Source of the DNA: Hormoscilla sp. GUM202
Lineage (GTDB): Bacteria; Cyanobacteriota; Cyanobacteriia; Cyanobacteriales; Desertifilaceae
Direction: 5' to 3'
Length of the DNA: 64,000 nt
NCBI GenBank assembly: GCA_005518205.2
Contig: RFFC02000004.1
Span: forward strand, 124,001 to 188,000
A model generated the notes under the pieces. It was given only the letters and a program-made list of their open reading frames with translations, did no database searches and had not been told where the DNA came from. The position numbers and the translations under genes are program-made. The number at the start of each line of letters is the position of its first letter. Position 1 is the first letter of the stretch. Positions 1-64,000 of this stretch are shown here, in pieces.

Positions 1-74
1 ATGCTTTCCTATTATAAGTTCAAGTTTAGCCTGAAGAAGTTCCCCGACAAGGGAAAACTTCTGAAAACTTCCGA

Positions 75-1265
75 CTAGGAAATAGGTTCAACTGCGAACA
101 GCGTCATCATCCCGGCATTCAGGTGATCGTTGACGTGACAGTGGTACATCCAAGTCCCCGGATCGTCTGCTATCATGTCCAGTGTTTTAGCACTCGCTGG
201 AAATATTTCTGTAATGTCCGTCCGGTGCCCTGCGTACAAGAGAGTCTCGCCGTGCCAATGAGGAGTGTGGATATCTACCTCAGTTCCCATCGCCAGCAGA
301 TACCAGCGTACTTGCTCGCCTTCTTTCATCGTCATTCCCTTTAAGTTAGCATAGAGTAAACCATTGATCCCATGCATCAGATTACTCTCGACGAAATCTT
401 CGTCTGATTTTTCGCGCAGCGTGGGGTCTACCGACTCTCCGACAAACTCCTCGATATTTGCATCGATATATAGACTGCTATTTTCGTCAAATACCGTGAA
501 CAGATTGACAAATTCCCGGTCAACCCCGAGGGGCAAACCTGATTTTTTTTGGAGTGTTCCCTGCTTGTGAACTACGATCGCCCCCACCAAACCCGCATTC
601 GTGTCTGCAACCTCGTTGACATGGGAGTGATAGGGCCAGACGATCGAATTGGGATCTTCAGGACCGGGACCTGCCCGATCGGGCACTAGCCAAGTATAAG
701 TATAGCTCTGGCCTGGAGGCACGGCGTCATCCCCCTTATCCTTGAGAGTAGTTCCGTCCTCATAGGGCGTTCCTTCGTTATCCTTGGTGTAGAAAAACCC
801 GTGGGGGTGCAGGTTGAGGTTAAACCGCGTCTGATTGCGAAAATGGATTAAGACCCTATCCCCGACTTCAGCGCGAATAATCGGACCGAGTATGCCCAGA
901 TGTTCTGATGGCGTCCCCGGCTTGCGAATTATTCTCATTTCTCCCGTCTGAGAATTGAGTACCTCATTCGGTCCGTCAATCACTCGGCCAAAATTAGGGG
1001 TGTAAGATCTAAAAACGGCTTTTCTGTAAATCCTTCCGATCCGGTCAGGCCCATCCCCCACGAACACCAGTTGGTCTTCATTAAAGGGTTGCCCTGTCAT
1101 CCGATTGATCGGAAATGACGGCGCATAATCCCAGAGAATTTCCTCTGCGGCGATCCAGTATTCGCGCACTTGCGGCGGATAATGCGTCCGCGCCGGGACT
1201 ACCAGTAACAAGGCCATGGTAACGCTCAACATCATGCTGAGCATGATTAGACTTTTTTTCAGCAT
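75..1265 (-). CDS. Two-domain multicopper oxidase, ceruloplasmin-like
   Basis: Exported copper oxidase of 396 aa made of two cupredoxin-like halves. Residues 4-23 are hydrophobic and look like a signal peptide. All copper ligands are visible: HPHG at 153-156, HSH at 213-215, HTPHWHG at 333-339, and HCH at 375-377 followed by H381 and M386. The trinuclear centre and a type 1 site (H333, C376, H381, M386) can therefore form. Wording around HPHG resembles the ceruloplasmin/hephaestin group more than CueO-type laccases. The substrate cannot be told; metal or phenol oxidation is possible. The ATG at 1265 follows a good AAGGGAG ribosome site. An ISL3 element begins 38 bp upstream and may have cut off the native promoter. 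Confidence 0.88.
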   Translation of the reverse strand: MLKKSLIMLSMMLSVTMALLLVVPARTHYPPQVREYWIAAEEILWDYAPSFPINRMTGQPFNEDQLVFVGDGPDRIGRIYRKAVFRSYTPNFGRVIDGPNEVLNSQTGEMRIIRKPGTPSEHLGILGPIIRAEVGDRVLIHFRNQTRFNLNLHPHGFFYTKDNEGTPYEDGTTLKDKGDDAVPPGQSYTYTWLVPDRAGPGPEDPNSIVWPYHSHVNEVADTNAGLVGAIVVHKQGTLQKKSGLPLGVDREFVNLFTVFDENSSLYIDANIEEFVGESVDPTLREKSDEDFVESNLMHGINGLLYANLKGMTMKEGEQVRWYLLAMGTEVDIHTPHWHGETLLYAGHRTDITEIFPASAKTLDMIADDPGTWMYHCHVNDHLNAGMMTLFAVEPIS

Positions 1266-1303
1266 CGCTCCCTTAGTAATTGCTAATTATTCCTTACTAA
1301 TCT

Positions 1304-2717
1304 GGCTCTTCGGTACTTGGGTTGCTAAACTATTGCTAATTTTGAAAAGCTAATAAACATCTTAGCTCAAAATTTTCTATGTTACGAAAACAAAATCCGC
1401 ACCGTTTAACTAACTTAATTTTTTGGTTAATACCTTCAACAATGCCATTAGTTGTTTTTTGCTCAAAATCTGCTGTTATCTCCACTAACCAGCGACGGAT
1501 TGTTCCTTGACTTTTGGGAAATAATTCTGCTGATTGTTTCAACCATTCTGCTAAATTCAATAAGCCATCAAACCAATTTATGCTCTCTTCAAATACTTTC
1601 CTAAAATTTTCTTTTAATTCATGCATCTTTTGCAGCTTCGGGAATTCTTTATTGACTTCTTCTAATTGGCTTTTTTGAGCTTCATTTAAATCATCGGAAT
1701 TAGCAAGAAGGACATATTTACTGTGATGAAGCACCTTGAGTTTTGCAGTTTTTTTCTTCTTATCATCCATGTTATTAACTTCTTTTTTTGTTTGCTTACG
1801 ACCATTGTCTAATTCTTCTTGAACCTGGTTCATTACATGAAATCTATCAGCTACTACCTCGGCGTGAGGCATTAATTTTTCTACCAAAGTTTTATAGGGA
1901 CGCCATAAATCAATGCTAACCTCTTCTATGCCTGATAACACGTCTATTCCCCAAGATAGCAACACTTTTTCAATGGCTTCTTGGGTTCGATCGGGGACTA
2001 AAGCTAGAAGTTGACTATTGTCCAAATCTACTAATACCGCACAATAATTACCTTGTCCTTTTATCAGGCTAATTTCATCAATCCCCAATCGTTTTAAGTC
2101 TTGAGGTTTTTGACCTACCAAACTTTTTTTTAAATCTTTTAACATAGTTTCAATTTCTGACTCACTTACCCCGGTTCTTTCGGCAACACTTTTAATATTA
2201 CTATGTTTTACCTGATTCAATATATCGTCGGCAAGTCTTTTAGTATAGTTGCGTTTTGGTTCACAAAAATCCAAAGGCTCACTAAAAATTTTTAAACAAT
2301 TTTCACATTTCATTTTTCGTTTATTTACCTGTAAATAAACATTTTGACCATTCATAGGCAAGTCTTTAATTAGATGTGAATAATAGGAGTGAATTTTCTG
2401 ACTCATTTGACCGCAATGAGGGCAGGCTACTTCTGAAGTTAAACTCGCTACGGAGAGGATTTTTCCTAGAGATGTATCTTGTACGAAATGAGTAACTTTA
2501 ACATCTGGGATGTTCAGAAAATCTGTTAGTAGTTTGAGTTGTCCTTTTGAAGCCATGATAATTTTACCTCAGTTTTCACTTTGTCCTCAATTTCAGTAAA
2601 GCATTAAAAATGCCAGAAGTCAAGTACAGCAATATGTTTACTCTTCAAGTATAACAATTTTAGTTTAATTTGACGAGTATTTATTTGATAGTTTAGCAAC
2701 TCAGGTACCGAAGAGCC
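1304..2717 (-). mobile_element. Complete ISL3-family insertion sequence
   Basis: 1414-bp element with 27-bp terminal inverted repeats at 1304-1330 and 2691-2717 (two mismatches, both starting GGCTCTTCGGTAC). It is flanked by an exact 8-bp target duplication ACTAATCT at 1296-1303 and 2718-2725, the size typical of ISL3. It carries one transposase gene and looks intact. It lies in the divergent intergenic region between the multicopper oxidase and the helicase. Confidence 0.95.
1336..2556 (-). CDS. ISL3-family transposase
   Basis: 406-aa DDE transposase filling the ISL3 element. The N-terminus has a zinc-binding CPHC (C45, C48) paired with CENC (C84, C87), as in the ISL3 zinc-ribbon domain, then a helix-turn-helix region (about residues 95-145). 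The DDE domain follows: GIDEIS, IDLWRPY and the terminal VEGINQK glutamate are all visible. Length matches the family and there is no frameshift, so it is probably active. It is read away from the helicase and towards the multicopper oxidase. Confidence 0.95.
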   Translation of the reverse strand: MASKGQLKLLTDFLNIPDVKVTHFVQDTSLGKILSVASLTSEVACPHCGQMSQKIHSYYSHLIKDLPMNGQNVYLQVNKRKMKCENCLKIFSEPLDFCEPKRNYTKRLADDILNQVKHSNIKSVAERTGVSESEIETMLKDLKKSLVGQKPQDLKRLGIDEISLIKGQGNYCAVLVDLDNSQLLALVPDRTQEAIEKVLLSWGIDVLSGIEEVSIDLWRPYKTLVEKLMPHAEVVADRFHVMNQVQEELDNGRKQTKKEVNNMDDKKKKTAKLKVLHHSKYVLLANSDDLNEAQKSQLEEVNKEFPKLQKMHELKENFRKVFEESINWFDGLLNLAEWLKQSAELFPKSQGTIRRWLVEITADFEQKTTNGIVEGINQKIKLVKRCGFCFRNIENFELRCLLAFQN

Positions 2718-2804
2718 ACTAATCTTGACCGCGCTTGGTATAATTAGAAAAATCCTTAAGAAAATTTTTACATTTGCCCGGGGTCACCGGGTAAAATATT
2801 AATC

Positions 2805-5162
2805 ATGCCAGACGATTTTGATTCACACCTTACCCCGAAGTCTGCCCCAGACCCTTCCCTGGCGGCAACTCTGCGCGATCGGACAATAGAAGCGATCGCG
2901 AAGGGCCTGCGATCGGGACAGCGAAGCATGGCGTTATGGCAAGGAGGACCGCTAGCAATTTCAGCGGTTCCCGGATCGGGAAAATCTACCGGGATGGCCG
3001 GGGCCGCAGCGATCGCCGTTGCCCGCCACCAATTGCACTCCCGCTACCAACTGGTTGTAGTTACCTTTACCCGTTCCGCTGCTGCCAGTATCAAAGCCAA
3101 AATTCGCGAACATCTCAAGACATTATCCATACCACAAAATGGCGTTGTAGTCTATACCCTGCATGGTTTAGCCCTGAATATAGCCATGCGCCATCCCGAA
3201 CTTTCCACCTTAAGTCTGGAAACATCGACGATCGTATCTCCTAACCGATCGCACCAATTACTGCGTACCACGGTAGAAAAATGGATAGCAGCCCATCCCC
3301 TCCATTATCAGCGCTTGCTAGAGGGAAATCAATTTGATGGGGAAGAAACAGAACGCCTGCGCCGCCAATCAGTGTTACGCACGGAAGTCTTGCTAGCATT
3401 GGCCTATACAGTCGTTCACGAAGCCAAAAGTTCCGGACTTTTGCCCCAGTATTTAGCAGAAATTGTCGCCACTCAAAATATCCCCGATGAATATCAGATA
3501 TTAGCAGTAGCAGCGGGGCTGTACAAGAACTATCAAACTCTGTTGCGATCGCGTTCTCTGATCGACTACGATGACATGATCTTGGGAGCAATGAGAGTAT
3601 TAGAAGACATCGGGGCGCGGCGCCTCTGGCAAAAGCAAGTATTTGCCGTCTTTGAAGACGAAGCGCAAGATTCCACCCCCTTGCAGACGAGATTATTGGA
3701 GATCCTCGCCGCCGACGCTAACGAAGAAAAACCCCTGAATTTGATCCGGGTAGGGGACCCCAATCAAGCAATTAATTCTACCTTTACACCCGCCGACCCC
3801 ATTTATTTTCGGGAATTTTGCCAAGCTTGCCAACAGCAGGGCAAACTAGCAACAATGGATCGAGCGGGTCGCAGTACCAAAATCATCATTGATGCGGCTA
3901 ACTACATGCTCAAATGGGTAAATAAATACCTGAGTAAGAACGGGTCCCATAAGCAAGCATCAGAACTGCCCTTTAGCGAACAAGAGATTCGTCTAGTTGC
4001 ACCAGGAGACCCCCAACCAGATGCCAATCCGCCCCCAGAAGGAGAAGGATTAGAGTTACAGACGCCCAAAGATATTTACCAGACAGTAGCAGCGATCGGT
4101 CAGCGGATAAAGGATTTATTCGCCAGTCACCCGGAACGGAATGCCGCAGTCTTAGTGCGGACAAATGACCAAGGAAGATTTGTGGCCAGCGAACTGAAAA
4201 ATTTGCATGGCAAAGAAATAAATATATATGAAGTAGCAGAACAGGATCGGCAATCACAGGTTCCCAGGGAAATGCTTTACCTGCTACAATTCATGCAGCG
4301 CCCCCATTCACCCGACGCCTTAAAAGCAGCGCTACAAGTGCTACTAAAGCGACAACTGATTACCTCCCAAGACTTTAACGCCCTGGCCAGTTTGCCAGAG
4401 GAATTTATCTATCCCGGTCCTCTGGATAAGCCACCCAAAGAACCCGTAAAACAGATTCGCCGCTACTGTCGGAGTTTGCTGCGGGCGCGACTGGAACTGC
4501 CACCCTATCAGCTAATTTCTTTCCTAGCCTTGACCTTAAATTATAACCGAAGCGAACTGGCCACCGCTGACAAATTAGCAGAAAGAGTCGCCCAGCAGAC
4601 AATGGGGGATAGTGCCATATCTGTGATGTCAGGGATGCTAAACGTCCTGAATGAAATTGTCAATTCCGAAAGCTTTGAACCAGTGGAAGTTTCGGAAGAT
4701 GATTCTCCCTACAGCAGGCCAAATCAGTTGACCATCATCACCATGCACAAAGCCAAAGGATTAGATTGGGATTACGTGTTCCTGCCCTTTTTGCACGACA
4801 GTACCATTCCCGGGAGTTTGTGGGTGCTACCGCAAGCGCAGTTTTTGGGAGACTTTACCTTATCGGAAGTGGCCAGGGCCCAAATTCGCGCCCACCTGCA
4901 TCAACAACCGCTACCATTGATTGGAGAAGCATGGGAACAGGCGGAATATTTGAAGATAGCAGAAGAATTTCGTTTGCTGTACGTGGCCATGACGAGGGCA
5001 AAGCGCCTGCTATGGATGTCCAGTTGTGGGAAAGCGCCATTTAGCTGGAATAATTTCAATCAGAAACGCCAGGGTAACCTGGAGGATAAAATACCTTGTC
5101 CTGTTTGGCCAGCTTTGAAGCAACGGTTTCCCCAGGCGGCAGTTGTTCTCTCTAAAGTATAG
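2805..5162 (+). CDS. UvrD/Rep-type ATP-dependent DNA helicase
   Basis: 785-aa superfamily 1A helicase. The Walker A motif AVPGSGKST is at 54-62, motif Ia FTRSAAAS follows, the Walker B/motif II DEAQD is at 285-289, motif V MHKAKGLDW starts at 647 and motif VI VAMTRAKR at 727. All helicase motifs are intact, so ATP-driven unwinding or stripping of DNA in repair or recombination is expected. There is no C-terminal nuclease domain. The ATG at 2805 is followed by a polar N-terminus of about 40 residues before the helicase fold. No partner gene is adjacent on the same strand; the downstream sequence is a gene remnant. A role as a GajB-like defence helicase cannot be excluded but is not shown. Confidence 0.9.
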   Translation: MPDDFDSHLTPKSAPDPSLAATLRDRTIEAIAKGLRSGQRSMALWQGGPLAISAVPGSGKSTGMAGAAAIAVARHQLHSRYQLVVVTFTRSAAASIKAKIREHLKTLSIPQNGVVVYTLHGLALNIAMRHPELSTLSLETSTIVSPNRSHQLLRTTVEKWIAAHPLHYQRLLEGNQFDGEETERLRRQSVLRTEVLLALAYTVVHEAKSSGLLPQYLAEIVATQNIPDEYQILAVAAGLYKNYQTLLRSRSLIDYDDMILGAMRVLEDIGARRLWQKQVFAVFEDEAQDSTPLQTRLLEILAADANEEKPLNLIRVGDPNQAINSTFTPADPIYFREFCQACQQQGKLATMDRAGRSTKIIIDAANYMLKWVNKYLSKNGSHKQASELPFSEQEIRLVAPGDPQPDANPPPEGEGLELQTPKDIYQTVAAIGQRIKDLFASHPERNAAVLVRTNDQGRFVASELKNLHGKEINIYEVAEQDRQSQVPREMLYLLQFMQRPHSPDALKAALQVLLKRQLITSQDFNALASLPEEFIYPGPLDKPPKEPVKQIRRYCRSLLRARLELPPYQLISFLALTLNYNRSELATADKLAERVAQQTMGDSAISVMSGMLNVLNEIVNSESFEPVEVSEDDSPYSRPNQLTIITMHKAKGLDWDYVFLPFLHDSTIPGSLWVLPQAQFLGDFTLSEVARAQIRAHLHQQPLPLIGEAWEQAEYLKIAEEFRLLYVAMTRAKRLLWMSSCGKAPFSWNNFNQKRQGNLEDKIPCPVWPALKQRFPQAAVVLSKV

Positions 5163-5199
5163 AGCCATGCTGGAGCGATCGCCATTTCTGCTGCAACCG

Positions 5200-5494
5200 C
5201 CGCACAGAACTGGGAGAAAACTTTCTGGATACAGAAATTCCCGACAGCGTAATAGAAAGGTTAATATCTGCTGCATTGTATGCGCCGTCGGTGGGTTTTT
5301 CTCAACCCTGGGAATTGGTAATTATTCGCGATCCATCAATCAAAGCCAAAATCAAAGCCTGTTTTGAAATAGAAAATGAAAAAGCTAAAAAAATCTTTAA
5401 GGATCGACCGTTATATAGGCGGTTAACACTAGAAGTAATTATGAAAACTCCAGTGAATATTGTGATTCCTTGGAAGATGCGATCGCCTCCTTGA
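5200..5494 (+). pseudogene. Remnant of a BluB/nitroreductase-family gene
   Basis: One frame reads a continuous stretch resembling 5,6-dimethylbenzimidazole synthase (BluB): RTELGENFLDTEIPDSVIE, then APSVGFSQPW, VIIRDPSIKAKI and EVIMKTPVNIVI, ending at a stop near 5494. BluB proteins are about 220 aa, so roughly the first 25 and the last 120 residues are missing. No start codon with a ribosome site is present; the sequence runs into the end of the helicase gene. It would have made the lower ligand of vitamin B12 from FMNH2. It is clearly non-functional. The alternative is another nitroreductase-fold enzyme. Confidence 0.7.
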
Positions 5495-5553
5495 AGGCAG
5501 AAATGCTAAAATTGTTCAAGGCATTGTCGGTAGTTTGAAATCGACAGGTGAAA

Positions 5554-5630
5554 ACCTGCCGTCTGTGTCCCAAGAGATGGGTGAGACAATATTAAATCAC
5601 CCATCTCTTGGGACATAGCAGACGAGGTGG
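5554..5630. repeat. Long palindrome (hairpin)
   Basis: Perfect 19-bp inverted arms at 5566-5584 and 5597-5615 around a 12-nt AT-rich loop, extended after a 3-nt bulge by CGTCTG/CAGACG. It lies between a forward remnant and the end of the reverse dynamin gene. It could act as a bidirectional terminator, but there is no clear T tract. Confidence 0.7.
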
Positions 5631-5643
5631 GAACATCTCACTT

Positions 5644-6687
5644 TTACGGGAACTCGTCTTTAGCTGACATCCAGATGTCTGTGCGTTGGATCGAGATTTC
5701 TGTTTTTTCTATTTGTGCTTCTACCTCTGGTACTAAAGACTCAAGTTGCGCTACCAGTTTCTCTTTGTTTTTGAGATCTAGAGCCTGATCGAACTGAGCC
5801 TGGATTAAGCTGTCTTGGTAGTTGCGCAGATAACTGTCAAGACCTTTAAAGAAAGCATCAACTCGCCCCTGTAAATCCTCTTCAAGGTACTGGTTGATTT
5901 CTTTTTCCATATTGCCAAGACAAGTTGCAACCGACTGATTGATCTGCTGGATCAGTTCTTTAAGGGAAACGATATAATAATCTTCTGTCTTGTCCGGTCG
6001 CTTTTTCTCTTCCGTGACTTCGATCGGCACAATCCAGAGCCAATGCCACCAGACTCGCTTCCTTTTGGTCACTTCGTAAAAACCGCCGTCTATCACCCGA
6101 GTATCCTGCTTAGCGGTAAACTCTACAGAATCCATGGCATCAACTTTCAAACTCGGGGGAGGCAACGACAAATCTACATTGAAAGCTTCTTTAAGTCGGG
6201 TTTGCGCTCGCTCGATAATCGGCTGAGTCTGTTTTTTCAAGAAGTCGATCAGATTTGTCCGGGCTTGCCCGATCTCTTCTTCGGTCTTTTCACGGAAGTT
6301 TGCTAGCAAACTTTCGGCTTTCTGTTTAGCGTAAACAACAGACTGCTCGGCAAATTCGTTGGCCTCAGTCTCTGATTTAAACTCAAACACACCGGAAGGC
6401 TTAAACTCTAGGGAAGATTTAATTCGTTCGGAAATCCACTCAGGGAAAAATGTAAAATTTGCTGGTCCGATATCTTTAAACAGCAATGTCCTGATTGCTA
6501 TATCTATTTTCTGCCACCAGTCAGCCCTTTGTTCATCCTCGCGTATAAAGTACTCTTCAAGGCTGACTTTCGCTACTTTTTCGAGCTTTCCAAATAGCTC
6601 TTTAAGGTTGCTACGGAGTCTTCCCACAAATACTGCGCTTCCTCTTTCAGGTCTTCTACGTTCGTTCTCTGAAGTTTCGCTTCCCAC
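5644..6687 (-). pseudogene. Dynamin-like protein, C-terminal part after frameshift
   Basis: 347-aa open frame continuing the GTPase gene at 6573-7835 in another frame. It is mostly alpha-helical and charged, as expected for a dynamin stalk, with coiled-coil-like stretches (for example LVAQLESLVPEVEAQIEKTE near the end). A short aromatic segment, RVWWHWLWIVPIEV (about residues 214-227), may be the membrane-binding paddle. The first 25 or so residues look like out-of-frame translation; native-looking sequence begins at LKELFGKLEKVAKV. The change of frame is in the overlap, close to 6600-6640, and looks like a one-base indel. Joined together the protein would be about 730 aa, a normal length for bacterial dynamins. 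Confidence 0.75.
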
Positions 6688-7835
6688 CTGTTGCCCAATG
6701 CCTCCCGAGCAAGCGCCTCTGCTGTCTCCATCTCCGCAATCTCTACTCCGGGGCGCTGCTGTAGTTCCAACAGGAATTTAGTCGCGGAGAATGCCTGGAT
6801 AGCTGAAACTTCAAACACTCGGTCGCTGTCGCTTTCCTCGCTCAGATCTAGATCGGCAGCGACAAACTGCTGCACCTGCTCGGGGGTCATGTCACCTGGG
6901 CGGCGCTGATCGATCTTATTAACAAGGACATAGAGGTTTTCTTTCCCCAGCAAATTTATGACGGGCTGCACTTGCTTTTTAATGTCTTCCGCAGCTTTAT
7001 TGTTGAGCTGGGTGAAGTCTAGAACAATCAAGATGATTGAGCTTCGCCTTAGTTGCTCCGCCACCACAGCCGTCAGTCTGAGGTTTTCTCCTGCTTCGTT
7101 TGGCCCGGGCGTATCGACTATTACCAGATTGCCCAACTTGTCCGAGCTACTGTCCGGTTGCTCAATTTTTTGCGCTCGCAAAAAGGGCGTCTCAATTGAA
7201 GGAACAGTAAAGAGTTTGCCTGCGGGATCTTGGGACGGGTTGAGAATGCTGCACAGGCGGACAATATCGTTTAGCTCCGCCAGGGTCTTCATAATCTCCT
7301 CTCGCCCAGAGGTTTCTGGGTGTGGAAACCCTAGCGTCTCTTTGATTTCCTTCACCAAATCCTGTAGATGCGGATACTGACCTAGTTTCTCCTGGGTTTG
7401 CTCCGGCCCTAATTGCTGAATCTTCTCCTTTAAACTTATAACTGTCTCTTGGAACACTGTCAGTATTTCCTCACTCAACCTTAAGACCGGCCGATCGAGT
7501 TCTGCCTTAAAGACAATCTCAGTGGGAATGGTCGTCATCGCTGCGTTGCGGCTGGGCAGCAATTCCTTGCCTACGATCGCATTGATAATGGTGGACTTGC
7601 CAGCCTTCATCGGCGCGACAATCGACATTGTTAGCTTCAGATTTTCCACATTCGGGATGGCCTCATCGACTTCCCGCTTAAATTCCTCGTACTTCTGAGC
7701 GGATCTGTCTAAGCTGAGGGCGGTGCTAGCGCGGTCCATCAGAGCGCTGATTTGCTTCAAAAGATCGATGACGTCCGCTTGCAAGTCCTGCACCTTGGGC
7801 TTTCGCGGTTCGGAGTTTATCTGCAGATTCTCCAT
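6573..7835 (-). pseudogene. Dynamin-like GTPase, N-terminal part before frameshift
   Basis: GTPase half of a bacterial dynamin-like protein. It shows P-loop APMKAGKST, switch threonine in TTIPTEIV, G3 DTPGPNE and G4 NKID, spaced as in the family. A long insert between the G2 and G3 motifs is typical of bacterial dynamins. The start chosen is ATG 7835 (MENLQINSEP); the longer upstream frame begins with an unlikely leader. The frame ends in ESSKK shortly after LWEDSVATLK, where the C-terminal frame takes over. Such proteins remodel membranes and some protect against phage; the neighbouring ATPase/TOPRIM pair on the same strand fits a defence setting. Real mutation and sequencing error cannot be told apart here. 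Confidence 0.8.
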
Positions 7836-8135
7836 ATACTCGTTATACTCGTTTTTTCTCCTATAGCATAACACCCTGGCGAGGATTAAGTAGGTGAGCA
7901 CAATTAAATTCAACGGCAGTAAATTCTTTTTGATTTAGCTGAAAGCCGCTCCCAGAAAAAGGTTCAGCCATTTTTCCATTCCTTTTTGATTGGCCAACGT
8001 TTCAGAGCTAAGGATAAGAAGACGCCTCTTGACCCGGTGCCTTGGCTATCTACGCTGGCTAATGGTCGGCAACGCACGCTCCACCGTATCGGTAGCTTGG
8101 CGCTAGAGATAACATTTATTTTAAGTAAGGTCCGG

Positions 8136-8696
8136 TTATAGTAAATTTTGAATGCGCCTTTGCAACTCCTTGAGTTCGGGACACCGATCTAGGAGCCCGC
8201 GATAATTCAAGAGCGTCTCCCGCATCAAAGCCTCCCGCCCTCTGCCTGCAATTTTAGGATCGCCTTCTCGATCGAGGAAGTCTTCAAAAACATTTTCCTT
8301 AACGCTGATATCAGCGCGGATTTCCGACCAGGGCGTATCTAGCTTATCCAGATGTCCGGCCAAGAGCCATGCTTCCACTTCTTGAACTGCCGCACAGCAC
8401 AATAAATTAACTCCTTTAGCCATTGCTTCTCCTTCCAAAGAAGCAAATTCCTGGCTGCGGTCTTTGCCATCGGCATCTGGGAGAAACAGCAGTAAATCTT
8501 TGTAAGCATAGCGTTCTATAACAACCTCTCTAATCAAGTATTTGGCATTCTCATAGCCGCTAGCTTTGGGATCGGTCATCAGAGCAACTCGTGAATTGGG
8601 CTTGCCGCATTCCTTCATCATCCTTTTAATCAATGGGATAAAAATGTAGCCATTATTGGTGGGGTCTTCAGAGATTACTAACAGGTTGAAGCTCAT
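8136..8696 (-). CDS. Stand-alone TOPRIM/DUF4276-like protein
   Basis: 186-aa protein with a TOPRIM-like pattern: an early glutamate in VISED (E10), the DxD motif in LFLPDADGKD (D74, D76), and glutamates in VQEVEAWLL (E106, E108). The EVEAWLL wording is typical of DUF4276 proteins. TOPRIM domains of this kind cut DNA with two metal ions in OLD-family nucleases, so nuclease activity is inferred. Its ATG overlaps the stop of the upstream ATPase gene as ATGA (8693-8696), implying translational coupling and a joint complex. An unrelated regulatory role is possible, because no activity can be read from sequence alone. Confidence 0.65.
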   Translation of the reverse strand: MSFNLLVISEDPTNNGYIFIPLIKRMMKECGKPNSRVALMTDPKASGYENAKYLIREVVIERYAYKDLLLFLPDADGKDRSQEFASLEGEAMAKGVNLLCCAAVQEVEAWLLAGHLDKLDTPWSEIRADISVKENVFEDFLDREGDPKIAGRGREALMRETLLNYRGLLDRCPELKELQRRIQNLL

Positions 8697-9916
8697 ATTA
8701 CCCCTCCCTCAAACCATCCTTCAGCTAACAGATCGCCAAGAGGATGCCGAGGCGCAATTTTTAAGAACTGGGTAATTTCGCTTAGGGGAACTATTCGAGT
8801 GGCTCCTGTTGCTTCATCTCGCTTACAAACAAAAATAGTCGAGTAATGTTCTGGACCCAGCCAATTCAAGAGTTGGGGCGATCGGGTAATAGCGATCGCC
8901 TGGATGGGGAGATGGCCGGACAAATTAGCCAGCAACTCCACTAACAAGCGCATTTTGCTTGGGTGAATGCCAGTTTCGATGTCTTCAAGGGTTAAAATTG
9001 CCGGGTTATCGGGCTGAAAGAAAGCCGCTGTTATAGCAGCAAATCTGAGAGTGCCATCGGCTAAAACGGGAGCCGGATAATGATGACCCCTATCTGCGAT
9101 GGCAAACAAAGGTTCTCCCAGGGCCCCTTCTAAGATACAGATATCGTTCAAGTCATCTGGCATTAACTGCTCCATCCAGGAGCGGAAAGCAGTCTTTTCG
9201 CCTTCGTCAGCGATAATAGTTTTGACCAAAGCCGCAAAATTTTCCCCCCGATCGCCCATTCTTTTGACCGCACGGTGCTGGGAATAATTCCGTAATGTCG
9301 CTGGATCGGGAGCCAGGTGCTGCATATTGCTCAAAGTCCGGATACAATGCTTTAGATAAGTAGCATCGAGTTCCGAACATATGCCGTCTCCCAGGAGCTG
9401 ATGGAGCACCGGTCGAGAGCGGTCAAATTTCCGGCGATCGCCGCCATTGTAGAGAACTTCTAATCCTCCGCTACAAGCTGTAGTATCGAGTATTTCTGCT
9501 GCAAAAACTGGCCGGTTTCCTATCAGCAGCTTCTCCCTCGCCACCCAACCGCGATCGGCGGATATGCTGATATAATATTTTATATCTTCACTGGATTTAT
9601 TTGGGTACTTCAGGGTTGCTGAAAATCTAATTTCTCGGTTTTTTCCATTTAAGGGAGCATCGCCGCGCCGGACAAAGTTAGCTTGACTGCTGCCCCCGCG
9701 AATTGCCTCCCACAGGTCGCTATAGGCAGTTTTGGGTTTGCCATTAAATATTTCATCTATTGTTAATCCGTAACCGATACCCTGCAAGACTCGCAGGCCA
9801 TCAAAAAAGTTAGACTTCCCGCTAGCATTGGTGCCGCTCAAAAAATTGAGGTTCCCCAGAGTTAAGCTAACTTTTTCTAAAGTTTTGAATCCTTCGATCG
9901 CGATCGCAGTTATCAT
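8693..9916 (-). CDS. AAA15/RecF-like ABC-type ATPase
   Basis: 407-aa ATPase of the SMC/RecF/OLD class from the start chosen here, ATG 9916 (MITAIAIEGFKTLEK). It has the P-loop GTNASGKSN close to the N-terminus, a signature-like LADGTLRFAA, and Walker B ILTLEDIETGIHP with its catalytic glutamate. The usual switch histidine of TTHSP is replaced: the sequence reads ITRSPQLL. The longer frame from 10015 begins inside a mobile-element end (MGASHFRTG), so it was not used. The gene is coupled to a downstream TOPRIM gene. Together they resemble an OLD/GajA nuclease split into two proteins, or a PARIS-like pair. A defence role is inference. Confidence 0.8.
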   Translation of the reverse strand: MITAIAIEGFKTLEKVSLTLGNLNFLSGTNASGKSNFFDGLRVLQGIGYGLTIDEIFNGKPKTAYSDLWEAIRGGSSQANFVRRGDAPLNGKNREIRFSATLKYPNKSSEDIKYYISISADRGWVAREKLLIGNRPVFAAEILDTTACSGGLEVLYNGGDRRKFDRSRPVLHQLLGDGICSELDATYLKHCIRTLSNMQHLAPDPATLRNYSQHRAVKRMGDRGENFAALVKTIIADEGEKTAFRSWMEQLMPDDLNDICILEGALGEPLFAIADRGHHYPAPVLADGTLRFAAITAAFFQPDNPAILTLEDIETGIHPSKMRLLVELLANLSGHLPIQAIAITRSPQLLNWLGPEHYSTIFVCKRDEATGATRIVPLSEITQFLKIAPRHPLGDLLAEGWFEGGVI

Positions 9917-9994
9917 AGCACAAGTTTTCCTCTCAATTCGGTTTCCGTATTTCTCAGCATATGCTATAATTTGTCGCCCAAATGCTTCGCCGGT

Positions 9995-10013
9995 GCGAAA
10001 GTGAGATGCACCC
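9995..10013. repeat. Solo end of an ISKra4-like non-autonomous element
   Basis: GCGAAAGTGAGATGCACCC matches the right end of the complete element at 12723-12859 (two changes). No matching left end or target duplication was found, so this is a leftover end. It lies just upstream of the ATPase gene and creates a false longer start. Confidence 0.6.
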
Positions 10014-10157
10014 ATGAGTATTTACTATATTTTACCTCAAGTTGCGATCGGATAATTAATTATTGGAAAATTTTCCTGAAATCGAGAATAATGATGAAGG
10101 ATGAACGATAAATTAATAATTTTCCGTTCATCCACGCTTATCGTCTCCAGAATAATT

Positions 10158-11227
10158 CTAAGCGCTCATCTCTAACATCCGCTGAATCGGTCGCAAAGCG
10201 GCTACCCGAATGTCCTCTGCCATGGTAATCTCGGGAGTGCGATGCTTCATCGCCAAATACAACTTCTCCAAAGTATTCAACCGCATGTGAGGACATTCGT
10301 TACAAGCACAGTTGTTCCTTGGCGGTGCGGGAATAAACTGCTTACCAGGGGTCTGTTTTTCCATCTGGTGAATGATTCCGGGCTCCGTTGCCACAATAAA
10401 TGCTTCGCTAGCACTATAGCATTTCTCGAAATTATGAGGTACAGCATCCAGCGATGAAACCCAGTAAGAGCAAGGCTTTCACTGTACCTCACCTTATTGA
10501 GAAGTGCTATAGATGAAGCGTACTTCAACAGGGCCGTTGTCGATCCGACATAGCTAGCGTGGCGCAGTACGGACGGTTCGCATTCTGGATGGGCAACGAT
10601 CTCCGCTTCTGGATGGGCAATTTGCAACTGAACGATCTTCTTTTCCGAGAAGGTTTCATGCACCATACAGCTTCCTTCCCACAATAGCATCTCTCGTCCC
10701 GTTTGCTCCATCACGTATCTCCCCAAGTTGCGATCGGGGGCAAAAATTATCGGTCTATCTTCGGGAATTTGACTGACTATCTTCACGGCGTTAGAACTGG
10801 TGCAGATAATGTCGCTCATCGCCTTAATCGCCGCAGAGCAGTTGATGTAAGAAACCACAACATGCTGGGGATGAGCGGCTTTGAAAGCAGCAAAGGCATC
10901 TGGCGGACAACTATCCGCCAGAGAACAACCCGCGTTTAAGTCTGGCAATAGCACCAGCAGGTCTGGGTTGAGGATTTTTGCCGTTTCCGCCATAAAGTGG
11001 ACCCCCGCAAACACGATGGTATCGGCGTCGGTGCTGGCAGCTTGCCGGGACAGTCCCAGGGAGTCTCCGATGTAGTCAGCAATGTCCTGAATGTCCGGTT
11101 CTTGGTAGTAGTGGGCCAGAATCACGGCGTTTAACTCCTGTTTCAGGGCGGCGATCGCCTCAAACAGGTCTAGAGGAAAGGCTGGTGTCTGAATAGCGTC
11201 TGGTTGAACGAGTGCCGTTGTAAACAC
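10158..11227 (-). pseudogene. nadA: Quinolinate synthase NadA, interrupted by a 93-bp element
   Basis: NadA condenses iminoaspartate and dihydroxyacetone phosphate to quinolinate in de novo NAD synthesis. The first part (11227 to about 10512) reads a normal NadA including [30 protein letters not shown] and [13 protein letters not shown]. The last part (about 10414 to 10158) carries [18 protein letters not shown] and the cluster ligands in [11 protein letters not shown]. Between them lies a 93-bp inverted-repeat element with a TA duplication; 95 extra bases shift the frame. Removing the element and one TA joins KYASS to [11 protein letters not shown] in frame. Without another copy the cell would need nicotinate or the nicotinamide salvage route. 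Confidence 0.93.
10417..10509. mobile_element. 93-bp MITE inside nadA
   Basis: Terminal inverted repeats of 28 bp (TAGCATTTCTC at the left, TAGCACTTCTC at the right when reversed, both followed by a spacer and TGAGGTACAG). It is flanked by TA at 10415-10416 and 10510-10511. TA duplication points to mobilisation by an IS630/Tc1-mariner type transposase. Its ends differ from those of the two IS630 copies in this window. It has no coding capacity. Confidence 0.85.
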
Positions 11228-11290
11228 AGTTAGCAGTTACCTGGAATATAAAGGAATATTAATTAATAATAGTAGATTTCACCAAAAGCT

Positions 11291-11315
11291 GTAGGGTGGG
11301 GAACACCCACCCTAC
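11291..11315. repeat. 10-bp hairpin GTAGGGTGGG/CCCACCCTAC
   Basis: Perfect 10-bp stem with a 5-nt loop between nadA and the DAHP synthase gene. Similar GGGTGGGC-type palindromes recur in the window (near 24085, 51200, 52970, 57160). No T tract follows, so terminator function is uncertain. Confidence 0.5.
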
Positions 11316-11337
11316 AGCTAGGAAATATTTACAGGTT

Positions 11338-11549
11338 GTAGTAAGGACTTTAGCCCTTACAGGTTCATAGTAAGGACTTTAGCCCTTACAGGTTCGTAGT
11401 AAGGACTTTAGCCCTTAGTAAGGACTTTAGCCCTTACAGGTTCGTAGTAAGGACTAAAGTCCTTACCCTGCGTGGCCCGAAAGCACTAAAGTGCTTACTA
11501 CGAACGGTTTATTACGAACGGTTTATTACGAACGGTTTACTACGAACGG
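11338..11549. repeat. Tandem repeats of the GTAAGGACTTTAG family
   Basis: About five head-to-tail copies of a 29-bp unit starting TAGTAAGGACTTTAGCCCTT (11338-11467), one shortened to 19 bp. Each unit holds an imperfect palindrome. They are followed at 11491-11549 by four copies of a 14-bp unit of the type TTACTACGAACGGT. It abuts the 3' end of the DAHP synthase gene. Related palindromes occur at 27634, 40746, 50246 and 59614. Confidence 0.8.
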
Positions 11550-11553
11550 CGAG

Positions 11554-12618
11554 TTAAACCAGCACAGCAGCGGGTTGGGGTTCGGGCCAGCGTTCTACCG
11601 CTTTGCCAATCACTGCCAATTCTTGCATCAGCCGATCGAACCTTTCTGGTGTCAAGGACTGGGGTCCGTCAGACAAAGCTTTCGCTGGGTTGGGGTGGAC
11701 TTCAATCATCAGAGAGTCCGTACCAGCCGCGATCGCCGCCTTAGCCATTGCCGGTACATACTCAGAACGACCCGTCCCGTGACTGGGGTCGATCATGATC
11801 GGCAGGTGGGTAAGTCGGCGCAGCACTGGTATCGCTGACAAGTCCAGCGTATTCCGAGCATACTGCCGATCGAACGTCCTAATTCCCCGCTCGCAGAGAA
11901 TCACATTCGTGTTACCGGCTGCCAAGATATACTCAGCTGCCATCAACCATTCCTCGATCGTCGCCGACATGCCCCGCTTCAGCAGCACTGGTTTATCCTG
12001 GGCTCCCACCTTCTTCAGCAGGGAGAAATTATGCATATTTCTCGCCCCCACTTGCAGCACGTCTGCCACTTCTCCCACAACAGGGAGATCAGCGGTATCC
12101 ATCACTTCTGTGATTATGCCCAGACCGCTAGCTTCCCGCGCCTTTGCCAGCAGTCCCAAAGCACTCTCCCCGTGACCTTGGAAAGAATAGGGCGAAGTCC
12201 GAGGCTTGTAGGCACCACCGCGCAGGAACTTAGCACCAGCAGCCTTGACGCGCTTAGCCGTCTCGACAATCATCTCCTCATTTTCCACAGAACAGGGTCC
12301 TGCTACCACCACCAGGGGCTCATGTTCCCCAAAGGTAACTGGACCATCAGGGGTCTGCACCACCACCTCAGAAGGATCGCCGTGGCGAAACTCCCGACTC
12401 GCCCGCTTAAAGGGCTGCTCCACCCGTAACACTAACTCGATCCAGGGGCTAATTTCTTGGATATGCTCGATATTCAGCTGAGCTGTCTCGCCCACTAGAC
12501 CGATGACCACCTTATGCTTGCCGACAATTTTCTCTGGAGACAGTCCCCAGGTACTCAGTTCTTCACTCACGCGGCTAATTTCCACATCTGGGGTGCCGCT
12601 CTTCATTACTACAATCAT
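11554..12618 (-). CDS. aroF: 3-deoxy-7-phosphoheptulonate (DAHP) synthase
   Basis: 354-aa type I-beta DAHP synthase, first enzyme of the shikimate pathway, joining phosphoenolpyruvate and erythrose 4-phosphate. The N-terminal 70-90 residues form the ferredoxin-like regulatory domain of this subgroup ([17 protein letters not shown]...). The barrel has [30 protein letters not shown] and [10 protein letters not shown], so phosphoenolpyruvate and metal sites are complete. Length is normal for cyanobacteria. Start ATG 12618. Its 3' end touches a tandem repeat array. A 137-bp mobile element lies about 105 bp upstream of the start. Confidence 0.93.
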
Positions 12619-12722
12619 GTCCAGTTCCTGCTGTTGTTTCTAGTTCTAAGAGACCACCCAGATACTCAAAGCGCCTATGGGTTTAATCATAATTTCCGAT
12701 TTCCTACTTGGCCTTCACCAGA

Positions 12723-12859
12723 GGGTGTATCTCTATTTTGAATTAAGAAACCTGGTTTTTTGGAAAAGCCAGGTTTCTGGGTTACCGGTGAATATGCCCG
12801 CATCGCGCAGGACACGTAGCCCGGTGCGCACGCGAGCATAGCAAAAGTGAGATGCACCC
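12723..12859. mobile_element. 137-bp ISKra4-ended MITE with 9-bp target duplication
   Basis: Ends GGGTGTATCTC (left) and GAGATGCACCC (right), the same termini as the ISKra4 element at 53001-57147. It is flanked by exact 9-bp repeats TTCACCAGA at 12714-12722 and 12860-12868. Inside is a hairpin (AGAAACCTGG/CCAGGTTTCT, about 12746-12780). No coding capacity. It lies between the 3' end of pam68 and the DAHP synthase gene. Confidence 0.85.
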
Positions 12860-12887
12860 TTCACCAGAGACCACCCCACTGGTGGGA

Positions 12888-15800
12888 TTATTCTTTTTCT
12901 TTGACAGACCGCCATGCAGCGGTCATGCGGGAGAAATTGGTAGTGGTTAAACTAAGCCTGAGAGTCACCTCTCCGACTCGTCTTCAGAACCGGACATGAG
13001 ACTTTCACCTCATCCGGCTCCTCGATCAAGCCATCCTTGTCATGGATACGGCAACTGCCATCACGGGCAGTCTTTCTATCGTGGCAATGCTTGTGCAGTA
13101 GCTGGATTTTGTTCCACCAGTCCTTACCACCTAATGATAGTGGTTTAATGTGGTCAACCTCCCATTTGTCCTCATTCATGAACGTTAGTCCGCATTCTAG
13201 GCATTTTCCTTTTTGCTTCTTAAGTAGCTTGGCTACCCTTTGGTTTAGCTCGGGGTTTTTGCCTAATCTTGTACTCCAATATGCCAGATTACCATCGTAT
13301 GCGCTCGCTTCTCCTTTGACTTTTGTGTGCCTGACTATTTCTACATTGCTGTGTCGTAGCAGCACCATTTCTCCCTCTTTAGTCTTACACCAGAATCGCC
13401 ATTGTCTATCCTGGCCGATCGACCAGTACTTCTTGGCTATCCAATGCTTTGACTTGTTCGGGTGTCTTCTCTTTGCCCAGTTCCACAGGGTCTCCCATAG
13501 GTAGGAGTCCATATCCGAGTAAGTTTCCTTGCTTACTACTGTTCTGAAATAATTTGACCATCCGCGTATTATCGGGTTTAATTTACTTATTAATGCCGCA
13601 AGCGGTGCATTCCTGTGTTCCTTCACTACGCTTGATAGTCTTTCCTTGTGCCTACCTATGGATTCCTTGCTTGGTTTGATTAGGGTTTTGAATCCTAGGG
13701 GTTTTCCATGTCTGTTCTTGCCTGTGTAATACTTTCCTATCTCATACTGTCTCACGTTGAATCCAAGAAAGTTAAATCCCGGATTTTCTCCCTTCAACGT
13801 ATGAGTAATCTGTGTTTTCTCATGTTTTAGCTCCAACCCTATTCCTCTCAACCAATCCGCTATGACCTTTTGCGCCATTTCAACCATCTCTTTGTCCTTA
13901 TGCATTACCACAAAGTCATCAGCATATCTGACTACTGTCAGATTTTGTCGCTTAACAACATTGTTTCCTGCTAAGGATTTTACTTTTTCTTCTAATCCAT
14001 GTAGGGCCACATTTGCCAGCAGAGGCGATATGACCCCACCCTGGGGAGTTCCTTCCGTTGTCTCGAACATTTCCTTCCCATCTATCACACCTGCTTTTAG
14101 CCAGGCGCGTATTTGTCTACGTATGATAGGTAGGGTATTCAATTTTTCCAACAGCGCTTTATGGTCAATTCTATCGAAGCATTTGGCTATGTCGGCATCT
14201 AAGACCCATTTGGCCTTTTGATTGATGCTGCTAAATATTGCTCCGATTGCATCATGGCACCCTCTACCTGGCCTAAAGCCGTAAGAATTGGCCTCAAAGT
14301 ACGCTTCCCATTCCGGTTCTAGCGCACTCTTCACCAGTCCTTGTAGTGCTCTGTCATACATTACGGGTATTCCTAATGGACGCTTTTCTGTCTTTCCTGG
14401 CTTTGGTATCCAGACTCTTCGAGCTGGTTTGGCCTTGTTTCCGACTTTAAGCTCTCTTACCAGTTCCAATCTTTGCTCTGGGGTCAACGTCTTCACGCCA
14501 TCCACACCGGCAGTGTTCTTCCCTTGGTTGTCTTGTGTCACCCGTCTTACCGCCAGACACTTGGCAGACCAGGATTTGCTTAGTAACCTCTGGAGTTTGC
14601 GAACTGTACGCTTATCACCACGTTGTGCCGCTCTGTAAATTCGTTTTTGCAGCTTGAAGACTTTCCTCTCTAGCTTTCGCCAGGGAACTGCCCTCCATTC
14701 ATTCATCGGTTTATTTACCGTGCTCATAACGTTTGTACTGTTACTCACAACTTTACATTTGACTTGATCGTGAGGGCGTCAGCTTCTCCTGTCCATTACA
14801 GACAGGCATTTGCTTCTCCGCTCAATCCTTCCCAGCTATGACCTGCCAGATGTAAGCAGATGTTGCGCCTTTGGTGGCTACTCTATCTATCGACCGGTGA
14901 TAGAGAGTACATAACCGGGTTACTTCGTTCCTACAGACGATTGGTTGTAGTTTTAGATGGGTTCTCTCCGCCGGGTTTATTGTCAGTGCTTGTTGGTCGG
15001 AGAATTACCCGCCAACGACCTGTATCCTTTCCCTTTTTGGGCCAGTGCCTGCACATTTCTGTGCTACAGCCTTATTACACTGGTTGTTGGTGACGACGTT
15101 TGTGAACCTTCGCTTACGCTCATCATGACTACTTGCTCGACGTTAACCAGTTTAGGCTACCAGTCAGAGCGCCTTTCATTCCCGCTTTATGGATTGATGC
15201 CATCTCTACCATAGGGAATGTGCTGTCATTCCTGCACCTGGACGGGTGGACTTGCACCACCATCATCTGTAAGTTGTCAGGGCTAATGGAACCCTGCTAG
15301 TGGTCCCCCACCTTGTTTTACACCGGTGGTTTACACTAAACGAATCACACAATTCTGCCCAACCTAGCAGACTTCCCGGGACTTTTTCCTCCCAAGAGGC
15401 TGAGAGGAAGCCGTAGCTCAATCCCAAGATGCCCAACCCAAAACAACCTATACTGGTCAGAAGCACCGCCACATTGGGCAGCTTGAACTCAGTGTAGACA
15501 TATATGCCATAACTGACTCCAAAAGTCAACATGCCCAATGCGGTCGGTATGCCGCACAATAGAGCCATCCGCCGCACCATCCGCTTGCTGACAGCTTCTG
15601 GGATGGCCCTGGTCGGGGTCGAGCTGAGAGTCTCCTCTCAACCCTCCCATTCGGAACCGGACTTGCGACTTTCACCGCATCCGGCTACTGGTTGGTAAGC
15701 CGATGTCACTGGTAGCCGTTGATTGGATTACTCCTTTCTGGCCTTGTCCCATGAAATTTCTCCCCTTCTGGTGGTCGTAATTGACTAAATTTATGCCTAA

Positions 15801-16688
15801 CCCGGGCGGTTCGTGACGGGAGAACTGCCAAACCCATGAGTGCCACTCTTTATTAACATGAATCCCTATAAAATAGGAATGCGCTAGTTTTTACCTGGTC
15901 AGGGCTTTAGTCCATTATATTTACCTTTCGGATTTCTCCTCCGGCTCTGTATCATGTTTAGGGTTACTTTCTCCCAAGACTTCTTACCATATCCGTCCTA
16001 TGTCAGCATATCCTCGAGCGTTACCTCGGGCATTGGCTTTTTAGGACATCCCCCCCCCTGTGGCTTTCGCTTATCATCTAACTTGTCTCCCTCCCTTCCT
16101 ACCCACCCGGAGACAGCACACAGGAGGTTATTTCGTTCCTTGATACCATTATTGATGCTTTTAGGCCCCTACAATACCCCGGGAGTTCTTTGAGCACGTT
16201 GTTAGCCAGAAGACAAGACTAACACTAACTACCATTTCCCTTTTGGGCCAGCGATACAGCCTTATTGCGCTGGTTCATCTTAACGAGGCTTAAATAGGTT
16301 CGCTTTTCTAGCCATGAGCATCTTTCCTTAGCGGATTTACCGGCGATAGCTGCCAGTTCTCCTACATTTGAGTCCTTGCTTCACACCGCAGTGATGTCAC
16401 TCCGCAGCATTAAGGACCGGTGTCTCTCCCGTACTTGGAGGGGGGGATTTGGACCCCCATGGTACCAAAGTTACTGGCTAATGGGACCAGCCAGGCTTTC
16501 ACTGGTTTTTCAGCTTATACCTGAACGAATCGCACGTCTTCTTTAGATATCGGCGTTTTTTTCGGCTCCTTTTTTACTGTCGATCTTGCTGCTGGGCCTG
16601 CTGCTGGGCGAGTTTTTTGGCGCTTACTCGTGGGTTCAAATGGCAGCCGATCGCGCTCTTTTTCTGATTTTTCCGGAACGGTGGACAT
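12888..16688 (-). CDS. pam68: PAM68-family photosystem II assembly factor in three exons
   Basis: PAM68 is a small membrane protein helping photosystem II assembly in thylakoids. Exon 1 (16688-16536, 51 codons) gives a polar N-terminus with LPFEPTSKRQK and KKTPISKED. Exon 2 (about 15610-15351) gives RAIPEAVSKRMVRRMALLC and both membrane segments up to GSLLGWAE. Exon 3 (12945-12888) gives TTNFSRMTAAWRSVKEKE and the stop TAA. The exon 2/3 junction is exact in frame (GAA TT|C ACT). The rebuilt protein is about 156 aa, the normal length. Group II introns occupy 15611-16535 and 12946-15350. The start lies 5 nt after the rpsO stop. Function depends on splicing, which is inferred and not shown. Confidence 0.87.
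12946..15350 (-). mobile_element. Group II intron with RT/HNH ORF, inserted in pam68
   Basis: 2405-nt intron. The 5' end GTGTGATTCGTTTAG is at 15350. Domain V (GAGCCGGATGAGGTGAAAG pairing with the CTCATGTCCGGTTC side, about 12985-13020) overlaps the end of the ORF. Domain VI ends ...TTAGTTTAAC at 12946, leaving a branch-type A eight nucleotides from the end. Boundaries are confirmed by the restored pam68 frame. A homologous copy lies at 54448-56905. Confidence 0.93.
12952..14748 (-). CDS. ltrA: Group II intron reverse transcriptase/maturase with HNH domain
   Basis: 598-aa intron-encoded protein. The reverse transcriptase domain carries IPKPGKTEKRPLGIPVMYDR, GFRPGRGCHDA, TPQGGVISPLLAN and the catalytic YADD (in VVRYADDFVVM). 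The maturase (X) domain follows (LNPIIRGWSNYFR). The C-terminus has an HNH nuclease: CLECGLTF, then WEVDHIKPLSLGGKDWW and HKHCHD. All active residues are present, so mobility and splicing help for its host pam68 are plausible. The last codons (EEPDEVKVSCPVLKTSRRGD) are encoded by domain V/VI RNA. It is about two-thirds identical by eye to the copy at 55127-56899. Start is 14748 or the next Met at 14727. Confidence 0.96.
   Translation of the reverse strand: MSNSTNVMSTVNKPMNEWRAVPWRKLERKVFKLQKRIYRAAQRGDKRTVRKLQRLLSKSWSAKCLAVRRVTQDNQGKNTAGVDGVKTLTPEQRLELVRELKVGNKAKPARRVWIPKPGKTEKRPLGIPVMYDRALQGLVKSALEPEWEAYFEANSYGFRPGRGCHDAIGAIFSSINQKAKWVLDADIAKCFDRIDHKALLEKLNTLPIIRRQIRAWLKAGVIDGKEMFETTEGTPQGGVISPLLANVALHGLEEKVKSLAGNNVVKRQNLTVVRYADDFVVMHKDKEMVEMAQKVIADWLRGIGLELKHEKTQITHTLKGENPGFNFLGFNVRQYEIGKYYTGKNRHGKPLGFKTLIKPSKESIGRHKERLSSVVKEHRNAPLAALISKLNPIIRGWSNYFRTVVSKETYSDMDSYLWETLWNWAKRRHPNKSKHWIAKKYWSIGQDRQWRFWCKTKEGEMVLLRHSNVEIVRHTKVKGEASAYDGNLAYWSTRLGKNPELNQRVAKLLKKQKGKCLECGLTFMNEDKWEVDHIKPLSLGGKDWWNKIQLLHKHCHDRKTARDGSCRIHDKDGLIEEPDEVKVSCPVLKTSRRGDSQA
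15611..16535 (-). mobile_element. ORF-less group II intron in pam68
   Basis: About 925 nt. The 5' end GTGCGATTCGTTCAGG is at 16535. A good domain V lies at about 15654-15687 (GCCGGATGCGGTGAAAGTC facing GCAAGTCCGGTTC), followed by a domain VI stem and ...CAGCTCGACCCCGACC. No reverse transcriptase is present, so splicing must rely on a protein in trans or on the RNA itself. The 3' end is uncertain by up to 7 nt: ends in canonical AC shift the pam68 frame, while an end in ACC at 15611 keeps it. A decayed relative lies at 33966-36014. Confidence 0.85.
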
Positions 16689-16693
16689 GGGTT

Positions 16694-16963
16694 TTAGCCG
16701 CGAATTTTTAACCGACCGATCAAAGCCTGATAGCGGTTTGCATCCTGCTTTTTAATGTAGCTCAACAGGCGCTTGCGGTTACTAATCATCCGCAACAGTC
16801 CCCGGCGGGAAGAGTGGTCTTTTTTGTTGGCTTGCAGATGTTTACTCAGCTTGTTGATCTTTTCCGTCAATACGGCTACTTGCAGATCTGCCGAACCCGT
16901 GTCCGTTTCATGCAGCTGGTAGTCAGCCATTATTTGGTGTTTCTGTTCTTGCGGTAGACTCAT
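16694..16963 (-). CDS. rpsO: 30S ribosomal protein S15
   Basis: 89-aa S15, which binds 16S rRNA in the platform of the small subunit. Diagnostic stretches are ETDTGSADLQVAVLTEKI, HLQANKKDHSSRRGLL and RKRLLSYIKK. The length is exactly that of the family. It lies between ruvA (72 nt upstream) and pam68 (5 nt downstream), so pam68 is probably translated from the rpsO message. Start ATG 16963. No change in the conserved rRNA-binding residues is seen. Confidence 0.97.
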   Translation of the reverse strand: MSLPQEQKHQIMADYQLHETDTGSADLQVAVLTEKINKLSKHLQANKKDHSSRRGLLRMISNRKRLLSYIKKQDANRYQALIGRLKIRG

Positions 16964-17035
16964 GGATTCTCTTTTGGGCTACTTATCATATTCAGCAACT
17001 TCTTATCTTATCACATGCTTTTGCCTGTTATGGTA

Positions 17036-17686
17036 CTATGTCAACCAGGCGATCGCCTCTTTAATCCAAGTTTCAGCATCCTGACTTTTCTGCAACCGGG
17101 GGTCTTGGCTGAGGGCTTGCAAGGCTTGCCCCACTTCTTCTATAGTATACCCTAAAGCGAGAAGGGTGATTTCCACATCTTCTTGCAGTTCCGGTGCCAG
17201 TGCGGCGCTACCGGGAATGGGTATATCCGCCAGAGTCCGCCACTCTGCCAGCTTATTCCTGAGTTCGAGGGAAATGCGTTCGGCGATTTTGCTACCGACC
17301 CCTGGGGTTTTGGCCAGCTGCTTGACATTGCCAGTGACAATGGCCTGCAATAAATCTGCTAGTCCCAGGGTGTCTAATAGGGCGATCGCCAGTTGGGCCC
17401 CGATCCCACTCACGCTCACTAACTGGCGAAAGAGGTCTCGTTCTGCCCCTGAAGCAAAACCATACAGCACTGGTTGTTCCGATCGCACTTGCAGATGAGT
17501 AAAGATTTGCACCCGTTCGTCCGATTTTTCGGACCGTCCGCGGGCCGATCGCTCTGACAATGAAGCTGCTAGACCCTTGCCGATCTGGACTTCATAACCG
17601 ATCTGGTTAACTTCCAGAATTAGGATAACACGATTTGCGGTTGTTTTCTGGACTTGGGCTACCGTACCACATAAGTAACTAATCAT
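17036..17686 (-). CDS. ruvA: Holliday junction DNA helicase subunit RuvA
   Basis: RuvA binds four-way DNA junctions and loads the RuvB motor in recombination repair. From ATG 17686 (MISYLCGTVAQVQK) it is 216 aa. It shows the OB-fold N-terminus, the two helix-hairpin-helix motifs SVSGIGAQLAIALLD and KTPGVGSKIAERISLELR, and a C-terminal domain III (LLALGYTIEEVGQALQAL) that contacts RuvB. A linker insertion with several Ser/Arg/Glu residues (ERSARGRSEKSDER) extends the OB domain. The start overlaps the stop of the upstream spp remnant as TAATG. Longer in-frame starts inside that remnant are less likely. Confidence 0.95.
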   Translation of the reverse strand: MISYLCGTVAQVQKTTANRVILILEVNQIGYEVQIGKGLAASLSERSARGRSEKSDERVQIFTHLQVRSEQPVLYGFASGAERDLFRQLVSVSGIGAQLAIALLDTLGLADLLQAIVTGNVKQLAKTPGVGSKIAERISLELRNKLAEWRTLADIPIPGSAALAPELQEDVEITLLALGYTIEEVGQALQALSQDPRLQKSQDAETWIKEAIAWLT

Positions 17687-18390
17687 TACTTCAATAAGCA
17701 AAAGTACCTCAAACCTTCCAGAATGCCCCCAGCGCAAGCAGCTTTTGCCTGATAGTGGTAGTCGGCAGCGTTTTTTTCATACCATTGGCGCAGTTCTGGC
17801 TGGGCATTCCCGACCATTATACCCCGCGCTTCTGGTACATTAAATAGGGCAATATCATTTCCTGAATCCCCACATATTACAGTAGAAGATGCAGGCATTT
17901 CCCATTTCTGACGCACAAACTCCATCGCCATACCTTTATCACCATTTTTGGGCACTATGTCCAGGTATTCGCCGCTACTGTATATTATCTTACAGATCAA
18001 TCCTTTTTCCGCAAGCATAGATTCCCACTGGGGTATAATATGCAGCCATTTCGCGAGTGCAGAAATAGCCGATTTTGAAATCACTCTGTTCTGATTCTGG
18101 TTGGCGAAATAGATCGGCAAAATGCGCAGCTGTAGCCACTATCGCCTCTCGGTTCCATGCTTCTGAGAGTTTTTCTGACCATGCCAGATCGGGTGTTTTC
18201 TCTATGCCATCAAAATATTTCCGTTCCCACCGAAGCCACCAGGGCATCTGGATCTAAAAGCCGCTTGTGGGTGCGCATTCGTCCCCTGTTCCCTCCGGTG
18301 CTTCGCGAGCTGCTGGTTGAGTTCTGCCATCCCCTCGTCATCCCCTACCAGAGTATGGTCTAAGTCCGTAACAAACAAAAATTTATTCAT
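17686..18390 (-). pseudogene. spp: Sucrose-phosphatase (SPP), multiply frameshifted
   Basis: HAD-family sucrose-6-phosphate phosphatase, last step of sucrose synthesis. The start is intact with HAD motif I (FVTDLDHTLVGDDEG). The frame then breaks: after REQGT about 30 residues that should carry the STGR-type motif II are missing. A second frame supplies LLDPDALVASVGTEI, a third gives YFDGIEKTPDLAWSEKLSEAWN, and the original type of sequence resumes as SALAKWLHIIPQWESMLAEKG with motif IV CGDSGNDIALF. At least three lesions therefore separate it from an active gene. The final stop overlaps the ruvA start. The cell would need another sucrose-phosphatase, for example a fused SPS-SPP. Confidence 0.88.
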
Positions 18391-18536
18391 TAAAATTGAT
18401 AATTGTCAATTGTGAATTGAGCGGGCGATCGCTTTTTCTGAGGGGATGGCGCTACTTTATCTCTATACCATTGTCTCTGATTATCTGACCAATTATCTCC
18501 CCCTCTCCCCCTCTCCCACTCTCCCACTCTCCTGTT

Positions 18537-19073
18537 TCACTTAGAGGGGGCTAAGCGTTTGCGTAGTGATTCTGCCCGTTTTTTCGCTGTAGCATTATTT
18601 GGCTCGATCTTCAAAGCTTCTTCATAAGCTTCTAATGCCTGAGCTGTTAACTTCTTTTTCTCGTAAGTATACCCCAGGTTATTTAACGCGATCGCATAGT
18701 CCGGCACTGCCTTAATGGCTTCCTTATAGTTGCGAATTGCCAGGTCGTACTGTTCTTGAGCCGTGTAGGCAAATCCCAGGGCATTATATACGAGAGCGCT
18801 CTCTTGTTCTGGCAATTTTTCTACTTTCAGGGCTTGTTGAAACAGCTTAATCGCCTGTGCGAACATTTTCTTATCTGAATAGATGCAACCTAGTTGATAA
18901 TATTCTTCCGAGGTGCCTTTCTCACTTTTCAGCTTCTTTTGCAGCTTCCCTAGAGAACTTTCGGTTTGGCGAGTTTTGAATATCTGCCGCAACACAAACC
19001 AAGCGGCTACACCTAGTAAACAGAGAAATAGGGACAGATATATTATTGGTAATGGACTATCCATGGGCGGCAA
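18537..19073 (-). CDS. Membrane-anchored TPR protein, Ycf37-like
   Basis: 178-aa protein with one N-terminal membrane segment (residues 9-27, PIIYLSLFLCLLGVAAWFV), a basic linker RQTESSLGKLQKKLK, then three to four TPR units (EEYYQLGCIYSDKKMFAQAI; ALVYNALGFAYTAQEQYDLA; AIALNNLGYTYEKKKLTAQA) and a basic tail. The anchor-plus-TPR layout and the RQTESSL linker resemble cyanobacterial Ycf37 (PYG7/CGL71), which stabilises photosystem I. That identity is from memory of the family and should be treated as likely, not certain. The Met at residue 4 is an equally good start. Confidence 0.75.
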   Translation of the reverse strand: MPPMDSPLPIIYLSLFLCLLGVAAWFVLRQIFKTRQTESSLGKLQKKLKSEKGTSEEYYQLGCIYSDKKMFAQAIKLFQQALKVEKLPEQESALVYNALGFAYTAQEQYDLAIRNYKEAIKAVPDYAIALNNLGYTYEKKKLTAQALEAYEEALKIEPNNATAKKRAESLRKRLAPSK

Positions 19074-19095
19074 TAATTCAATTATCTTTTACATG

Positions 19096-19911
19096 CTACT
19101 CTGGTACGGGAAAACCCCAATGTTTGGCCCTCTTGTCAAGCCAACCTGACTCTTTCCAACGGGCGATCGCCTGATTTACCTGTCGCCGTAAGTCATCATA
19201 CTGCAATCCTTTGGGCATGACTACAGACAAGGCTTCTGCGGAAATCAGATAGGGTAGCAGCCTGTACTGGGGATACTCCTGCACCCATCCAGCTAGGACG
19301 CTGGCATCGGCAGCAAAGACATCCGCAGCACCAGATTCTAACAGTGCCAGGGCTTCTTGATAAGAGTCTACTCCCACTAGCTGGACCTTGGGCAGAAAAT
19401 ACCGCACAGAGGCGATCGTGCTAGCACCATTCAACAGTGCTATCCGCTGTCCGGCCAGGTCTTCTAGCTGTCGGACGAACCCTAACTTGGTGACAAAGGC
19501 CGTACCATCTATATAGTAGGGCCTGCTGAAGCTGACTACCCGCAAACGCGGTTCTGTTGAGGTTACCTGGGCGATCGCCAGATCTACCGTACCCGACTGC
19601 ACTGCATCTAACCGGTCTTGATTTGCTAGGGGCTGCAATTTGACGGCATCGGGACTCCCTAGCAGTTCCGCTGCTAGACGCCGGGCGATGTCAATTTCCA
19701 GTCCTTGTAAATTACCCCTGGCATCCCGAAACCCTAGAGGACGCAGGTTGTCCTTTACCCCTACTATTAAATATCCCCGCTGGGCGATCGCTTCTAGTTC
19801 TGCGGCCATGACTAGATTCGGCCTCTGGATACTGGCCAAAGGAGACAGGATCGGGGCGATCGCCAACAGAAAGCCAGTAATCCGATTTGGGATCTGCGAT
19901 TTTGGAGCCAC
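19096..19911 (-). CDS. Family 3 extracellular solute-binding protein
   Basis: 271-aa periplasmic binding protein of the polar amino-acid type (SBP_bac_3). An N-terminal hydrophobic stretch (about residues 12-36) ending in VMAA is a likely signal peptide. The mature part starts ELEAIAQRGYLIVGVKDNLRPLGF and shows the family blocks GLEIDIARRLA, GTVDLAIAQVTST, VSFSRPYYIDG and ALALLESGAADVFAADASV. It would deliver an amino acid or similar solute to an ABC permease. No permease or ATPase gene is adjacent, so the partner must be elsewhere. The ligand cannot be predicted. Confidence 0.88.
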   Translation of the reverse strand: MAPKSQIPNRITGFLLAIAPILSPLASIQRPNLVMAAELEAIAQRGYLIVGVKDNLRPLGFRDARGNLQGLEIDIARRLAAELLGSPDAVKLQPLANQDRLDAVQSGTVDLAIAQVTSTEPRLRVVSFSRPYYIDGTAFVTKLGFVRQLEDLAGQRIALLNGASTIASVRYFLPKVQLVGVDSYQEALALLESGAADVFAADASVLAGWVQEYPQYRLLPYLISAEALSVVMPKGLQYDDLRRQVNQAIARWKESGWLDKRAKHWGFPVPE

Positions 19912-20070
19912 AATTTACACTTAAACTCCTGATTTCCAATGCCTCAGATCCTACAACTGTGAGGCAGGGCAAAGCATCAGGGATACAATAATCGCGGCCG
20001 ATCTCGTATCGATTGTCCCTCTCTTGCTTCGCCCCCTGCGGTGTCTGGACCGCCCGTCGAACCACCGCCG

Positions 20071-20436
20071 TTAACCGCCACTTGCTTTTGCTTGGGCTGC
20101 TACTTCCACCACTTTAGCGAAGCCAGCAGGATCCAGGATCGCCATTTGAGCTAGCATCTTGCGGTTAAGTTGGATATCCGCTTTCTTCAGGTTACCCATC
20201 AACTGGCTGTAACTCATGCCATGGTTCCGCGCTGCTGCGTTTACCCGCACGATCCACAGGCGACGGAAATCACGCTTCCGCTTCCGGCGATCGCGATAAG
20301 CATTCCGCAAGGCTTTCATCACCCTTTGATTTGCGGTGCGGAACAGTTTTGAGTGAGATCCGCGAAATCCTTTTGCCAGTTTGAGAATTTTTTTGCGGCG
20401 CAAGCGTGCTACATTGCCGCGTTTTACCCTTGACAT
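20071..20436 (-). CDS. rplT: 50S ribosomal protein L20
   Basis: 121-aa L20, needed early in 23S rRNA assembly. It starts [26 protein letters not shown] and contains [25 protein letters not shown], both diagnostic. The length is normal. It follows rpmI on the same strand with a 191-nt gap that contains a hairpin-rich GC stretch (around 20500-20610). Translational control by L20 is known in other bacteria, but no clear operator was identified here. Confidence 0.97.
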
Positions 20437-20627
20437 AGCTAGTTGTCCTTAGTTTGTGTTGTCAGTTAGTCCTGTCCGTTTGTCTCACCATCTTTCCTGT
20501 CAGATCCCCACGGTCCGCGGACGATGTGCGAGGGGTAGTGCGATTAGCGCTCCCCGAGTACATCGGAGGCCCGAAAAATCGGGTGGGGGGATCTCCCGTT
20601 ATCACCAGTCACCAGTCACCAGTCAAT

Positions 20628-20825
20628 TTACAAATAAGGCACCATCAGGCGCACGTTTTCTTCATTGGTTTCATGCACCAGAGCCTTTTTCGACAGACGG
20701 CGCTTCCTCTGGGCACCCTTGTGCTCTAGCAGGTGATTTCTATTGGCCTTGCGGCGGAAAATCTTGCCGCTGCCAGTGGCTTTGAAACGCTTGGCAGCTG
20801 CTCTCCGGGTTTTCAGTTTGGGCAT
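20628..20825 (-). CDS. rpmI: 50S ribosomal protein L35
   Basis: 65-aa L35 from ATG 20825 ([20 protein letters not shown]). A longer frame from 20846 adds seven unlikely residues. The conserved [16 protein letters not shown] and [11 protein letters not shown] are present. It is the first gene of an rpmI-rplT pair; infC, often upstream, is not in this window. Length matches the family. Confidence 0.95.
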
Positions 20826-21234
20826 GGCTCGGTTATTATTCGACACGATCTCTTATCTTACACCCGATCGCCCTCTATAACAAGTCATCTTACAGCTGAC
20901 TGCTCCGGTTCTAACTGGCAAGATTGCTGGGCCTTGACTTTCACCGGTTATAGCCAGAGATTCACCCTCAAAAACTGCGATCGTGCTTTCATTATCCGTT
21001 TAGCTGTGTTATAAATATCGAGTGTGGTGAAAGGTCGAGGTAAGTTAGAATTTCGTCCAGTTTTGCCAGGTGCGACAGGACGATCGCCTTGGTTATGTGG
21101 TGGTACAGGTTGATGAAAGGGCAAGGGAAGCAACTCTCTTGGGGTAGAGGTCAACCGCAGCAGATGGGGAGATCGACCTTGGCAAGTTGCGCTCGATCGC
21201 ATCGCCAAATCCCTGGCTTTTTTTGTAACTCCCA

Positions 21235-21690
21235 TTACAGATCTGGAGTGAAGGATTTCCCAACTCTGATTCCCAAAGGGTGTTAAATACTCTCCGCTAC
21301 ATTCACGCCAATCCTAAAACTGCTGGGATGCAACAAGGTTTTTTCTATGACTTTTCCAACTATGGATCCTATGCAAGATTGACCGATGATGGATTGACCC
21401 AATGGCATCCAGCGTTCTTAGAACTTGCCGATAATTTAGATGGTTGTGCTGAAAAATATAAAAACTTTTGTAGCCGGTATAAACCCCGGGCTAAGTCCGA
21501 TCGCCGTTCCCATTGGGGCTGCAATTTTTTGCTAAAGATTCTCAAACTTAAGCCGAGCGCAAGAATCAAGAGGGCAGATGCTTTTGGGGTCCGGCGCAAA
21601 CTCTCGATCTTGACGATATTGTGACGGCGGCCCTCGATTTTGTCCGTGCTAATAGTTACGCCTATGAAGTCGCCACCGAAAAGTTCTATT
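21235..21690 (+). pseudogene. Remnant of a Y1 (IS200-like/REP-associated) transposase
   Basis: The C-terminal half of a cyanobacterial HUH/Y1-type transposase is readable: WSEGFPNSDSQRVLNTLRYI, HANPKTAGMQQGFFYDFSNY, DDGLTQWHPAFLELADNLDG, then KYKNFCSRYKPRAKSDRRSH. After about 21600 the frame shifts and ends FVRANSYAYEVATEKFY. The N-terminal half with the HUH motif is missing, so it is inactive. A GC-rich hairpin lies 130 bp downstream. Confidence 0.7.
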
Positions 21691-21816
21691 AGCCTCGTTG
21701 CGAGTCTTTCAAGGGATAGAACTGTCCATAGGCCGTTAGGGAAGTGCTAATGGAGCTTTTTGCTCTATCAGATAGTAATTTTTCTCAATTATCTGCATAC
21801 CGATCTGTGGAGTACC

Positions 21817-21852
21817 CGATACCTGTCGGGGCCCGGGGGCTGACAGGTATCG
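21817..21852. terminator. GC-rich hairpin, possible terminator or REP-like palindrome
   Basis: 11-bp perfect arms CGATACCTGTC and GACAGGTATCG around a 14-nt GC-rich loop. It lies about 60 bp beyond the end of the RTX gene (minus strand) and downstream of a transposase remnant. On the minus strand no clear T run follows, so terminator function is tentative. Confidence 0.5.
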
Positions 21853-21913
21853 AATGAAGAAAAAAAGAAAAAACTTGACTCTTTGTCAGGCTTGGTGAAT
21901 AATTGGTCAAGAG

Positions 21914-23068
21914 CTAAAAGCGAAATATCAAATCACTCCATTCCTCCACTAGCGCAAGCGCACGCGAATATTTCTCTGTCCATGAGATCGCTGACAAGGT
22001 CGCCTCCCCGTGCTCCCGCACGAACTCCGCCTGCACCACCCCTCGAACTTCTCCAGTTTCGGAACTTAATACCTCTACCTCCCAGTATTGATACTTACTC
22101 GTATACTTAGGATCCCCTGTGTGTTTCCAGTTCCCCAACTTTAACACCTCTTCCCCGGTGCTCACTATTTGGTCGAATGAGTTCACGGCGTGCCGCCACC
22201 CATCTATCAAACGTACCTCTAGCCGTAAGTCTTTCACAATGGTGTAATCCTGACTACGGCCACCGAAAACAAACACATCCCATCCATCATTGCCATAGAG
22301 CACGTCAGTGCCTCCCCCTCCAGTTAGGGTATCGCGGCCCGGCCCACCAACCAAATAGTCGTTCCCCTCTCCACCCAAGAGAGAGTCGTTTCCACTTCCG
22401 CCCCAGAGATCGTCGTGTCCATACCCCACCCCACCGAGTAGGGTGTCGTTTCCACTTCTGCCATAGAGATGGTCGTCTCCCGTACCACCGTACAAGGTGT
22501 CCCTCCCATCTCCGCCATCCAAGGTGTCGTGTCCCCCTTCTCCCAAGAGAGAGTCGTTTCCACTTCCGCCCAAGAGAGAGTCGTCTCCCATACCACCGTA
22601 CAAGGTGTCCCTCCCATCTCCGCCATCCAAGGTGTCGTGTCCCCTCTCTCCCAAGAGAATGTCGTTTCCACTTCCGCCCCAGAGATCGTCGTGTCCATAC
22701 TTCTCCCCACCGAGTAGGGTGTCGTTTCCCTCTCCGCCCTCCAGAGTGTCACTTCCTCTTCCACCGTTGAGGGAGTCGTCTCCTTCACGACCGACCAGGA
22801 AGTCGTTTCCTCCCTCGCCGTCCATGTGGTCGTTCCCCTCTTCACCGAATAGGGTGTCGTTTCTCTTTCCACCGAAGATTTTGTCGTTCCCATTGCCACC
22901 GAACATTAAATCGTATCTACCTTCAAACTTGATGGTGTCGTCGTTATCGGTGCCGATAAGAGTACCTCCCCCACGGACCGCCTTTATATAGTGAGGCTCA
23001 TCCTGTCCCCACCCCATTAAATCAATCACCCACCGCGCTTGAGCGTAATAATTTTCTAAACTACTCAT
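21914..23068 (-). CDS. RTX calcium-binding repeat protein
   Basis: 384-aa protein with a central block (about residues 38-265) of RTX nonapeptides of the form GGxGxDxLx, such as GGSGNDSLLGGEGNDYLVGG. These fold as a calcium-bound parallel beta roll in proteins exported by type I secretion. A unit of about 50 residues (DDLWGGSGND ... RDTLYGG) is duplicated almost exactly, indicating recent expansion. The short N-terminus has no signal peptide; the roughly 110-residue C-terminus (VFVFGGRSQDYTIVKDLRL onwards) is unusual and ends hydrophobic-acidic, perhaps the secretion signal. No export genes are adjacent. Role unknown; surface or S-layer-like functions are possible. Confidence 0.9.
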   Translation of the reverse strand: MSSLENYYAQARWVIDLMGWGQDEPHYIKAVRGGGTLIGTDNDDTIKFEGRYDLMFGGNGNDKIFGGKRNDTLFGEEGNDHMDGEGGNDFLVGREGDDSLNGGRGSDTLEGGEGNDTLLGGEKYGHDDLWGGSGNDILLGERGHDTLDGGDGRDTLYGGMGDDSLLGGSGNDSLLGEGGHDTLDGGDGRDTLYGGTGDDHLYGRSGNDTLLGGVGYGHDDLWGGSGNDSLLGGEGNDYLVGGPGRDTLTGGGGTDVLYGNDGWDVFVFGGRSQDYTIVKDLRLEVRLIDGWRHAVNSFDQIVSTGEEVLKLGNWKHTGDPKYTSKYQYWEVEVLSSETGEVRGVVQAEFVREHGEATLSAISWTEKYSRALALVEEWSDLIFRF

Positions 23069-23474
23069 TGTACCCCTCCGTATAGGACTGGTGTAATCGA
23101 TGCATGCACGACTTACGCATATCTAAGGTCAGAGTCTCCGAGCGAGCAGAAGTCGCCTATACCCTTCCTTATCACTAGCGACCTTGACGGAATCGCACGG
23201 CGCTCTCCTGTACATAACTACAATCATTAAAACATAACTCTCAGGGGAAGATCATTAAAAAATAATAATAATTAAATTCTGACCTCAAATAAGCTGAGCG
23301 GTAGTGGGTCACAAGTAGTGATGGAGAGCGCTCTGGTACCGGTGGATGGACCACAATACTTGTAGGTAAGCCACCCTCCAAGAATCAACCAGGACGGGAT
23401 TTCAAGCCTTTGGGCTCTAGGCATGCGGCTTCAAACTGGCGATCGCGGTGAGGCATGGGGACTCCTCATCATCA

Positions 23475-23497
23475 ATCACTACATATTTATCACTACC
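23475..23497. repeat. Solo terminal repeat of the IS1-type element
   Basis: This 23-bp stretch (starting ATCACTACATATTTATC) equals the right end of the IS at 42249-43195 except for one base. No transposase or second end lies nearby, so the element has been lost by deletion. Confidence 0.7.
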
Positions 23498-23556
23498 AGC
23501 TGAGCTTATGGATCTTTAGTGCTTGACAAGGGATAGGATATAGGTTTAGGATCTCT

Positions 23557-23592
23557 GTTAGCGTCCCTGTGGGGACGGGAATTAATGGAAAC
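23557..23592. repeat. Single CRISPR-repeat-like sequence
   Basis: 36 nt starting GTTAGCGTCCC, with a CGTCCC-tgtg-GGGACG hairpin and ending ATTAATGGAAAC, a 3' end typical of cyanobacterial CRISPR repeats. There is only one copy, with no spacers or cas genes in the window. Confidence 0.35.
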
Positions 23593-24133
23593 ATCATTTT
23601 TGGGTTGCTGCGGAGTACATCGCTTTGACCGTCACTCCGTGCCTCGTGCCCCCTTCCTCAGCGAAGGGGGGGGACGAGCGCTCGCCATCAAGCAGTCTGG
23701 CAGAGCAGCATTGGGTAAGAAATACTGGATCGTACAGAACATGAACATATCCCAAGTTTTGCGCCACCCATGGTGGGCGTCTCTGGGCACGACCACAAAA
23801 TCCCTATGAGCTGAAGCGCGACGGAACCGTCCGAATGTCCTTCAAGGAAAACGGAAGAGAGCATGTCGCTTTTGTATTTACACGAACATCCAGAATTGTC
23901 AGAGTCGATCGCCCAAGAGATCGCGAAGCATCAAGAGGAATTACATATCCCAGCGGCGACAGGAACTGCAAGCAATGGGGTTATTATCGGAAACGGAATC
24001 CCAAAATCCAGTAGATTGGGTGCGATCGCGGCTGAAAGAAATCTTTAGCCTTTAATTGCTATTAGCCGGGGGTTTGAACCCCCGAAGGTGGGCAGTGCCC
24101 ACCCTACTAGAACCAATTACAGATTTAGTTTTG

Positions 24134-25552
24134 ATGCAGATCCTGACACAGCTACGCAGTTGGTTGCGTTTATCCCGCAAGCCCCAAAACCGTTGGCTTT
24201 GGTGTTTAGCTGCCGCCGTTATTTATGGGGCGGTCCTGATTATTCCTTTCCCGGGACTAGAGATGGAAGCGAAACGAGCTTTGGCCGTATTTGCGGTGAC
24301 GGCTTTCCTCTGGGGAACTAACACCCTACCCGTAGCGGTGACAGGACTGATGGTGCTATTTCTGATTCCTGTCAGCGGCGTTCTGTCCTCGGAAGCTACC
24401 TATGCCTATTTTGGCAACCGGGCGGTGTTTTTTGTCTTGGGGGCCTTTATCCTGGCCAGTCCAGTCATGCGATCGGGACTGAGTACGCGCCTGGCAGTAG
24501 CTGTGGTGTCCCGGTTTGGTTATGCACAGAATGTGCTGATCGCTTCGATCTTACTGCTGTCGGCGTTGATGTCTTTTGTCATCAGTTCCTATGCAGTCAC
24601 GGCGATGCTGTTTCCTGTAGTTTTGGAAGTGGTACAAGCAGCAGGGGCAAAGCCTGGCGGACGCTTTGGACTGGCGGCATTCTTAGCCTTGGGTTGGGGG
24701 TCGGGCATCGGTGGCATCGCTACCCTGCTGGGGGGCGCTAGAGCTCCCTTAGCCTTGGGCCTTCTCCGCAGTACCACGGGTGAAACTATCAGTTTCGTGC
24801 AGTGGTTTATCTGGTCGATCCCTTTAGTGTTAGCATTGTTACTGGTTGCCTATGGTTTACTGCTGAAAATTGGACAAGGTACGGTTGTTTCTCTATCTAC
24901 GGCTCACAAGTTTCTTTTGAGGAGAGCGGAAGACCTGGGGCCAATTTCCAAACGAGAACTGGGCACGGCGGCGGTGACGCTGCTGACGATCGGCCTGTGG
25001 ATTTTTCAAGGAGAAGCTTGGGGTTTAGATACGATCGCCTTTTTTGGGGTGCTATTGAGCTTCGTCTTCGGCTTGGTAGATTGGCAAGAGGTAGAAGAAG
25101 ATGTTAACTGGGGCATTTTCCTCATGTATGGTAGCGCGATCGCCCTTTCGGCCATGTTGGGCGATACGGGGGCAGCAGCAGCATTGACGCAAAATTTGTT
25201 GGGCTGGATTGATTCTGGTACTGTTACCTTTGTGGCGATCGCGGCTACGATCCTGGTTTTGACCGAAGGCATGAGTAATGCCGCAGCAGTGGCAGTGCTG
25301 ATGCCGATCGGGCTAGCGCTAGCAGCCAAGTATGGCCTCGACCCCAGGGTGATGACTTTGGGGGTTACCCTGCCCTCGGGGATCGCATTTCTGTTACCCG
25401 TGAGTACCCCAGTGATGGCGATCGTGATTGGTAGTGGCTATGTATCTCCCTTTCAAGCCTTTCAGCGTGGCTTGTGGCTGAAAGCGATCGGGTTTTTCAT
25501 ATTTTTAGCAATGGCTAAGCTCTATTGGCCAATAGTAGGATTAGGGGTGTAA
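24134..25552 (+). CDS. SLC13/DASS-family anion permease, probably sulfate
   Basis: About 472 aa from ATG 24134 (MQILTQLRSWLRL). Roughly twelve hydrophobic segments alternate with short loops. Family features include the early VFAVTAFLWGTNTLPVAVTG and the late TEGMSNAAAVAVLMPIGLAL with LPSGIAFLLPVSTPVMAI, both re-entrant loop regions of DASS transporters. It starts a tight operon: the next gene begins 1 nt after its stop, and an APS kinase gene follows. That context suggests sulfate as substrate, probably driven by sodium. Dicarboxylate transport is the alternative. A longer frame from 24056 exists but begins in a repeat. Confidence 0.88.
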   Translation: MQILTQLRSWLRLSRKPQNRWLWCLAAAVIYGAVLIIPFPGLEMEAKRALAVFAVTAFLWGTNTLPVAVTGLMVLFLIPVSGVLSSEATYAYFGNRAVFFVLGAFILASPVMRSGLSTRLAVAVVSRFGYAQNVLIASILLLSALMSFVISSYAVTAMLFPVVLEVVQAAGAKPGGRFGLAAFLALGWGSGIGGIATLLGGARAPLALGLLRSTTGETISFVQWFIWSIPLVLALLLVAYGLLLKIGQGTVVSLSTAHKFLLRRAEDLGPISKRELGTAAVTLLTIGLWIFQGEAWGLDTIAFFGVLLSFVFGLVDWQEVEEDVNWGIFLMYGSAIALSAMLGDTGAAAALTQNLLGWIDSGTVTFVAIAATILVLTEGMSNAAAVAVLMPIGLALAAKYGLDPRVMTLGVTLPSGIAFLLPVSTPVMAIVIGSGYVSPFQAFQRGLWLKAIGFFIFLAMAKLYWPIVGLGV

Positions 25553-25553
25553 C

Positions 25554-25988
25554 ATGAACGTTTGGCTGGCGATCGCCAATCCCTATGCTTATGACAAGGC
25601 GATGTGGCGAGCGATATCAGAGGCGCAGCAGCGGCAAACTGAGCTAGTTGTAGTGTACTTTATTAGCACCCAGGCAATGGGTACTATGATACATGACCTA
25701 GCAGAGGTGGGCTTTATCGGTCATAGTTCCCTGCGGAATTTACAAAGTTCAATGTTAGCAGGTTACCGGGGACTGGCCGATGACGTACTCAAGCGGGTGC
25801 AACGGAAAGCAGAGGGAGTCGATCTGAAGATTGAAGGGGTAGTAGAAGAACCGTCATTGTTCGATTATATCCTGCGGATCGTCAAGCAAGACCCGGTAAA
25901 GATCGTAATTGCCGGATCTAACTTAAACTCCCTGACCCCAAGGCTAGACAATTTGCCAGAAATAGTAGAGTACATTGAGGAAGAATAA
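25554..25988 (+). CDS. Universal-stress-protein-like alpha/beta protein
   Basis: 144 aa, starting MNVWLAIANPYAYDKAMW, a Usp/ETFP-like nucleotide-binding fold: a first beta strand, VVVYFISTQ strand, long helix (LRNLQSSMLAGYRGLADDVLKRVQRKAE) and VKIVIAGSN strand. The canonical ATP motif G-2x-G-9x-G(S/T) is not clear, so nucleotide binding is doubtful. It is sandwiched between a sulfate-type permease and APS kinase in one operon, so it may regulate uptake or assimilation. Function otherwise unknown. Confidence 0.7.
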   Translation: MNVWLAIANPYAYDKAMWRAISEAQQRQTELVVVYFISTQAMGTMIHDLAEVGFIGHSSLRNLQSSMLAGYRGLADDVLKRVQRKAEGVDLKIEGVVEEPSLFDYILRIVKQDPVKIVIAGSNLNSLTPRLDNLPEIVEYIEEE

Positions 25989-26000
25989 GGAGCAATAGTC

Positions 26001-26537
26001 GTGCAGCAACGTGGCGTAACCCTATGGTTTACGGGTCTGAGTGGTGCCGGGAAAACCACTATCAGTCAAGCAGTAGCGGAAGCCCTGCGCGCCAAGGGGT
26101 ATCCTTTGGAAATCTTGGATGGTGATATTGTACGTCAGAACCTGACTAAAGGGTTGGGGTTTAGTAAGGAAGACCGGGATGAGAACATCCGTCGGATTGG
26201 TTTTGTCTCCCACCTGTTGACTCGCAACGGGGTGATAGTCTTGGTGTCAGCGATTTCACCCTATCGGGAGATCCGCCAAGAGGTGCGGGAAAAGGTTAAG
26301 GATTTTGTGGAAGTCTATGTTAATGCCCCCTTGGCGGTGTGTGAAGAACGGGATGTGAAGGGACTTTACAAGCGGGCCCGGGCCGGAGAAATTAAAGCGT
26401 TTACGGGAATCTCCGACCCTTATGAACCCCCTGTTAATCCGGAGATTGAATGCCGGACTGACAAAGAAGAGTTGTCCGAAAGTGTAGCAAAAGTGTTGCA
26501 TAAGCTGCAAGAGTTGGATTATGTTCCTTCAGTATAG
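26001..26537 (+). CDS. cysC: Adenylylsulfate (APS) kinase
   Basis: 178-aa kinase making PAPS from APS and ATP in sulfate assimilation. P-loop GLSGAGKTT is at about 11-19, then LDGDIVRQNLTKGLGFS and DRDENIRRIGFV, the APS-binding blocks, and the lid segment KGLYKRARAGEIKAFTGISD. Length and motifs are complete. The start is GTG 26001, supported by AAGGAG eight nt upstream. It is the third gene of the permease/Usp/kinase operon, 12 nt after the preceding gene. Confidence 0.95.
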   Translation: MQQRGVTLWFTGLSGAGKTTISQAVAEALRAKGYPLEILDGDIVRQNLTKGLGFSKEDRDENIRRIGFVSHLLTRNGVIVLVSAISPYREIRQEVREKVKDFVEVYVNAPLAVCEERDVKGLYKRARAGEIKAFTGISDPYEPPVNPEIECRTDKEELSESVAKVLHKLQELDYVPSV

Positions 26538-26672
26538 GTATCGTCGGTTGGGAGGTCGTGACTAAGCCCAACCGAGAGCGCACGAGGCTCTGCCTCTGGT
26601 CGTCGTTGCTAGCTAGAAACTAGCGCCTTCATATCTCGTTCCCATTAGCAATTCACAATTAGCAATTCACAA

Positions 26673-27611
26673 TTAGGGCAGGCTTGGGCCGTAAAATTCC
26701 GGCTTCAAATCTCTTTCCATCAAGGCTTCTACGGCCTGTTGCGGCGTGATTTGATTATTCAGCAACAGATACACTTGCCAGGAGATGGGCACGGGGATTT
26801 GCTCCCGACGGGCAATATCAATCAGCACATTAGTAGTATTAACACCTTCGGCAGTACTCTGCAATTCTGCTAGGATTGCTTCTAGAGTTTTCCCCTGAGC
26901 CAAACCGTAACCAACCCGATAATTGCGACTGAGGGGGCTGTTGCAAGTTGTCAGCAGATCCCCTAAGCCAGATAATCCGAAAAAGGTTTCTCTTTGACCG
27001 CCTAAATGGGTACCGATGCGAAGGATTTCTGTCAAGGCGCGAGTCAGGAGGGCCGACTTGGCATTGGTGCCCAGCTGCATGCCGTCGCAGACTCCAGCAG
27101 CGATCGCGATCGTATTCTTGAGAGTCCCGCCCAACTCGGTCCCCAGGGGGTCTGTGCTGGTATAAACGCGAAACTTTTTGGAAGCAAAAACCTGTTGTGC
27201 GGTCACAGCTGCATGGATATCTGTACTAGCAACAACAGTAGCAGCAGGCAGTTGCTGTGCGATCTCCTTAGAGAGATTTGGTCCAGAAAGCACTACAATA
27301 GGACGATCGGGAAAGTTATCTTGCCAAATTTGGGCAGGAGTGCGCCTGCTGTGGGGGTCTAACCCCTTAGTAGCCGTGACAATTATCGCTCTTAGAGGGA
27401 GTCCGATCGCCTGTATTTTGGTAGAAGTAGCAACAACTGCTGTCATCGGGATAGCAGAGACAACAAGAGAGACATCAGCTAAGACATCATGCAAACTGTA
27501 GGGGCTGCGGCGGGACCAGAGACGGACATGATGGCCATTATCGCTAGCCAACTTAGCCAGGGCCGATCCCCAAGCCCCGGCACCGAGAATTGCCAGAATT
27601 AATTTCTTCAT
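26673..27611 (-). CDS. gpsA: Glycerol-3-phosphate dehydrogenase [NAD(P)+]
   Basis: About 312 aa from ATG 27611 (MKKLILAILGAGAWGSALA). It makes glycerol 3-phosphate from dihydroxyacetone phosphate for lipid synthesis. The Rossmann motif GAGAWG is followed by VLSGPNLSKEIAQ, the catalytic-lysine region GGTLKNTIAIAAGVCDGMQLG, and FFGLSGLGDLLTTC with NYRVGYGLAQG. It is slightly short between SRRSPYSLHDV and the rest, as is seen in cyanobacteria. The upstream frame to 27692 runs into a repeat and was not used. It is divergent from the membrane hydrolase gene. Confidence 0.95.
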   Translation of the reverse strand: MKKLILAILGAGAWGSALAKLASDNGHHVRLWSRRSPYSLHDVLADVSLVVSAIPMTAVVATSTKIQAIGLPLRAIIVTATKGLDPHSRRTPAQIWQDNFPDRPIVVLSGPNLSKEIAQQLPAATVVASTDIHAAVTAQQVFASKKFRVYTSTDPLGTELGGTLKNTIAIAAGVCDGMQLGTNAKSALLTRALTEILRIGTHLGGQRETFFGLSGLGDLLTTCNSPLSRNYRVGYGLAQGKTLEAILAELQSTAEGVNTTNVLIDIARREQIPVPISWQVYLLLNNQITPQQAVEALMERDLKPEFYGPSLP

Positions 27612-27633
27612 CCGTTTGTAATGCTGGTTTGTA

Positions 27634-27653
27634 GTAAGGACTTTAGTCCTTAC
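27634..27653. repeat. GTAAGGACT palindrome
   Basis: GTAAGGACTTTAGTCCTTAC, 9-bp arms, in the short gap between the divergent gpsA and hydrolase genes. Same family as the array at 11338-11467. Confidence 0.75.
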
Positions 27654-27674
27654 CTTATAATTCCCGATGCTGAT

Positions 27675-28256
27675 ATGAATACACCATCCCACTTCCTGGT
27701 CAATGCGGCTCTAGAGAAGAGCTTACCTACCACGATCGCCAAAAGCGCCTTTTTGTTCGGTTCCGTCGCCCCAGACTTACCCCTGTACCTTCTAAGTATT
27801 GGGGCACCGATCTACTACCATTACCTCAAAGGTTTGACGGTAGGGGAAGCCTTTCGCATCATGTTTGACGAACTGTACTTCCAAAATCCCTTTTGGGTTG
27901 CATCCCATAATCTTCTTCACTCTCCCCTCGTGCTCCTAGGGGCCCTGGCCTTACTTTGGCGGTTTCGAGGTCGCCTGGGTTCGAGGAAATACTGGTGGTT
28001 CTGGTTTTTCGCGGGCTGTTTGTTGCATACTGCTTTGGACATCCCCACCCATGTCGATGACGGTCCCTTGCTATTTTTTCCCCTGGAATGGACCATCCGC
28101 TTTCAAAGTCCCGTCAGCTATTGGGACGATCGCTACTACGGACGAGAGTTTAGCCAGTTTGAAGCTATTTTAGACATTATACTGCTAGCATACCTATTGA
28201 TACCACCTATTTTCAGGTATCTGCGCCGCCTAGTATCAGCGATCGGCGAGCAGTGA
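27675..28256 (+). CDS. Membrane-bound metal-dependent hydrolase-like protein
   Basis: 193 aa from ATG 27675 (MNTPSHFLVNAALEKSLPTT). It has the histidine/aspartate pattern of the YdjM/DUF457-like membrane hydrolases: TPSHFLVN, FGSVAPDLPLYLL, HNLLHSPLVLLGALALL and LLHTALDIPTHVDDGPLLFFPL. About four hydrophobic segments are present. Such proteins are often annotated as zinc-dependent phospholipase-like, but their activity is poorly known. The sequence upstream of the chosen start is a palindromic repeat. It converges on the peroxiredoxin gene, with a hairpin between them. Confidence 0.75.
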   Translation: MNTPSHFLVNAALEKSLPTTIAKSAFLFGSVAPDLPLYLLSIGAPIYYHYLKGLTVGEAFRIMFDELYFQNPFWVASHNLLHSPLVLLGALALLWRFRGRLGSRKYWWFWFFAGCLLHTALDIPTHVDDGPLLFFPLEWTIRFQSPVSYWDDRYYGREFSQFEAILDIILLAYLLIPPIFRYLRRLVSAIGEQ

Positions 28257-28428
28257 GCAGTGCTGGAAATTAGTTCGAGATGTTCCGCCGATGTGCTCTG
28301 CGTAGTGCCTGGGGCCTGCTGGTCATTAACAGCTACAGTAGCTAGCAAAACGGGCTAATATGTGATTTTATCAGGTGCTGTCCTATACATTGAAAGCTTA
28401 ACAGACAGTTTGGTGCATCTCTATTCCA

Positions 28429-28460
28429 GAAACCAGGTAACTATTAATTTACCTGGTTTC
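28429..28460. terminator. Bidirectional terminator-like hairpin
   Basis: 12-bp arms GAAACCAGGTAA and TTACCTGGTTTC around an 8-nt AT loop, between the convergent hydrolase and peroxiredoxin genes; TTAATTT follows on the plus side. Related AGAAACC hairpins occur at 12746, 40825 and 60895. The stretch GGTGCATCTCTATT just upstream matches an ISKra4-type element end. Confidence 0.6.
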
Positions 28461-28475
28461 TTAATTTACAAGTTA

Positions 28476-29006
28476 CTATTTCGCAGACTTCAAGTAATTG
28501 AGCATTGTATCTGCATCGGAAACTTCAAAGGGGTCATCGGGGGCATTGTCAGCAAAACCGGGTTCAACAAACATCTTTTCAATGGTGCCGTCATTAACTA
28601 CCATTGAGTAGCGCCAAGAACGCATTCCAAACCCGAGATTATCTTTTTCCACCAACATCCCCATTTTCCGAGTGAACTCACCGGAACCATCGGGCAGAAG
28701 GAAAATCTTCTCCACCTTCTGATGTTTTCCCCACTGGAACATCACAAAGGCATCGTTAACGGACAGACAAATCACTTCATCTATTCCGAGGGCCTTAATT
28801 TCATCATAGAGTTCTTCGTAGCGGGGCAGATGGGTAGAAGAACAGGTGGGCGTAAATGCACCGGGCAGCGCAAACAATACTACCCGTTTCCCACCAAATA
28901 CCTCTTGGGTGGTGCGGTCTTGCCAGCGAAAAGGATTGGGTCCGGCGACTGATTCATCTCTGACCCTTGTCTTAAATACCACGTCCGGTACTTTATCGGA
29001 ATGCAT
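28476..29006 (-). CDS. Peroxiredoxin, type II (Prx5-like)
   Basis: 176 aa from ATG 29006 ([19 protein letters not shown]). It has the catalytic motif [19 protein letters not shown] with the peroxidatic cysteine in PTCS, then [14 protein letters not shown] and [12 protein letters not shown], as in PrxII proteins. It reduces peroxides using glutaredoxin or thioredoxin. There is no fused glutaredoxin domain. Upstream in-frame Met codons at 29048 and 29036 are less likely because family members start near the chosen site. Confidence 0.92.
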
Positions 29007-29365
29007 TGTTTTACCTTGCTCTCGTTGGATATTCATCAACATGCCCATTATACACGTGAAGCGGAAATTAATGCAAGTAATTTCTGAGACAGCATGATTT
29101 GGGAGTAAAAGCTTTCGCCTCCGGGCCTAAAGCAGCTTCGCCAGTACCGTCGCCAGCTTACTACCCAGCTGTTTCACCGTCACCTGCTGCTTGACTCCAG
29201 CGTCTTCCGCATGCTCTTGTCTTGAAGGAATCGGCATGCTCCAGACACCGTCTTGCCAATTACCGCTTTCGTCACAAGCCTGACATGCGTTACTGGCGCC
29301 AACCGCCTAACCCTCCAGGCGATCTAGACAAATCCCTAAAGCAGGTTAAGGCCAGGGGGGTTCGT

Positions 29366-29533
29366 CTAGTTCCGATCGCGATAGTCGATCGCATTTTTCG
29401 GTGTTTCAACCAGGTTGAAAGCGATGACCGCAAATACCCCCCAGATCAAGGGGACCGTCAGCTTGACCAGATGCCCGACCACGCTACCTTCCGTCAATTG
29501 TCCCTTCGTTTTTGAGGGGGAATCGGTTTTCAT
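29366..29533 (-). pseudogene. N-terminal fragment of a MATE efflux transporter
   Basis: From ATG 29533 the minus strand reads about 55 residues: MKTDSPSKTKGQLTEG, SVVGHLVKLTVPLIWGVFA and VIAFNLVETPKN. This matches the start of MATE-family drug/sodium antiporters (LTEGSV..HLVKLTVPMIWG, FNLVDT). The remaining 400 or so residues are absent, so it is a remnant. Confidence 0.65.
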
Positions 29534-29741
29534 GGTATTAATGTGAAAAATCTTCTCCCATTTTGTTTGACATAACTTAATATCGCCAACTGTTTGTGTA
29601 AAAACTCAGATCGTCTGATTAATAACCTAGATAAGTCGAACGTTCCCGGTAAAGTGGAGATCGCATAACTCGGGATGAGGCGGAGTCTTGTACTCGACAC
29701 TGCCCTTTTCTTAAAGGTTTAGTCTAAACTCCAGTTATCAG

Positions 29742-29830
29742 ATGATGCCAAAATTATTGGTAAGGCAATTCGTAAACATTGGGGCATCGAAAATCAAGTG
29801 CATTGGACGTTAGATGGGGTGTGGTCAAAA
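29742..29830 (+). pseudogene. Fragment of an ISAs1-type transposase
   Basis: A short frame reads DDAKIIGKAIRKHWGIENQ followed by VHWTLD, the signature of ISAs1-family transposases (RxHWGIENxLHWxLD). It breaks off where the GGGTGTGGTCAAAA element end begins. Confidence 0.6.
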
Positions 29831-29870
29831 GTAGTTGATAGCCTGGGAACGGGTTCTGCCTTCATAATTA

Positions 29871-32800
29871 CTATAGTTTCCACAACCGTATTACATCACC
29901 CTCAGATAACAGAAACTTACCATCGGGACTGAATGCTACACTTCTCACAGAGGATGTATGTCCCTGAAGTAGTCGAAGTAAACTGCCACTCGCCACATCC
30001 CACAACCGCACGGTTTTATCCTGACTCGCAGAGGCAACTGTCCTGCCATCGGGACTGAAGGCTACACAGGTCACAATGCCTGTATGTCCCTGAAGTTGTC
30101 GAAGTTCTCTGTCACTCGCCACATCCCACAACCGTATGATATTATTTTCAGCAAACGAGATACTCGCAGAGGCAGATGTCCTGCCATCGGGACTGGATGC
30201 TGCTACACCCATTATAGAGGCTGTTTCCTCAAATAGTCGCAGTGAACTGCCACTCGCCACATCCCACAACTGTATGGGATTATCCCTATCCCCGACACCC
30301 CCAGAGGCAACTGTCCGGCCATCGGGACTGAAGGCTACACTAAACACTTGGCTTATAAATCCCTGAAGTTGTCGAAGTAAACTGCCACTCGCCACATCCC
30401 ACAACCGCACGGTGGTATCATCGTCACCAGAGGCAAAAGTCCGGCCATCTGGACTGAATGCTACACTTAACACAGAGGAGGTATGTCCCTGAAGTTCTCG
30501 CAGTAAACTGCCACTCGCCACATCCCACAACCGCACGGTTCTATCCTGACTCCCAGAGGCAACTGTCCTGCCATCGGGACTGAATGCTACACTTAACACA
30601 GAGGAGGTATGTCCCTGAAGTTGTCGCAGTGAACTGCCACTCGCCACATCCCACAACCGCAGGTTCTCATTCACCAGACTGAAAGTAAAAGTATCGTTGG
30701 GTTCTCTGACACTCGCCACATCCCACAACCGCACGGTTCTATCCTGACTCCCAGAGGCAACTGTCCTGCCATCGGGACTGAAGGCTACACAGTACACTCC
30801 GTCTGTATGTCCCTGAAGTTTTCGCAGTGAACTGCGACTCGCCACATCCGACAACCACACGATATTATCAAAAGAACTAGAGGAGGCAATAGTCTTGTCA
30901 TCGGGACTCAAGGCTACACAGTACTGATACACATTACGTTTCTGAAGTTGTCGCAGTGAACTGCCACTCGCCACATCCCACAACCGCAGGGTTTTATCTT
31001 TACTCTTAGAGGCAACTGTCCTGCCATCGGGACTGAAGGCTACACAGTACACAGTGCCTGTATGTCCCCGAAGTTTTCGCAGTGAATTGCCACTCGCCAC
31101 ATCCCACAACCGCACGGTATTATCCTTACCCCCGGAGGCAACTGTCTTGCCATCGGGACTGAAGGCTACACAGCACACAGTGCCTGTATGTCCCTGAAGT
31201 CGTCGCAGTTCACTGCGACTCGCCACATCCCACAACCGCAGGGTATTGTCACTCCCAGAGACCACTGTCCTGCCATCGGGACTGAAGGCTAAACAGTTCA
31301 CGTATTCTGTATGTCCCTGAAGTAGTGAATTGCCACTCGCCACATCCCACAACCGCACGGTATTATCCTTACCCCCAGAGGCAACTGTCTTGCCATCGGG
31401 ACTGAAGGCTACACAGTTCACAGAGAAGTTAGAGAATAAATCTAAATCTCCCAAGTACACATCTTTATGTCCCTGAAGTAGTTGCAGTTCTCTGTAAGTC
31501 GCCAAATCCCACAACCATATGGTATTATCGTCACTCCCAGAGACAACTGTCCTGCCATCGGGACTGAAGGCTACACTGATCGCAGTGCCTGTATGTCCCT
31601 TAAGTTCTCGCAGTAAACTGCCACTCGCCAAATCCCACAACCGCACGGTATTATCCCCACCAGAGGCAACTGTCCTGCCATCGGGACTGAAGGCTACACT
31701 GATCACAGTGCCTGTATCTCCCTTAAGTTCTCGCAGTAAACTGCCACTCGCCACATCCCACAACCATATGGTATTATCGTCACTCCCAGAGACAACTGTC
31801 CTGCCATCGGGACTGAAGGCTACACTGTTCACATTGTCTGTATGTCCCTTAAGTTCTCGCAGTAAACTGCCACTCGCCACATCCCACAACCGCAGGGTTT
31901 TATCTTTACTCTTAGAGGCAACTGTCCTGCCATCGGGACTGAAGGCTATACTGAACACTTCGTCTGTGTGTCCCTGAAATTTTCGCAGGAAATTCCCTGT
32001 AGTTAAATCCCATAAGTAGATATCTGGGTTGCTTCCCAAAGCTAGCAGCTTACCATCAGCACTGACAACGCCGCCGCAGGTTGCAGGACAGTCTATCTCC
32101 CACAGCGCCTCGCCACTACTGAGATCGAACAATGCCGCGCCACCCTTAGCACAGACTACTACCAACTCATCATCCAGAGGAATCACATCACTGATACTTC
32201 CGCGCCCCAGTCGCCACACCATCCCCTGTGCTTTCATTTCTGGCAAGACAAAATAGCCTCGCAATGTTCTTACATCCCTCGGCGGTGGCGAAACTATTGT
32301 TGGCGCAGGCGAAGACTCTGTTGGAGATGGAGAAGGTATTGTTGGCGCAGGCGAATGTCCTGTCTTCCACCATTGCCCCACGCTGCTAGGGCGTTCTTCC
32401 TTCTCCAAAGGCAAGGCTTTTTCCACCAAACTCTGCCAGGGTTCTGCCAAAGAAGGTTCCCAGCTTGTCCCCCTCATCCGACTCAATGCTGGTTCCGGCA
32501 GCGTCCCGGCAATCATTTCATGCAGCATCATCCCCAGTTCAAAAATATCGCTTTCGGCCCCCACCGACTTTCTGGCAATTATTTCCGGTGGCGCATAGGT
32601 CTCGGTAAACGCCCGCGTACTCTGAGTCACACCCGTCTCTTGCTTCGCCGCCCCGAAGTCTATCAAAATCACCCGTCCTGCCCGAGTCAGCAAGATATTG
32701 TCCGGCTTCAAGTCCAGATGATAGACTCTCGCTTGGTGAGCAACTTCTAAAGCACCCACCAGGGGTTTCATAATTTCCGCCACCCTTGTCGGGGGCAAAA

Positions 32801-33272
32801 GCTTGCCAGGTTGGGCGTCTAAGACTTGCCGCAGCGTCTCCCCGGCTATTAATTCCAGCACCAGATAAGCCGTGCTCCGTTCCGTGAATAAATCTTGCAC
32901 CCGTACCAAGCTAGGATGGTTGAGTCGGGCCAACATCCGCCCTTCCCGCAAGAACCGGTCTAACCAACGTTGGAATATATCAGCTTTGTTTTGGGGAACA
33001 GTAAGTTTCCCCGTAGAAATGTGGCGATGGACAAGTTCTTGGGGGTAGTATTCCTTGATCGCAACGGGTTGTTCTAAAATAAGGTGACGGGCGCGGTAGG
33101 TGATGCCAAACCCACCCCGACCTAAAGCATACTCGATCTCATAAGTATCCTTGTCCAAGCGGGTGCCAGGGGAGAGTACGTCTCGCAGCAGGGTCGGCAA
33201 ATGCACGCCGCATCTCGTGCAGTATTCGGTGTTGTCCGGGATATTATCTAGGTGGCAGTTGAGACAACGCAT
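29871..33272 (-). CDS. Serine/threonine kinase with zinc ribbon and WD40 propeller repeats
   Basis: 1133-aa signalling protein. N-terminal zinc ribbon (C3, C6, C18, C21), then a complete kinase domain: GRGGFG at 51-56, catalytic K73, HLDLKPDN at 185-192 with D187, DFGAAK at 205-210 and APPE at 227-230. A Pro/Ser linker (about 310-335) leads to about 16 WD40 units ending in RLWDVAS, enough for two propellers, one of them truncated (TFSLVNENLRLWDVAS). Many repeats are nearly identical at DNA level, showing recent tandem expansion. There is no membrane segment, so it is probably cytoplasmic. Target unknown. Start ATG 33272. Confidence 0.95.
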   Translation of the reverse strand: MRCLNCHLDNIPDNTEYCTRCGVHLPTLLRDVLSPGTRLDKDTYEIEYALGRGGFGITYRARHLILEQPVAIKEYYPQELVHRHISTGKLTVPQNKADIFQRWLDRFLREGRMLARLNHPSLVRVQDLFTERSTAYLVLELIAGETLRQVLDAQPGKLLPPTRVAEIMKPLVGALEVAHQARVYHLDLKPDNILLTRAGRVILIDFGAAKQETGVTQSTRAFTETYAPPEIIARKSVGAESDIFELGMMLHEMIAGTLPEPALSRMRGTSWEPSLAEPWQSLVEKALPLEKEERPSSVGQWWKTGHSPAPTIPSPSPTESSPAPTIVSPPPRDVRTLRGYFVLPEMKAQGMVWRLGRGSISDVIPLDDELVVVCAKGGAALFDLSSGEALWEIDCPATCGGVVSADGKLLALGSNPDIYLWDLTTGNFLRKFQGHTDEVFSIAFSPDGRTVASKSKDKTLRLWDVASGSLLRELKGHTDNVNSVAFSPDGRTVVSGSDDNTIWLWDVASGSLLRELKGDTGTVISVAFSPDGRTVASGGDNTVRLWDLASGSLLRELKGHTGTAISVAFSPDGRTVVSGSDDNTIWLWDLATYRELQLLQGHKDVYLGDLDLFSNFSVNCVAFSPDGKTVASGGKDNTVRLWDVASGNSLLQGHTEYVNCLAFSPDGRTVVSGSDNTLRLWDVASRSELRRLQGHTGTVCCVAFSPDGKTVASGGKDNTVRLWDVASGNSLRKLRGHTGTVYCVAFSPDGRTVASKSKDKTLRLWDVASGSSLRQLQKRNVYQYCVALSPDDKTIASSSSFDNIVWLSDVASRSSLRKLQGHTDGVYCVAFSPDGRTVASGSQDRTVRLWDVASVREPNDTFTFSLVNENLRLWDVASGSSLRQLQGHTSSVLSVAFSPDGRTVASGSQDRTVRLWDVASGSLLRELQGHTSSVLSVAFSPDGRTFASGDDDTTVRLWDVASGSLLRQLQGFISQVFSVAFSPDGRTVASGGVGDRDNPIQLWDVASGSSLRLFEETASIMGVAASSPDGRTSASASISFAENNIIRLWDVASDRELRQLQGHTGIVTCVAFSPDGRTVASASQDKTVRLWDVASGSLLRLLQGHTSSVRSVAFSPDGKFLLSEGDVIRLWKL

Positions 33273-33965
33273 GGCTGTAGTGCAGGTTAGTAACCGGTTC
33301 TGTTCTTCGCCATTATATTGTATGGAGTCTTTTCCGACAACCCGCCTTCCCAGTCTCCCGGCGAGTGGTCAGAACTAGGTGATTTTTCACCGAGTACGAG
33401 TACTGCACCCTTTAGACATTGAAGCCGGCTCGGGCCTTTCTCCTTAAATGGCGTTAATAGAAATATTTTATCCGGGAATAACTTACTCATTCCCGGGAAG
33501 AACTTCCTTACTCCCGGGAAAACATAGTCATTTCTAGAAGTAACTATTTATTTCCTGGAGTGACTTCCTCATTCCACCGAGTACGAAAGTCATTCGGTGG
33601 CGGCAAAAGGTTACTCCTTGGCGGACGTAAGCGCCGCTTTGGCCGGAGTAAGCGCCGCTTTGGCCGGAGTAAGCACCGCCTTAGCGGGGGTAAGCACCTC
33701 TTTGGCGGGAGTAAGCGCCTTGGCCGGGGGGAAATAGAGGTTTCGATGCTGGCCGGGGTTTTCTCACGTTCCCCATCTAGCAAGATGCAACTGGCTACTT
33801 CATATCTAGACTGGCTATCTCCTCTCCTTGAGGGAGATCGTGTCTTAATCGACAGTTTTCACCAACAACCCACGAGTTATGGGGTGCCGTCAAAACCCGG
33901 GCTGGGGGGGATCCTCTTACCAACGGGTGCGGTCAAAACCAGTTGTTGAAGAAAAGGTCATATGG
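33273..33965. other. Gene-poor region with tandem repeats
   Basis: No gene recognised. Contains CCCGGGAA-type short repeats (33470-33525), a 21-bp tandem array (33628-33725), and a GGGTGCGGTCAAAACCAGTT stretch (33926-33945) resembling the left end of the element at 61770. A 129-aa open frame across the array is judged an artefact of the repeats. Confidence 0.6.
33628..33725. repeat. 21-bp tandem repeat array
   Basis: Four full and one shortened copies of a unit of the form GTAAGCGCCGCTTTGGCCGG(A), diverging towards the right. Units keep the reading frame on both strands (SKRRFGR-type on plus, LLRPKRR-type on minus), but no start, ribosome site or family supports a gene. Confidence 0.75.
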
Positions 33966-34744
33966 TCGGGGTCGAGCTGGGAATCACTTCCCAACCCTCC
34001 CATTCGGAACCGGACTTGCGACTTTCACCGCAGGAGGCTACTGGGTAATAGGCTCTTGACCTTGAGTAGCTTATCTCAGGGTTACCCCTGTTTAGCCTTA
34101 CGACCTGTACTTTCTCTCCTATCCTGGTCAGTGAGTGGTGCTCCCGGCAAACCTTTAGTATCACCAGTTTACGAGACCGTTTTACCAGGAAAACATAGCC
34201 TTACTCTTGAGAGCGGGCCACCGTGCCATAGTCAGAGTTACTTGCTCCGGTCATATCCTATTATCACCGTATCACGTCAGCATATCCTGGGCATTACCCC
34301 AGGCCTTGGCTTCTTGATACATCCCTCCCCCAACAGCTTGCGCTGATCATCTAACTTGTCCTTTCTGGGACGAATCCCATTGGGACAGCATATTGGAGGT
34401 TACTTTGTTCCGTGGTATCCATCGTGATGCCTTTAGGCCCCTACACTACCCCGGGAGTTCTACCGGGTATGTTGCTAGCCATTTCAGAGGGCTAGCACTA
34501 ACTCCATTCCCATTTGGGGCCAGCGTATAAGCCTTATTCCGCTGGTTCAGAGTCACGAGGCTTAAATAGGTGAGCTTTTTCTAGCCATGGGCATCTGCCC
34601 TAGCGGCGTCCCCGACTTAGGCTGTCAGGTAGCCTACACTTGAGTCCTTGCTTCACACGCTCCGGGAACCCTCCGCTACGAGGTGATGTCACTCCGCAGC
34701 ATTAAGGACCGGAGTCACTCCCATACCAGGAGGGAGGGGTTATA

Positions 34745-35926
34745 AGTAGTTGGACAAAATTAATTGCACAAAATCGAGAAAACTTGTTATACTAGATATA
34801 GCTACTCGTACATGTAGCAGATTTTTGTCAAACTAACGGGGAGTCGGTTTTCATGCTCATCCCCGGCCAGATATATTTGACATAATATGACGATAAATTA
34901 GGAGAAATTAAGAAGGATTTTAATGCGCGAAATAAATGAGCTTTCTGCAAAATTGCTCTTACGAATTTATCATCAAAGTCGCCATCATCAAGTTCGTCAA
35001 AGAGCACATTGTTTACTTTTGCGAGATCGAGAACATAAAAAAGTTAAAGAACTTATGGAAATCTTTGATGTTAGTTATAGAACTATCTACAATTGGATTA
35101 AAAATTGGGATTCCGAGGGAATGGTCGGACTATATAATAAGTCTGGAAGAGGTCGTAAGCAAACCTTTAGTCTCGAACAAAAAGAAAAAATTAAAGCCTG
35201 GACTGAAGAAGAACCGAGGCAATTAAAAAAAGTGTCTTTTTGTTGTAGTCTAGTTCCTATACGAACTTCCGCAATTGTTAAAACTGTTCAGAGAATATTG
35301 AAAACAATGAATATGAGTTGGCATCGGATGCGTAAAGGGGTAGCTGTCAGCCCCCCAGCTCAAGAGTATGAGGAAAAAAAAGCACAACTTGAACAACTGA
35401 AACTGTTAGACAATTTGGGGGAAATTAATTTGTATTATTTAGATGAAAGTGGGTTTTATTTAATCCCTTGTGTCCCTTATGGATGGCAAAATATTGGGGA
35501 ATATATAGAAGTACCTAGTCGGAGTAGCCGCAGATTAAATGTATTAGGAATAATGAATCGCCACAATCATTTAGAAGCGTATGTATCTACTCAAAATATT
35601 AATTCAGATGTAGTCATAGCTTGTATCGATGCATTTTTTCCCACGAGAATGGAAAAGCAAACAGTAATTGTAGTAGACCAAGCATCTGTCCATACTAGTG
35701 ATGCTATTCAAGATAAGATTGAAGAATGGAAAGAACGCAATATTACTATATTCCATCTCCCCACTTATTCACCTCATTTGAATTTGATTGAAATCTTGTG
35801 GCGGTTTATTAAATACGAATGGATTGAAATCGATGCTTATTCTTGCTGGAAAAACTTAGTTGATTCCGTTGAAACAATCATAAAAAATTTTGGAGAAAAA
35901 TATGTAATTAATTTTGTCTGACTACT
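34745..35926 (+). mobile_element. IS630-family insertion sequence, intact
   Basis: 1182 bp with inverted ends AGTAGTTGGACAAAATTAAT and its partner (AGTAGTCAGACAAAATTAAT reversed), flanked by TA at 34743-34744 and 35927-35928. Removing it restores GAGGGGTTATAACCCTC, a stem of the host intron. Confidence 0.92.
34923..35921 (+). CDS. IS630-family transposase
   Basis: 332-aa single-frame transposase. N-terminal helix-turn-helix (VSYRTIYNWIKNWDSEGMVG), then DDE catalytic domain with YLDESGFYL, VVDQASVHTSD and LIEILWRFIKYEW, giving the D, D and E ligands. The frame is not interrupted, unlike the relative at 40846-41839, so this copy could be active. ATG 34923 follows a GGAGAAATTAAGAAGGA stretch. 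It fills the whole element. Confidence 0.95.
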   Translation: MREINELSAKLLLRIYHQSRHHQVRQRAHCLLLRDREHKKVKELMEIFDVSYRTIYNWIKNWDSEGMVGLYNKSGRGRKQTFSLEQKEKIKAWTEEEPRQLKKVSFCCSLVPIRTSAIVKTVQRILKTMNMSWHRMRKGVAVSPPAQEYEEKKAQLEQLKLLDNLGEINLYYLDESGFYLIPCVPYGWQNIGEYIEVPSRSSRRLNVLGIMNRHNHLEAYVSTQNINSDVVIACIDAFFPTRMEKQTVIVVDQASVHTSDAIQDKIEEWKERNITIFHLPTYSPHLNLIEILWRFIKYEWIEIDAYSCWKNLVDSVETIIKNFGEKYVINFV

Positions 35927-36065
35927 TAACCCTCATGAATACCACAGTTACCTGACCAATGTTGCCAGGCGTAGCGTTCCGTGTTTGACCACGTTAGACT
36001 ACAACAAATCGCACCTGAGATCCTTTAGCATACCGCCGAAAACGGAGAAAAATCCAGCGCGGTAC

Positions 36066-36113
36066 GAGATATCCTGTTGTTCTCTTGTCCCAGGGGACAA
36101 CACAGGATATCTC
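36066..36113. terminator. Long hairpin downstream of pyrE
   Basis: Outer arms GAGATATCCTGTTGT (36066-36080) and ACAACACAGGATATCTC (36097-36113), with an inner TGTCCC-ag-GGGACA stem. It lies about 40 bp beyond the pyrE stop. Probably a transcript end or a mobile palindrome; compare the palindrome at 5566-5615, which shares TGTCCC/GGGACA. Confidence 0.55.
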
Positions 36114-36153
36114 GCAGTATGCTTGCCATGTGATATCATATTGGATAGTAGTT

Positions 36154-36780
36154 TTATTGAAGAGATCGCAACTGCTGCCAACGCTGCTGAATCTGGGCGA
36201 TCGTAAACACAGCCTGAAACTGCAACCCAGCTGACTGATAAAGTTCAGCCCCCCCCTGCTGTCTGTCTACCAGGGCAATTACCTGGTCTACAATGTAACC
36301 CGCCTGACGCAGTCGTTCAACGGCTTTCATAGCAGATTGTCCAGTAGTAACAACATCTTCTAATACTGCTACTTTCGCTCCAGGGGGCAGATGGGGTCCT
36401 TCGATATAGGCCATCGTGCCATGTCCCTTAGCCTCTTTTCTGACAATTAGGGCCGGTATTGGCTGGTTTTCATAGGCAGAAACAACGCTGACTGCCGTGA
36501 CGATCGGGTCAGCACCCAGAGTCAATCCCGCCACAGCTTGGGTAGTCCCCGGCAACATGGATAACAACAACCGTCCAACAGCCAACGCCCCTTGGGGATG
36601 CAGAGTTACCTGCTTACCGTTGATGTAATAACTACTACGCAGTCCCGAAGAGAGGACAAAGTCTCCTTCTCGATAAGCCAGCTGGCAGCATAAATCTAGC
36701 AGCAGCAAGCGTAAGTCCAGTATATCTGTAGTAGCTAGCGATCCATTTTTGGGAACCTGATAAAGAATTTCAGAAGTCAT
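36154..36780 (-). CDS. pyrE: Orotate phosphoribosyltransferase
   Basis: 208 aa from ATG 36780 (MTSEILYQVPKNGSLATTD). It adds PRPP ribose phosphate to orotate in pyrimidine synthesis. The PRPP-binding motif VAVLEDVVTTGQSAMKAVE is intact, as are FVLSSGLRSSYYINGKQVTL and LIVRKEAKGHGTM. No fused OMP decarboxylase domain follows, and length is normal. The upstream frame to 36840 is unlikely. ATG 36786 is an alternative two codons earlier. It is divergent from the next gene. Confidence 0.94.
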   Translation of the reverse strand: MTSEILYQVPKNGSLATTDILDLRLLLLDLCCQLAYREGDFVLSSGLRSSYYINGKQVTLHPQGALAVGRLLLSMLPGTTQAVAGLTLGADPIVTAVSVVSAYENQPIPALIVRKEAKGHGTMAYIEGPHLPPGAKVAVLEDVVTTGQSAMKAVERLRQAGYIVDQVIALVDRQQGGAELYQSAGLQFQAVFTIAQIQQRWQQLRSLQ

Positions 36781-36879
36781 AGCCATGAACCTAAGGCTGG
36801 GTGTGGTAGATAATAGTACGTCAGAGCAGAGCACAAACATAAGCGGTCAAGTCCAGCCATAATTGATAAATCAATAATA

Positions 36880-37794
36880 ATGCGCTATACCATTGAGAGT
36901 CGATTTCAAGGAGCCTTCCTAGGGGCAGCTGTCGGAGAGATGTTGAGCAACTTCTACACTGGCCGCTCTTGGCACCAGGTCGGTCTCAACTGGTGGGATT
37001 TAGATATCGATGAAGGCCAACAAGACCAGTTGTTACCTGGATGGGGAAGCCAGGCTGTGAGTGCGTGCAAAAGCTTGATTGCCCATGGTCGGGTAGAGGG
37101 AAACAGGGTGGTGGATAATGAAGCTACGGCTACTATTCTACCAGTCGCCCTATTTTTTCACGAAGATGCCGCCAAACTGCGCCAGAGGCTCAATCAACTT
37201 GCGGCCAGCAGTAAGGAGACAAGAGATGAATCACTGGCAATGGGCTATTGCTTATTGCAAATAGCCCAAGAAAAGCTCGACTCCTCTACGATCGTTCCTC
37301 AAATCATAGCCTATCTCCAGTCGGACGGGGCGATCGCCTCTGAGCTGGCGCAAGTGCAAACCTTGCTAGAGATGAGGGCTAGTCTAGAAACAACCAGTTA
37401 TATGCTCTCAAATAGTATCGGACTAGCGTTATACTGCTTTCTGAGTACTCCAGAAGATTTTCGTCTCTCCGTTATGCGGGCCTTGAGGATTGCTAGAGTC
37501 CAACCACAACTGGTCGCATCTCTGACTGGGGCAATGTCAGGAGCCTATAATAGTCTTGCGGGTATCCCAGTCTCATGGCGCATCGCTATAAAACGCCCTC
37601 TGACTGCTGAGAAGTTCCTTCTTCCTTGCTGGGGCGTCACCTCAGATGCGGAAATTGTCCAACTAGCTACTAACTTATTCGCAGCTTGGTCAGGTGCCTT
37701 ATTGCCAACCCATCTGAGCAATAAATCACCTCAAAGGTATGCTGTTGCTGCACCTCAGGTAATGCGCCCTCAGAGTATCGGACCAGATAAGTAG
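36880..37794 (+). CDS. ADP-ribosylglycohydrolase-like protein, degenerate
   Basis: 304 aa. The N-terminal YTIESRFQGAFLGAAVGEML matches the opening helix of ADP-ribosylglycohydrolases (GxxxGxAxGD), but the metal-binding aspartate is glutamate. Near residue 210 the line VASLTGAMSGAYNSLAGIP matches the GGDTDTxAxIxGAxxGAxxG block with the GGDTDT ligands missing. It is therefore probably not a dinuclear-metal hydrolase, although the all-helical fold is kept. Similar degenerate proteins occur in cyanobacteria. Function unknown. Start ATG 36880, divergent from pyrE. Confidence 0.7.
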   Translation: MRYTIESRFQGAFLGAAVGEMLSNFYTGRSWHQVGLNWWDLDIDEGQQDQLLPGWGSQAVSACKSLIAHGRVEGNRVVDNEATATILPVALFFHEDAAKLRQRLNQLAASSKETRDESLAMGYCLLQIAQEKLDSSTIVPQIIAYLQSDGAIASELAQVQTLLEMRASLETTSYMLSNSIGLALYCFLSTPEDFRLSVMRALRIARVQPQLVASLTGAMSGAYNSLAGIPVSWRIAIKRPLTAEKFLLPCWGVTSDAEIVQLATNLFAAWSGALLPTHLSNKSPQRYAVAAPQVMRPQSIGPDK

Positions 37795-38231
37795 TATAAC
37801 CTCCTAGGAGGTAAACTCTCAAGATATGTTAGGTTAGAGGAAATGCTCAATTTTAGATCGCCACGAACTGAGGTTTGTAGTGAGACAAACCTCAGAAAAA
37901 TATGCCTAAAGTAGGAGAAGGGCCAGGGCAGACCAAAGGCATCATCATAGTGAGGGGTCAAATACTATGTAAATTGACGCGCTAGCATTAGTCATTGTTA
38001 AGTAAAAGGAGGATTGGGTAAATGGCAAGAAATGACAATCGCAGTACTCTCTCGGCTCAGGGCGGTCAGCTATGATAAAAAGTTGATACATGTGGTATTT
38101 GCTGTTGCGCGCAGTCACCAAATCTCAAAGCTCAAATCTTTCCGAACGGCAAGGGATATTCCCGTAGTCAGGAAGGTTTGATGGTGAAAAATGCTAAAAT
38201 CAAGGGTTGCGGCTGTTAAGTGGATGCTAAA
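37795..38231. other. Intergenic region with hairpins
   Basis: No gene seen. CCTCCTAGGAGG palindrome at 37800-37811 and a strong 11-bp hairpin CTGAGGTTTGT/ACAAACCTCAG at 37868-37895, which may end the preceding transcript although no T run follows. Confidence 0.5.
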
Positions 38232-40760
38232 ATGAAAACAATTCAGTATTTGACACGCCAGGTAGATCGGTGGTGGCGACGGTACTTCACGGAAGCCCCG
38301 CGATCGCGCCAACCAGTGCGAAATAAGCTGTTATCTAAGAAGAGTAAAGTGCCAGGGACTGGGAAAGAAAACCCAAAAAAAACCAGAAGCAAAAAACAAG
38401 TCCATCCAGGGGCAGTATTGGTGCTAGCAGTGGTGTCGCTGACGAGTACAATAGGCTACCGCTTATACAACGCCCCGAAACTATCGTCCGGAACGATCGC
38501 CCCAGAGACGATATCGGCTCCCTACACGGCGGAGATCCCCGATCGCCAAGCGACGGAAGCAAAGCGCCAGCGAGAGCGTACAGGTGCTATCCCGGTCTTG
38601 ACGATCGATGAAGTAGTAAATAAACAGGTTTACCAGAAAGTAGAAGAAATTCTAGAACAGGGAAATGAACTGCGACGGCAGGCAGGGGAATTTCCCTTCG
38701 TGGGGCCAGAGTTGCTCTCATTCGACACCCAGCAGTACCTTCGTCAAGCCCAGGAGTGGGAGTGGCGTATGGTACTGCAAGGAGTAAATAAAGCCCAGAC
38801 AGAAGAAGAATCGCAAAAATCGACGACCTTGTCCCCAGAGGCAGTAGCAGCTAATAATAGCCAAGCAGCACCAGATGAGAAAATATCACGCACAGAGCAA
38901 GAGCAAGCGATATTTGAACTGCGATCGATCGAGCAGTCGGAAAAGTTAAAAGCATTGCTTGACCAGATAGCCCAAGTGCGTCAGGGTTACGCGCAAGCAT
39001 TAAACGAGATTAAAGCGCTCCAGATAAAAGATCGAGCAACAATATACGATGCTAAACTGCTGGAGATGTCCGATGCAACTTGGGACCAAACAGTTAAAGG
39101 CATCCAGGAAAGCACGAGGAGGATGATGGCGCAAGGGATCCCCAGAGGATTGCCCGATAATCTGCTCAAAAAGGCGATCGCGTTACAGGTGTCCGGTTCA
39201 GTGCCAGAGTCCACAGCAGCTTTGGCGATGGAACTGCTGCCGAGGGTGCTGAAAGCAAATTTGATCGAAGATGCTGAAAAAACCAGGCTACAAGCAGAAC
39301 ATGCAGCTTTATCTGTCGAAACAGTGGTGATATCAGTCCTGGAAGGTGAGGCGCTCGTTTCGGCGGGCGATCGCATCACCAGACCAGAATTTGTGGCGAT
39401 TGATTATTTTGGCTTGTCTCAGCGGCAGGTAAACTGGAAAGGGTTGCTGGGGTTTGGCATGCTGGTAAGTGGGGCGATCGGGGTATTTTGGGTGATAGAA
39501 CGAAAATTTCACCCGGGAATGCGCCAGCGAGACCAGCTATTAGTGTTGCTACTGACTCTGACTGCGCCATTGCTGGTAGTTTTAAATTTGGATGCTGCTA
39601 GCTTGCCAGTAATAGGGCTGTTGATGGGCAGTTTTTATGGTTCAGCCCTGGGGGTGACAGTAGTCGGACTGCTGAGTTTTGTATTGCCGACCGGCATGGA
39701 AATAATTAGCCTGAGTGATTGGCTAGCGAGTGTCGCAGGGGGCATACTCGGCGGTTCCCTCGCCTGCCCCGGAAGAATGCGATCGCGGGAGGAATTTGCG
39801 CTGTTAGGGGTAGGATTAGGATTAACTCAGGGAGTTGTCTATCTGACGGTCACCCTCATTATCAGCGCCGCCGCTTCTGTAGTCTGGCCGCCGTTGCTAG
39901 TTGCTGCTGGGATCCGCAGTCTGGGAGGCTTAGCCTGTAGCATTATCGCACTGGGTTTGAGTCCTTATTTGGAACACGTGTTCGATTTAGTTACCCCGGT
40001 GCGTTTGGCAGAGTTAGCGAACCCGAACCGCCCCTTGTTGCAGCGCCTGGCCTCGGAAGCCCCAGGAACATTTCAACACACTATGTTTGTGGCGACTCTG
40101 GCGGAAGCAGCAGCCCGAGTTTTGGGTTGCAATGTGGAATTGGTGCGGGCGGGGACTTTGTATCATGATATCGGCAAGATGCACGACCCGTTGGGGTTCA
40201 TTGAAAATCAAATGGGCGGTCCGAATAAGCATGATGAGATTAAAGACCCCTGGAAGAGTGCAGAGATTATCAAAAAGCATGTCAGTGAAGGACTGGTAAT
40301 GGCTCGCAAGTATCGGTTGCCTAAGTCCATTGAGGCGTTTATCCCAGAACATCAGGGAACGATGCTGATTGCCTATTTCTACTATCAGGCGAAGCAGATG
40401 GCAGAAATTGACCCTAGTATAGTGGTGCGGGAGTCGGATTTCCGCTACGATGGTCCGATTCCCCAGTCCCGAGAAACGGGGATTTTGATGCTGGCTGATT
40501 CCTGTGAGGCCGCCCTGCGATCGCTCAAGGATGCGACCTATCAGGAGGCGCTAGGAATGGTGAATAAAATCCTCAAAGCGCGTTGGCAAGACAATCAGTT
40601 GGTAGATTCAGGGTTAAAGCGAGAGGAAATGCCGATAATTGCGGATATTTTCGTGAGGGTCTGGGAACAGTTCAATCACAAACGCATTGCCTATCCGAAA
40701 GGGTCACTAAATTCTTCCCTCTCTAAAGAGAAGAACCGCGAACCTGTCTGTTCTAAGTAA
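38232..40760 (+). CDS. 7TMR-HD family phosphohydrolase (PgpH-like)
   Basis: 842 aa from ATG 38232 (MKTIQYLTRQVDRW); GTG 38220 is possible. A basic N-terminus and one membrane segment (about residues 62-75) precede an extracellular 7TMR-HDED domain with coiled-coil parts. Seven membrane helices follow (about 400-590), then a cytoplasmic HD domain: FQHTMFVATLAEAA, YHDIGKMHDP (HD at 645-646), EHQGTMLIAYFYYQA and MLADSCEAALRSL. In other bacteria such proteins degrade cyclic di-AMP. All HD metal ligands look present, so that activity is expected. It stands alone between intergenic repeats. Confidence 0.92.
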   Translation: MKTIQYLTRQVDRWWRRYFTEAPRSRQPVRNKLLSKKSKVPGTGKENPKKTRSKKQVHPGAVLVLAVVSLTSTIGYRLYNAPKLSSGTIAPETISAPYTAEIPDRQATEAKRQRERTGAIPVLTIDEVVNKQVYQKVEEILEQGNELRRQAGEFPFVGPELLSFDTQQYLRQAQEWEWRMVLQGVNKAQTEEESQKSTTLSPEAVAANNSQAAPDEKISRTEQEQAIFELRSIEQSEKLKALLDQIAQVRQGYAQALNEIKALQIKDRATIYDAKLLEMSDATWDQTVKGIQESTRRMMAQGIPRGLPDNLLKKAIALQVSGSVPESTAALAMELLPRVLKANLIEDAEKTRLQAEHAALSVETVVISVLEGEALVSAGDRITRPEFVAIDYFGLSQRQVNWKGLLGFGMLVSGAIGVFWVIERKFHPGMRQRDQLLVLLLTLTAPLLVVLNLDAASLPVIGLLMGSFYGSALGVTVVGLLSFVLPTGMEIISLSDWLASVAGGILGGSLACPGRMRSREEFALLGVGLGLTQGVVYLTVTLIISAAASVVWPPLLVAAGIRSLGGLACSIIALGLSPYLEHVFDLVTPVRLAELANPNRPLLQRLASEAPGTFQHTMFVATLAEAAARVLGCNVELVRAGTLYHDIGKMHDPLGFIENQMGGPNKHDEIKDPWKSAEIIKKHVSEGLVMARKYRLPKSIEAFIPEHQGTMLIAYFYYQAKQMAEIDPSIVVRESDFRYDGPIPQSRETGILMLADSCEAALRSLKDATYQEALGMVNKILKARWQDNQLVDSGLKREEMPIIADIFVRVWEQFNHKRIAYPKGSLNSSLSKEKNREPVCSK

Positions 40761-40840
40761 GGGTTCGTAATAAGCACTAAAGTGCTTCCCAGGCGAAAGC
40801 GCCTATAATCGATCAAGTATTCTCAGAAACCGGGTTTCTA

Positions 40841-41939
40841 AGTAGTTAGGCAAAATTAATTTTATATTTTCCTCCAACCTCTCGAAGCACATCTTCCACC
40901 GCTTTAACTAAACTTTCCCAACTTTCATATGCATCAATATTTAACCATTCGTATTTGATAAATCGCCACAAGATTTCAATGATATTTAACTGTGGAGAAT
41001 AGGTAGGTAAATAAAAAATGGTCAACCCTTTTTGTTCCCATTCTGCTTGTTGATTTTTTACGGCATTACTCGTATGCATAGACGCATTATCCATCACCAA
41101 AACAGTTTTTTTCTCTAATTTTGAACAAAAATCATCTATACATGATATAACCACCTCACTATTAACCCGGCACTCAAATAAGTAAGGCTCTAGTTCATTC
41201 TTGCGATTGAAAAATCCTAAGACGTTTAATCTTTTACTATTTTGACTTTTGGCCTCAATAACTTCTCCTTTTTCCTGCCATGCATAAGGGACATATGCAT
41301 TTAAACAAAAACCGCTTTCATCAAAGAATCTTAAATCAATTTCACCTCGATATTCTTGCTGTTTTAATTTTTTTAATTCTTCCTTTTTTTCTTGATATTC
41401 CGTGGGTTCTGGCTCCCCAGCTACTCGTTTTCCGATCCGCCGACATGTTTGCGTTTTTTAAGATCCTTTTAATAGTTTCCTTACTCACTTCCACATCCCA
41501 CTCTTGTTTAAATTTTTCTTTCACCAATTTTATTTCCTTGGGAAATTCTTTAGCCCAAACCACGATTTGCTCTATCTGTTCTGAATTAAATTTCGGTTTT
41601 CTTCCACGTCCTTTTCGATCATATAAGCCGACTAATTGGAACTCTTCCCAAGCATCAAACCAATTATATATTGTCACAAGGGTCACCTTAAATATTTTCA
41701 TCAATTCTGTAGTTTTATACCCTGAATGTGAGAGCATTATGCAATGTGCTCGTCTTCTAACTTGGTGATATTTACTTTGTGCATAAATCCGTTTGAGGAG
41801 ATTAATTGTTTCATAGCTTAATCCCTTTATGAATCTCATGGCTAACTTTCACCTCGCTGAAAATATAAGTTTGATTGTTTTAATTCTAGCATATATTTAT
41901 GCCAAAGGCCAAATATAAAAATAATTTTGCCTAACTACT
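40841..41939 (-). mobile_element. IS630-family element, frameshifted
   Basis: 1099 bp, ends AGTAGTTAGGCAAAATTA and its inverted partner, flanked by TA at 40839-40840 and 41940-41941. It is inserted in one arm of an AGAAACCGGGTTTCT hairpin. Related to, but distinct from, the copy at 34745-35926. Confidence 0.9.
40846..41839 (-). pseudogene. IS630-family transposase with frameshift
   Basis: The N-terminal part (41839-41342) carries the helix-turn-helix (VTLVTIYNWFDAWEEFQLVG) and reads to MSADRKTSSWG. The catalytic part continues in the +1 frame from about RIGKRVAGEPEPTEYQEKK through FFDESGFCL, VMDNASMHTSN and IIEILWRFIKYEW. The change of frame lies near 41430, where family members read MSWxRIGKRV. 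A 1-base loss or 2-base gain explains it; programmed +1 frameshifting is less likely since the sibling copy is a single frame. Confidence 0.85.
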
Positions 41940-41941
41940 TA

Positions 41942-42248
41942 CTTAGCTTTTCAACGATATAAATGTTAGTTCTAGTGACCAGGTCACTTCCGGTTGAGGC
42001 TCTTCCGGTGTCTCCCGGGAGCGCCTTAAGCACGTTCCCAGGCTGCCAGATCCCCGGGTAACGCCCCCTCCGCTGTGAGGGAACGAGGGGGAGACACTGG
42101 CGAATGGCCGACCGGAAAAATCGGAAGGCGACTATTTTTCCGCACTCACGAAAGTAATTACCGAGGCGGATTTTCTCATTCACAGGAGGCAGCCGCTTCC
42201 CAGGACTTCCCATTCCCAGGGAGACCCTGGGAACGAGGGTAACGAGGG
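41942..42248. other. Intergenic remnant with GGGAACGAG repeats
   Basis: No gene seen. Several TTCCCAGG/CCTGGGAACGAG palindrome pieces of a common cyanobacterial type (42000-42240). The last ACGAGGG is the target of the following IS1-type element. Confidence 0.5.
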
Positions 42249-43195
42249 GGTAGTGATAAATATGTAGTGATATAACATTTTATCCCTCTATTAATCCTTG
42301 CTTTTCAAAGGGATAATATAACATTTTTCATTACCATTGATAAGTTTAATTTATCAAAAATATCAGAGATAATCATGTATAATTAGTTGTCACAATGCTA
42401 TATTGTTATTGGTAAAAACAATGTCTAAATTTATGAACACATCATCAGATTTATGCTTGCGACCTTCTTGTCCCCACTGTCAAAGTGAGCGAACAGTAAA
42501 AAACGGTAGTACTCATAACAAAAAGCAAAAACATAAGTGTAAAGACTGTGGCAGGCAATTTGTTGAAAACCCTACCAATAAAACGATATCATCAGAAACA
42601 AAAAAGAAAATAGATGGCCTTTTACTTGAGAGAATTTCTTTAGCTGGAATTGCACGTCAAGTTGGAGTTTCCAAAACTTTGCTCCAAGATTATGTTAATA
42701 AAAAATCTGCGGAAACTCCGCGTGAGATAAAGGTTTTAGACAAGCCAAAAGGGAAAATGACTATTGAATGTGATGAAATGTGGTCTTTTGTGGAGAATAA
42801 AGAAAATAAGCAATGGATTTGGTTAGCGTTAGATACAAAAACTAGAGAAATAGTTGGAGTTTATGTGGGCGCTCGCAGTCGGGAATCGGCAAAAAAATTG
42901 TGGAAATCTTTACCTCCTGTTTATCGGCGCAGTTTTTTACACATATTTTTGGGAAGCTTATAACACAGTAATCCCCAAAAAACGTCATAAACCAGTAGGT
43001 AAAGAAACTGGAAAAACTAATCATATTGAAAGGCTAAACAACACATTAAGACAAAGAATTAGTCGTTTGGTTCGTAAAACATTATCATTCTCCAAGAAAC
43101 TAGAAAATCACATCGGAGCTATTTGGTATTTTGTACATTATTACAACAAATGTTTATCGGGATAGATAATGCATCACTACATATTTATCACCACC
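42249..43195 (+). mobile_element. IS1-type insertion sequence, frameshifted
   Basis: 947 bp with 23-bp inverted ends starting GGTAGTGATAAATATG and GGTGGTGATAAATATG (one mismatch), flanked by ACGAGGG at 42242-42248 and 43196-43202. A solo copy of this end is at 23475-23497. Confidence 0.85.
42403..43165 (+). pseudogene. IS1-family transposase with frameshift
   Basis: The first frame gives a zinc-ribbon CPHC ... CKDCGRQFVENP, a helix-turn-helix (SLAGIARQVGVSKTLLQDYV), and ECDEMWSFVENKENKQWIW with the first catalytic aspartate, ending FLHIFLGSL at 42963. From about 42920 another frame continues with FYTYFWEAYNTVIPKKRHKP, GKTNHIERLNNTLRQRISRL and the C-terminal HYYNKCLSG. Family members read VYRQCAVFYTDFWEAY here, so a small deletion near 42925 broke the gene. 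The two pieces together give the usual length of about 250 aa for fused InsAB proteins. Confidence 0.85.
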
Positions 43196-43632
43196 ACGAG
43201 GGTATGGTTCTACAGCGACCAAGCTCTAGCGGGACTTTGAGATTTTCTCAGGCAAAAAAAGGCTTCTTAGCTTACGGGGTATGGGTTTTACGTCGAAGGG
43301 GAGCGTTACCTGGTAACGCTTACGCCTATTTTTTGTTCTCCGTCCTGCTAGGCGATCGCCCTCTATCCGTGCTATATGTTCGCCCAGCCAGCGTTTGTCC
43401 AATCATCAGACTGCTTTCCTCAACCATTCCGATTCTGCCACAGATCGCAGTCTGGAGGCAGCCTCCTGGAGTTCCCCGAGAATACTCAGGCAATTTTTCA
43501 GTGAATTTAACATTTACTTAAGGAAAGCAAATATAGATAAAATGTTAAAGTGAAGTGCTAATGGCCCCAGCCTTCTGCCAGGGGCCAACGGAAAACTGTA
43601 AAGAACACCTAGGGACGATCGGGAGAGAAAAA
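43196..43632. other. Intergenic region without gene
   Basis: Nothing recognisable except a GCGTTACC-tg-GGTAACGC-like hairpin near 43304-43321 and a HIP1 site. Directly precedes the glutathione S-transferase gene. Confidence 0.5.
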
Positions 43633-44424
43633 ATGATAGAGTTGTACCAATTTGAGCTGTCGTCATACTCAGAGAAAGTGCGGCTGATTCTAGATTACAA
43701 GGGGCTGGAATACCGGAAAATAGAAGTAACCCCCGGGGTAGGGCAGATAGAAGTGTTCAAAATATCCGGTCAGCGGCAGGTGCCAGTGCTCAAGGATGCA
43801 GGAACCGTGGTGGGAGACTCAACGGCGATCGCCATGTATCTGGATCGAGAATATCCAGACAAACCAATAATACCCACGGACGCCAGAGAAAGAGGACTGT
43901 GTTTGATGATGGAGGAATGGGCCGACTCATCCCTAGGGATATTAAGTGGTAAAGCCCTATATGGAGGTCTCAGCCAAAACCAAGACCTGCGGACATCAGT
44001 ATTGCCCAGCGCCACCCCCGACGCGATCAAAGGTATAGTAGGAGCAATACCCAGGGAATTGCTGGATCTTCTGGGTTTTGGCGTTGGTGCAGGTCCTGAC
44101 GAGGTCAAATCAGCCCAAGACATTCTCAAGCAAAACCTAGAAGCCCTGAGTCTGCTATTGGTAGATAATCCCTATCTGGTGGGCAACACCCCAACACTAG
44201 CAGATTTCGCAGTCGCAGGGTTGAGTATGTATATTAAATTCCCAGATGGACCATATCTGGATATGCCCGAAAGGCTCAAAGGTAAAGGCGTACCCGGTTT
44301 AGCAGACGATACCATGTACGAAACCTTCTTTAATTGGCGCGATCGCCTCTATGCCGACTATCGCCAACCCTTATCAGCCACAGCATCTAGCAACTCATCA
44401 CCAACATCAATTGAGATTGAATAA
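43633..44424 (+). CDS. Glutathione S-transferase family protein
   Basis: 263 aa from ATG 43633 (MIELYQFELSSYSEKVRLIL), preceded by GGGAGAG. The thioredoxin-like domain has the serine/tyrosine region FELSSYSEKVR, the cis-proline QVPVLKDAG and GDSTAIAMYLDREYP for glutathione binding. The C-terminal helical domain has NPYLVGNTPTLADFAVAGLS, the conserved GST N-capping box. A longer insert in the middle (about 95-150) is unusual. A Ser-rich tail (ATASSNSSPTSIEIE) ends it. Substrate unknown. The HerA-like gene follows 75 nt later on the same strand. Confidence 0.9.
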   Translation: MIELYQFELSSYSEKVRLILDYKGLEYRKIEVTPGVGQIEVFKISGQRQVPVLKDAGTVVGDSTAIAMYLDREYPDKPIIPTDARERGLCLMMEEWADSSLGILSGKALYGGLSQNQDLRTSVLPSATPDAIKGIVGAIPRELLDLLGFGVGAGPDEVKSAQDILKQNLEALSLLLVDNPYLVGNTPTLADFAVAGLSMYIKFPDGPYLDMPERLKGKGVPGLADDTMYETFFNWRDRLYADYRQPLSATASSNSSPTSIEIE

Positions 44425-44499
44425 GGCTTTGGCTAATGGCTAATAGTGAATGAAAAAATGAACAATTAGCCATTAGCAATGAACAATTAGTAAGAAAAA

Positions 44500-46209
44500 A
44501 TGACGAACAAGCCACTAGGGTCAGTAATTAAAGGGTCTTTGTCTGAGGGATTAGAAGTGCGACTGCATGCAGATGTCTCAGTCGAAGAAATGCGGGTGGG
44601 AAAATTTATGGTAGTGCAGGGAAGGAGGTCGCGGTTTTTCTGTCTAGTCACAGACGTAGCCCTGGGGACCTCTAGCAACAGAATTCTCGCCAACCCCCCC
44701 GAACCTGAGAATAGCTTCTTGCAGGAAGTCCTGGCCGGAAGCAGCACCTATGGCACGATCGACCTCACTCCAATGTTAATGTTCACCCCCAAGATGGGGG
44801 AAAAAGATAATTTTGTCCCGGAGAAAAATGGCAAATCCCCACTAGCATCTTTTCAGGCCCAAACCAGCATCGACCTAGATTTAACCCCCGTCAAAACTAT
44901 TCCCAGCCATTTCAGCCAAGTATATGATGCCTCAGAATATGACTTTCGGGCCGTATTTGGCTGGGAAGATGACCCCGGACGCCGCAACTTCGCGATCGGG
45001 AAACCAATTGATATGGACGTACCAGTCTGTATCGACTTAGACAGATTTGTAGAACGGAGTAATGGCATATTTGGGAAATCAGGTACGGGAAAATCCTTTC
45101 TCGCCCGCCTGCTGCTATCAGGGATCGTCAGCAAGCAAGTGGCTGTAAATCTAATTTTTGACATGCACTCGGAATATGGGTGGGAAGCAGTTTGTGAAGG
45201 GAAATCCTTCGCCACGGCCAAGGGCTTGCGGCAGCTATTTCCCGGCCAAGTGATAGTATACACCCTCGATCCGGAATCGACAAAACGGCGAGGCATCCGA
45301 GATGCTCAAGAATTGTACCTCGGCTTCAATCAAATTGAAGTTGAAGACCTAAATTTGGTCAAAAGGGAGTTAAATCTCTCGGAAGCTAGCCTGGACAGTG
45401 CCCTGCTGTTGCGGAATCATTTTGGCGACAATTGGATAGTCCAGTTGCTGGAAATGAGTAACCTGGATATCGAGGAATTTTGTAAGGAAAACAATGGCAG
45501 CAAAACCTCGATCGCGGCCTTGCAGCGGAAACTGAATCGTTTGACGGGTCTGAAATACCTGCGTAACTTCAGCGGTCACAATTATATCAATCAAATTTTG
45601 GAGTCCCTGGACGCTGGCAAGCATGTAGTAGTGGAATTCGGTTCTCAGTCCAACCTCATCTCTTATATGTTGGCCACCAATATGATTACCCGCCGCATCC
45701 ACTATGCTTACGTCCGCAAAGCCGACAGGTTCTTACAGACCAAAAATCCCGGCGATCGCCCCCGTCCTCTAGTAATCACCATCGAAGAGGCCCATCGCTT
45801 CCTAGATCCCAGTATCGCCAGTCAAACCATCTTCGGCACGATCGCCCGAGAAATGCGGAAATACTTCGTGACCCTACTGGTGGTAGATCAGCGCCCCTCG
45901 GGGATCGATAAAGAAGTCATGTCTCAAATTGGCACTCGCATAACTGCCCTACTCAATGACGAAAAAGATATAGAGGCGATATTCACAGGTGTTTCTGGAG
46001 GAGCTACTTTGCGTTCCGTTTTGGCCAAACTCGATTCCAAGCAGCAAGCCCTCATTCTGGGCCATGCCGTTCCCATGCCGGTAGTCGTGCAGACCCGTCC
46101 CTACGACCAGACATTCTACCGCGAACTTGGCGAAACTGCCTGGTCCGATCTGCCCGATGAGGCCCTATTTGCCGCCGCTGCCGAGGCCCTAGAAGACCTC
46201 GGCTTCTGA
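44500..46209 (+). CDS. HerA/DUF87-type ATP-binding protein
   Basis: 569-aa FtsK/HerA-superfamily ATPase. An N-terminal HAS-barrel-like beta region (about 5-110) is followed by the RecA-like motor: Walker A GKSGTGKS at 192-199, Walker B LVITIEEAHRFLD with E429-E430, and a C-terminal sensor/arginine region (VVDQRPSGIDKEVMSQIGTR). HerA proteins form hexameric DNA pumps and work with NurA nuclease in archaea and some bacteria. No nurA-like gene is adjacent, so its partner is unknown. Similar stand-alone genes occur in cyanobacteria. Start ATG 44500. Confidence 0.85.
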   Translation: MTNKPLGSVIKGSLSEGLEVRLHADVSVEEMRVGKFMVVQGRRSRFFCLVTDVALGTSSNRILANPPEPENSFLQEVLAGSSTYGTIDLTPMLMFTPKMGEKDNFVPEKNGKSPLASFQAQTSIDLDLTPVKTIPSHFSQVYDASEYDFRAVFGWEDDPGRRNFAIGKPIDMDVPVCIDLDRFVERSNGIFGKSGTGKSFLARLLLSGIVSKQVAVNLIFDMHSEYGWEAVCEGKSFATAKGLRQLFPGQVIVYTLDPESTKRRGIRDAQELYLGFNQIEVEDLNLVKRELNLSEASLDSALLLRNHFGDNWIVQLLEMSNLDIEEFCKENNGSKTSIAALQRKLNRLTGLKYLRNFSGHNYINQILESLDAGKHVVVEFGSQSNLISYMLATNMITRRIHYAYVRKADRFLQTKNPGDRPRPLVITIEEAHRFLDPSIASQTIFGTIAREMRKYFVTLLVVDQRPSGIDKEVMSQIGTRITALLNDEKDIEAIFTGVSGGATLRSVLAKLDSKQQALILGHAVPMPVVVQTRPYDQTFYRELGETAWSDLPDEALFAAAAEALEDLGF

Positions 46210-46368
46210 TTTGCCCACCGGCACGGACAGGCGAGACAAGTCCTACGCTGCTGATTATGATATAATACATATAAGCCTGGGGTTGATTTTTTGGCCAACC
46301 TGGAATATATTAGATTCAAACTGTATTCATTATTAGTGGGGTACTAAGAGCGATGTAGGTAAAAGACG

Positions 46369-46568
46369 CTAGAGCGTCGGTCCAGTAGAGGGGGTTGACA
46401 AAAAAAATGTGTATATGCCCGATCGCCCGTTCAGTAGAACAGATTTTGGATAAAATCATGATGTCCAGAGGGAGTGAAGGCCAGATATTTTTACGAGAAT
46501 ATACTGATTTTTCGGACATACACAGTAGTTGAAATTTGTCAAGTATTATTAATGGACCGACGCTCTAG
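46369..46568. mobile_element. 200-bp MITE-like inverted-repeat element
   Basis: Left end CTAGAGCGTCGGTCCA and the same sequence inverted at the right (16 bp perfect, then weaker similarity through TTGACAAA about 30 bp in). No clear target duplication and no coding capacity. Confidence 0.55.
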
Positions 46569-46800
46569 GAGTCCGATGACTTTCCAGAGCAAGTAATCTC
46601 AAACAAGTTCGGTTTTCTCTATTGGCTGCAAACGGTCATCTGGCAGTGGGTGGGGGCATCATAGAAGTAGGTATAACATTCGGGAAGTAAGGAAATTATG
46701 GGGGTAAAAATTCATGCCACAAGCTCAAAAAAACGGATGACCCCGGTCACAGTTTAGATCGAAATATCCGGGTTAGGATAAAAATAAATCAAACTCGCTC

Positions 46801-46860
46801 CGGAATAGACCTGGTGCGAGCAAAACTGAGAGAGGCGGTCGGAATAGACCTGGTGCGAGC
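46801..46860. repeat. Paired 21-bp direct repeat upstream of the sigma gene
   Basis: CGGAATAGACCTGGTGCGAG(C) at 46801-46821 and 46840-46860, spaced 39 bp (start to start), 140 bp before the sigma factor start. It could be a regulator-binding site pair or a small tandem duplication. Confidence 0.6.
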
Positions 46861-46999
46861 CAGTGGGGGAAATCAGAGGTGATTAAAGGGAGCAGGGATC
46901 CGATCGCGCAGCGTAGCGTAGCGTGCAGCCATAGAAAAAATGGACAACCTGTGATTTATCCGGAAAAACAGGAAAACATAAAGATATAAAGAAGTATCT

Positions 47000-48130
47000 A
47001 TGATGCCAGGTCTACTAAGCAAGGTAGGGAATATGGAAGTATTTACAAACGGTGTTACGGAGGACGATCGGGCAGCTATGGCAAAAGCAAAAGCAAAAAC
47101 AAAAAGCAAAACCAAAACCACCGCACGGCCCGCGGACGGTCCGAAAAATCGCAAGGCGGCCAAAAAACCCATGTACACCGCTGATATGGTCCGGATCTAC
47201 CTGCATGAAATCGGTCGGGTACCGCTGCTGAATCACGAGCAAGAAATTGTCTACGGGAAGCAGGTGCAGCAAATGATGTGGATGCTGATGGAGAAGGTTG
47301 CTCTCGAAGAAAAACTGGAGCGCACGGCGAGTAAACAGGAGTGGGTGGGGGCGCTCAAAGAAAAGGGGATACTCTCTGAGCAGGAGGACGTCGATGAGGT
47401 AATGCAGCAGGGCCAGGGGGCCAAGCAAAAGATGATCGAAGCAAATCTGCGTCTGGTAGTGGCGATCGCCAAGAAGTACCAGAAGCGGAACATGGAATTT
47501 CTGGACTTGATTCAGGAAGGAACCCTAGGTCTAGAACGAGGTGTGGAAAAATTTGACCCGACTCGGGGCTATAAGTTTTCCACCTACGCCTACTGGTGGA
47601 TTCGTCAAGCAATCACCCGGGCGATCGCCCAGCAAGCTAGAACCATACGGTTACCGATCCACATTATCGAAAAACTAAATAAGATCAAGAAAATGCAGCG
47701 GGAACTCTCCCAGAAGCTGGGTCGGTCTGCTACTCCCGCTGAGATTGGCGAAGCATTGGAGTTAGAACCGGGTCAAATTCGGGAATACCTGACGATCTCG
47801 CGTCAACCTATTTCTCTGGATATCCGGGTTGGGGATAACCAGGACACGGAATTGGCCGATCTGCTGGAAGATGACGGGATTTCCCCCGATATCTACACGA
47901 CTCAGGAATCTCTGCGCCAAGATTTAAATCAACTCTTGGCAGATCTGGCTCCCCAGCAACGGGAAGTTCTGAGTTTGCGCTTTGGTCTGGTAGATGGTTA
48001 CGAATTGTCCCTCTCCCAGGTTGGCCAACGCATGGGTCTCAGTCGCGAACGGGTACGCCAGCTAGAACGTCAAGCTATTAACCACCTGCGTCGCCATCGC
48101 TCGAGCGTGCGGGAATATATCGCCAGCTAA
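47000..48130 (+). CDS. RNA polymerase sigma factor, group 2 (SigC-like)
   Basis: 376-aa sigma-70 family protein. A Lys/Ala-rich N-terminus (AKAKAKTKSKTK) replaces region 1.1. Region 1.2 reads TADMVRIYLHEIGRVPLL, region 2 LIQEGTLGLERGVEKFDPTR, GYKFSTYAYWWIRQAITRAI, region 3 follows, and region 4 has LSLRFGLVDGYELSLSQVGQ, MGLSRERVRQLE. The VRIYLHEIGRVPLLNHEQEI and YGKQVQQMM wording resembles cyanobacterial SigC more than the principal SigA; the exact group 2 type is not certain. ATG 47033 (MEVFTNGV) is another possible start. A strong terminator follows. An unusual paired repeat lies upstream. Confidence 0.92.
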   Translation: MMPGLLSKVGNMEVFTNGVTEDDRAAMAKAKAKTKSKTKTTARPADGPKNRKAAKKPMYTADMVRIYLHEIGRVPLLNHEQEIVYGKQVQQMMWMLMEKVALEEKLERTASKQEWVGALKEKGILSEQEDVDEVMQQGQGAKQKMIEANLRLVVAIAKKYQKRNMEFLDLIQEGTLGLERGVEKFDPTRGYKFSTYAYWWIRQAITRAIAQQARTIRLPIHIIEKLNKIKKMQRELSQKLGRSATPAEIGEALELEPGQIREYLTISRQPISLDIRVGDNQDTELADLLEDDGISPDIYTTQESLRQDLNQLLADLAPQQREVLSLRFGLVDGYELSLSQVGQRMGLSRERVRQLERQAINHLRRHRSSVREYIAS

Positions 48131-48170
48131 CTACCAGTAAAAGTCGATCGCCATTGCATTACCTTCTGGG

Positions 48171-48216
48171 GAAAAGGCAAAGGATGATAAATCCTTCTTT
48201 TGCCTTTTTCTTTTTA
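48171..48216 (+). terminator. Intrinsic terminator after the sigma factor gene
   Basis: GAAAAGGCAAAGGAT pairs with ATCCTTCTTTTGCCTTTTTC and is followed by a T run, about 45 bp after the stop codon. A classic rho-independent shape. Confidence 0.8.
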
Positions 48217-48386
48217 GCCCAGAAGATAAAGAATTGTCAAGTAAATCAGAAACAAATGGGAACCGCTGTGAATCTAATAAAGTGAGCAAAACTGGCAATT
48301 ACTTGTCAGTTAATTAATATTTGTTGTGGGGAGAAGGTGTACAATATAAATAAGATCGGAGTTGGTTCTAAGAGAGATATACCGCA

Positions 48387-48561
48387 GGGTGCATCTCAGT
48401 TTTGCTTCTCGATCAATTGAAAATTGAAAATTGCTCCATGTTCCCTTCCCTTATTCGCAATTATTCCTACAAAAGTGAAATGCTCCCATTGAGATTTGGG
48501 CTATTTTCCATTCTCCATTCGCAATTAGTTTAATGCCAAAAAGGAAAAGTGAGATGCTCCC
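48387..48561. mobile_element. 175-bp ISKra4-ended MITE with 9-bp target duplication
   Basis: Ends GGGTGCATCTCAGTTTTGC (left) and AAAAGTGAGATGCTCCC (right), flanked by exact TATACCGCA at 48378-48386 and 48562-48570. A further internal AAAAGTGAAATGCTCCC (about 48470-48487) suggests nested or duplicated ends. No coding capacity. Confidence 0.85.
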
Positions 48562-48848
48562 TATACCGCATAAGCGATACAAAAAAGTTGGGTTAGTTAG
48601 CAAAAAAAATCTTGACTTTAGGTCTAGGAACTGCGATCGTAGCTGCGCAGACATTATCTGGTTTAGCAACTCCAATAACTCAATAGCTCTGGACAGGAAC
48701 TCCCAAATCGCAGGCGATCGCGAGCGTAAAAACAGAAATGGGATTATCGGGATTTTACCCGATCGCCCCAGTGAGTGAGAACGACCAGCGGATTTTAGGC
48801 ATATGTAAGCAGAACTACCACGATCTAATCAGTTATTAGCCCTCATTC

Positions 48849-48896
48849 TTTAGGGTGGGGCTAGACAAACCAACGCGAAAGCCTGCGCGGGCTAGA
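48849..48896. repeat. Dispersed repeat, copy 1 of 2
   Basis: Starts TTTAGGGTGGGGCTAGACAA and ends GCCTGCGCGGGCTAGA; a second copy is at 61284-61329. The middle differs. Intergenic in both places. Confidence 0.7.
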
Positions 48897-48967
48897 TAAA
48901 ATTATAAATTTTTGTCATTGTGTGCTGTGATAGCATTATTATACTGACAACTAACAACTGACAACTA

Positions 48968-50251
48968 ATGCCTCGATTTCTACATGTGGCCGATGTGCAT
49001 CTGGGTTTTGACCGCTACGAGAATGCTGAGCGGACGAAAGACTTTTTTCTGGCATTTCAGGATGCTTTGGAAAAGTATGCTGTCCGGGAAGCGGTGGATT
49101 TTGTGGTGATTGCTGGTGACTTGTTCGAACATCGGCATATTCTGCCAGCTACCCTCAATCAGGCCCAGGTTTGCCTAGATATGCTTAAAGAAGCGGGTAT
49201 TCCCGTGTTGGCCATTGAAGGAAATCACGACAACCAGCCCTATGGTACTAAAAGTAGCTGGCTGCGCTATCTGGCAGATTGGGAAAAGTTGATTTTGCTC
49301 GAACCTAATGAAGCTGCCACTGATGGAACTGAACTTTATGACCTGTGGACGCCAGAGATGAAAACTGGTGGCTATATAGATTTAGATTGCAAGGGCAGTC
49401 AGGTGCGGGTTCTGGGTTCTCGGTGGTACGGTGCGGCGGCTTCCCAGACGATCGTCCAACTGGCAGCGGCGATCGAGCTATTACCTGAGGGCCCCCAGCA
49501 TACTGTCATGATCTTTCATCACGGGTTAGAGGGTCAGATTGCCCGTTATGAAGGGGCTTTGCGCTACCAAGATTTATTACCACTTAAAGATGCGGGTGTA
49601 GATTATCTAGCTCTGGGTCACATCCACAAGCATTATACTGCCGAAGGTTGGATTTTTAATCCCGGTTCCGTAGAGGCTAATAGCATTGCGGAAAGTCAAG
49701 GGCAAAACCCACGGGGAGTCTATCTGGTGGAGATAAGCGAACGGGGAATTAATGCCCAGTTGAAACAAGATTATTATCAGCGATCGATCTTGCGCCTCAA
49801 CTTAGAAGTAAATAAGCAACAAACTCTGGTAGACTTGGAAGAAGCAGCTAGAGAAAAGGTACAAGCAGTCGCTCAGCAAGGGAAAACTAAACAGGCGATC
49901 GTGGAGTTGCGCATTTCCGGTCAGTTGGGATTTAATCGCCTGGACCTGAACGTGCGATCGCTCCGACAGCAGCTGCATCGGGAGTGCGAAGCCCTGATAT
50001 TTTTACTCAAGTATGATGCTACTGGTACTGAGTATGAAACGCCTCTCCTGGCGGGCGATCGGGCCCCCACCAAATCAGAACTTGAACTCCAGGTGTTTGA
50101 AGATTTGCTAGCGGCTAATGTCTATTATAGTCAAAAGGCACCCGAGTTGGCGAAAGCCCTGATCGATATGAAAGATCGGGTACTCAATAACCAACCCGTA
50201 GAAAATATTTACGAGTTTGTCCAGCAATTGTTAATTGAAAAGAGTTCGTAG
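48968..50251 (+). CDS. sbcD: DNA repair exonuclease SbcD/Mre11-like
   Basis: 427-aa metallophosphoesterase. Metal ligands are seen in HVADVHLG (D9, H11), IAGDLFEH (D51), EGNHDNQ (N86, H87, D88), MIFHHGLEG and LGHIHKHY. After about residue 250 comes a capping and C-terminal helical part. SbcD trims DNA ends and hairpins together with the SbcC ATPase; no sbcC is adjacent here. Length is normal for cyanobacteria. The stop lies at a GTAAGGACTT-type repeat shared with the convergent bioD. Confidence 0.92.
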   Translation: MPRFLHVADVHLGFDRYENAERTKDFFLAFQDALEKYAVREAVDFVVIAGDLFEHRHILPATLNQAQVCLDMLKEAGIPVLAIEGNHDNQPYGTKSSWLRYLADWEKLILLEPNEAATDGTELYDLWTPEMKTGGYIDLDCKGSQVRVLGSRWYGAAASQTIVQLAAAIELLPEGPQHTVMIFHHGLEGQIARYEGALRYQDLLPLKDAGVDYLALGHIHKHYTAEGWIFNPGSVEANSIAESQGQNPRGVYLVEISERGINAQLKQDYYQRSILRLNLEVNKQQTLVDLEEAAREKVQAVAQQGKTKQAIVELRISGQLGFNRLDLNVRSLRQQLHRECEALIFLLKYDATGTEYETPLLAGDRAPTKSELELQVFEDLLAANVYYSQKAPELAKALIDMKDRVLNNQPVENIYEFVQQLLIEKSS

Positions 50252-50316
50252 TAAGGACTTGAGTCCTTGCGATCCGGAAGCCGTAAACTGTGTCTTACTA
50301 CGAACCCGAATACGAA
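50246..50316. repeat. GTAAGGACTT-family repeat between convergent genes
   Basis: GTTCGTAGTAAGGACTTGAG, then an inverted TCTTACTACGAAC and a second ACGAACCCG. It spans the ends of sbcD and bioD, and the last codons of bioD (SYSGS) are encoded by it. Confidence 0.7.
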
Positions 50317-50993
50317 CCCGGAAGCAATCTTTCTAAATCTAGATTTGAGGCAACTTGAGCTAGTTTTGTTAAGTCCTTGGGGTCCGCCAGATGAGGTAAA
50401 ATTCCTAAAACTGGCCCTCCGGTTAGAGACTCAATTAGGTCAATGGGTGTCCAGTCCGCAAGTTGTTCGTCCGAACATGGGTTGATACAATTCAAGACTA
50501 TACCTTCGATCTCAATCTCGCACTGGCGGGCTAAAGCCACGTTGGCCACCGCTTGCCCGATCGCCCCTAGCTTGACTGGCACCACTAAGGCCACCGGTAA
50601 CCGCCAATCTCTCGCTATATCTGCCACTGTCAGTTCCTCCGTTACCGGAGAACCTAACCCTCCTAAGGCTTCCACTAACAACCAATCTTTTTTCTGTTGC
50701 AGGCTGTTAAATGTCTGCCATACTTTTGCCAATTCTATCAGTTTTCCTTCTCGCCGGGCAGCTATGGGTGGGGCTATTGGCGTCTGGAAATATAGCGGTG
50801 TTATCTCTTCTGGGGACTCCGAAAGAGAAAATAACTGAATGTAGAGTTCCCGATCGCCCTTTCCCGCCTGAATTGGTTTCATTATTCCCAAACTGCGATC
50901 GGGATAATATGTTTGCCAGTAAGCAGCAAGACAAGTTGTCAGCACAGTTTTACCAGCATCCGTATCCGTTCCCGTAATCAATAATGTATTCAT
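50298..50993 (-). CDS. bioD: Dethiobiotin synthetase
   Basis: 231-aa ATP-dependent ligase closing the ureido ring of dethiobiotin in biotin synthesis. P-loop LITGTDTDAGKTVLT is at 5-19, then GIMKPIQAG with the substrate lysine, LLVEALGGLGSPV and VVPVKLGAIGQAVANVALA. The final residues PGSYSGS come from a palindromic repeat, so the native C-terminus has been replaced or extended; this region is not catalytic. The start overlaps the stop of the small upstream frame as ATGA. No other bio gene is adjacent. Confidence 0.93.
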   Translation of the reverse strand: MNTLLITGTDTDAGKTVLTTCLAAYWQTYYPDRSLGIMKPIQAGKGDRELYIQLFSLSESPEEITPLYFQTPIAPPIAARREGKLIELAKVWQTFNSLQQKKDWLLVEALGGLGSPVTEELTVADIARDWRLPVALVVPVKLGAIGQAVANVALARQCEIEIEGIVLNCINPCSDEQLADWTPIDLIESLTGGPVLGILPHLADPKDLTKLAQVASNLDLERLLPGSYSGS

Positions 50994-51178
50994 AATTCGG
51001 CATTCTCTGATAGATATTTAGGTTGGCCACGAAAGCGATTGTATGACAGATCGTAAAAAATAAAACTGGGATTAATTTTATTGTAAATTCTGAAGGCTAT
51101 TTCTGTCAATCCTAAGGAGATTAAACCGATTAAGGCGGTTTGACCGATAAGCGGGAGGATTTTTTTGAACTTGAACAT
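50990..51178 (-). pseudogene. N-terminal fragment, SGNH-hydrolase-like membrane protein
   Basis: 62-aa frame from ATG 51178: MFKFKKILPLIGQTAL, one membrane segment (residues 6-26), then EIAFRIYNKINPSFIFYD and YNRFRGQPKYLSENAEL. The part after the helix resembles the start of cyanobacterial SGNH/GDSL-type proteins (FIFYDxSYNRFRGKP). The remaining domain is missing where bioD begins, so it is probably a truncated gene; a genuine small membrane protein coupled to bioD is the alternative. Confidence 0.45.
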
Positions 51179-51357
51179 AATAGGCTCTAAAATTCGTAGG
51201 GTGGGCACGCCCACCAATTTTAAGTCAGTGCCATAGCGATCGCCAGTCTGGTGCCGAACGGGCGATCGCCATCCCCGATCGTTCAGAGTAACATACAACG
51301 GATCGAAAGTCGAGGTTGCCAACTGGTGCTAACTGGCCCGGGCAAGGGGAAGGGAAC

Positions 51358-51816
51358 TCAGCCCCTCAACTTAGCTTTCACCAACTGTTGCACCTTCTTG
51401 CCATCCGCTTGACCCTTCAGTTGCTGCATTGCCAGTCCCATCACCTTGCCCATATCTTTCGGGGTGCGAGCACCCACCTGGGCGATAATCTCATCTATAA
51501 TGGCACCCACCTCCTCATCGGACAGCTGGCGCGGTAGATACTCCTCGACGATCGCCAGTTCCTGAGATTCTTGTGCCACCAAGTCCTCGCGGCCCGCTTG
51601 GCGATATTGCTCGATCGACTCCCGCCGTTGCTTCGCTAGCTGGGCCAGGACTTCCAGTTCTTGGGCTTCCGTCAGGGCCTCTTGACCTTGAGGGCGGACG
51701 CTGACTTCCTTTTCCAGCAACATCTTTTTAATGCTGCGGACTGTCTCCAGACGGACTTTATCCTTGGACTTCATCGCCGTTTTGATGTCGGAGGTGATGC
51801 GGTCTTTCAGGCTCAT
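51358..51816 (-). CDS. GatB/YqeY domain protein
   Basis: 152 aa from ATG 51816 (MSLKDRITSDIKTAMKSKDK); a 51837 start adds seven residues. YqeY proteins share the tRNA-binding tail domain of GatB. Key blocks are RLETVRSIKKMLLEKEV, RRESIEQYRQAGREDL and YLPRQLSDEEVGAIIDEII with MGKVMGLAMQQLKGQADG. It is all helical. The exact job is unknown; a tRNA-related role is assumed from the domain. Divergent from prs. Confidence 0.9.
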   Translation of the reverse strand: MSLKDRITSDIKTAMKSKDKVRLETVRSIKKMLLEKEVSVRPQGQEALTEAQELEVLAQLAKQRRESIEQYRQAGREDLVAQESQELAIVEEYLPRQLSDEEVGAIIDEIIAQVGARTPKDMGKVMGLAMQQLKGQADGKKVQQLVKAKLRG

Positions 51817-51949
51817 AAGCTTATCGGTAGTTAACAACTCTTAAGAAATATTGAATAATTGTAACTGGTACCATTCGCATAAATATAAAAATATCAGAAA
51901 AATCAGAGATTGTGTTATAGTAGGAGAGCTGATGATAAGATTTCAGTGA

Positions 51950-52963
51950 ATGCGCTTCGAGGGCACTATTGTGATCCGTTCTGCAACCTTGACTATGCCG
52001 CCGACTATACCAACTATTAGCGATAATAACCGTCTGCGGCTGTTTTCTGGCTCGGCTAATGTTCCTCTGTCTCAAGAGGTGGCTCGCTACCTGGGCTTAG
52101 ATTTGGGACCGATGATTCGCAAACGCTTTGCCGATGGCGAGATTTACGTGCAAATTCAAGAATCAATCAGAGGCTGCGATGTCTACCTCATACAGCCAAG
52201 TTGCTCTCCAGTCAATGACTACTTGATGGAATTGCTAATTATGATTGATGCTAGCCGTCGAGCTTCGGCACGTCAGATTACGGCAGTGCTGCCCTATTAT
52301 GGCTATGCTAGGGCCGATCGCAAAACGGCTGGGCGGGAATCGATTACTGCTAAGCTAGTGGCGAATCTGATCGTGGAAGCTGGAGCCAGTCGGGTTCTGG
52401 GGATGGATTTGCACTCGGCTCAGATCCAGGGATATTTTGATATTCCTTTTGACCATGTCTACGGCTCCCCGGTACTGCTGGATTATCTGGCTAGCAAGCA
52501 ACTATCTGATATTGTAGTAGTTTCCCCGGATGTGGGTGGGGTGGCAAGAGCAAGAGCTTTTGCTAAAAAGCTGAATGATGCACCTCTGGCAATCATTGAT
52601 AAGCGACGCCAATCTCACAATGTGGCGGAAGTTTTGAATGTGATTGGAGATGTAAAGGGCAAAACTGCTGTTTTGGTGGACGATATGATTGATACTGCTG
52701 GTACAATCAGTGAAGGTGCCAGGATGCTGCGGGAAGTTGGGGCACGTCAGGTTTATGCCTGTGCGACTCATGCTGTCTTTTCCCCTCCAGCAGTTGAACG
52801 CCTCTCTAGCGGCGTGTTTGAAGAGGTCATCGTCACTAATACGATTCCATTACCACAAGAGAAGCGGTTCGATCAGCTAAGAGTGCTTTCGGTGGCTAAT
52901 TTGCTCGGGGAGACGATCTGGCGTATCCATGAGGATAGTTCTGTTAGCAGCATGTTCCGTTAG
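51950..52963 (+). CDS. prs: Ribose-phosphate pyrophosphokinase
   Basis: 337-aa PRPP synthetase feeding purine, pyrimidine, histidine and NAD synthesis. The motif LFSGSANVPLSQEVARYLGL opens the enzyme. RFADGEIYVQIQESIRG, the ATP flexible loop YYGYARADRKTAGRESIT, DLHSAQIQGYF and the PRPP motif TAVLVDDMIDTAGTISEGA are all intact. The likely start is ATG 51950 or the internal ATG 51995 (MPPTIPTISDNN), since the first 15 residues are not conserved in the family. The ISKra4 element begins 37 bp after the stop. Confidence 0.95.
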   Translation: MRFEGTIVIRSATLTMPPTIPTISDNNRLRLFSGSANVPLSQEVARYLGLDLGPMIRKRFADGEIYVQIQESIRGCDVYLIQPSCSPVNDYLMELLIMIDASRRASARQITAVLPYYGYARADRKTAGRESITAKLVANLIVEAGASRVLGMDLHSAQIQGYFDIPFDHVYGSPVLLDYLASKQLSDIVVVSPDVGGVARARAFAKKLNDAPLAIIDKRRQSHNVAEVLNVIGDVKGKTAVLVDDMIDTAGTISEGARMLREVGARQVYACATHAVFSPPAVERLSSGVFEEVIVTNTIPLPQEKRFDQLRVLSVANLLGETIWRIHEDSSVSSMFR

Positions 52964-53098
52964 CATGGTAGGGTGGGCTGCGGCCCGTTTCCGAGAGTGC
53001 GGGTGCATCCCAGTTTCGCAATGAGTAGAAATGCTTAGTCGAACGGGTTCCGAGATGGTGTTAAGCTGAGACAGTCGGTAAACGCTCCCTCTAAAACT

Positions 53099-53317
53099 AT
53101 GAATCCTGAAAATTTAGCTCAAATTAAAACCTATGCTTTGGGAATAGCCGCCTTGTTGTATGAGGAGGCCCAAGGGACTGTTCCAGAGCAATTGAAAACA
53201 CTCTCAGGACTCGAAGCTACAGTCCGTGGGCAGTTGCTTCAATACGTCAGTCCAGAGATTGCCCTTTTTTTATCGAAAGCACCAGTGGCACCACCGCAGG
53301 GCGAACCCGAATCTTAA
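53099..53317 (+). CDS. ISKra4 transposase, first reading frame
   Basis: 72-aa N-terminal part, MNPENLAQIKTYALGIAALL onward, ending LFLSKAPVAPPQGEPES. It matches the start of cyanobacterial ISKra4-type transposases, which read NPE.L..IKTHA..IA.ILYEEA and VSPEIAFFLSK. The catalytic part follows in a different frame with only a few bases between the stop and native-looking sequence of the next frame, so the two are made either by frameshifting or separately. It contains no catalytic residue. Confidence 0.8.
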   Translation: MNPENLAQIKTYALGIAALLYEEAQGTVPEQLKTLSGLEATVRGQLLQYVSPEIALFLSKAPVAPPQGEPES

Positions 53318-53325
53318 ACAGCATT

Positions 53326-54360
53326 TTGGGCCAGCTCCTCATCACGGAGAAGCAAGCGACTTATTTTGATGTGAGAGCCTATAGCCAGTGGAGTCCCTAT
53401 CTGGAAAAATGTTGCTTGTTACTGAGTGCGAACTCTTCTTATGAGCACGCCTCGGAAGATCTTAAGCAGCTCACGGGGATGAGCGTTTCCCGGGGAACTC
53501 AGCAACGACTGGTGCAACGTTATGAGTTTGAATTACTGACAGTTAAAGAAGCCGTTTCCTCAACGAGCGCTCAAGAACCGAAACTGCCCCTTCAGGAGTT
53601 TGAGTTGCCCACAGCTAAAGAAGCCGTTTCCTCAACGGGCCCTCAAGGACCGAAACTGCCCCCTCAGGAGTTTGAGTTGCCGACGGCTAAAAAAGCTGTT
53701 TCCGAAATCAGCCCTCAAGAACCGAAAGTGCTCGCCCATGAGTTGAAGTTGCCGACTGTCAAGGAAGTTGTTGAGGAAATGAGCATTGATGGGGGGAAAG
53801 TACGCTTACGGACCCCGCAAGGGAGACCCTGTGAGTGGCGCGATTACAAGGGCGTTAATCTACATGACCTCGGGGTAGCGGCCTTCTTTCGGGACAATGC
53901 AGGACTGGTCAAATGGGTCAACCAGCAGCCCTTGGCGAATCCACTTGTGAGTATCGGAGACGGTCATGATGGCGTTTGGAATTTGTTTGCCGAGATTGGC
54001 CCAACCATCTTCCGTCTGGAAATCCTCGATTGGTATCACTTGATGGAAAACCTCGAGCAAGTCGGTGGGTCCAGCTCTAGACTGGCACGAGTGAAAGCTC
54101 TCCTATGGTCAGGCAAGGTAGATGCAGCCCTCAAAGAATTTGACGACTGGGAGCATCCACGGGTTGATAACTTCAGGGCCTATGTTACTAAGCATCGTCA
54201 CCGCATTGTGAACTATGGCTATTACCAAGCCGAGGGAATTTCAATCGGTTCGGGAGAGGTGGAATCAACGATTAAGCAGGTTGCGGCACGGGTGAAGCTC
54301 TCAGGAGCGCAGTGGAAAGCTGCCAATGTTCCCCAAGTTCTGCGGCATCTCGCAGCGTAG
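53326..54360 (+). CDS. ISKra4 transposase, catalytic frame
   Basis: 344 aa; the frame is open slightly upstream (LNSILGQLLITEKQATYF), where the Met used here is an Ile-Leu-Gly context and may not be the true start. SQWSPYLEKCCLLLSANSSY and MSVSRGTQQRLVQRYEFEL are diagnostic. The DDE region has EEMSIDGGKVRLRT, IGDGHDGVWNLF and ISIGSGEVESTIKQVA. Between the two lies an unusual linker of 24-residue repeats (FELPTAKEAVSSTGPQGPKL and variants, three copies plus a partial) not expected in the family. Catalytic residues are intact. Confidence 0.85.
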   Translation: MGQLLITEKQATYFDVRAYSQWSPYLEKCCLLLSANSSYEHASEDLKQLTGMSVSRGTQQRLVQRYEFELLTVKEAVSSTSAQEPKLPLQEFELPTAKEAVSSTGPQGPKLPPQEFELPTAKKAVSEISPQEPKVLAHELKLPTVKEVVEEMSIDGGKVRLRTPQGRPCEWRDYKGVNLHDLGVAAFFRDNAGLVKWVNQQPLANPLVSIGDGHDGVWNLFAEIGPTIFRLEILDWYHLMENLEQVGGSSSRLARVKALLWSGKVDAALKEFDDWEHPRVDNFRAYVTKHRHRIVNYGYYQAEGISIGSGEVESTIKQVAARVKLSGAQWKAANVPQVLRHLAA

Positions 54361-54447
54361 GGGGCCCGGAGCGTGCTTATCTCAATGGAGTATTCTCAAG
54401 GTGAGTCAATCTTGACATTCTCATCATCTCGTGGTCTGTCAAGATAA

Positions 54448-56905
54448 GTGCGAATCGTTTAGCGTCAAGGTCCAAAATGGAAAATGATGCGTCAAATGAC
54501 TGTGTCACAAGCCTATTAACCGAGACCGCTAGCAGGACATCATTAGTCCTGACAACTTGCAGGGCTAACCGACCACCGGTGGTAACACTGGAAAGGACCG
54601 GTGAAACCCAGAGATGATGAAGGTGCAAGTCCTTCTCCCCAGGTGCAGGGGTAAAAGCATCACCCCTACGGTAGCGATGGCATCAATCCGTAAAGCGGGG
54701 TGAAAAGGCGTCAATGACTGGTAGCCTAAACCGGTCAACGTTGAGCAAGTGGCTATGAGGAGCATAAAGCGAAGTGTTGCAGCGTCGTCAACAGAAACCA
54801 GTGGAATAAGGCTTATACACTGGGCCCAAAAGGGCAAGGATAATGGTCGTTGGCAGATTTTTCACTGACCAACAAGCACTGACAATAAACCCGACGTATG
54901 GACACCTTCTAAGGTCACAAACAATCATCGGCAGGAACGAGATAAACCAGTTGATGTACTCTCGATTAGGTCGATAGTCGAGTAGCCACCGAAGGCGCAA
55001 CATCTGCAACACATTAGCAGGTCACAACTGGGAAAGATTGAGAGGAGAAGCATGCCTATCTGTAATGGATAGGATAAGCTGACGCCCTCACGGTTAACCA
55101 AAATGTGGAGGTTAGTAGAATTTCATATGTCACGGTGTACGTCCGAAAGGAAAGTATATGACTGGAATGCGGTCCCCTGGCGAAAGCTAAAAAAGAACGT
55201 ATTCAAGATTCAAAAGCGTATCTACAGAGCGGCTCAACGTGGAAACAAACAGCTAGTACGCAAGCTCCAAGGATTACTCACGAGGTCATGGTCCGCAAAG
55301 ATGATTGCGGTGAGACAGGTAACCCAACAGAATCAGGGAAAGAAAACGGCAGGAGTAGATGGCGTGGTTGCGCTAAAGCCCTCCGAAAGACAGCCACTGG
55401 TGAGGCAGCTAAGAATCAATGACGGAAAAAAGGTCAAACCGACCCGCAGGGTATGGATACCTAAACCCGGCAAAGATGAAAAAAGGCCATTAGGGATACC
55501 CACGATTTATGACAGAGCCCTACAAGGATTAGTCAAGATAGCATTAGAGCCCGAATGGGAAGCGGTGTTTGAGGCGAACTCCTACGGGTTCAGACCAGGT
55601 AGAGGATGCCACGATGCTATAGAAGCAATATTCAAAAGCATCAGTCAAAAACCCAAATGGGTATTGGATGCGGATATTGCAAAATGCTTCGATAAAATTG
55701 ACCACAACACACTACTCGAAAAACTGAATAACTCCACACCAATACGGAAGAAAATCCGTGAATGGCTAAAGGCCGGGGTGATGGACCGGCGCGAATACCA
55801 ACCAACCTATGCAGGGACACCACAGGGTGGAGTAATATCCCCTCTGCTAGCAAATATAGCACTACATGGGATGGAAACAGAGGTAAGAAAAATCGTGCCC
55901 GGAAACGTAGTAAAGCAAAAAGAACTAGGAGTAGTGAGATACGCGGACGACTTTGTAATAATGCATAAAGACCGGAAGGTCATTGATGCGGCAAAAGAGG
56001 TCATCAGCAAGTGGTTAGGCAAAATAGGATTGGAACTGAGACCCGAAAAAACACGAATAGTCCACACACTTGAGGGGGATAAGCCAGGTTTTGATTTCCT
56101 TGGAATCAACATCCGCCAATACAAGGTAGGAAAATACCGAAGTGGAAAAACCGGGAAAGGATACAAAACCCTAATAAAGCCAAACGACAAATCCATAAAG
56201 GCCCACAAAGAAAAGTTGAAGACTGTGATAGACAATCATAAGGCTGCGCCACAGGCCGCACTGATAAGCAGACTGAACCCAATAATCCGGGGATGGTGCA
56301 ACTATCACAGAACGGTGGTAAGCAAGGAGGTATTCGGAGAACTGGATAACTACCTGTGGGATATAATATGGAAATGGGGCAAAAGAAGGCATCCAAATAA
56401 GGCGGACACATGGGTAGCGAAGAAATACTGGAAAGCTGAAGGCAGCCGACAGTGGAACTTCATGGATAAAACGGGGATAAAACTACTCCTACACTCCGAT
56501 ACGGAAGTCATACGACACGTAAAAGTGAAAGGAGCAGCCAGCCCGATGGATGGAAATCTCGTGTACTGGAGCAAAAGATTACGCAAGAGCCCCCTAGTAA
56601 GCTCGAGAGTGATTAAGCTCATGAGCAAACAAAAAGGTAAATGCGAACACTGTGGAATGCTGTTTATAGAAGGAGACAAGTGGGAAGTTGACCACATCCT
56701 GCCGAAATCATTAGGCGGTAAGGACAGGTACGATAATCTACAACTGCTCCATGATTATTGCCATCATCAGAAAACGAGAATAGATGGCAGTACTGAGAGC
56801 CGCACCCGGAAACGGGATAGGAAGGCCGAGGAGCCGGATGAGGTGAAAATCTCACGTCCGGTTTTGAAGACGAGCAGGATTGGCGACAATCTTGCTTAGT
56901 TTAAT
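54448..56905 (+). mobile_element. Group II intron nested in the ISKra4 element
   Basis: 2458 nt, 5' end GTGCGAATCGTTTAG at 54448, domain V GAGCCGGATGAGGTGAAAAT near 56830 and 3' end ...CTTAGTTTAAT at 56905. Same family as the intron at 12946-15350. It sits in the non-coding right part of the IS, on the same strand as the transposase, so it harms little. Confidence 0.9.
55127..56899 (+). CDS. ltrA: Group II intron reverse transcriptase/maturase with HNH domain
   Basis: 590 aa from ATG 55127 (MSRCTSERKVYDWNAVPWRK); the longer frame begins at 55103. Same layout as the pam68-intron protein: RT motifs IPKPGKDEKRPLGIPTIYDR, GFRPGRGCHDA, TPQGGVISPLLAN and YADDFVIMHKD; maturase LNPIIRGWCNYHR; HNH domain CEHCGMLF ... 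WEVDHILPKSLGGKDRY and HDYCHH. All catalytic residues are present, so it could be active and could also help related ORF-less introns in trans. Its last residues overlap domain V. Confidence 0.95.
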   Translation: MSRCTSERKVYDWNAVPWRKLKKNVFKIQKRIYRAAQRGNKQLVRKLQGLLTRSWSAKMIAVRQVTQQNQGKKTAGVDGVVALKPSERQPLVRQLRINDGKKVKPTRRVWIPKPGKDEKRPLGIPTIYDRALQGLVKIALEPEWEAVFEANSYGFRPGRGCHDAIEAIFKSISQKPKWVLDADIAKCFDKIDHNTLLEKLNNSTPIRKKIREWLKAGVMDRREYQPTYAGTPQGGVISPLLANIALHGMETEVRKIVPGNVVKQKELGVVRYADDFVIMHKDRKVIDAAKEVISKWLGKIGLELRPEKTRIVHTLEGDKPGFDFLGINIRQYKVGKYRSGKTGKGYKTLIKPNDKSIKAHKEKLKTVIDNHKAAPQAALISRLNPIIRGWCNYHRTVVSKEVFGELDNYLWDIIWKWGKRRHPNKADTWVAKKYWKAEGSRQWNFMDKTGIKLLLHSDTEVIRHVKVKGAASPMDGNLVYWSKRLRKSPLVSSRVIKLMSKQKGKCEHCGMLFIEGDKWEVDHILPKSLGGKDRYDNLQLLHDYCHHQKTRIDGSTESRTRKRDRKAEEPDEVKISRPVLKTSRIGDNLA

Positions 56906-56934
56906 AATTGACGAATTTTACGGAGATAACCGCT

Positions 56935-57138
56935 TCCGAGCCTTCCCTTCTCTTATCCGTCATCATTTCCTTGACATACCAAGAGTCTATTAGTGACAGT
57001 TTAACAATGAAGTATTTTGGCTCATTGCCAAATTGGTCCGAGCCTTCCCTTCTCTTATCCGTCATCATTTCCTTGACAGACCAAGGGTCTATTAGTGACA
57101 GTTTAACAATGAAGTATTTTTGCTCATTGCCAAATTGG
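56935..57138. repeat. 102-bp tandem duplication at the right end of the IS
   Basis: Two nearly identical 102-bp units (56935-57036 and 57037-57138), each starting TCCGAGCCTTCCCTTCTC and ending CTCATTGCCAAATTGG, the subterminal part of the right inverted repeat. Only the outer copy is followed by the true terminus GATGCACCC. Confidence 0.9.
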
Positions 57139-57438
57139 GATGCACCCCGAGAGTGCCCACCCATGTCGTGCGCGGGAGTGACACGACAGGGTGGGCATCT
57201 CTGGAAACGGGCCCACCATCTTATAAATTATAAATTACTTAAACTGGAGAGTACGAAGTTCTCCTAAAACAATCCATACTCTAAAAGCTGAAACCCTTGT
57301 AGGGGGAGGCTGGAGGCCCGTAGTAGCCTGCCGATTGCCTCTCCGAGGTCGTCTCTGCGCGCAGCGCAATCGGGCTGAAACCCGCCGATCGCAAGAAGTT
57401 ACATTAGAACTTCGCACTGTCCAGTACTTAAAGAGTTA

Positions 57439-57815
57439 GATAAATAAGCGATATTTATCAAAGACTTTGGGACGGCGATCTCAATAAGTTATCGGTCAGC
57501 GCGCGGAAGGAATCGGGGGAATGGGAAAATGAAAATGCTGATATTCTCCTGGACGAACAGGTGCAAGCTTCGGGAGATCGCACTCTGGACCTGGCAGATC
57601 GTCCTCTCTTCTATCGGGTAAATGAGGAGAAGTTTGGCGGGCCAACTTATAAAAGTTTTATGAGACTTTTGGATAATTATGTGGTCAACACCAGAGGAAC
57701 GGAGGAGATGACGGAGGCAGAAGCGAGGGAAATTAATGAGTTTCTGGATGCGATCGTGGCAACGGAACCGATGGCGATCGCCTTTGATTACATCGGCGGC
57801 AGAGTTTACCTATGG
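57439..57815 (+). pseudogene. Fragment of an EndoU-type endoribonuclease
   Basis: The frame reads ISDIYQRLWDGDLNKLS, EKFGGPTYKSFMRLLDNY and EINEFLDAIVATEPM before breaking off. These match the N-terminal third of poly(U)-specific endoribonuclease-like proteins (IYQKLWDLDxNRL, PTYxAFIxLLDNY, FLDAIxATPVM). A stop precedes the first residue, so the start is lost, and the catalytic C-terminal domain is missing. It adjoins a truncated DUF547 gene, probably through a deletion. Confidence 0.65.
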
Positions 57816-58509
57816 TGACTATGCTGCTGTCCTGAAAACCTATGTGAATGAGAACGCTAGGGTTGATTACAAGAATTTGCAAGCGAACCGCCAGCAACTG
57901 GATGCTTTTAATGCTAGTTTAGCTAATGTAGATCGCAGTACCTATGCAGCATGGAGCAAACAACAGCAGATTGCTTTCTGGATTAATGCTTACAATGCTT
58001 TTACCCTACAATCGATTATCGACCAAAATCAGATTAAAAAAAGTATTCGCGATATTCCCGGCGTCTGGAGAGGACGTGAATTCGCGATCGCGGGAGAGTT
58101 GAAAACCTTGGACAACATCGAACACCAGATTCTGCGATCGCAATTCAAAGAACCCCGAATACACGTGGCCTTAGTTTGCGCAGCAGTCAGTTGTCCGCCC
58201 CTGCGCCGGGAACCCGATCGATTGGATGCTCAACTGGACGACCAGACCCGGAAATTTCTTGCGAGTTCTCACGGTTTGCGCATCTCACGGGCTGAAGGTC
58301 GAGTTGATCTTTCCTCTATTTTTAAGTGGTTCGGCAAAGATTGGATCGAGACCTACGGTGTCGAGGGCAAGTTTACTGGTGGTAAAAGTGAAAGGGCAGT
58401 GTTAAATTTTATCAGTCAGTACCTGGATGAAGTCGATCGAGATTATTTAGTGCAAGGAAATTACAAATTGAAGTATTTGAGATATGATTGGTCCCTGAAT
58501 AAGCAGTAA
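57736..58509 (+). pseudogene. DUF547 protein with lost N-terminus
   Basis: The frame is 257 aa; recognisable DUF547 sequence begins at about residue 24 (EFTYGDYAAVLKTYVNENAR) and runs to the normal end: WSKQQQIAFWINAYNAFTLQ, FAIAGELKTLDNIEHQILR, VALVCAAVSCPPLRRE, SSIFKWFGKDW and YLDEVDRDYLVQGNYKLKYL. Members are usually exported, but here the signal peptide is replaced by out-of-frame EndoU sequence (MSFWMRSWQRNRW). The cysteine in CAAVSCPP, typical of the family, is kept. Possibly still translated, but mislocalised. Molecular function of the family is unknown. Confidence 0.75.
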
Positions 58510-58670
58510 TTTATCCCTCATTCTCAGGCATGTTCGTAGTTCGTAGGGGTGCAGTGATTTGCAAAAATGTTATGTAGGTTGGCGGTACGAAACCCAATCA
58601 ATACTGCCAGTTGCCATTGCTGCACCAGTTTTTCAACACAAACAGGTAACATTAAATGTTTGAGTTGTGC

Positions 58671-58676
58671 TATAAT
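58671..58676 (+). promoter_or_regulatory. Extended -10 promoter, copy 1
   Basis: TGCTATAAT in a block (TTTGAGTTGTGCTATAAT then AAGTTGTTAAGA) repeated before each of the three small coiled-coil genes: the hexamers are TATAAT here, TACAAT at 59085-59090 and TATAAT at 59540-59545. No -35 is evident. Confidence 0.55.
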
Positions 58677-58708
58677 GAAATAAGTTGTTAAGATCGTACC
58701 CTCCGACC

Positions 58709-59005
58709 ATGAGTAATAACCAGAGTAGCAATGACAGACTCGATCGCATCGAGGCGGCACTGGAAAATTTGATGACGGTAGCCGCCGACCTCCAAAAAGG
58801 TCAAATAGCCATGCAGCAAGAACATCTGCAATTAGTGCGCATTGTTGCCCAGCAGCAAAATCACATTGTGGAAATGCGATCGGAAATGCTGGAGATGAAC
58901 ACCGAGATCAAGGAGATCAAGCTTGAGATTAAAGGATTGCAAACAGAAAGCCTCCGCCTGATGGAACATCTGTTTGGCGAACCACAAGAGAATCAAGATG
59001 ATTGA
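58709..59005 (+). CDS. Small coiled-coil protein, paralogue 1
   Basis: 98 aa from ATG 58709 (MSNNQSSNDRLDRIEAALEN). It is charged and helical with heptads through most of its length, as in EIKEIKLEIKGLQTESLRLM; no enzyme motif is present. It is nearly identical to the next gene, and the upstream regulatory block is duplicated as well. Similar small proteins are common in filamentous cyanobacteria and have no assigned function. A longer frame from 58685 starts in the conserved leader and is unlikely. Confidence 0.75.
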   Translation: MSNNQSSNDRLDRIEAALENLMTVAADLQKGQIAMQQEHLQLVRIVAQQQNHIVEMRSEMLEMNTEIKEIKLEIKGLQTESLRLMEHLFGEPQENQDD

Positions 59006-59084
59006 TAGGCGATCGCCAGCCCTAATTGTCGATCGCAGTCCGCAGCTAACCTTAAACAGCTAACAGCGACTGTTTGAGTCATGT

Positions 59085-59090
59085 TACAAT
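59085..59090 (+). promoter_or_regulatory. Extended -10 promoter, copy 2
   Basis: TGTTACAAT within the duplicated upstream block of the second coiled-coil gene, 33 bp before its ATG. Confidence 0.45.
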
Positions 59091-59122
59091 TAACTAAGTT
59101 GTTAAGATCGTACCCTCCGACC

Positions 59123-59440
59123 ATGAGTAATAACCAGAGTAGCAATGACAGACTCGATCGCATCGAGGCAGCACTGGAAAATTTAATGAGTGTTGTCGCC
59201 GACCTCCAGAAAGGTCAAATAGCAATGCAGCAAGAACGTATGGAAACGCAGCAAGAACATTTGCAATTAGTGCGAATTGTTGCCCAACAGCAAAATCACA
59301 TTGTGGAAATGCGATCGGAAATGCTGGAGATGAACGCCGAGATCAAGGAAATCCAACTTCAGGTTAAAGGATTGCAAACAGAAAGCATTCGCCTGATGGA
59401 ACATCTGTTTGGCGAACAACAAGACAATCAAGATGATTGA
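59123..59440 (+). CDS. Small coiled-coil protein, paralogue 2
   Basis: 105 aa from ATG 59123 (MSNNQSSNDRLDRIEAALEN). It differs from paralogue 1 mainly by a seven-residue insertion (QQERMET) that repeats one heptad of the coiled coil, which keeps the register, and by a few substitutions near the end (GEQQDNQDD). The tandem copies and their shared leader indicate a recent duplication. Function unknown; self-association is expected from the heptads. Confidence 0.75.
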   Translation: MSNNQSSNDRLDRIEAALENLMSVVADLQKGQIAMQQERMETQQEHLQLVRIVAQQQNHIVEMRSEMLEMNAEIKEIQLQVKGLQTESIRLMEHLFGEQQDNQDD

Positions 59441-59539
59441 TAGGCAAAACCAGCCCTAATTGTCGATCGCGGTCATTAGCGTCCCAGTGTCAAGGGGACG
59501 CTAACCTTAAATAGGTAACAGCGACTGTTTGAGTCCTGT

Positions 59540-59614
59540 TATAATAAACTAAGTTGTTAAGAACACCCATTCCGAGATGAGTGATAACCAGAGTAGGAAT
59601 GATAGACTCGATCG
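59540..59614 (+). pseudogene. Third copy of the coiled-coil gene, truncated
   Basis: The promoter block (TATAAT at 59540-59545) and ATG 59577 are kept, giving MSDNQSRNDRLDR, but after 13 codons the gene runs into the 30-bp repeat array at 59614. The rest is lost. Confidence 0.75.
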
Positions 59615-59733
59615 GGGTTCGTAGTAATCACTTCAGTGATTCGGGGGTTCGTAGTAATCACTTCAGTGATTCGGGGGTTCGTAGTAATCACTTCAGTGAT
59701 TCGGGGGTTCGTAGTAATCACTTCAGTGATTCC
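59614..59733. repeat. Four tandem 30-bp repeats
   Basis: Four perfect or near-perfect copies of a 30-bp unit starting GGGTTCGTAGTAATCACTTC and containing the palindrome AATCACTTCAGTGATT. Same GTTCGTAGTAA family as the repeats at 11338 and 50246. The array fuses a truncated coiled-coil gene to an SRAP fragment. Confidence 0.9.
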
Positions 59734-59735
59734 GG

Positions 59736-60039
59736 GGCCTTATTTGCCTTTGCGGGGTTTATGGGATACATGGCGTCTGGGGAGGGAGAAAAGATCGTCT
59801 CTTGTACGATTTTGACAACTGCTGCTAACGAACGGGTGGGTCACATTCATCAGCGGATGCCAGTAATTCTGTCCCCAGCAGCTTACTCTCAATGGTTAGA
59901 TCCGAAGAACAAGAATCCTCAAGAACTATTGCCATTGTTAGAGCAAAATGCTAACATAGATATAGTAGCATATCCAGTCAGTTCGGCAGTCAATAATGCT
60001 AGGAACGATCGGGCAGAATGCATCCAGGCGATCGGATGA
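59736..60039 (+). pseudogene. C-terminal fragment of an SRAP (YedK/HMCES-like) protein
   Basis: The frame reads LFAFAGFMGYMASGEGEKI, SCTILTTAANERVGHIHQRM, PVILSPAAYSQWLDPKN and YPVSSAVNNARNDRAECIQA. These are the C-terminal blocks of SOS-response-associated peptidases that cap abasic sites (SCTILTTxAN, HxRMPVIL, YPVSxxVN). The N-terminal half with the catalytic Cys2 and Asn is gone, replaced by the repeat array, and the usual tryptophan-rich GLWExW has decayed. Inactive. Confidence 0.75.
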
Positions 60040-60367
60040 CGCAAAGAAACGGGGTTTCTGGAGGCTTATGTAGGTTGGGTTGAGGTTCCTTACCCAACCA
60101 GAGGTTGCTGAACCTGAAATGCCCGATCGATCGAAGCAGATTACCGTTTGGAGCTTTCAAGGGTATGTTTTTTATTTTTACCATATCGAACTGAGTGGGG
60201 GAGTGGGAGAGTTTGAACCAATATAAGTGATTAATTGTCTAGATAGTTATCCCGATTTTGCGCAAGAATGCCAGTCGCCCCTACAGGGAGATCCGACAGG
60301 GGAGATCCCAGAAACGATCGACGGGTTTTGACCACACCCTCAAAGAGAAGTAACAACGGCGATAGCT
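60040..60367. other. Intergenic region with element fragment
   Basis: No gene. An incomplete GAAACGGGGTTTCT hairpin near 60047 and, at 60255-60340, the right half of the element seen complete at 61770-61946, ending GTTTTGACCACACCCT. Confidence 0.6.
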
Positions 60368-60628
60368 ATGAATTTTGTGCTTTCTAACCATGCTCAAGCA
60401 GAAATGCAAAGACGAGGTATTTCCCTTACACTGGTGTCAGAGGTCGTAAACAATCCACAGCAAATAGTGCCAGAGAGATCGGGGAGAAAAGCATATCAGT
60501 CCCAAGTAGACTTGGCGAGCGGTAAAATATACTTGCTGCGTGTTATAGTAGAAGACAATGTTAATCCGATAGTTGTAGTAACCGTATACATAACCAGTAA
60601 AATAAGAAAATATTGGAGAGAATCATGA
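60368..60628 (+). CDS. DUF4258 protein, putative toxin
   Basis: 86 aa, MNFVLSNHAQAEMQRRGISL start. The pattern HAxxEMxRRxI near the N-terminus followed by a beta-sheet (SGKIYLLRVIVEDN, IVVVTVYITSKI) is the DUF4258 signature, a small fold related to RelE/BrnT-type toxins. It is coupled by ATGA overlap to a DUF2283 gene, a frequent partner. A toxin-antitoxin role is inferred from this pairing. The length is normal and no lesion is seen. Confidence 0.8.
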   Translation: MNFVLSNHAQAEMQRRGISLTLVSEVVNNPQQIVPERSGRKAYQSQVDLASGKIYLLRVIVEDNVNPIVVVTVYITSKIRKYWRES

Positions 60629-60840
60629 AAGTAATTTACGACCCAGAAGTAGATATTGTCCGCATTATTTTCAACCAGGTTCAAATTCAAGAAAGCGACG
60701 AAGTGGAAGCGGGTTTAATTCTGGATTACGATCGGGAGGGGAATGTGGTAGGATTAGAAATCATGGATGCCTCAAAAAAGATGAAAAATCCCCGTTCAGT
60801 GGAGTATTCCGTGCGGGAAGCTGCCAGTGTCAGTGCATGA
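60625..60840 (+). CDS. DUF2283 protein, putative antitoxin
   Basis: 71 aa from ATG 60625 (MKVIYDPEVDIVRIIFNQVQ). DUF2283 proteins have this beta-rich pattern: YDxExDxLxI, then ESDEVEAGLILDYDREGNVV and LEIMDASKK. It overlaps the preceding DUF4258 gene by ATGA, so the two are made together. A truncated second copy of the gene lies 115 bp downstream. An AGAAACC hairpin 55 bp after the stop may end the transcript. Confidence 0.8.
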   Translation: MKVIYDPEVDIVRIIFNQVQIQESDEVEAGLILDYDREGNVVGLEIMDASKKMKNPRSVEYSVREAASVSA

Positions 60841-60894
60841 GTTTACCCGACAGAGTCGAGGGTAGGTTTACTGATAAGTAGTTGGAAGTAGCTC

Positions 60895-60927
60895 AGAAAC
60901 CCGGTTTTCGGTAAAAACCGGGTTTCT
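60895..60927 (+). terminator. Strong AGAAACCCGG hairpin, terminator-like
   Basis: 14-bp arms AGAAACCCGGTTTT and AAAACCGGGTTTCT with a 5-nt loop, followed by TAATTAAAATT. Downstream of the DUF4258/DUF2283 pair. A member of the dispersed AGAAACC hairpin family. Confidence 0.6.
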
Positions 60928-60954
60928 TAATTAAAATTGAGATGAGCGCAGTTT

Positions 60955-61068
60955 ATGAGAATAATTTACGACCCGCAAGTAGATATTGTCCGCATTCTTT
61001 TCAACCAGGTCCAAATTCAAGGAAGCGACGAAGTGGAAGCGGGTTTAATTCTGGATTACGATCGGGAG
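60955..61068 (+). pseudogene. Truncated second DUF2283 gene
   Basis: 38 codons from ATG 60955 (MRIIYDPQVDIVRILFNQVQ ... LDYDRE) nearly identical to the gene at 60625, then cut off and joined to unrelated sequence (CKQQTWFPLRR). The fused frame is a remnant of the DNA exchange. Confidence 0.8.
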
Positions 61069-61259
61069 TGCAAGCAGCAGACTTGGTTTCCTCTGAGGCG
61101 GGTGTCCGCGCCCAAGCATTAAAGAACGATGGTTCCCTGGTGAAGGATTTTCTGATTGTCCTGGGCCAAAATGCTATCCATGTTTGCAATGCGCCTTCCC
61201 CTGCGGCGACTTCTTCTCTGGAAATTGGTAAGGCGATCGCGGCGGAAATTACAGAATAG
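61068..61259 (+). pseudogene. C-terminal fragment of LhgO-like FAD oxidoreductase
   Basis: The frame reads VQAADLVSSEAGVRAQALKN, DGSLVKDFLIVLGQNAIHV and CNAPSPAATSSLEIGKAIAA. This is the end of L-2-hydroxyglutarate oxidase-type proteins (GVRAQAL, VDDFxIV, NAPSPAATSSLxIGxxIA). About 330 upstream residues are missing, so it is dead. Confidence 0.7.
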
Positions 61260-61283
61260 CAGCAGGTCGCATCGCCCTCACCG

Positions 61284-61329
61284 TTTAGGGTGGGGCTAGA
61301 CAAACCTTTGCCCGCCTGCGCGGGCTAGA
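61284..61329. repeat. Dispersed repeat, copy 2 of 2
   Basis: Shares TTTAGGGTGGGGCTAGACAA and GCCTGCGCGGGCTAGA with 48849-48896. Immediately followed by GCAAAATTGAGATGCTTCC, resembling an ISKra4-type element end. Confidence 0.7.
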
Positions 61330-61390
61330 TTGCAAAATTGAGATGCTTCCATAGCAGCATCTACGCTATGATTTCAAGGAAGGAAACTAC

Positions 61391-61627
61391 ATGGAAAGAT
61401 TGCTGAATATCCAGATCGAGAAACTACCAGAAGGAGTTTATTTGGCAACCTCTGAGGATCTGCCAGGGTTGGTCGCACAGGGAAGAACCATTACTGAAAC
61501 CTTGGAAATAGCCCAGGATGTGGCGCGAAAGCTAATATAGGCAAGGTCGGGAGGCGATCTACAGCAGCTAGCAGGATTACAAGAGATTGCCGATCGAGTT
61601 GATTACCAGTTAATTGTAAGCGGATAA
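61391..61627 (+). pseudogene. HicB-like antitoxin with in-frame stop
   Basis: From ATG 61391: MERLLNIQIEKLPEGVYLA, TSEDLPGLVAQGRTITET and LEIAQDVARKLI, then TAG at 61538, after which the same frame continues SGGDLQQLAGLQEI to YQLIVSG and a stop at 61625. The pattern (TSxDLPGLxxxGxTxxE) is that of partial RNase H-fold HicB antitoxins. The stop lies where a Glu (GAG) is expected. Translation would give a 49-aa protein. It is followed 10 nt later by a truncated hicA-like gene. Confidence 0.75.
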
Positions 61628-61637
61628 GAGTTGACTC

Positions 61638-61760
61638 ATGGGTAGACTAGCGGGATTTCGTTATCGCGACATTATTAAGAAAATAAGAGCTTTCGGATTC
61701 GTTTTTTATCGTCAAGCCGCAGGTAGCCATGAAATATGGTCGCATCTCACTCACCAGTAG
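61638..61760 (+). pseudogene. Truncated HicA-like toxin
   Basis: ATG 61638 opens MGRLAGFRYRDIIKKIRAFG, FVFYRQAAGSHEIWSHLTHQ and stops. It matches the first half of HicA toxins (KxxGFxxxRQxGSHxxW) with the catalytic histidine in GSHE. The second half is missing, and the MITE at 61770 lies just beyond. Probably inactive. Confidence 0.7.
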
Positions 61761-61769
61761 GATGGAGGC

Positions 61770-61946
61770 AGGGTGTGGTCAAAAACAGTTGGTACGGGGA
61801 GATTTTTGTGGGGTGCTTGGCGTTGCATTCGGATAGAACATCTGTAAACTTATATCATAATTTGCGCAAGAATGCCAGTCGCCCCTACAGGGATATTCGA
61901 CAGCTGGGAGAGCCCAGAAACGCTCAACGGGTTTTGACCACACCCT
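61770..61946. mobile_element. 177-bp MITE with AGGGTGTGGTCAAAA ends
   Basis: Left end AGGGTGTGGTCAAAA and inverted right end TTTTGACCACACCCT, flanked by GGAGGC at 61764-61769 and 61947-61952. The right half is repeated at 60255-60340, and solo ends occur near 29816 and 33926. Confidence 0.75.
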
Positions 61947-61952
61947 GGAGGC

Positions 61953-62324
61953 ACGTGCATACCTGGTTGGGTTTCCCTGGCGCTCTAGATAGCAGAGTAA
62001 TGTTGAGCTGAAGGCGACGGAATCGCCCGGCCCGTATTAAGATGCGGAAACTATTATATTATCCGGTAGCGTGGATTGCCCGATCGCGATCGCTCTTTAC
62101 GTCGTATTTCCTTTTAGTTCTCGAACTAATACCTAGTTCATAACGAAAGTCAGACCTCATTTTACCACAGGAGAAGTTCCCGCAGTAGCTCTGGGGATCG
62201 TGAGGACTGAAAATTGAAGAACTGCTCCACTATTGGGGCTAATTCCCTGAGAGTAAGGCTAGAGTAATCAGGCGATCGCCAGTGCCATGTAATATGGAGG
62301 AAAGGCGATCGCTCTCTTATGTAA
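61953..62324. other. Intergenic region without gene
   Basis: No gene recognised; two HIP1-rich patches. Ends at the target duplication of the IS982 element. Confidence 0.5.
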
Positions 62325-63350
62325 CTTAAGTTGCGACCTATAAAAATTGAATACAAAAAGCGATGATAAAGAGAATTATTTTCAATTCAAATCCTTTGGA
62401 TGTAACGGCATGAATTGACTTGGGAAACAAATTAGTTATCCGACTAAAACATGTTTCAACTTGTTTTCTAGTTACCTGTTGTATATATTCAAAACAAGGA
62501 GATTCTTTTCTTTTTGAATTCTTTTTTCGCAAAGGTTTTAATTTGATATTTGCCGACTCTTTTAGTAAATCTTCTAATTGATAATCGTTATAAGCTTTGT
62601 CTCCATAAACTAGAGAATTTGATGGTAAATCGAAGCAAAAAGATTGCAGAAGTTTAACGTCATTATAACTACCCGGGGCTAGATAAAATTCTATTGGATT
62701 TCCACTTTTGTTTACTAACATATGAACCCTTAATCCATAAAAATAACGTTTTTTACTTGCAATATATCCTCGATATTCTTCTTGCTTATAAATTTTACAT
62801 CTATCAATCCTAATATTGTCACAGACTGGCACAGGGAAACTATCAAGAATATATTCTTGACATTCTTGACCTGGATTGAGCTGTTTAAATGTTTGCGCTC
62901 TGACTTGGAATAAAAGCATCCAAATTGGTTCGCCTATATTATGTAATCTCCGATTGAATCTACTTTTACTTAACAGATTTTTTAGATAATTGTGTTCCAC
63001 CATAAATTGACAAGAGCGCTCGTAGCGAAGCGTGTCCGACAAAAAAATATGCAGCAACCAATCCTACCGTCATCACCTCTGCATTGTTCATTTTTACTTG
63101 TGGATCTTCTTTTATATTCAAAGCTTTTAGGAGCTCGTCGCAAAGAACAAAAATTGTTGTAATCATATCTTCCATAATCTACAGAACCAGCAATTAACTG
63201 TTATTTTAGTACATTATAACCTCTAAACAGCCAACCCGCCGCATAGCACAATAAAAATATAATTTTGTATCGAGGGCTACTAAAACCCTCAAAATATCTG
63301 TAAAGTCTAAGTGGGTAATTCAGATTTTTTTAAATAGGTCGCAACTTAGG
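62325..63350 (-). mobile_element. IS982-family insertion sequence, frameshifted
   Basis: 1026 bp. Ends CTTAAGTTGCGACCTAT and inverted CCTAAGTTGCGACCTAT, flanked by an exact 8-bp duplication TTATGTAA at 62317-62324 and 63351-63358. Confidence 0.92.
62338..63175 (-). pseudogene. IS982-family transposase with small insertion
   Basis: The N-terminal frame (63175-62966) reads MEDMITTIFVLCDELLKALN and NNAEVMTVGLVAAYFFVGHA. The rest (62338 to about 63020) reads RSCQFMVEHNYLKNLLSKSR, FNRRLHNIGEPIW, YILDSFPVPVCDNIRI, then GYIASKKRYFYGLRVHML, YGDKAYNDYQLEDLLK and ETCFSRITNLFPKSIHAVT. Both are clear IS982 blocks. At 63020-63045 an insertion of about 20 bp (GTCGGACACGCTTCGCTACG) replaces the short native link and shifts the frame. 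The catalytic aspartates and glutamate remain in the second part. Confidence 0.88.
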
Positions 63351-63481
63351 TTATGTAATATAAAAAGTATAGATCGCACGGTAATCTAGTCACATACCAA
63401 AACTCGGCAACTGGCAACCAGCAATCGGCAACTTTTTGATTAAGTCTATCACATCTTTAATAAAATGGTATTAGTTTTGTC

Positions 63482-64000
63482 TCACACTTCAACTGGTGTA
63501 TCCTCCCGAGGCTGGCTACCATTTCCGGACACCTCCACTTCGATGTCTCCGGAGACATCGACCCGAGGTTGTAGTAATTCTTGGCGGAAAGCTTGCTTGG
63601 TTTGAACATTCAAGTACCGATGCTGTAAGCTTTGCCATTGCTGCCATGCTTGGTAGCGGTTGTTGGCCAACAGTCCGGCGAGGTGAGGAGTTTTGGTGCG
63701 GATGCCCAAACCAAAGACATGGTTGAGGAATTCTTCCAAAACTTGAGAGTCTTGAATGTCACCCAAGACTGTTTGCACCTGCTTCACGTCTTCCACATAA
63801 TCTTGATAAGTGGGACCATACAGATCGGTAAATAAGCTCATTTGGTAGCGCACCCGCTTGGCTTGTTTGCGGAGGCTGTGCAGCATCTCTCCCTGAGTGG
63901 CTATTAGTGACTCTACAGCTGCGGGTGTCATTTTCTGGGGACTGTCACTCGACCTATCGGAAAGTTGCACTCCCACTAGCCAACCGGGGTGCAGCAGCAG
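63482..64000 (-). CDS. CHAD-domain protein, cut by the window edge
   Basis: At least 172 residues to the window edge; the frame is open through the last base (LLLHPGWLVGVQLSDRS), so GTG/ATG starts near 63976 are probably internal. The CHAD signature LHSLRKQAKRVRYQMSLFTD is present with basic residues on the helices, followed by DIQDSQVLEEFL. CHAD domains bind polyphosphate. The C-terminus ends in an acidic tail with a Val-Ser repeat (VDVSGDIEVEVSGN). The N-terminal part lies outside this window. Confidence 0.82.
   Translation of the reverse strand: MLLHPGWLVGVQLSDRSSDSPQKMTPAAVESLIATQGEMLHSLRKQAKRVRYQMSLFTDLYGPTYQDYVEDVKQVQTVLGDIQDSQVLEEFLNHVFGLGIRTKTPHLAGLLANNRYQAWQQWQSLQHRYLNVQTKQAFRQELLQPRVDVSGDIEVEVSGNGSQPREDTPVEV

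Follow-up and report, generated by a model that had tools for sequence, protein, structure and literature searches.

The genome of the sponge-associated cyanobacterium Hormoscilla sp. GUM202 (assembly of 6,869,623 bases in 70 contigs) carries a two-gene unit in which an ABC-type ATPase of the OLD/AAA_21 kind overlaps a separately encoded TOPRIM-fold protein. We identified the unit in the window, the 64,000-nucleotide stretch of DNA analysed here. The pair is related to PARIS, Gabija, HEC-01 and PDC-M07 but is a variant distinct from all four, and it falls outside these named systems because its TOPRIM partner is captured by no library model at threshold. Its ATPase is of the PDC-M07A type, but its effector differs.

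Both open reading frames lie on the minus strand at the positions given by a first-pass annotation of this DNA, and the ATGA overlap described there is present in the sequence, the start codon ATG of the TOPRIM gene sharing bases with the stop codon TGA of the ATPase gene. A Shine-Dalgarno-like stretch, GAGGGAGGGG, sits a few bases 5' of the TOPRIM start. The ATPase begins with MITAIAIEGF; because its homologues begin with MITxLRL, we placed its start at the ATG at 9916 and discarded an alternative ATG at 10015. The features of the unit are as follows.

8693-9916, minus strand: ABC-type (OLD/AAA_21) ATPase, 407 amino acids, proposed sensor and antitoxin (PDC-M07A, AAA_21, AF2 model)
8136-8696, minus strand: TOPRIM-fold nuclease-like protein, 186 amino acids, proposed effector and toxin (conserved residues, AF2 model)
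8693-8696, minus strand: ATGA stop/start overlap, translational coupling (sequence; NTGA in homologous pairs)
8701-8710, minus strand: GAGGGAGGGG, Shine-Dalgarno-like, before the TOPRIM start (sequence)
9809-9835, minus strand: Walker A of the ATPase, residues 28-36, GTNASGKSN, intact (invariant or nearly so, 78/78)
9059-9061, minus strand: ABC signature, S286A (Ser in 80/81 homologues)
8981-8986, minus strand: Walker B, E311 kept, second acid E312D (Glu at 312 in 79/81 homologues)
8963-8965, minus strand: D-loop His H318, kept, OLD-type (81/81; OLD D-loop His according to PMC7049728)
8882-8884, minus strand: H-loop H345R, codon CGA, TRSP motif (His 79, Gln 2, Arg 1 of 82 homologues)
8667-8669, minus strand: TOPRIM catalytic Glu E10 (79/79)
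8469-8477, minus strand: TOPRIM DxD, D74-A-D76 (83/83)
8373-8381, minus strand: TOPRIM ExE, E106 and E108, at the position equivalent to the OLD metal-B D/S-x-E (84/84; OLD ligands from PMC7049728)

Scanning 84,980 species, each represented by a single genome, we found the ATPase+TOPRIM pair at 80 loci, and on one viral contig. The 80 loci fall in roughly twelve or more phyla, including Cyanobacteriota, Chloroflexota, Pseudomonadota, Acidobacteriota, Myxococcota, Planctomycetota and Nitrospirota. Pairing is obligatory, with the ATPase gene directly upstream of the TOPRIM gene in 81 of 81 loci. Of 84 homologous pairs, 76 have the two genes coupled through an overlap at NTGA; these come from many phyla, so the overlap exceeds chance. 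The two proteins also co-evolve: their pairwise divergences correlate with r=0.918, as against a permutation maximum of 0.307. The proposal of a two-gene, split OLD-like ATPase/TOPRIM unit is borne out.

Flanking genes are not conserved: of the 117 flanking ORFs at the 80 loci, at most 2 have any given Pfam family in common. The pair by itself therefore makes up the unit, and we found no conserved third gene among the loci. Nor is the pair tied to housekeeping genes, as its neighbours at these loci are mutually unrelated. Defence genes among the flanks are few and of the restriction or DISARM kind (DrmMI twice, DrmA, and type III and IIG methylases) and the other neighbours are mostly ordinary metabolic genes, so the neighbourhoods argue only weakly for a defence island. 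At one acidobacterial relative, a type III-like N6/N4 DNA methylase gene (L062, 6187-8766) overlaps the ATPase start by 4 nucleotides, a possible methylase-ATPase-TOPRIM operon.

The unit is patchily distributed and mobile. Within the host's order, the TOPRIM protein is present in 9 of 195 genomes, and members of the window subfamily share 55-61% identity with their counterparts in Acidobacteriota, Planctomycetota and KSB1, a level that suggests horizontal transfer. One copy is carried by the Brasilonema plasmid pBOCT1. Another (L141, IMGVR_UViG_3300036393_000014, 861-9864) has tape-measure, sheath and further tail genes as its neighbours, the context of a contractile-tail phage or a tail remnant. 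Viral contigs searched with the ATPase as sole query yielded no relatives, and none was found in a phage genome collection searched with the TOPRIM protein.

The description of the larger protein as a RecF-like ATPase was confirmed by matches to Pfam AAA_21 (9.4e-19), AAA_15 (3.7e-9) and the RecF-like SMC_N (7e-6), and its AF2 model (pLDDT 90) adopts the fold of an SMC/Rad50/PtuA head (Z about 20). Among the PADLOC models, PDC-M07A ranked first (1.7e-49, residues 1-401), ahead of HEC-01A (1.6e-30) and AriA (2.4e-19), with weaker matches to AbiLi (9e-16), Old and GajA (8.5e-8). PDC-M07A models matched 30 of 30 tested ATPases, the best at 1.3e-75. The hallmarks of an OLD-type ATPase, namely Walker A, the Walker B acid, the D-loop His and the H-loop His, are present throughout the family; the window copy retains Walker A, Walker B E311 and D-loop H318, and has Arg for the H-loop His.

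This last change, first seen as TRSP in place of the usual THSP, is real, and Arg at residue 345 occurs only in the window copy. A single-base sequencing error is unlikely because the codon, CGA, is two bases away from both His codons, CAT and CAC. Three further changes accompany it: S286A, which lies in the signature, as well as E312D and T343I. Across 49 near-invariant ATPase columns, the window copy deviates in 6, the related copy on contig C8 of the same genome and in the sister genome G127 in 7, and that on contig C17 of the window genome in 8, compared with 0-3 in all others; the window TOPRIM protein has 0 deviations over 26 near-invariant columns. In Thermus OLD, an alanine mutant of the H-loop lacks ATPase activity, and the corresponding mutant of P2 Old lacks killing, while Asn occurs naturally at the OLD H-loop position (PMC7049728). 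From sequence, the four substitutions (S286A, E312D, T343I and H345R) argue that ATP hydrolysis by the window copy is probably impaired, such that it would bind ATP and hydrolyse it poorly. By analogy, it is possible that the protein acts as a binding-only sensor, as has been argued for GajA, which binds ATP and probably no longer hydrolyses it (PMC12796447). The unit in the window may also be latent or beginning to decay.

The smaller protein had been described as TOPRIM/DUF4276-like, and its motifs and predicted topology support the TOPRIM assignment. E10, D74, D76, A103, E106, E108, K133 and R154 show no or almost no variation across about 84 homologues, and the AF2 model (pLDDT 96.3) runs beta1 - E10 - alpha - beta2 - alpha - beta3 - D74xD76 - alpha - beta4 - E106xE108. 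This order is that of TOPRIM proteins, with the Glu after beta1 and the DxD after beta3 that mark the superfamily. The pattern E...DxD...(D/S/E)xE is common to the small protein and to the OLD proteins of Thermus and P2, in which the metal ligands are E377/D431/D433 with D381/S478/E480 and E398/D453/D455 with E402/D541/E543, respectively (PMC7049728). D11, near E10, could serve as a second metal ligand. DUF4276, in contrast to the TOPRIM assignment, was matched below threshold (E=0.0079, 16.9 bits, gathering cut-off 30.2), with matches at E up to 0.01 in 4 of 45 homologues, and we dropped it as a family name.

In PADLOC, HEC-01B gave a weak match (1.8e-4) and AriB no row at E up to 1; Pfam and PADLOC searches returned no sequence match to AbiLii or RloB. 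A PDB sequence search with the TOPRIM protein found nothing, and Foldseek with its model found no PDB match below E 0.001. The best VIA row was 2p62 (Z 9.9, 168 residues, rmsd 4.2), and the C-terminal region of Xcc OLD (6njx) was listed at Z 7.2 (159 residues, rmsd 4.8), a value within background; the VIA second-look rows contain no RloB or AriB structures, and this absence carries no weight. The top viral fold match was an RloB-like protein (E 1.3e-3, probability 1.0, TM 0.54). The protein constitutes a separate TOPRIM subfamily.

Split OLD ATPase+TOPRIM pairs are already known as a class that comprises PARIS, AbiL, RloAB and HEC-01 (PMC12839542, PMC12409363). The first-pass annotation had linked the window pair to OLD, Gabija and PARIS, and membership of these systems proper was not borne out, given the separate TOPRIM subfamily and the rank of AriA and GajA relative to PDC-M07A. 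PARIS (AriA/AriB; Class 4 OLD), whose defining traits include a hexameric ATPase that sequesters a tRNA-cutting TOPRIM protein, shares the split genes, and a sequestration-release logic is proposed for both, but AriA fits the window ATPase far less well than PDC-M07A and ranks well below HEC-01A, and the small protein has no AriB match. Gabija and Class 1-2 OLD contain the same two modules with the same pattern of catalytic residues, but on one polypeptide, whereas the genes of the window-type pair are unfused in all loci and have no linked helicase. HEC-01 is likewise a two-gene ATPase and DUF4276-like TOPRIM system, and its motifs follow the same order, E / DxD / ExExW; its ATPases, however, form a separate clade that excludes the window ATPase, and profile-profile comparison of its TOPRIM with the window family reached only 40-47% probability. 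AbiL and RloA-RloB are also bicistronic, with an AAA ATPase and a TOPRIM_OLD toxin, and the RloB-like fold match recalls them, but AbiLi is a distant match to the window ATPase and AbiLii and RloB are not matched in sequence. TOPRIM_OLD toxins of the RloB kind are neutralised by AAA ATPases in NetFlax experiments, and RloB is related to OLD_TOPRIM (PMC10440598).

PDC-M07 belongs to the PADLOC putative candidates, which are mostly unvalidated (PMC12988326). It has the same ATPase family and the same order of adjoining genes as the window pair, but the second gene, PDC-M07B, looks from its D..E..D motifs like a PIN-like nuclease where the window pair has a TOPRIM protein. Of 120 genomes from the order, 22 have a match to the PDC-M07B model (PDLC04394); in the window genome it matches only on contigs C6 and C24, where it follows paralogous ATPases in bona fide PDC-M07 pairs (C6 111286-113000 and C24 24377-26093; L169, L171). 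In the ATPase tree, HEC-01A stands apart (support 97) from a group containing PIN-paired and TOPRIM-paired ATPases, within which the PIN-paired ATPases form one clade (support 99). A first tree suggested that the TOPRIM-paired ATPases are paraphyletic to these (support 90), but a single clade is compatible with the data (p-AU 0.62), so either TOPRIM or PIN may have come first.

The dynamin-like GTPase gene reported next door is present (CrfC-like, 5644-7913, minus strand; match of 2.5e-52 over the N-terminal part). It is split by a frameshift into ORFs 6573-7913 and 5644-6687, is absent from the sister genomes and has no homologue at any other pair locus, and on these grounds we rejected it as a component of the system. 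A UvrD gene (2805-5162) was likewise rejected as a GajB-like partner, since it lies on the opposite strand and has only two weak, distant matches at other loci. The pair's neighbourhood and the window genome as a whole are rich in mobile elements. A transposase-like gene (1336-2556, minus strand) and a reverse-transcriptase/HNH ORF resembling those of group II introns (12952-14748, minus strand) flank the pair region. The gene nadA (10277-11227, minus strand) is interrupted and frameshifted by a MITE-like element of 99 bp (10414-10512) whose inverted ends measure 31 nt; the site is empty in sister genome G167 (L055, near 4761), about 14 related copies occur in the window genome, and a second nadA-like 3' end is found on its contig C27.

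The window genome contains a second, divergent and intact pair on contig C17, a close paralogue on C8 that is broken by an IS insertion and a frameshift, and a remnant on C13. In the sister genomes, of which Hormoscilla sp. SP12CHS1 is one, the orthologous locus is truncated and frameshifted (G167) or reduced to fragments (G127). Short decayed TOPRIM remnants, with DNA 84-90% identical to the window gene, occur on C13 (119343-119576), on contig C146 of G127 and on C6 of G167 (1153653). Relative to the C8 paralogue, dN/dS is about 0.17 for the TOPRIM gene and about 0.09 for the ATPase gene, with synonymous sites near saturation; these low values show that both genes were long under purifying selection, as averages over a long time that are compatible with recent relaxation or decay.

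Loss within the order runs in one direction. The TOPRIM gene is lost or broken next to an open ATPase gene in G189, in G075, on contig C64 of G127 (nonsense) and in the C8 paralogue; in G189 (L039, 2293-2439) residues 21-164 are deleted in frame from a TOPRIM gene that immediately follows an intact ATPase gene. Two close ATPase relatives, L030 (G096) and L036 (G075), are orphans with no detectable adjoining TOPRIM gene. The reverse case, a broken ATPase with an open TOPRIM frame, was not found within the order, and this asymmetry fits an ATPase antitoxin and a TOPRIM toxin. Counter to a strict antitoxin role, the ATPase frame is disrupted and the TOPRIM frame intact at four MAG loci (L086, L101, L112, L131), possibly through sequence errors.

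We favour, as on balance probable, a self-contained, horizontally moving split-OLD toxin-antitoxin or abortive-infection module similar to AbiL and PARIS. For such a module we infer a complex, a trigger and a substrate as follows. The translational coupling, the obligate pairing and the co-evolution of the two proteins speak for an ATPase-TOPRIM complex, in which the ABC ATPase (8693-9916) would oligomerise, bind ATP and keep the TOPRIM nuclease (8136-8696) inactive, coupled translation enabling assembly. A phage-derived signal or a nucleotide change acting on the ATPase would then free or activate the TOPRIM protein, which would cut nucleic acid by two-metal catalysis and stop the infected cell. 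The likelier target would be RNA, for example tRNA, rather than DNA, given that a PIN nuclease takes the same position in the sister ATPase clade. PIN nucleases are mostly RNases. As for the earlier suggestion of a two-gene defence or repair system, the two-gene unit stands, and we infer defence over repair from kinship, mobility and patchiness.

The same residues also suit an OLD-like DNA nuclease that works like GajA and OLD: a TOPRIM DNase, loaded or gated by the ATPase, would nick the DNA of phages or DNA that has been damaged. The TOPRIM ligands fit the OLD pattern E / DxD / (D,S)xE (PMC7049728), the Xcc OLD C-terminal region appears among the VIA rows, and GajA has probably lost hydrolysis while binding ATP (PMC12796447), as the window copy may have. 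We nevertheless regard this as unlikely, since a related clade of the same ATPase family is paired with a PIN nuclease, there is no conserved helicase partner, and the Xcc OLD match does not rise above background. A repair or chromosome-maintenance function is much less probable still: a RecF/SMC-type head with a TOPRIM partner resembles RecF-RecR, and OLD-family ATPases can act outside defence, as with the cell-cycle protein Cran1 (PMC12796447), but this unit is patchy, multi-copy, plasmid- and phage-borne and often broken, has no repair-gene neighbours and retains its TOPRIM nuclease ligands.

It is also possible, though doubtful, that the window copy is non-functional: acquired long ago, it would be on its way out of a sponge symbiont's genome, and its ATPase changes would reflect drift. 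The decayed orthologous loci of both sister genomes, the broken copies on C8 and C13, the excess of ATPase changes in the Hormoscilla copies and the abundance of mobile elements are all consistent with this. Against it, both window ORFs are fully open, the TOPRIM protein keeps every near-invariant residue, and dN/dS relative to the C8 paralogue is low, albeit as a long-time average compatible with recent decay.

Our results define a widespread, unannotated ATPase+TOPRIM cassette that defence-finding models miss or mislabel, because its ATPase scores as PDC-M07A and its nuclease has no model of its own. We tentatively suggest that one ATPase sensor family swaps its effector between TOPRIM, as in the window pair, and PIN, as in PDC-M07, implying a common RNA-cleaving output, and that, independently, the copies in Hormoscilla have become, or by drift are becoming, sensors that bind nucleotide without hydrolysing it, as proposed for GajA. 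TOPRIM and PIN versions of a single ATPase family offer a direct handle on what the sensors recognise and on RNA versus DNA as output, and the natural H-loop and signature variants offer one on whether ATP hydrolysis serves restraint or release.
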